Translations under genes and position numbers: made by a program
Part shown: piece by piece, positions 1 to 15,568 of the stretch
Position numbering within the stretch: the first letter of the stretch is position 1
How the letters are laid out: every line of letters starts with the position of its first letter
Notes under the pieces: generated by a model
What the model saw: only the letters and a program-made list of their open reading frames with translations
What the model was told of the DNA's origin: nothing
The model's database searches: none
Assembly: GCA_948759685.1 (NCBI GenBank)
Contig: CAQBGY010000047.1
Span: 1-15,568 of the forward strand
DNA: 15,568 bases
Source: an uncultured Eubacterium sp.
Lineage (GTDB): Bacteria; Bacillota_A; Clostridia; Lachnospirales; Lachnospiraceae
Direction: 5' to 3'

Positions 1-1008
1 AAATGGGTTAAAGCCGTGAAAGGCAATAAAGATGACACGAAAGATTCCAAATGGATTGGCGACCTGTTCCGTCTCGGACTGGTTCATGGAAGTTTTATCC
101 CTTCCAAAGAAATCCGTATTCTCAGAGAATACACCCGCTACCGTTTTAAACTTACATCCTGCAAGCGGAGTGAAAAAAACCGCTTCCAGAATGCTTTTAC
201 CGTCTGCAATGTTGCTCTGGATGCTGTTGTCTCCGATATGTTTGGAAAATCAGCTTCCTCTATCACGGATTATCTGATCCATTCTGATTCCTTTGATCCT
301 GACACCTGTAAATCTTTTCTGCAAAAATCACTGAAAAAGAAAGGCAACCAGATCATTGAATCCATTGAAGGATACCAGATGACCGACTCTCAAAAGGAAC
401 GTATGGGCATAATCCGTGACCACCTTGATTTTGTGAACCAGATGATTGAAAAACTGGATACAAAACTGGATGAGCTTGTCGCTCCTTATGAAAATGCGAT
501 TACTTTACTCTGCACCAATCCCGGAATCGATAGGCATTCTGCTATTACCATCTTATCCGAGATTGGCACTGACATGAAACAATTTAACTCTTCGAAGCGT
601 CTGTGCTGCTGGGCGGGCCTAACACCCGGCAACAATGAATCTGCTGGTAAGAAAAAATCTGTCAGGATCACACGTGCCGGAGTTTACCTCAAACCAGCAT
701 TGGTACAGTGTGCCCATGCTGCCGTAAGATCCAAGACAAATCCTTACTACAAAAACAAGTACGAACGCATAGCCAAAAGAAGAGGTAAAAAGAGAGCCAT
801 CATTGCTATTGCAAGGATGATTCTAACAGCAGTATACCATATGCTGTCCACAGGAGAAACATGGAATCCCTGCGATTTGTATAAAGTTGATATGCCATCG
901 GAAATGCAGGAGAAGGAGAAACAGAAACAAAAAGCAATCAAACAGGCTTACAGATTTTTAATCTCTGTTGGTGAGCTTTCTGCTGACTCTCTTGTCCAGC
1001 AAACATAA
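1..1008 (+). CDS. IS110-family transposase, 5'-truncated by the window edge
   Basis: The reading frame is open from the first base, so the N-terminal part with most of the DEDD RuvC-like catalytic domain lies outside the window. What is visible starts with the end of that domain (KDSKWIGDLFRLG, then SFIPSKEIRILREYTRYR, a conserved IS110 block). A helical middle follows. Last comes the Transposase_20 domain typical of IS110/IS116/IS902: NPGIDRHSAITILSEIG, then WAGLTPGNNESAGKKKS with the serine of the catalytic SG-like motif, then ITRAGVYLKPALVQCAHAA. An in-frame GTG at 16 exists but is internal to the family alignment and is not the true start. Family knowledge: these enzymes recombine DNA without terminal inverted repeats, guided by a structured RNA encoded in one non-coding end of the element. 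No frame disruption is seen here. Family call is firm; subgroup (IS110 versus IS1111) is undecided. Confidence 0.9.
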   Translation, partial: KWVKAVKGNKDDTKDSKWIGDLFRLGLVHGSFIPSKEIRILREYTRYRFKLTSCKRSEKNRFQNAFTVCNVALDAVVSDMFGKSASSITDYLIHSDSFDPDTCKSFLQKSLKKKGNQIIESIEGYQMTDSQKERMGIIRDHLDFVNQMIEKLDTKLDELVAPYENAITLLCTNPGIDRHSAITILSEIGTDMKQFNSSKRLCCWAGLTPGNNESAGKKKSVRITRAGVYLKPALVQCAHAAVRSKTNPYYKNKYERIAKRRGKKRAIIAIARMILTAVYHMLSTGETWNPCDLYKVDMPSEMQEKEKQKQKAIKQAYRFLISVGELSADSLVQQT

Positions 1009-1179
1009 CATAATGGGACTTACCACTCAATCCGATGCCGTCTTTCAGTCATTTTAAAAATTAAAATTTAGGATGGCTTGTTTAAGTGCGCCCCTCTACT
1101 CTTTCTCCAGTTCTTTTTTCAACCTATCATTATTCTGGTTTTACATATATGCCTTGCATAATTATACTATTTTTAATAT
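1009..1179. other. non-coding right flank of the IS110 element
   Basis: This 171-base gap lies between the transposase stop and the convergent GH43 gene stop. It should contain the right end of the IS110 element, but family members lack terminal inverted repeats, so the boundary cannot be fixed here. I see no clear terminator hairpin with a T-run for either gene. If the element is of the IS1111 type, the guide RNA would be encoded in this side; in the IS110 type it would be upstream of the transposase, outside the window. Confidence 0.4.
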
Positions 1180-3318
1180 TTACTGGTTAAGCACTGGCAG
1201 CCCGTTTTCATCCCACTGCACAGTACGTATCCTTGCACTCCTGCATGGGTCATAAAGAGGGTCTTCTGCACCATAACCACAATTGCCTTCATAACATTCT
1301 CTGGAACGTGAGTGGTACACAAATATATAATTTCCTTTTTCATCTACTGTAAAGGAATTATGCCCTGGCCCATATTCGTCTATTAAATCTTCTGATGTAA
1401 GTGCAGGTGTTTTTTGCTTTGTCCATGATTTAATATCCATAAGGTCTGCTTTCTCATCTGCATACATATATCCAATACAGTATTCAGGCCCTGTTGCAGA
1501 TGCAGAATAAGCCACAATTACTTTACCATCATGGATTAATACAGATGGCCCTTCATTTACTGCAAATGTTACACACTCCCAGTAATATTCAGGTTTTGTA
1601 AGTAGCATTGCCTTAGTAGTAGTTTTCCAAGGTTCTTCTGGGTTAACTTCTGCCATATACAGATTTGAATTGCCAACTTTCTGCGCCCATATTACATATG
1701 ACTTTCCATTACATTCAAAATAAGTCATATCCAGTGAGAAACCTGTAAATGATGTTTTATCACCCTTTACTGCCTGGAATTTACCTTTTTCAACCCATTT
1801 GTCATTATAAGGGTCACTGCCTGTACACATAAGTACATGGCAGTCAATATCCCATACATTATTTGCAGAACCACTAGCTGCATAGTATACATACCATTTC
1901 CCGCCAATATAATGCATTTCTGGTGCCCAGATAAAACGGTGTGCAGTTTTGCTCCCACTTTCATCCCATAAAACTTTTTCCTCTGCTGTCTTTAAACCTT
2001 CAATGGTCTCCGACCTTCTTAAAATTATCCTGTCATACCCGTCTTTATCTCTTGCACCATACATAGGATAAGATGCTGTAAAATAATAATATCCATCTTC
2101 ACCCAATGTAATATATGGGTCTGCACGGTCAGCAATAAATATCTCTGATTTTGTCCCTTTTAATTCCATATCCTCACCTTTGCTAGTATCATATAGCTGT
2201 GCTATCTCTGTGTCTGTCTTTGCGCCCTGGAATACCTGTACTTCCCTTACAAATCCTGTATATGTAACATCTGGATAAGATGACTTCCCAATATATGCCA
2301 CAATATCATTGCCAAAATCACTGAATTTCATATCCAGTTTTGAAGTACCAACTTTCTTTCCATTAAAATATCCAGTAATACTGTCTGTTGTAATAACCGT
2401 TACATAATGGTTCCACTCTGTTCCTGTAAACGGCCCGTCTGTGCCCTTTGATGCAATAGACGGGCTTATTCCAACCTCTGTATTAAAAGGCTCATTTACA
2501 TTACGTGAATTAGTCATAACAGATTTCATGCGTCCAGCAGGGTTACTTGGATTTAACAGCCAGTAAGACACTGGCATCTTTTCCTTTGTTCCTGCAAACA
2601 TTGCACTTGTATTAACTGTACCACTGTAATTTTTAAGCCATATTGAAATAGTCATTGTATTGCGTCCTGCAAAAACCTTTTCTGGCAGTTTAATATATGC
2701 GCCCTTCTCTAACAGGAGCGACTGGTTCTGCTGTAATTCTGTATTTACACCAAAAAGTTCTGCATCATTTCCATTTCCAGACTGGTCTAAAAGGCGTTTC
2801 CCATCTTCACTGCATGTCATGTTATAGTGTATAAGCTCTGAAACACTTGTATCCTCTATAACATTATCTGATGGTGCAGCAGTTGGCACAGGTGCTTCTG
2901 TTGCTTCGGGTTCTTCTGTTTCCTGTGGTACACCTTTCTTTAGGACTTTAACCTGTACAGTCCTTGTTACTGTTCCTGTTTCTGTATTAATCTTTGCTTG
3001 TATAGCTGCTGCCCCTTGCTTCTGTGCTTTAACCATAACAGACTGTTTTGATGCCTTTGAAAGTTTTACTATATTTTTGCCTTTAGTTACCGACCACTTT
3101 ACACTCTTAATCTTTATACCTGAGGTATTCCTAACATTAACTTTCTTGCTCTTTCCAGCCGTAAGTTTAATATTTGTGCTGTCAAGTTTTAATGTTTTCT
3201 TAGTAATCCCTTGAGTTTTTGTATTTTGGGCTGCATATACATCAGAAACGCCAAAAGATACTAATACAATAGCTGCTGCTATAAAAACAGCAAGCAGTTT
3301 TTTCCATTTCTTCTCCAT
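1180..3318 (-). CDS. secreted glycoside hydrolase family 43 enzyme with Ig-like and LamG-like domains
   Basis: A 712-residue exported polysaccharide-degrading enzyme, probably acting on arabinan or arabinoxylan-type side chains outside the cell. Residues 1-30 form a signal peptide (KKWKK, hydrophobic core, VYAA cleavage region). Residues 38-128 look like a bacterial Ig-like (BIG2-type) domain, 130-152 are a Pro/Glu/Thr/Ala linker, 160-378 a concanavalin A/LamG-like carbohydrate-binding domain (DQSGNGNDAEL), and 393-712 the five-bladed GH43 catalytic domain. The expected catalytic triad is visible: D400 in ADPYI (base), D530 in FSLDMTYF (pKa modulator) and E589 in VNEGPSVL (acid), plus H653 in GPGHNSF. 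AGGAGG at 3325-3330 sits 6 bases before the ATG and fixes the start. It lies alone, convergent with the transposase, with AT-rich codons unlike the phosphate operon to the right. Exact substrate is not readable from sequence. Confidence 0.93.
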   Translation of the reverse strand: MEKKWKKLLAVFIAAAIVLVSFGVSDVYAAQNTKTQGITKKTLKLDSTNIKLTAGKSKKVNVRNTSGIKIKSVKWSVTKGKNIVKLSKASKQSVMVKAQKQGAAAIQAKINTETGTVTRTVQVKVLKKGVPQETEEPEATEAPVPTAAPSDNVIEDTSVSELIHYNMTCSEDGKRLLDQSGNGNDAELFGVNTELQQNQSLLLEKGAYIKLPEKVFAGRNTMTISIWLKNYSGTVNTSAMFAGTKEKMPVSYWLLNPSNPAGRMKSVMTNSRNVNEPFNTEVGISPSIASKGTDGPFTGTEWNHYVTVITTDSITGYFNGKKVGTSKLDMKFSDFGNDIVAYIGKSSYPDVTYTGFVREVQVFQGAKTDTEIAQLYDTSKGEDMELKGTKSEIFIADRADPYITLGEDGYYYFTASYPMYGARDKDGYDRIILRRSETIEGLKTAEEKVLWDESGSKTAHRFIWAPEMHYIGGKWYVYYAASGSANNVWDIDCHVLMCTGSDPYNDKWVEKGKFQAVKGDKTSFTGFSLDMTYFECNGKSYVIWAQKVGNSNLYMAEVNPEEPWKTTTKAMLLTKPEYYWECVTFAVNEGPSVLIHDGKVIVAYSASATGPEYCIGYMYADEKADLMDIKSWTKQKTPALTSEDLIDEYGPGHNSFTVDEKGNYIFVYHSRSRECYEGNCGYGAEDPLYDPCRSARIRTVQWDENGLPVLNQ

Positions 3319-3382
3319 AATAATCCTCCTATATTTGTTTTATATCTGCCTGTGCGCACCAGGACTTGTTAATAATGGCATT

Positions 3383-3411
3383 ATTATATATCTGCCAAAT
3401 ATAAAAGTCTA
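3383..3411 (-). promoter_or_regulatory. candidate promoter of the GH43 gene with overlapping palindrome
   Basis: On the minus strand a TAGACT -35 (3406-3411), 17-base spacer and perfect TATAAT -10 (3383-3388) precede the GH43 start by about 65 bases. A perfect 17-bp palindrome, TAATAATG-G-CATTATTA at 3370-3386, overlaps the -10 and could be an operator. This is motif reading only; the AT-richness of the region raises the chance of false hits. Confidence 0.4.
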
Positions 3412-3431
3412 TGATTTGAACCGCCACAAAC

Positions 3432-3461
3432 TTGTCTTTTTCTGCTTTTTTGTGCTAAAAT
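3432..3461 (+). promoter_or_regulatory. strong extended -10 promoter reading into a gene stub
   Basis: TTGTCT (3432-3437), an 18-base spacer ending in TGC, and TAAAAT (3456-3461) give a -35 plus extended -10 promoter on the plus strand. An AAGGAGGA ribosome binding site follows at 3487-3494. It is divergent from the GH43 promoter about 20 bases away. Its gene appears to be lost: only a 12-codon open frame follows. Confidence 0.5.
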
Positions 3462-3500
3462 GGCAGCACTATTTTAAACTTAAGACAAGGAGGAAACTAT

Positions 3501-3539
3501 ATGTATGGAGAAATAAAACTTGTAATGCCATCTTTATAA
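3501..3539 (+). pseudogene. 12-codon stub of a lost gene
   Basis: A well-placed AAGGAGGA (3487-3494), six bases before ATG at 3501, opens a frame that reads MYGEIKLVMPSL and stops at 3539. The promoter and ribosome binding site are good, yet the frame ends at once and no recognisable continuation is found in the next 80 bases in any frame. The residues are faintly reminiscent of the start of GNAT-type acetyltransferases, but this is too short to call. It is either the beginning of a decayed gene or a true micropeptide; the decayed neighbours favour the first. Confidence 0.35.
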
Positions 3540-3616
3540 TATTAATCTGGCATTATGATGTTCCAGCAGGAACTTATTTAATAATACTTAATGCAAATAA
3601 TAGCAGAATGTGTTTA

Positions 3617-4001
3617 CTATCTTATAGGAGTATATAAATTCGCATGTCCTAAAGCATCAACATGTATATATACATCCATAAATGTTACCCCATCCTCTTC
3701 ATATACATATTCAAAACATGTAAGAAACTCCCTGCCAGAATTTTCCTTAAACCCATTGGCATCCAGGTATTCCATTATCCTTTTATAAGCGCCTGGTATT
3801 AACTCAAATGCCCTCGAAAACGGGTCACGTATTGTAATATATGCGTAGTCCGCATCACCCTGGCTTATTATCTCTACACCTGGACATCCTGGTTCAAATC
3901 CATCTGGAAGAATATACGCTGATACATATCCTCTCAGCCATTTCTTCCTGTGTTATATTATTTACTTTCCTTAAATATTGTATATTGTCCCCTAAATTCA
4001 T
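3617..4001 (-). pseudogene. decayed HTH regulator with GyrI-like effector-binding C-terminus
   Basis: Minus-strand translation from ATG at 4001 gives MNLGDNIQYLRKVNNITQEE then MAER, the first helices of an XRE-type HTH domain. Around 3935-3950 the sense moves to another frame, which then reads WLRGYVSAYILPDGFEPGC and onward without a stop to TAG at 3617-3619, about 110 residues. That second part (YAYITIRDPF, AYKRIMEYLDANGFKEN, LTCFEYVYEEDGVTFMDVYI) resembles the GyrI-like/effector-binding fold that senses small ligands in some Firmicute regulators. The recognition helix and everything between the two domains are missing, so a large internal deletion with frameshift has occurred. A weak GGGG ribosome binding site precedes the start. 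Not expected to be functional. Confidence 0.6.
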
Positions 4002-4131
4002 AATTAACCCCGTTTCTGTATACTATTTCATATATCCTCTTGCTTTTTTATTATTATAACATTATATAATAATTAATAAACAAACCAGAAGTTGCTTTTA
4101 GAAACAGGGTATGCAACTAACAGTTGCCGCA

Positions 4132-4380
4132 TTATAAACCTGCCATCTTTTTCCAAAATTCCTTATTTCCAAATAATTTAGATATTAACACAAAAAGCCC
4201 GTATCCAAGCACCCCGCCCAGTGTATTAAGCATAAGGTCATCAATATCACAAGACCTGCCTGTAAAATATTGTACAAATTCTATTAAAAATTAGAAAGCC
4301 GCCATAATAAACCCAATTAAAATATAACCAAATATCTCCTGTAAAACTAACATAAAAACCTTCTCAACGCCTTTAGCAAT
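4132..4380 (-). pseudogene. VanZ-like protein fragment
   Basis: Minus-strand translation gives KGVEKVFMLVLQEIFGYILI then GFIMAAF, an in-frame stop TAA, then FLIEFVQYFTGRSCDIDDLM and LNTLGGVLGYGLFVLISKLF up to TAA at 4132-4134. The block E..Q...GRS.DIDD..LNTLGG.LGY is the hallmark of the VanZ-like membrane protein family. The N-terminal half is absent: an in-frame stop lies just before the first quoted residues. One internal stop breaks the rest. It lies in the same orientation as the decayed regulator next to it, so this appears to be one eroding locus. Confidence 0.7.
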
Positions 4381-4592
4381 TTAAAACTAAATATAATAAA
4401 GTATTCTTGATAGAAATTAATATATCATAAATATTTACATTATATATCTGTTTTATATACAGAATTTCTTACAAAAATCCTATTTTTAGAGGAAATTTTT
4501 ATTAACTATTAAATTTATATTAAACTATCATTCCCTACCAAAATCCCCATTTTACGCAATCTATCAAACCCATTACATCATCAAATCAACCA
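4381..4592. other. AT-rich gene-free stretch; left boundary zone of the mobile element
   Basis: No open frame with a ribosome binding site is visible. The left half is extremely AT-rich (runs such as AATTAATATATCATAAATAT) and becomes more C-rich from about 4530 towards the integrase. Tyrosine-integrase elements of the Tn916 type prefer such AT-rich targets and leave only short coupling bases, so no long direct repeat is expected. I could not find a convincing duplicate of any part of it near 9487-9530. Confidence 0.35.
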
Positions 4593-4593
4593 T

Positions 4594-4640
4594 TTTCCCT
4601 TGTTTTTGCCCTCATAGGACCAAAACAAGGGAAAGTTTTT
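4594..4640 (+). terminator. strong hairpin with T-run reading towards the integrase 3' end
   Basis: Perfect 13-bp arms, TTTCCCTTGTTTT (4594-4606) and AAAACAAGGGAAA (4622-4634), are separated by a 15-base loop. G and five T follow on the plus strand at 4636-4640, where the last bases overlap the integrase stop codon. The T-run is only on the plus-strand side, so this would stop transcription entering from the host flank at left rather than end the integrase message. It may also be part of the element end. Confidence 0.6.
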
Positions 4641-5936
4641 AATTACCGCCCACCACCTTATCCAAAAGCCTTGCGGAAGTCCGTTTCGCCTCTCTGGTGG
4701 CATGGGCATAAACATTCATTGTGGTACTTACATCAGAGTGTCCCAGAAGTTCCTGCACATCTTTCGGGGCTGCCCCGTTTGATAACAGATTGCTCGTATA
4801 GGTGTGCCGCAACTGGTGGAAGTGGAAATTTTCAAGCCCCTCTATGTGTTTCTGAATCAGCCTGCATACATTGGAGAGGGTTGCGGTTGATTCATAGAAA
4901 CCATCCTGACGTAAACATACAAAAGACAGTTCTTCGTAATCGTCCGGTATCTCCTCCGTACTTTGCAAAGAATACAGATCATAATGCGTCCTTCCCTTTT
5001 CCATTACTTTCTGATAGTAATTGCGGAAATACATTTCGCCACACTGGAAACGCTCTCTGTGCTGTTGCTTTCTGGCTTTTTTTAGTATCTCTGCCAGTGT
5101 GTCGCAGAAGTCCACTGTACGGATTTTTTCCGCTTGGTTGCACCGATTTCCATCTTGTGGCGGGTGGCATTGTAACGCATACTCCGGCGGACGGTAAGAT
5201 ACTGTTCCTCAAGGTTGATGTCCTGCCATGCCAGCCCGCATACCTCGCCAATGCGTAATCCAGTATAATAGGCTATCTGCACCGGCAGGAGTGCCGGATT
5301 TCTTTTTTTACGGAGATAATCCGTTATCTCCGTGTACTGCTCATGGGTAATGGTCGGGATGTCTGTCTCATTTTCCGCATTTCCCTCAAACAGTTCCACT
5401 TCCTCCTTTTTTACCCGCATGCGTACATACTGCATGGGATTAAAAGTAATATAGCGTTTCGGGAATACCGCAAACCGGAACGAGCCCCGCAGGACTGCCG
5501 AAAACTGGAGCATATAGTTTTTACTGATGGGCTGAGCCTCCTTTCCGTCCGGTCTTGTTCCTCCAAAAGACAGGAAATCAATATACTCCTGTAAATGGTC
5601 GGCAGTTATGCTTTTCAGCTTACGCTGTCCGATAGGATGTTTCTTAATCTGTCTGGCGGTAGTGGTATAGGCAATCAGCGTCCCAGTGCTTAATGTACCG
5701 GGCTTTACTTCTTCCTCCAGCCATATATCCAGCATTTCCCCCAGCGTGATATTTTCCGTCTTTGCCACAAACTTCTTTTCCTCGTAATCCTCCATTGCCT
5801 TGCGGAGAAGTTTCTCCGTTTCTGACTTGCTCTCTGTTCCTGCGTACTCCTTCTGCACCAGATTTCCGCTCTCATTCTCCACATAAAAGCGGTAGTACCA
5901 TTTCTTTCCTTTTTTTCTTACAGAACCTTTTGCCAT
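4639..5936 (-). pseudogene. int: tyrosine recombinase/integrase of the mobile element, broken by a 1-base frameshift
   Basis: A Tn916-like integrase split into two frames. The first part (ATG at 5936, ribosome binding site AAAGGAG just upstream) has an arm-binding N-terminus (residues 1-55, SVRKKGKKWYYRFYV), a SAM-like core-binding domain (60-175) and the start of the catalytic domain with R228 in YTGLRIGEVCG. After KRKKS the frame slips to a stop. The correct frame resumes at RTVDFCDTLAEIL and carries HFHQLRHTYTS (HxxR), GHSDVS and the nucleophile tyrosine in NVYAHA, ending at 4639. Restoring one base next to the A6 run (T6 on the plus strand, 5124-5129) would give 432 residues, a normal family length with all catalytic residues. 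The second part has no ribosome binding site of its own. Either a real inactivating deletion, a sequencing error, or rescue by slippage on A6. It reads away from the repressor and lies at the element end, as usual for int. Confidence 0.85.
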
Positions 5937-5956
5937 AATAAAATCTCCTTTCCTAG

Positions 5957-5975
5957 ACGCAATCTGTTATTGCGT
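5957..5975. repeat. short perfect hairpin upstream of int
   Basis: ACGCAAT (5957-5963), loop CTGTT, ATTGCGT (5969-5975) form a 7-bp perfect inverted repeat about 20 bases upstream of the integrase ATG and downstream of the repressor. There is no T-run, so a protein-binding site or an mRNA leader structure is more likely than a terminator. Confidence 0.4.
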
Positions 5976-5989
5976 TGGCAATCGGAACT

Positions 5990-6031
5990 GATAGATATGC
6001 TTATTTGCGTGTAGGCATATCAAAACTCCGG
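5990..6031 (-). repeat. inverted repeat copy A flanking the repressor-xis block
   Basis: On the minus strand this reads CCGGAGTTTTGATATGCC followed by TACACGCAAATAAGCATATC. The same sequence with few differences is found in inverted order at 7194-7232. Inside it GATATGC and GCATATC are perfect arms round a 14-base loop. The nearby TTGGCAATC (5975-5983) is also found beside copy B (7182-7190). Likely an integrase/excisionase or regulator site. Confidence 0.65.
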
Positions 6032-6039
6032 CTGCCCTG

Positions 6040-6654
6040 TCACAAGGAATGTTCACTCAGAAGATTTTTCAGCCTCGTCCTCGCAAGTTCCGGCTGTTTG
6101 GCATACACCCTTACAATGTCGCTGATTTCACTCGTGCTGTTGATGAAACGCATAACCTCCCGCAGAAACATGACGTTGTTAAACTCCTGTTCAGATTCAA
6201 ATCCCATGACCTTTGACATTGCCTCATTGAAATCCCCGCCCTTACCATACTCTTTAGCCGCATGGGTAAAAGACTGGTTAAACATACGGTACTCATAAAG
6301 GAACAAAAGCAGCAAATCCTTTGAGAAATCGCTTTCTTCCTCTTTCATGTCAAGCGGGAAATCGCCCATTATCCGGCTCATGGCGGATTCAATCTTAAAA
6401 TCCCTGCTGTCCGACATATCCGCCCCCATATCCTCTGTTTCGCCCCGGAGCCATGCCGCTGATACATGAAGTGCATCCGCTAATCCCTCAACAATCAGTT
6501 TCTTTGTGTTGTCAATGCTCCCATTCTCATACCGCTGGATGGTGGTCTTGTTCACGTCCATCTGTCCGGCAACATACTGGAGGGGGAGTTTCAGCGACTT
6601 GCGGCGTTGTTTCGCCCGTTCACCGATTGTCCTGCGAAGTTCTTTCTTCTCCAT
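6040..6654 (-). CDS. XRE-family transcriptional repressor of the mobile element
   Basis: A 204-residue cytoplasmic regulator. Residues 5-65 are a Cro/C1-type helix-turn-helix domain (RTIGERAKQRRKSLKLPLQY, VAGQMDVNKTTIQRYENGS, then ADALHVSAAWLRG). Residues 75-204 form an acidic, helical C-terminus that I do not recognise, probably for dimerisation or for sensing an inducing signal. The ATG at 6654 has a GGAGG box (6659-6663, minus strand). It is divergent from the excisionase-like gene and shares with it a 220-base control region holding two 13-bp palindromes on the two promoters. The arrangement is that of a phage-like or ICE-like master repressor that keeps its own promoter and the xis promoter down. 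No metallopeptidase motif (HExxH) is present, so it is not an ImmR/ImmA fusion. Confidence 0.85.
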   Translation of the reverse strand: MEKKELRRTIGERAKQRRKSLKLPLQYVAGQMDVNKTTIQRYENGSIDNTKKLIVEGLADALHVSAAWLRGETEDMGADMSDSRDFKIESAMSRIMGDFPLDMKEEESDFSKDLLLLFLYEYRMFNQSFTHAAKEYGKGGDFNEAMSKVMGFESEQEFNNVMFLREVMRFINSTSEISDIVRVYAKQPELARTRLKNLLSEHSL

Positions 6655-6730
6655 CGTGACCTCCTTGCACTGCGTTCCCCCTGCTTGTTATAAGCTGTTA
6701 AAGGGAAATCTGTTTCGTTGTTACAAGACT

Positions 6731-6759
6731 ATAATAACACACAAAAACAGATATTGCAA
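6731..6759 (-). promoter_or_regulatory. repressor-gene promoter
   Basis: Minus strand: TTGCAA (-35, 6754-6759), 17-base spacer, TATTAT (-10, 6731-6736), about 75 bases before the repressor ATG. The -35 overlaps the first TTGCA-N3-TGCAA palindrome, which is what autorepression would look like. Confidence 0.6.
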
Positions 6760-6766
6760 TATGCAA
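6754..6766. promoter_or_regulatory. operator copy 1 (TTGCA-N3-TGCAA)
   Basis: TTGCAATATGCAA, a perfect 5+5 palindrome with 3-base centre, placed on the -35 of the repressor promoter. An identical pair of arms recurs at 6832-6844. A 13-bp palindrome of this size suits a Cro/C1-type dimer. Confidence 0.6.
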
Positions 6767-6789
6767 AATAGAAATAACCGCAAAAGGAC

Positions 6790-6818
6790 TTGACAAAACC
6801 ATCGTATTTATTTATTAT
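6790..6818 (+). promoter_or_regulatory. promoter of the excisionase-like gene
   Basis: Consensus TTGACA (6790-6795), exactly 17 bases, TATTAT (6813-6818). A transcript would start near 6825 and run through the small leader frame at 6877 into the excisionase-like gene. Operator copy 2 sits immediately after the predicted start. Confidence 0.75.
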
Positions 6819-6831
6819 GTATTTTACAGCG

Positions 6832-6844
6832 TTGCATAATGCAA
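6832..6844. promoter_or_regulatory. operator copy 2 (TTGCA-N3-TGCAA)
   Basis: TTGCATAATGCAA, with the same arms as the palindrome at 6754-6766. It lies about 8-20 bases downstream of the expected start of the rightward transcript, a position suited to blocking initiation or early elongation. Confidence 0.6.
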
Positions 6845-6876
6845 TATTGTAAACCAACAAGAAAGGGGATACGGAT

Positions 6877-6960
6877 ATGAGCAGGAATGAAAATGCAGGA
6901 AAAACAGGTTATCGGAAAAGAGGGAGGATATTTGTATGGCAGAGATTAAGATTGGAATGA
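6877..6960 (+). CDS. possible 27-residue leader peptide overlapping the excisionase-like gene
   Basis: ATG at 6877 follows GAAAGGGGAT at a usable distance and opens a 27-codon basic frame beginning MSRNENAGKTGYRKRGR. Its stop at 6958-6960 lies 25 bases inside the next gene in another frame, so it could couple translation to that gene. No known family is recognised. The coding claim rests only on the ribosome binding site and position, so it may be mere untranslated leader. Confidence 0.35.
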   Translation: MSRNENAGKTGYRKRGRIFVWQRLRLE

Positions 6961-7154
6961 CGATAGAGGAAGCGTCCGAATATACGGGCATTGGCAGGAA
7001 CACCATGCGGAAACTGGTGGAATGGGAGAAAATCCCGGTGCTGCGGATTGGACGGAAAGCAATCATACGCAGGGATGTGCTGGAGAGGTTTATGGCAGCA
7101 AATGAGGGGAAAGACCTGCGGAACCGCCCGGAAGTAAAAACTGTCCGGACATGA
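6936..7154 (+). CDS. xis: excisionase-like HTH DNA-binding protein
   Basis: A 72-residue protein with a MerR-like/excisionase winged helix-turn-helix over residues 7-55: MTIEEASEYTGIGRNTMRKL followed by RIGRKAIIRRDVLERFM. This is the usual pattern of Tn916-type Xis proteins, which bend DNA at the element ends and turn the integrase reaction towards excision. Length is normal for the family. The start is set by GGGAGG eight bases before ATG at 6936. It is transcribed away from the repressor from a consensus promoter at 6790-6818 and followed by a hairpin terminator at 7242-7264. The context with int and a relaxase supports the role; a general small transcription factor is the alternative. Confidence 0.8.
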   Translation: MAEIKIGMTIEEASEYTGIGRNTMRKLVEWEKIPVLRIGRKAIIRRDVLERFMAANEGKDLRNRPEVKTVRT

Positions 7155-7159
7155 TAAGA

Positions 7160-7178
7160 GGCAGCCATAACGGCTGCC
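7160..7178. repeat. GC-rich hairpin right after the xis stop
   Basis: GGCAGCC (7160-7166), loop ATAAC, GGCTGCC (7172-7178): a perfect 7-bp stem starting 6 bases past the stop codon. It lacks a T-run. It may stabilise the 3' end of the message. Confidence 0.5.
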
Positions 7179-7193
7179 CCATTGGCAATCAGA

Positions 7194-7232
7194 CCGGAGT
7201 CTTGATATACCTACACGCAAGATAAGTGTATC
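7194..7232 (+). repeat. inverted repeat copy B flanking the repressor-xis block
   Basis: Plus strand CCGGAGTCTTGATATACC then TACACGCAAGATAAGTGTATC matches copy A (5990-6031, opposite strand) nearly base for base. Its inner arms GATATAC and GTGTATC still pair despite differences from copy A, because the changes compensate. Confidence 0.65.
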
Positions 7233-7241
7233 ACAGACTTC

Positions 7242-7264
7242 TCCGGTTATCAACCGGAATTTTT
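7242..7264 (+). terminator. rho-independent terminator downstream of xis
   Basis: TCCGGTT (7242-7248), loop ATC, AACCGGA (7252-7258), then ATTTTT. A compact perfect 7-bp stem with a T-run that would end the rightward xis transcript before the heptamer array. Its left arm could alternatively pair with the CCGGAG at 7194-7199. Confidence 0.65.
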
Positions 7265-7282
7265 CTTTGGCAGGACAGGAAT

Positions 7283-7565
7283 GGTGTAGTTTTGGTGTAG
7301 CAATGGTGTAGATTTTTTCTACACCGTTCCTACATCATTTTTTGAAATACTACACCATTCCTGCATCATTTGGGGCAAAGCCTACATCAAAACTACACCA
7401 TGACAGGGGAATCAATGGGAAAAGTGCCTGCACCTCTGCCTGCACTCTGCCCGCACCCAAATTAGGGGAAACAGACAGGTGCCTGCACCTGTGCCGGTAC
7501 TTATGAAGATTATGCAGTTACTTATGCCTGCACCTGTAGGCAGTATGCTTACACCATGCTGGCAC
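7283..7565. repeat. phased heptamer array (CTRCAYC / GRTGYAG)
   Basis: GGTGTAG occurs at 7283, 7294 and 7305 (11-base period). The complement CTACACC/CTACATC/CTGCATC then follows in pairs at 7319+7330, 7350+7361 and 7382+7393 (11 bases within pairs, 20-21 between). A GC-richer set continues at 7428 CTGCACC, 7440 CTGCACT, 7451 CCGCACC, 7483 CTGCACC, 7494 CCGGTAC, 7528 CTGCACC, 7549 TTACACC and 7559 CTGGCAC. The spacing keeps the copies on one face of the helix. This looks like iterons or recombinase arm sites; no replication initiator gene is present. Confidence 0.7.
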
Positions 7566-7692
7566 TTATGTTTATCCGCAGTATTTTACTTTGGCAGAAT
7601 ACAGGTCAGCGGCAGATGGTTTCTCCGGCAGGCAAAATAACAGGCAAAAGCTGGATATACACCCGCTTGAACAAGCCCCCGGCAGGGCTCCC

Positions 7693-7755
7693 GCATTTTT
7701 GGCTTGACAAAAATGCTAGGGGGTTATCATTATCGGCAGAGCCGAAATGATAACC
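7693..7755. other. tandem hairpins upstream of the relaxase: oriT candidate
   Basis: Hairpin 1: GCATTTTTG (7693-7701), 6-base loop, CAAAAATGC (7708-7716), perfect. Hairpin 2: GGTTATCATTATCGGC (7722-7737), loop AGA, GCCGAAATGATAACC (7741-7755), perfect apart from one bulged A, and flanked by GGGG/CCCC. A TTGACA (7704-7709) with TATCAT (7725-7730) at a short 15-base spacing overlaps both and may be the relaxase promoter. MobV plasmids usually have oriT with inverted repeats just ahead of mob and overlapping its promoter, so position and form both fit. The nick site cannot be read. Confidence 0.55.
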
Positions 7756-7878
7756 GCACCCCGCCACGTTCCCATCAGCCCAAAGGAAAATCGGAGACGT
7801 AAAATGATTGATAAGGAAACCAGCCGGAAAGGAAATGACAAATAAGAAAAAAATTCCTCCGGCAGAGAGGGGGATGTG

Positions 7879-9486
7879 ATGAATGAAGTATCATACAGTG
7901 CCCATATCAGCAACGGGAAAAGTGCCCTCAACAGCAAAGGCAGGCTGTCCGGTGTGGCAAAACACAACCTGCGGAAATACCGTTCCAAAGAGTATGACAG
8001 GGAGAACATTGTCCTGCTCTTTGGCAGTACAAATCTTATGCGGGATGTGAAAAAAGTCTATCAGGACACTTTTTCAGAAGCACTGGAGCAGTATAACCAA
8101 AAACAGACAAGGGCAGACCGACGGATTGACGATTATTTTGAACATCTGTCCGGCAAGAACCAAGACATGGCAGTGGAGATTATTTTCCAGTGCGGGGATA
8201 AGGATTTCTGGGAAGATGTCTTTATGGAAACAGATAAGGAAAAGCAAAACAAAGAAAATATCTGCAAGGTATATGACACCTTACTGGAGCAGTTGCAGAA
8301 AGAAATGCCGGATTTCAAAGTTGCAAATGCGGTAGTCCACTTTGATGAAGCAAGCCCGCATATGCACGTTGTAGGCGTTCCCATAGGCAGGGGATTTAAG
8401 CGCGGGCTGGAAACAAAGGTTTCCAAACGCTCTGTTTTCACTCCGAAAACGCTGGAGAATATTTTACAGAACAGCCTGCGTCAGACCGCAAGCGTAGAAA
8501 TGCTTATCCACTTCGGAGTGCTTGTAAAAGATAAGCAGAAAGGGAAAAACTATGACCTGACCGTTGCGGAATATAAGGTGCAGCAGGAAACGAAGCGGCT
8601 GGAAATGGTGGCGGGATTCCTTGAAGAAAAACAGGACAGGCTTTTTAATGACAACCAACGTCTGGAACAGGCAGAAAAAGAAGTTTCCGAAGCAGAACGG
8701 CGGTTGTCTGACACGAAAACAGAGATTATCGGAGCAGAGGAAGATTTGATACAGATAAAAACAGAAGGCAGGGAAATGAAACAAAAACTGATGGCAGAAC
8801 AGGAGGAAATACGGCAGGAAAATTTGTCCTTAAAAACAGATACGCTTATCCTTCATTCTGATAAAGAGCGTCTTTTGCGTGATGTCAGGAAAGCAACAGA
8901 TGAAAAGGAACAAATACAGGTAAAAAAAGAGGGGTTTTTAGAGGATATCGGTGTGTTGGATAAAGAGTTTGAAAAGCGTCTGGATTTCATCAACGTACTG
9001 GATAAACTCAAAGCACTCTTTTATAAGCTGTTATCCATGATTCCGCTGGTGCGGGAGTTTGCAAAGTTTGTAGAAGAAAAAAAGGATATACGGGCCGCCT
9101 CCCCTTATAGCTATACCCCTCTCGGCAGGCTGTTAAGGGAGTACCATACCTCTCTCCCTCAGCATGACAGGCTTGTCACGTTCCCGGAGATTGCCTCGTG
9201 GCAGACTTCCACAGGGGAAGTGGTTCCGGTGTATGAGGACTATAACGGACGGGGAACGGAGTACAGGCTGGCGGGATTCTGGAATGTGCAGAAGGAACAG
9301 GCTGTAAAGGTTTCTGAAATAAGAGAGGAAATCATGCCGGAGAACCGGATATGTACGTTAGAGCTGGCAGAGGTGTATGTAAAGGCGGTGGAGAGTTTCA
9401 TGGAGGATATGGAACCGGAAGAACGTACAAGGGAGAACCGTCCTATGTATCAGAGACAAAACGAGGAATATATACAGGTCAGATAA
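7879..9486 (+). CDS. mobV: MobV-family relaxase (plasmid mobilization/recombination protein)
   Basis: A 535-residue relaxase that would nick the element at oriT and pilot the strand during conjugation using another element's transfer machinery. Motif I appears as AKHNLRKYRSKEYDREN, with the HNxR histidine (about residue 29) corresponding to the catalytic histidine of pMV158 MobM. Motif III is VVHFDEASPHMHVVGVP at about residues 152-168, the HxDE...PHxH metal-binding signature. Residues 235-350 are a charged coiled coil (QDRLFNDNQRLEQAEKEVSE). The remaining C-terminus is not recognised. GAGGGGG (7867-7873) lies 5 bases before ATG 7879; a GTG immediately before it (7876) is too close. Followed by a hairpin terminator at 9501-9532. 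It lies at the right end of the element. No transfer-channel genes are present, so transfer would depend on a helper. Confidence 0.93.
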   Translation: MNEVSYSAHISNGKSALNSKGRLSGVAKHNLRKYRSKEYDRENIVLLFGSTNLMRDVKKVYQDTFSEALEQYNQKQTRADRRIDDYFEHLSGKNQDMAVEIIFQCGDKDFWEDVFMETDKEKQNKENICKVYDTLLEQLQKEMPDFKVANAVVHFDEASPHMHVVGVPIGRGFKRGLETKVSKRSVFTPKTLENILQNSLRQTASVEMLIHFGVLVKDKQKGKNYDLTVAEYKVQQETKRLEMVAGFLEEKQDRLFNDNQRLEQAEKEVSEAERRLSDTKTEIIGAEEDLIQIKTEGREMKQKLMAEQEEIRQENLSLKTDTLILHSDKERLLRDVRKATDEKEQIQVKKEGFLEDIGVLDKEFEKRLDFINVLDKLKALFYKLLSMIPLVREFAKFVEEKKDIRAASPYSYTPLGRLLREYHTSLPQHDRLVTFPEIASWQTSTGEVVPVYEDYNGRGTEYRLAGFWNVQKEQAVKVSEIREEIMPENRICTLELAEVYVKAVESFMEDMEPEERTRENRPMYQRQNEEYIQVR

Positions 9487-9500
9487 ATAATTCCGTTGTT

Positions 9501-9532
9501 AAAAGGCATAGATGAAATATTCTATGCCTTTT
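9501..9532. terminator. hairpin terminator between mobV and pstS
   Basis: AAAAGGCATAGA (9501-9512), loop TGAAATAT, TCTATGCCTTTT (9521-9532): a perfect 12-bp stem with A-tract and T-tract, able to end transcription from either side. It separates the mobile element from the phosphate operon; the element's right end must lie near or within it because the Pho box starts directly after. Confidence 0.75.
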
Positions 9533-9597
9533 GCAGTGCAATTAACTTACAATTAACATATATGCACTTTTAGAGTTAACATTGGGGACGGTATACT
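9531..9597 (+). promoter_or_regulatory. Pho box and promoter of the pst operon
   Basis: TTAACT (9542), TTAACA (9553) and TTAACA (9576), with a weaker TTGCAG at 9531, are spaced at 11 or about 2 x 11.5 bases. This matches the TTAACA-like direct repeats bound by PhoP in Bacillus. A TATACT -10 sits at 9592-9597 with no good -35 at the right distance, as expected for a PhoP-activated promoter. The regulator and kinase genes are the last genes of the same operon, so positive autoregulation is implied. Confidence 0.75.
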
Positions 9598-9633
9598 TGG
9601 TTCATACAAAAAAAACAAAGGAGTGTGTTCAAT

Positions 9634-10485
9634 ATGAAAAAATTTACTATGATTGCAACCGTTTTTACACTTATGACAGGGGTATTGACAGGATGTAGCG
9701 GCAATGCTGGTTCGTTCACTGACAAAAGTACAGCAAATGAGACAACTAAGAGTTCACAAACAATAGCCACCGACGGTTCCACTTCAATGGAGAAAGTCAT
9801 TGGATTTTTGAGTGAAGCCTATATGGAGGAACATGGAAATATAAAGGTTACATACAATCCAACGGGTTCTAGTTCCGGTATACAGGCAGTAGCGGAAGGA
9901 AGATGTGATATCGGACTGGCAAGTCGTGACCTGAAGGAAGATGAAACAGCAGATTTACAGGGAACGGTAGTTGCCATTGATGGAATCGGAATCATAGTCA
10001 ATCCTGATAATCCGGCAACAGATTTAACAATTGATCAGATAGGGAAGATTTACAGTGGTGAGATTACCAACTGGAAAGAGGTTGGCGGCAGCGACGCACC
10101 GATTGTCTGTATTGGGCGTGAGGCGGCTTCTGGCACAAGAGACGGTTTTGAGGAAGTGACAGGCACAAAGGATAAATGCAAGTATTCACAGGAACTTACG
10201 TCTACGGGCGATGTCGTGCAGACGGTATCCGGCAATCCAAATGCCATTGGCTATGCATCGGTTGCCTCGGTTGGTGATACGGTAAAGATGGTCAGCGTGG
10301 AAGGGGTAAGCCCGACAACAGAAAGTATTCAGGATGGGAAATACAAAGTCCAGAGAAACTTCGTGCTGGTCACAAAAAAGGACACTGCTCTTTCTAAAGC
10401 TGCACAGGAGTTTTTCGACTTCGCTACCAGCGAACAGGCAGACAGCCTTATTACAGAGGCAGGTGCTGTTCCTGTCAAACGGTAA
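9634..10485 (+). CDS. pstS: phosphate ABC transporter substrate-binding lipoprotein
   Basis: A 283-residue surface lipoprotein that captures phosphate and passes it to PstCA. MKKFTMIATVFTLMTGVLTG then C21 is a lipoprotein signal peptide with lipobox LTGC. The PBP-like fold shows the phosphate-contact loops: ATDGSTSMEKV (45-55), NPTGSSSGIQAV (75-86) and GREAASGTRDGF (161-172). Start chosen at ATG 9634 because AAAGGAG (9617-9623) is 10 bases before it; the GTG at 9625 is almost on top of the ribosome binding site. First gene of the pst operon, 18 bases ahead of pstC, behind a Pho box. Confidence 0.95.
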   Translation: MKKFTMIATVFTLMTGVLTGCSGNAGSFTDKSTANETTKSSQTIATDGSTSMEKVIGFLSEAYMEEHGNIKVTYNPTGSSSGIQAVAEGRCDIGLASRDLKEDETADLQGTVVAIDGIGIIVNPDNPATDLTIDQIGKIYSGEITNWKEVGGSDAPIVCIGREAASGTRDGFEEVTGTKDKCKYSQELTSTGDVVQTVSGNPNAIGYASVASVGDTVKMVSVEGVSPTTESIQDGKYKVQRNFVLVTKKDTALSKAAQEFFDFATSEQADSLITEAGAVPVKR

Positions 10486-10502
10486 TTACAGGAGGGGCTG
10501 TT

Positions 10503-11375
10503 ATGGAAAAGATAAAAAAGACAGCAAGGTGGATGGAAAGGGCAATGAACTTGTTGTTTTTGGTATGCGGTCTGCTGACGATACTGTTTGTCGTCCTAAT
10601 TACTATATTTCTCTTGATAAGCGGCATTCCGGCAATACGGGATATCGGTCTGGGAGATTTCCTGTTTGGGAAGGTCTGGGCATCTACTTCTGCAAAGCCT
10701 TCCTATGGAATCCTTCCCTTTATCCTGACATCCGTATACGGAACTCTGGGGGCAATCCTCATAGGAGTTCCGATTGGACTGCTATGTGCTATTTTTCTGG
10801 CAAAGATGTCCCCAAAGAAAGTTAGCAGTGCAGTAAGGAATGTGGTAGATTTGCTTGCAGGAATCCCGTCTGTCGTTTATGGGCTGGTGGGAATGATCAT
10901 CATTGTTCCATGCGTAAGGGAGATATTTCATCTCCCGGATGGTGCAAACCTCTTTTCGGCAATTCTTGTCCTTGCTGTTATGATTCTGCCCTCTGTCATT
11001 TCCGTATCGGAAACGGCAATCGGGGCGGTGCCAAAGGAATATGAGGAGGCTTCTCTTGCTCTGGGGGCGACAAAGACGGAAACCGTATTTAAGGTGGTTG
11101 TGCCTGCCGCAAAAAGCGGCATTGTCACTGCGGTTGTATTAGGCATTGGCAGGGCAGCCGGGGAAGCGATGGCGGTTATGATGGTAGCGGGAAATGTTGC
11201 CAATATGCCGAAACTGTTTGGCAGCGTCCGGTTTCTGACTACTGCTGTTGCCAGTGAAATGTCCTATTCTTCCGGCTTACAGAGACAGGCATTATTTTCC
11301 ATCGCACTGGTGCTTTTTCTGTTCATTATGGCAATTAACCTGATATTAAATGTAGTAATTAAAAAAAAGGTTTGA
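10503..11375 (+). CDS. pstC: phosphate ABC transporter permease PstC
   Basis: A 290-residue inner-membrane permease with about six transmembrane segments (17-40, 72-98, 114-136, 150-168, 205-230, 263-286). The cytoplasmic EAA loop that docks the ATPase is visible at about 174-201 (GAVPKEYEEASLALGATKTE). Length and order are normal. AGGAGGGG lies just before the ATG. It should form the translocation pore with PstA. A 99-base spacer containing two tandem hairpins separates it from pstA, the longest gap in the operon. Confidence 0.95.
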   Translation: MEKIKKTARWMERAMNLLFLVCGLLTILFVVLITIFLLISGIPAIRDIGLGDFLFGKVWASTSAKPSYGILPFILTSVYGTLGAILIGVPIGLLCAIFLAKMSPKKVSSAVRNVVDLLAGIPSVVYGLVGMIIIVPCVREIFHLPDGANLFSAILVLAVMILPSVISVSETAIGAVPKEYEEASLALGATKTETVFKVVVPAAKSGIVTAVVLGIGRAAGEAMAVMMVAGNVANMPKLFGSVRFLTTAVASEMSYSSGLQRQALFSIALVLFLFIMAINLILNVVIKKKV

Positions 11376-11453
11376 AGTTCCACTATTGCATGAAAATACC
11401 ATGCCAAGTGGAACTAAGGCAAACCTATCAAGAACGCAAAAACAGCGTTCTTG
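11376..11453 (+). repeat. two tandem perfect hairpins between pstC and pstA
   Basis: Hairpin 1: AGTTCCACT (11376-11384) with AGTGGAACT (11407-11415), with inner arms GCATG/CATGC. Hairpin 2: CAAGAACGC (11429-11437), loop AAAAACA, GCGTTCTTG (11445-11453). Neither ends in a T-run. They probably tune message stability or translation of the downstream genes. Confidence 0.6.
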
Positions 11454-11474
11454 AGGAAAATGGAGGAAATACAT

Positions 11475-12338
11475 GTGACTGATACAATATCAAAAGCAAG
11501 AAAAATTAAGGATACTATCTTAAAGCTGATGATGGTTTTATCAGCAGGATTGATTTGCTCTCTCCTGCTCGGACTGATTGGATATATCCTGTACCGGGGC
11601 ATTCCACATATCTCATGGATGCTTGTTTCTACGAAACCAAGCCTTTTGCGTGGTACGGTCGGGATTCTGCCAAACATCCTGAATACCTTATATATCATTA
11701 TCATAACGCTTGTAATTGTACTGCCGCTTGGGGTAGGGGCTGCGATTTATCTGAACGAATATACAAAGAATAAAAAACTGGTACGGGTCATTGAACTGGC
11801 AACAGAAACCCTTGCCGGAATCCCATCAATTATATATGGACTGGTGGGAATGCTCCTGTTTGTGCAGTTTTTCTCTCTGGGAACCAGTCTGATGGCCGGT
11901 TCGCTCACCCTGGCAATCATGACATTGCCCACGATTATACGCACCACACAGGAAAGCCTGAAAACGGTGCCAAAAGCATACCGGGAAGGTTCGCTTGGAT
12001 TAGGGGCAGGCAAATGGTATATGATTCGTACAGTTGTCATTCCCTGTGTCATTGATGGGATTGTTACCGGCTGTATCTTATCGGTGGGCAGAGTGGTAGG
12101 TGAAAGTGCCGCACTTCTCTTTACGGCAGGGATGGCAAATGAACTGCTGTCCGTACCAGAGGCAGTGCAGGCGGGAAATGCGGGTTCTACCCTGACCGTT
12201 GCCATGTATGTATATGCGAAAGAGCGCGGGCAGTTTGATGTTGCGTTTGCGGTTGCCGCTATATTGCTTGTACTTACCTTTCTTATCAATATGTCGGCAA
12301 AGATAGCGGCGGTTAGACTGAAACAGAAACGAGGTTAA
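11475..12338 (+). CDS. pstA: phosphate ABC transporter permease PstA
   Basis: A roughly 287-residue membrane permease, partner of PstC. Segments such as [20 protein letters not shown] and [20 protein letters not shown] are clearly membrane spanning, and the EAA loop reads [23 protein letters not shown] 11475 is preferred because GGAGG (11462-11466) stands 8 bases before it. ATG 11460 and TTG 11451 are in frame upstream but have poor ribosome binding sites, and TTG 11451 lies in a hairpin arm. Followed 4 bases later by pstB. Confidence 0.92.
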
Positions 12339-12342
12339 AGTT

Positions 12343-13095
12343 ATGGAACACATTATCACGACAAAGAATTTAAACTTATGGTATGGTGCGAGCCATGCCC
12401 TGAAAAGTATCAACATGGAAATCCCGGAAAAGAAAATCACTGCGCTGATTGGCCCCTCTGGCTGTGGAAAATCCACTTATCTGAAAACATTGAACCGGAT
12501 GAATGATTTGGTGGAAAGCTGCCGTATCGAAGGAGAAATTATGCTTTCCGGCATTGACATTTACAAGGGGATTGATGTAAACATTTTGCGGAAACGTGTT
12601 GGCATGGTCTTTCAAAAACCGAATCCGTTTCCAATGAGTATTTATGATAATATTGCCTATGGTCCAAGAATACATGGAATCAAATCAAAGGTTAAGTTGG
12701 ATGAAATCGTGGAGCGTTCCCTGACGCAGGCGGCAATCTGGGAGGAATGCAAAGACCGTTTGAAAAAGAGTGCATTGGGCATGAGTGGCGGCCAGCAGCA
12801 GAGGCTCTGCATTGCAAGGGCACTGGCGGTAGAGCCGGAAGTCCTTCTGATGGATGAACCGACGTCTGCCCTTGACCCTATTTCCACTTCAAAGATTGAA
12901 GATTTAGCAATGGAACTGAAGGAAAAATATACGATTATTATGGTAACCCACAATATGCAGCAGGCAGTGCGGATTGCAGATAAGACAGCATTCTTCCTGC
13001 TGGGCGAGGTGGTGGAGTTTGATGATACGCAGACCATGTTCTCCACACCGTCTGACCAGAGGACAGAGGATTATATTACAGGGAGGTTTGGATAA
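12343..13095 (+). CDS. pstB: phosphate ABC transporter ATP-binding protein
   Basis: A 250-residue cytoplasmic ATPase that powers phosphate import. All motifs are present: Walker [10 protein letters not shown] (37-45), Q-loop [16 protein letters not shown] with Q91 (the FPMSIYDN run is typical of PstB), signature MSGGQQQR (147-154), Walker [13 protein letters not shown] (167-178) and the H-loop histidine H203. It is complete and of normal length. Its stop codon overlaps the phoU start by one base (TAATG), implying translational coupling. Confidence 0.97.
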
Positions 13096-13778
13096 TGCGG
13101 AATAAATTTGACAGACAGTTATCGCAGCTTAATACAGAACTTGTTACCATGGGAGCCTTATGCGAGGAGGCAATTACCAATGCGGTAAAATATCTTACGG
13201 ATAATGAAGAAAACAGCAAAAATATGTGTCTGGATGCGGATACGCAGATTGATAAAAAAGAGCGTGATATCGAAACCCTCTGCCTGAAACTGATTTTGCA
13301 GCAGCAGCCCGTGGCAAAAGATTTGAGAGTTGTTTCAGCCGCTTTGAAAATGATATCCGATATGGAACGGATTGGAGATCAGGCATCGGATATTGTGGAG
13401 ATTGCACCTTATGTGGCAAAAAAGGGAACGCTTGGCGAAACCCATATCCGGGAAATGGCAGAAGCAGCGATCAAAATGGTGTCAGAAAGTATTGAATCTT
13501 TTGTAAAAATGAATCTGGATATTGCCTGGCTGGTAATTGAACATGATAATATCGTGGATGATTTATTTGACAAGGTAAAGCGGGAGTTGATAAAATCAAT
13601 AACGGAGAGACACGACGATGCGGAGGCTCTTATGGATTTGCTGATGATTGCAAAATATTTTGAGCGGATTGGCGACCATGCAGAAAATATTGCGGAATGG
13701 GTTATTTATTCCATTACCGGAGAGCATCGGAAAAGACCTGAAAATAAGGAAAGCTCCACCAAAGGAGGAATCGGTTAA
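13095..13778 (+). CDS. phoU: phosphate signalling protein PhoU
   Basis: A 227-residue all-helical cytoplasmic protein made of two PhoU repeats (about 17-104 and 119-204). Each repeat carries the metal-site helix: ISDMERIGDQASDIVE and AKYFERIGDHAENIAE. It relays the state of the Pst transporter to the PhoR kinase, keeping the Pho response off when phosphate is plentiful. GGGAGG (13081-13086) inside the end of pstB serves as ribosome binding site. The protein appears intact. Confidence 0.95.
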   Translation: MRNKFDRQLSQLNTELVTMGALCEEAITNAVKYLTDNEENSKNMCLDADTQIDKKERDIETLCLKLILQQQPVAKDLRVVSAALKMISDMERIGDQASDIVEIAPYVAKKGTLGETHIREMAEAAIKMVSESIESFVKMNLDIAWLVIEHDNIVDDLFDKVKRELIKSITERHDDAEALMDLLMIAKYFERIGDHAENIAEWVIYSITGEHRKRPENKESSTKGGIG

Positions 13779-13779
13779 C

Positions 13780-14457
13780 ATGATTTATCTGCTGGAAGAT
13801 GATGATAATATAAGAAAGCTGGTATGCTATGCGCTGTCAAAAGAGGGATTTGAAGTACAGGGGCATTCTTCTCCAAAGGAATTTTGGCAGGGACTAAATA
13901 CGGAACTGCCGGAATTGGTTTTGCTGGATATTATGCTGCCGGAAGAAGACGGGTTGTCGATTCTTAATAAACTGAAAGGTAATGCAGCGACTGCGCATAT
14001 CCCTGTGATTATGCTTACCGCAAAGGGCAGTGAATTTGATAAGGTCACAGGCCTTGATATGGGAGCGGATGATTACGTGGCAAAGCCTTTTGGAACGATG
14101 GAACTGATTTCAAGGATCCGGGCGGTACTGAGGCGTTCCCAAAAAACGCAGGATGACAGAACGTATACGATTGGCGGGCTGTATGTTAATCCTGCAAAAC
14201 ATATTATTACGGTATCAGGGGAAGCGGTATCGCTTTCCTATAAGGAATATCTGCTGTTGATGGTTTTGCTGGAGGCAGAGGGCAATGTAGTGGAACGTGA
14301 CAGGCTTTTAACCAGTGTCTGGGGGGAATATTATACAGAATCCCGGACGCTGGATGTGCATATCCGGAAACTGCGGGTAAAACTGGGGGATGCCGGAAAA
14401 CTCATTCAGACTATAAAAGGAATCGGTTATAAATTAGGAGGCGATTGGAATGAATAA
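13780..14457 (+). CDS. phoP: PhoP/PhoB-type phosphate response regulator
   Basis: A 225-residue OmpR-family regulator. The receiver domain (1-118) has the acidic pair in LEDDDN, the phosphoacceptor D50 in LVLLDIMLP, the switch threonine in IMLTAKG and the lysine in DDYVAKPF. The winged-helix DNA-binding domain (about 130-222) contains VVERDRLLTSVWG and TLDVHIRKLRVKLG. AAAGGAGGAA lies 9 bases before ATG 13780, which overrides longer in-frame starts inside phoU. It ends in a short overlap with phoR. It should bind the Pho box at 9531-9581. Confidence 0.93.
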   Translation: MIYLLEDDDNIRKLVCYALSKEGFEVQGHSSPKEFWQGLNTELPELVLLDIMLPEEDGLSILNKLKGNAATAHIPVIMLTAKGSEFDKVTGLDMGADDYVAKPFGTMELISRIRAVLRRSQKTQDDRTYTIGGLYVNPAKHIITVSGEAVSLSYKEYLLLMVLLEAEGNVVERDRLLTSVWGEYYTESRTLDVHIRKLRVKLGDAGKLIQTIKGIGYKLGGDWNE

Positions 14458-15568
14458 AAAAATTTTTCGTTCGTCACTGCTTACCGTCTGTCTTGTATTG
14501 GCAGCTACCATTGCATTGATTATGGGGCTTTTGTTTCATTTTTTTGAAAAGCAGATACAGAAAGAGCTTGCCAATGAGGCCGGCTTTCTGGCACATGCTC
14601 TTGAAAATGAGGGAGCCGGATATTTTGACAGTTTTGATAACAAGAATAACAGACTTGCCGGAAATAACCGTATCACATGGATTGATGAAAATGGAACGGT
14701 ATTGTTCGACAGCAGGGCAGATGTGTCCGAACTGGATAATCATGCCGACAGGGATGAAATTAAAACGGCAATGAAAGAGGGGAAGGGCATGAGTACGAGG
14801 TACTCCAAAACCCTGACGGAAAAAACAGTGAATTATGCCATACGGCTTTCCGATGGCAGCATACTGCGGGTTTCGACAGAACAGTATACGGTAGTAACCA
14901 TTCTGATTGGGATGCTTCAGCCGATTTTATTCATTATGTTTGTCGCATTGATTTTAACACTGGTGCTTTCCGCAAGGGTATCAAAAGCCATTATAGAACC
15001 AATTAACAAACTGGATTTGGAAATACCGGAAAATAATGACACATATGAGGAATTAACACCTCTGTTACGGAAAATTGCAGACCAGAAAGAAACGATAGGG
15101 GAACAGCTTGCGGACGCCCGCAAAAAACAGAAAGAATTTAACCTTATTACAGAAAATATGAGTGAGGGCTTTCTGGTTATTGATGCAGACGCCAATCTCC
15201 TGACCTATAATTCTGCCGCATTAAACCTGCTTGAGATTACCCCTCCGGCAGACAGGAGTGTCCTGCTGTTCTGCCGGGCAAAAGAGTTCAGAGGCGTTAT
15301 ATCCGATGTATTGTCAGGAATAAAGGCAGAGAATACGATGGTGCGGGAGGAACGCAGTTACAGTCTGATTGCCAATCCGGTTTATGAGAAGGAATCCGTA
15401 ATTGGGGCCGTTGTGGTTATTCTGGATATTACGGAACGTGAAAAAAGGGATATGCTGCGCCGAGAGTTTACGGCAAATGTTTCCCATGAACTGAAAACTC
15501 CGCTGACGTCTATCTCTGGGTGCGACGTGAAGTCGCTTAATTTAACTGTTTGGCGGACTATCCGACCA
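14450..15568 (+). CDS. phoR: PhoR-type sensor histidine kinase, 5' exon, interrupted near the window end
   Basis: The coding frame begins at ATG 14450, overlapping the phoP stop, with AGGAGG at 14437-14442, and runs to the window edge. TM1 is at residues 8-30, an extracytoplasmic sensor at 31-145, TM2 at 149-174. A linker follows, then a PAS domain from about 229 (NLITENMSEGFLVIDADANL). The start of the HisKA domain is REFTANVSHELKTPLTSISG, with phosphoacceptor H346. After G357 the expected kinase sequence (Y..) is replaced by CDVKSLNLTVWRTIRP, which is not kinase-like. The nucleotides at that point, from 15520, read GTGCGAC, the canonical 5' end of bacterial group II introns. The real exon therefore seems to end at 15519 and the rest of the kinase (dimerisation helix 2 and ATPase domain) lies downstream of the window. 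Confidence 0.88.
   Translation, partial: MNKKIFRSSLLTVCLVLAATIALIMGLLFHFFEKQIQKELANEAGFLAHALENEGAGYFDSFDNKNNRLAGNNRITWIDENGTVLFDSRADVSELDNHADRDEIKTAMKEGKGMSTRYSKTLTEKTVNYAIRLSDGSILRVSTEQYTVVTILIGMLQPILFIMFVALILTLVLSARVSKAIIEPINKLDLEIPENNDTYEELTPLLRKIADQKETIGEQLADARKKQKEFNLITENMSEGFLVIDADANLLTYNSAALNLLEITPPADRSVLLFCRAKEFRGVISDVLSGIKAENTMVREERSYSLIANPVYEKESVIGAVVVILDITEREKRDMLRREFTANVSHELKTPLTSISGCDVKSLNLTVWRTIRP
15520..15568 (+). mobile_element. 5' end of a group II intron inserted in phoR
   Basis: Starting exactly where the kinase similarity stops, the sequence opens with GTGCGAC, matching the GUGYG 5' consensus of group II introns. The first bases fold as a hairpin, GCGAC-GTGAA-GTCGC (15522-15536), as expected for the start of domain I. 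The intron is in the same orientation as phoR, so splicing would join the exons after SISG within a glycine codon (GG|N). Only 49 bases are visible, so the intron-encoded protein and 3' end are not seen. Confidence 0.7.

Follow-up and report, generated by a model that had tools for sequence, protein, structure and literature searches.

Gene content of the element and structure of the heptamer array

The window, by which we mean the whole 15,568-nucleotide stretch of DNA analysed, carries a mobilizable element that combines a Tn916-type int-repressor-xis module with a MobV relaxase (Table 1). The two pieces of the integrase match a single frame in the related locus L027. Between the divergent repressor and xis genes there are two palindrome-like, operator-like TTGCA..TGCAA sites (6750-6860). 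The hairpin just downstream of xis has the loop CCTACACGCAAGA and recurs at this place in related elements that have other relaxases, of three kinds by eye. Between xis and the MobV oriT-like block lies the feature under study, an array of short repeats. We assign the block as a putative oriT from its conservation; it also precedes mobV in MobV relatives of 38-43% identity. An Rfam search of the window returned nothing at the gathering threshold.

Table 1 Features of the mobilizable element in the window
Feature	Position	Strand	Remarks
Element left end	4512..4516	.	point where homology between insertions in different genomes begins
Tyrosine integrase	4639..5936	-	split in the window between two ORFs that overlap (4639-5115, 5082-5936)
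HTH_3 repressor-like gene	6040..6654	-
xis	6936..7154	+	HTH_17, Tn916-Xis
Hairpin just 3' of xis	7188..7257	+	conserved; outside the array; includes CCTACACG
Exact heptamer starts	7283, 7294, 7305, 7319, 7330, 7350, 7361, 7382, 7393, 7428, 7483, 7528		the first three are GGTGTAG
Series A, first part	7283..7311	-	three GGTGTAG at steps of exactly 11 bases; the minus strand reads CTACACC
Series A, second part	7319..7399	+	six CTACAYC/CTGCATC arranged as three pairs, with a step of 11 bases inside each pair and of 20-21 from pair to pair
Series B	7428..7555	+	GC-rich CTGCACY, reading GTGCAGGCA on the opposite strand; six copies, three of them exact and three with one mismatch
oriT-like block, 5' of mobV	7690..7755	+	CTAGGGGGTTATCAT...ATGATAACC
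mobV relaxase gene	7876..9486	+	PF01076; NF041497 match below its cut-off

From mobV through the pst/pho operon genes (9625-15519, assigned by eye from the list of open reading frames), DNA identity amounts to ~99% in many relatives from several Lachnospiraceae genera, to 97.6% in L030 and to 90-93% in L032; the element, earlier assumed to end near 9500, is thus longer here. In L033-L037, homology to the window ends at or before ~9487 and no pst/pho genes stand beside mobV. Since these genes are common to many relatives but missing in that group, they are probably cargo of part of the family. The window breaks from its kin at 15519, within a sensor-kinase gene, beyond which two relatives (G001, G197) have 2109 further bases in common and a third (G196) diverges after 681. 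The last ~50 bases of the window match several other places in G196, so a repetitive insertion seems to be present at 15519-15568.

No rep-like gene was seen in the list of open reading frames, in a Pfam scan of the five element genes or, reading by eye in the kin, in the part beyond the window. Neither parM nor parR was seen among the open reading frames of the element. Iterons for a Rep of the element's own were rejected as a reading of the array because no rep gene was seen.

The array comprises 12 exact CTRCAYC/GRTGYAG heptamers in 7283-7565. Dinucleotide shuffling of these 283 bases, repeated 2000 times, yields 0.25 such heptamers on average and never more than 4. When no motif is presupposed, the commonest 6-mer is present in 7 copies, against at most 5 in the shuffles (n=2000). 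Phasing was expressed as the vector strength at the best period between 10 and 12 and compared, for the window array, with 2000 random placements. The 12 exact copies reach a vector strength of 0.82, which was equalled in 1 of the 2000 placements. The first-pass annotation had named 17 copies; 15 of them stand, the 12 exact ones and three with one mismatch (7440, 7451, 7549), whereas those at 7494 and 7559 are not within one mismatch, and the phasing of the 15 was matched by none of the placements. The shuffled sequences, which that annotation had proposed as a possible refutation, did not reproduce the copy count, nor did the random placements reproduce the phasing, and both the three GGTGTAG at an exact 11-base period and the orientation flip between 7311 and 7319 were found as described. 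Its further statement that all copies lie on about one face of the DNA holds inside each series: the phasing of the six CTACAYC-type copies alone was matched in 1 of 2000 random placements (best period near 10.5) and that of the six GC-rich copies alone in 5 of 2000 (near 11). Across both series it is less exact.

Occurrence of the array in related mobilizable elements and in ICEs

The array likewise sits between xis and the relaxase gene in other elements, whether the relaxase is MobV or a different one. The heptamers of the first part of series A are largely retained in L003, L037, L093 and L280. L093 and L280, which retain series A, have CTATATC-type units where the window has series B, and L033 has series B as its only series; judged from these sequences, the two series are separate units. 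The array is absent from the sister elements L034 and L036, whose Int is 91-94% similar, and is thus accessory, the element being able to do without it. As L034 and G455:C6 (L056) are one locus, these array-less relatives represent two genomes, not three; G198 and G455 were likewise treated as one genome. In L097, short TGCGACGG repeats and inverted copies, perhaps one more kind of array, follow another gene upstream of the MobV oriT-like block.

These comparisons bear on the suggestion that the repeats are arm-type sites for the element's own Int and Xis. In its favour, the N-terminal part of Int is 93-98% conserved among array-bearing elements, in which Int is otherwise only ~70% alike. However, the array lies ~2.8 kb from the left end, near which no motif cluster was found (the right end falls outside the window), the two sister elements combine a similar Int with the lack of an array, and the same motif recurs in an ICE, L135, described below. 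The distance from the left end and the array-less sisters make arm sites unlikely, and we give this reading hardly any credence.

Conservation was compared between heptamer and linker positions in a MAFFT alignment, with five relatives tested. The heptamers were significantly more conserved in L037 (59/63 against 42/54, p=0.016) and L280 (61/63 against 38/54, p=7e-5); the difference was not significant in L003 (51/56 against 34/41), L093 (51/56 against 43/51) or L030 (62/63 against 51/54). L032, aligned outside the significance test, gave 54/56 and 48/50. The expected excess conservation of heptamers over linkers thus appeared in two of the five relatives tested and, as the aligner may favour repeats, is modest evidence. 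The same figures enter on both sides of the argument over whether the array could be a non-functional minisatellite or act as an RNA-level structure, series A being able to fold back on itself. The inverted halves of series A pair over 18-24 bases, the homology gaps between repeats in L028 and L040 resemble deletions, and the heptamers do not rise significantly above the linkers in three of the five relatives, all of which would suit such a reading. Against it speak the better conserved heptamers of L037 and L280, the single orientation of series B, and the resemblance of the steps in the window to those of one-orientation arrays in ICEs. We regard it as improbable.

To locate the heptamers elsewhere, 397 genomes of the bacterial family were scanned with the pattern CTACAYC-N4-CTACAYC-N8..30-CTACAYC, its reversal serving as control. 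The pattern matched five genomes and the control none. Two of the five (G001, G455) carry the window's kind of element, and in G483 the match lies near a contig end. The match in G411 (L125:1360-1580) was discarded as a different 11-base repeat (CACTGCGCTGT) between apparently chromosomal genes (by eye). The remaining one, in G386, is the ICE L135, from the same bacterial family as the window's element, which encodes ParM (PF17989, actin-like), immediately followed by a ParR-like gene, as well as RadC, a Toprim/DUF3991 primase, MobC, a relaxase and VirD4. Its array consists of 15 GRTRTAG, all in one orientation, between the stop of the Toprim primase and an oriT-like block, and lies ~8 kb away from parMR. 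The steps in this array are 11, 21-22 and 32; those in L275, L126 and L276 follow an 11,21,11,21,11,33-like order, and the CT copies of the window one of 11,20,11,21,11. In L276 (G526), a ParR-like gene ends ~0.6 kb before an array of this kind.

A pattern scan of viral contigs yielded 18 stretches, all scored by motif count, of which five, L201, L204, L207, L209 and L213, were inspected. Two of them, L213 and L209, which belong to one contig, resemble a coding repeat and were dropped. At L207:10900-11200, a phage-type GGTGTAGGG/CTACACC array directly follows a gene that reads as a primase-helicase (by eye), and is possibly a phage origin with a similar heptamer.

We then followed the array site across ICE-type loci, namely every listed Toprim relative of at least ~49% identity with a long enough contig (18 loci), L135, and two further loci from genomes carrying MobV relatives, 21 in total; the sample is almost wholly one of this ICE family and of Toprim relatives above that identity. 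The loci were examined among the Toprim matches L223-L241, with G226:C28, G226:C39 and G238:C84 added and G041:C25 included. In all 21, which are not all independent (the arrays of L253, L254 and L256 are nearly alike), an array lies directly before the oriT-like block, and the ICE arrays directly follow the Toprim gene. The summed repeated 6-mers exceeded all 200 shuffles in every one of the 21 gaps, narrowly so in L262 (15 vs 13), and the best single 6-mer did so in 19, the exceptions being L156 and L267. In L267 the Toprim gene has an in-frame stop, and the oriT-like block was missed by the pattern, so that 300 bases were taken instead. By eye, ~15 array classes can be told apart at this site, including GGGGGC, GGATTAA, GGGTGCA, CAACTGA, GGTAGT, GTGACGCA, GGCGTCA, TGAGTGA, TGGTATGA, TTTACAGTAAA, AAGTAGGAAACCTACTTA, GATATAG and GGTGTAG. 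VirD4 was seen in only some of the ICE-type stretches retrieved, and inspection by eye of five ICE loci revealed no array upstream of parM. Toprim relatives of 36-43% identity (L237, L239-L241) have no such array; L238 ran off its contig.

The position directly after the Toprim gene, together with the phage contig L207, could point to the iterons of a replication origin, at which an initiator, primase or helicase supplied in trans (the ICE Toprim or a phage-type primase-helicase) would start replication or second-strand synthesis. This has to be set against the 70-80% identity of Toprim between ICEs with different arrays, the failure to see either a rep or a primase gene in the window's element, and the open reading frame before the array of L276, which does not read as a primase (by eye). 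An origin is in our view quite unlikely.

Candidate readers of the array class

ParR could be extracted from 14 of 19 loci, and over these 14 we calculated rank correlations between protein similarity and array similarity. The values were 0.48 for the ParR N-terminus and 0.41 for whole ParR (91 pairs), 0.43 for RadC (78 pairs), 0.40 for Toprim (66 pairs, without two Toprim proteins), 0.37 for ParM (91 pairs), and 0.29 for both MobC (91 pairs) and p182 (78 pairs). Because related ICEs have everything in common, the correlations alone do not single out ParR.

Pairs of near relatives are more telling. L135 and L275, whose arrays are GGTGTAG and GATATAG respectively, have tblastn identities of 95% for MobC, 92 for ParM, 87 for the relaxase, 84 for VirD4, 80 for Toprim, 78 for RadC, 72 for p182 and 49 for ParR; their DNA identity falls at parR and the array, and also at 6200-6500 and 7400-8400. 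Between L155 and L216, which have unrelated arrays, the figures are 86% for MobC, 80 for RadC, 70 for Toprim, 62 for ParM, 42 for p182 and 36 for ParR, while L216 and L264, with arrays alike, have a ParR identity of 70%. The ParR-like protein is thus the most diverged of the compared proteins where near relatives differ in array class. MobC N-termini are closely similar in L253, L261, L262, L265 and L267 despite different arrays. Both MobC and Toprim were set aside as array binders, as they stay similar while the arrays switch. The protein p182 also evolves fast, but is an unlikely binder given its acidity (pI 4.4-5.0 in seven ICEs) and its conservation between L135 and L275. Since the arrays switch with ParR while MobC and Toprim stay similar, ParR appears to be the best candidate reader of the array.

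The tested ParR-like proteins scored above the cut-off of no family model. Their alignment, used as a profile against solved structures, produced no significant match, and informative source names were absent from the best 120 matches in each list. In the corresponding search, the ParM-like protein matched ALP12 (4apw, E 4.5e-6). The predicted model of ParR is poor (pLDDT 54.5), with helices compatible with a ribbon-helix-helix layout, and we infer such a fold for the N-terminus.

The adjacency of the arrays to oriT, itself assigned from conservation, also suits a different role. The TraM sites of F are an example of sites for a transfer accessory protein, and the array might similarly bind an accessory protein that links the relaxosome with the coupling protein, with partition playing no part; mobilizable elements would then copy the repeats in order to be recognized by the secretion system of their helper. 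The site before the oriT-like block in all 21 ICE-type loci fits such docking, as does the location between xis and the relaxase gene in mobilizable elements. So do two plasmid precedents: the R388 stbDRs, whose operon lies beside oriT and whose bound protein acts on both stability and transfer (described in PMC3098194), and R1, in which ParM and ParR are reported to stimulate the relaxase and transfer (PMC4949242). Yet MobC, which is the known accessory protein in these ICEs, changes little where the arrays switch, and the gene for the candidate binder lies next to that for an actin-like ParM. We consider docking without partition unlikely, if still worth serious attention.

A candidate parC-like site and its possible helper ICEs

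To compare the two kinds of element directly, ten mobilizable-type regions, chosen by eye, were matched by shared repeated 6-mers against 20 ICE-type arrays (19 gaps and G483; L275 and L279 were outside this set). For nine of the ten, the best ICE-type match, a match of motifs only, exceeded the maximum of 200 shuffles. The window and L135 share 24 (null maximum 6), L037 and L135 41 (6), L103 and L260 37 (4), L035 and L257 18 (7), L093 and G483 66 (20), and L033 and L264 7 (3); the best match of L012 is marginal (13 vs 11) and that of L060 does not exceed the shuffles (3 vs 3). G483, the genomic context of which is incomplete, provides the best match of both L093 and L003. Series B seems to have no clear ICE counterpart among the arrays compared, L033-L264 being the case in point. 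As the window, L003, L037, L033 and L093 are related, the independent cases number only about four: the window lineage with L135/G483, L103 (a MobV locus whose element kind is not established) with L260, L035 with L257, and L057/L012 with L258.

Co-residence provides a second comparison. Both arrays could be read in four genomes. In G526, the ICE-type array near a ParR-like gene (L276) and the mobilizable element L280 have the same heptamer classes. The classes differ in G001 (ICE L216), in G517 (ICE L275, element L032), where the difference is only that of GGTGTAG vs GATATAG, and in G523 (ICE L279, element L040), so co-residence backs borrowing in one genome of the four. No second cluster of the motif was found in G001, G196, G197, G018, G039 or G455. 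Across 19 genomes with MobV relatives, a strong match to the ParR of L275 was present in two and a weak one in two.

The reading we favour, while placing it slightly below an even chance, is that the array is a parC-like site which the small element has borrowed from helper ICEs, and by which it may use the DNA-sorting machinery of larger self-transmissible elements. Among the roles listed in the first-pass annotation, a partition-type site is thus preferred, arm sites being unlikely and iterons for an own Rep unsupported. The array would be a parC-like centromere that the mobilizable element does not serve itself, copied from the oriT-proximal array of ICEs that encode ParM and ParR and come from the same bacterial family. 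There, a ParR-like protein would bind the helically phased repeats beside oriT and connect the excised ICE circle with ParM filaments, perhaps with the transfer channel as well. The ParR of a co-resident ICE would also load onto the array of the mobilizable element, whose excised circle would be partitioned or delivered to the mating apparatus, with the ICE bearing the cost. Series A would answer to the GGTGTAG class of L135, and series B may answer to another class. ParR binding, partition, the effect on transfer and the borrowing from a helper are all steps that we infer.

Measured against known ParMRC systems, the array has the several short, class-specific repeats in helical phase expected of a parC (phasing being tested on the window array). 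The C. perfringens parC sites described in PMC9426499 offer a close likeness: ParR proteins bind short repeats, and class-specific ParR-parC pairs differ in sequence and spacing between similar conjugative elements, the specificity families being tied to incompatibility. The parC of R1, as cited there, has 11-bp repeats. Unlike in ParMRC systems, the window's mobilizable element has no parMR, although parM and parR both occur in ICE-type loci with arrays. Position differs as well: parC usually lies upstream of parM, whereas the ICE array is at the oriT-like block, which in L135 sets it far from parMR, unlike the R1 type.

Repeats near oriT are also described in two other systems. SXT/R391 ICEs have a ParM-like/ParR-like pair, and the centromere-like srpC is placed in the srpM-mobI intergenic region that also contains oriT; SrpR, too, is unlike known ParR in sequence (PMC4489591). 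According to the same source, srpC differs from the arrays here in having four 13-bp repeats upstream of srpM, and belongs to Gammaproteobacteria. The stbDRs of R388 consist of 9-bp repeats in two sets of five, with two bases between repeats and hence an 11-base period; as described in PMC3098194, StbA differs from the present case in not being a ParR and in having no actin-like ATPase, and the sets flank the stb promoter.

For the borrowing itself, the nearest parallel is SGI1, a mobilizable element with copies of its helper's centromere-type sites: these parS mimics bind the ParB of the IncC helper, so that SGI1 uses the helper's partition system, is stabilised and destabilises the helper (PMC10954446). 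A par-less element with sites matching those of a helper is also what we see in the window, in the sense of a motif match only. SGI1/IncC differs in being a type I ParB/parS system of Gammaproteobacteria shown by experiment (PMC10954446), whereas here the context is actin-type ParM/ParR and the 11-bp-phased heptamer arrays by oriT come in many classes and are interpreted from sequence. We found no description of this array type or of its ICE counterpart in the open-access literature searched, and a review refers to the maintenance of excised mobilizable elements as an 'unexplored world' (PMC5704250).

Some mobilizable elements have composite arrays, with GGTGTAG and GTGCAGGCA in the window, GGTGTAG and GATATAG in L093 and L280, and TCAACTG and TGATAGT in L057. 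One could speculate, though we hold it doubtful, that in such gut Lachnospiraceae elements each class was taken over from another ICE partition class, namely from its oriT-side centromere. If so, several mutually compatible ICE families could sort one and the same element, and perhaps dock it for transfer, and the element could destabilise each of them; the ~15 ICE array classes would represent an escape from hijacking and from one another. If the borrowing holds, the system would parallel, in Gram-positive bacteria, the theft of the IncC partition system by SGI1, and a single homologous locus would offer ~15 natural specificity pairs of ParR and site. Array class and ParR class would then form a code, readable from sequence, that predicts which conjugative elements can carry or sort which mobilizable elements in the gut microbiota.
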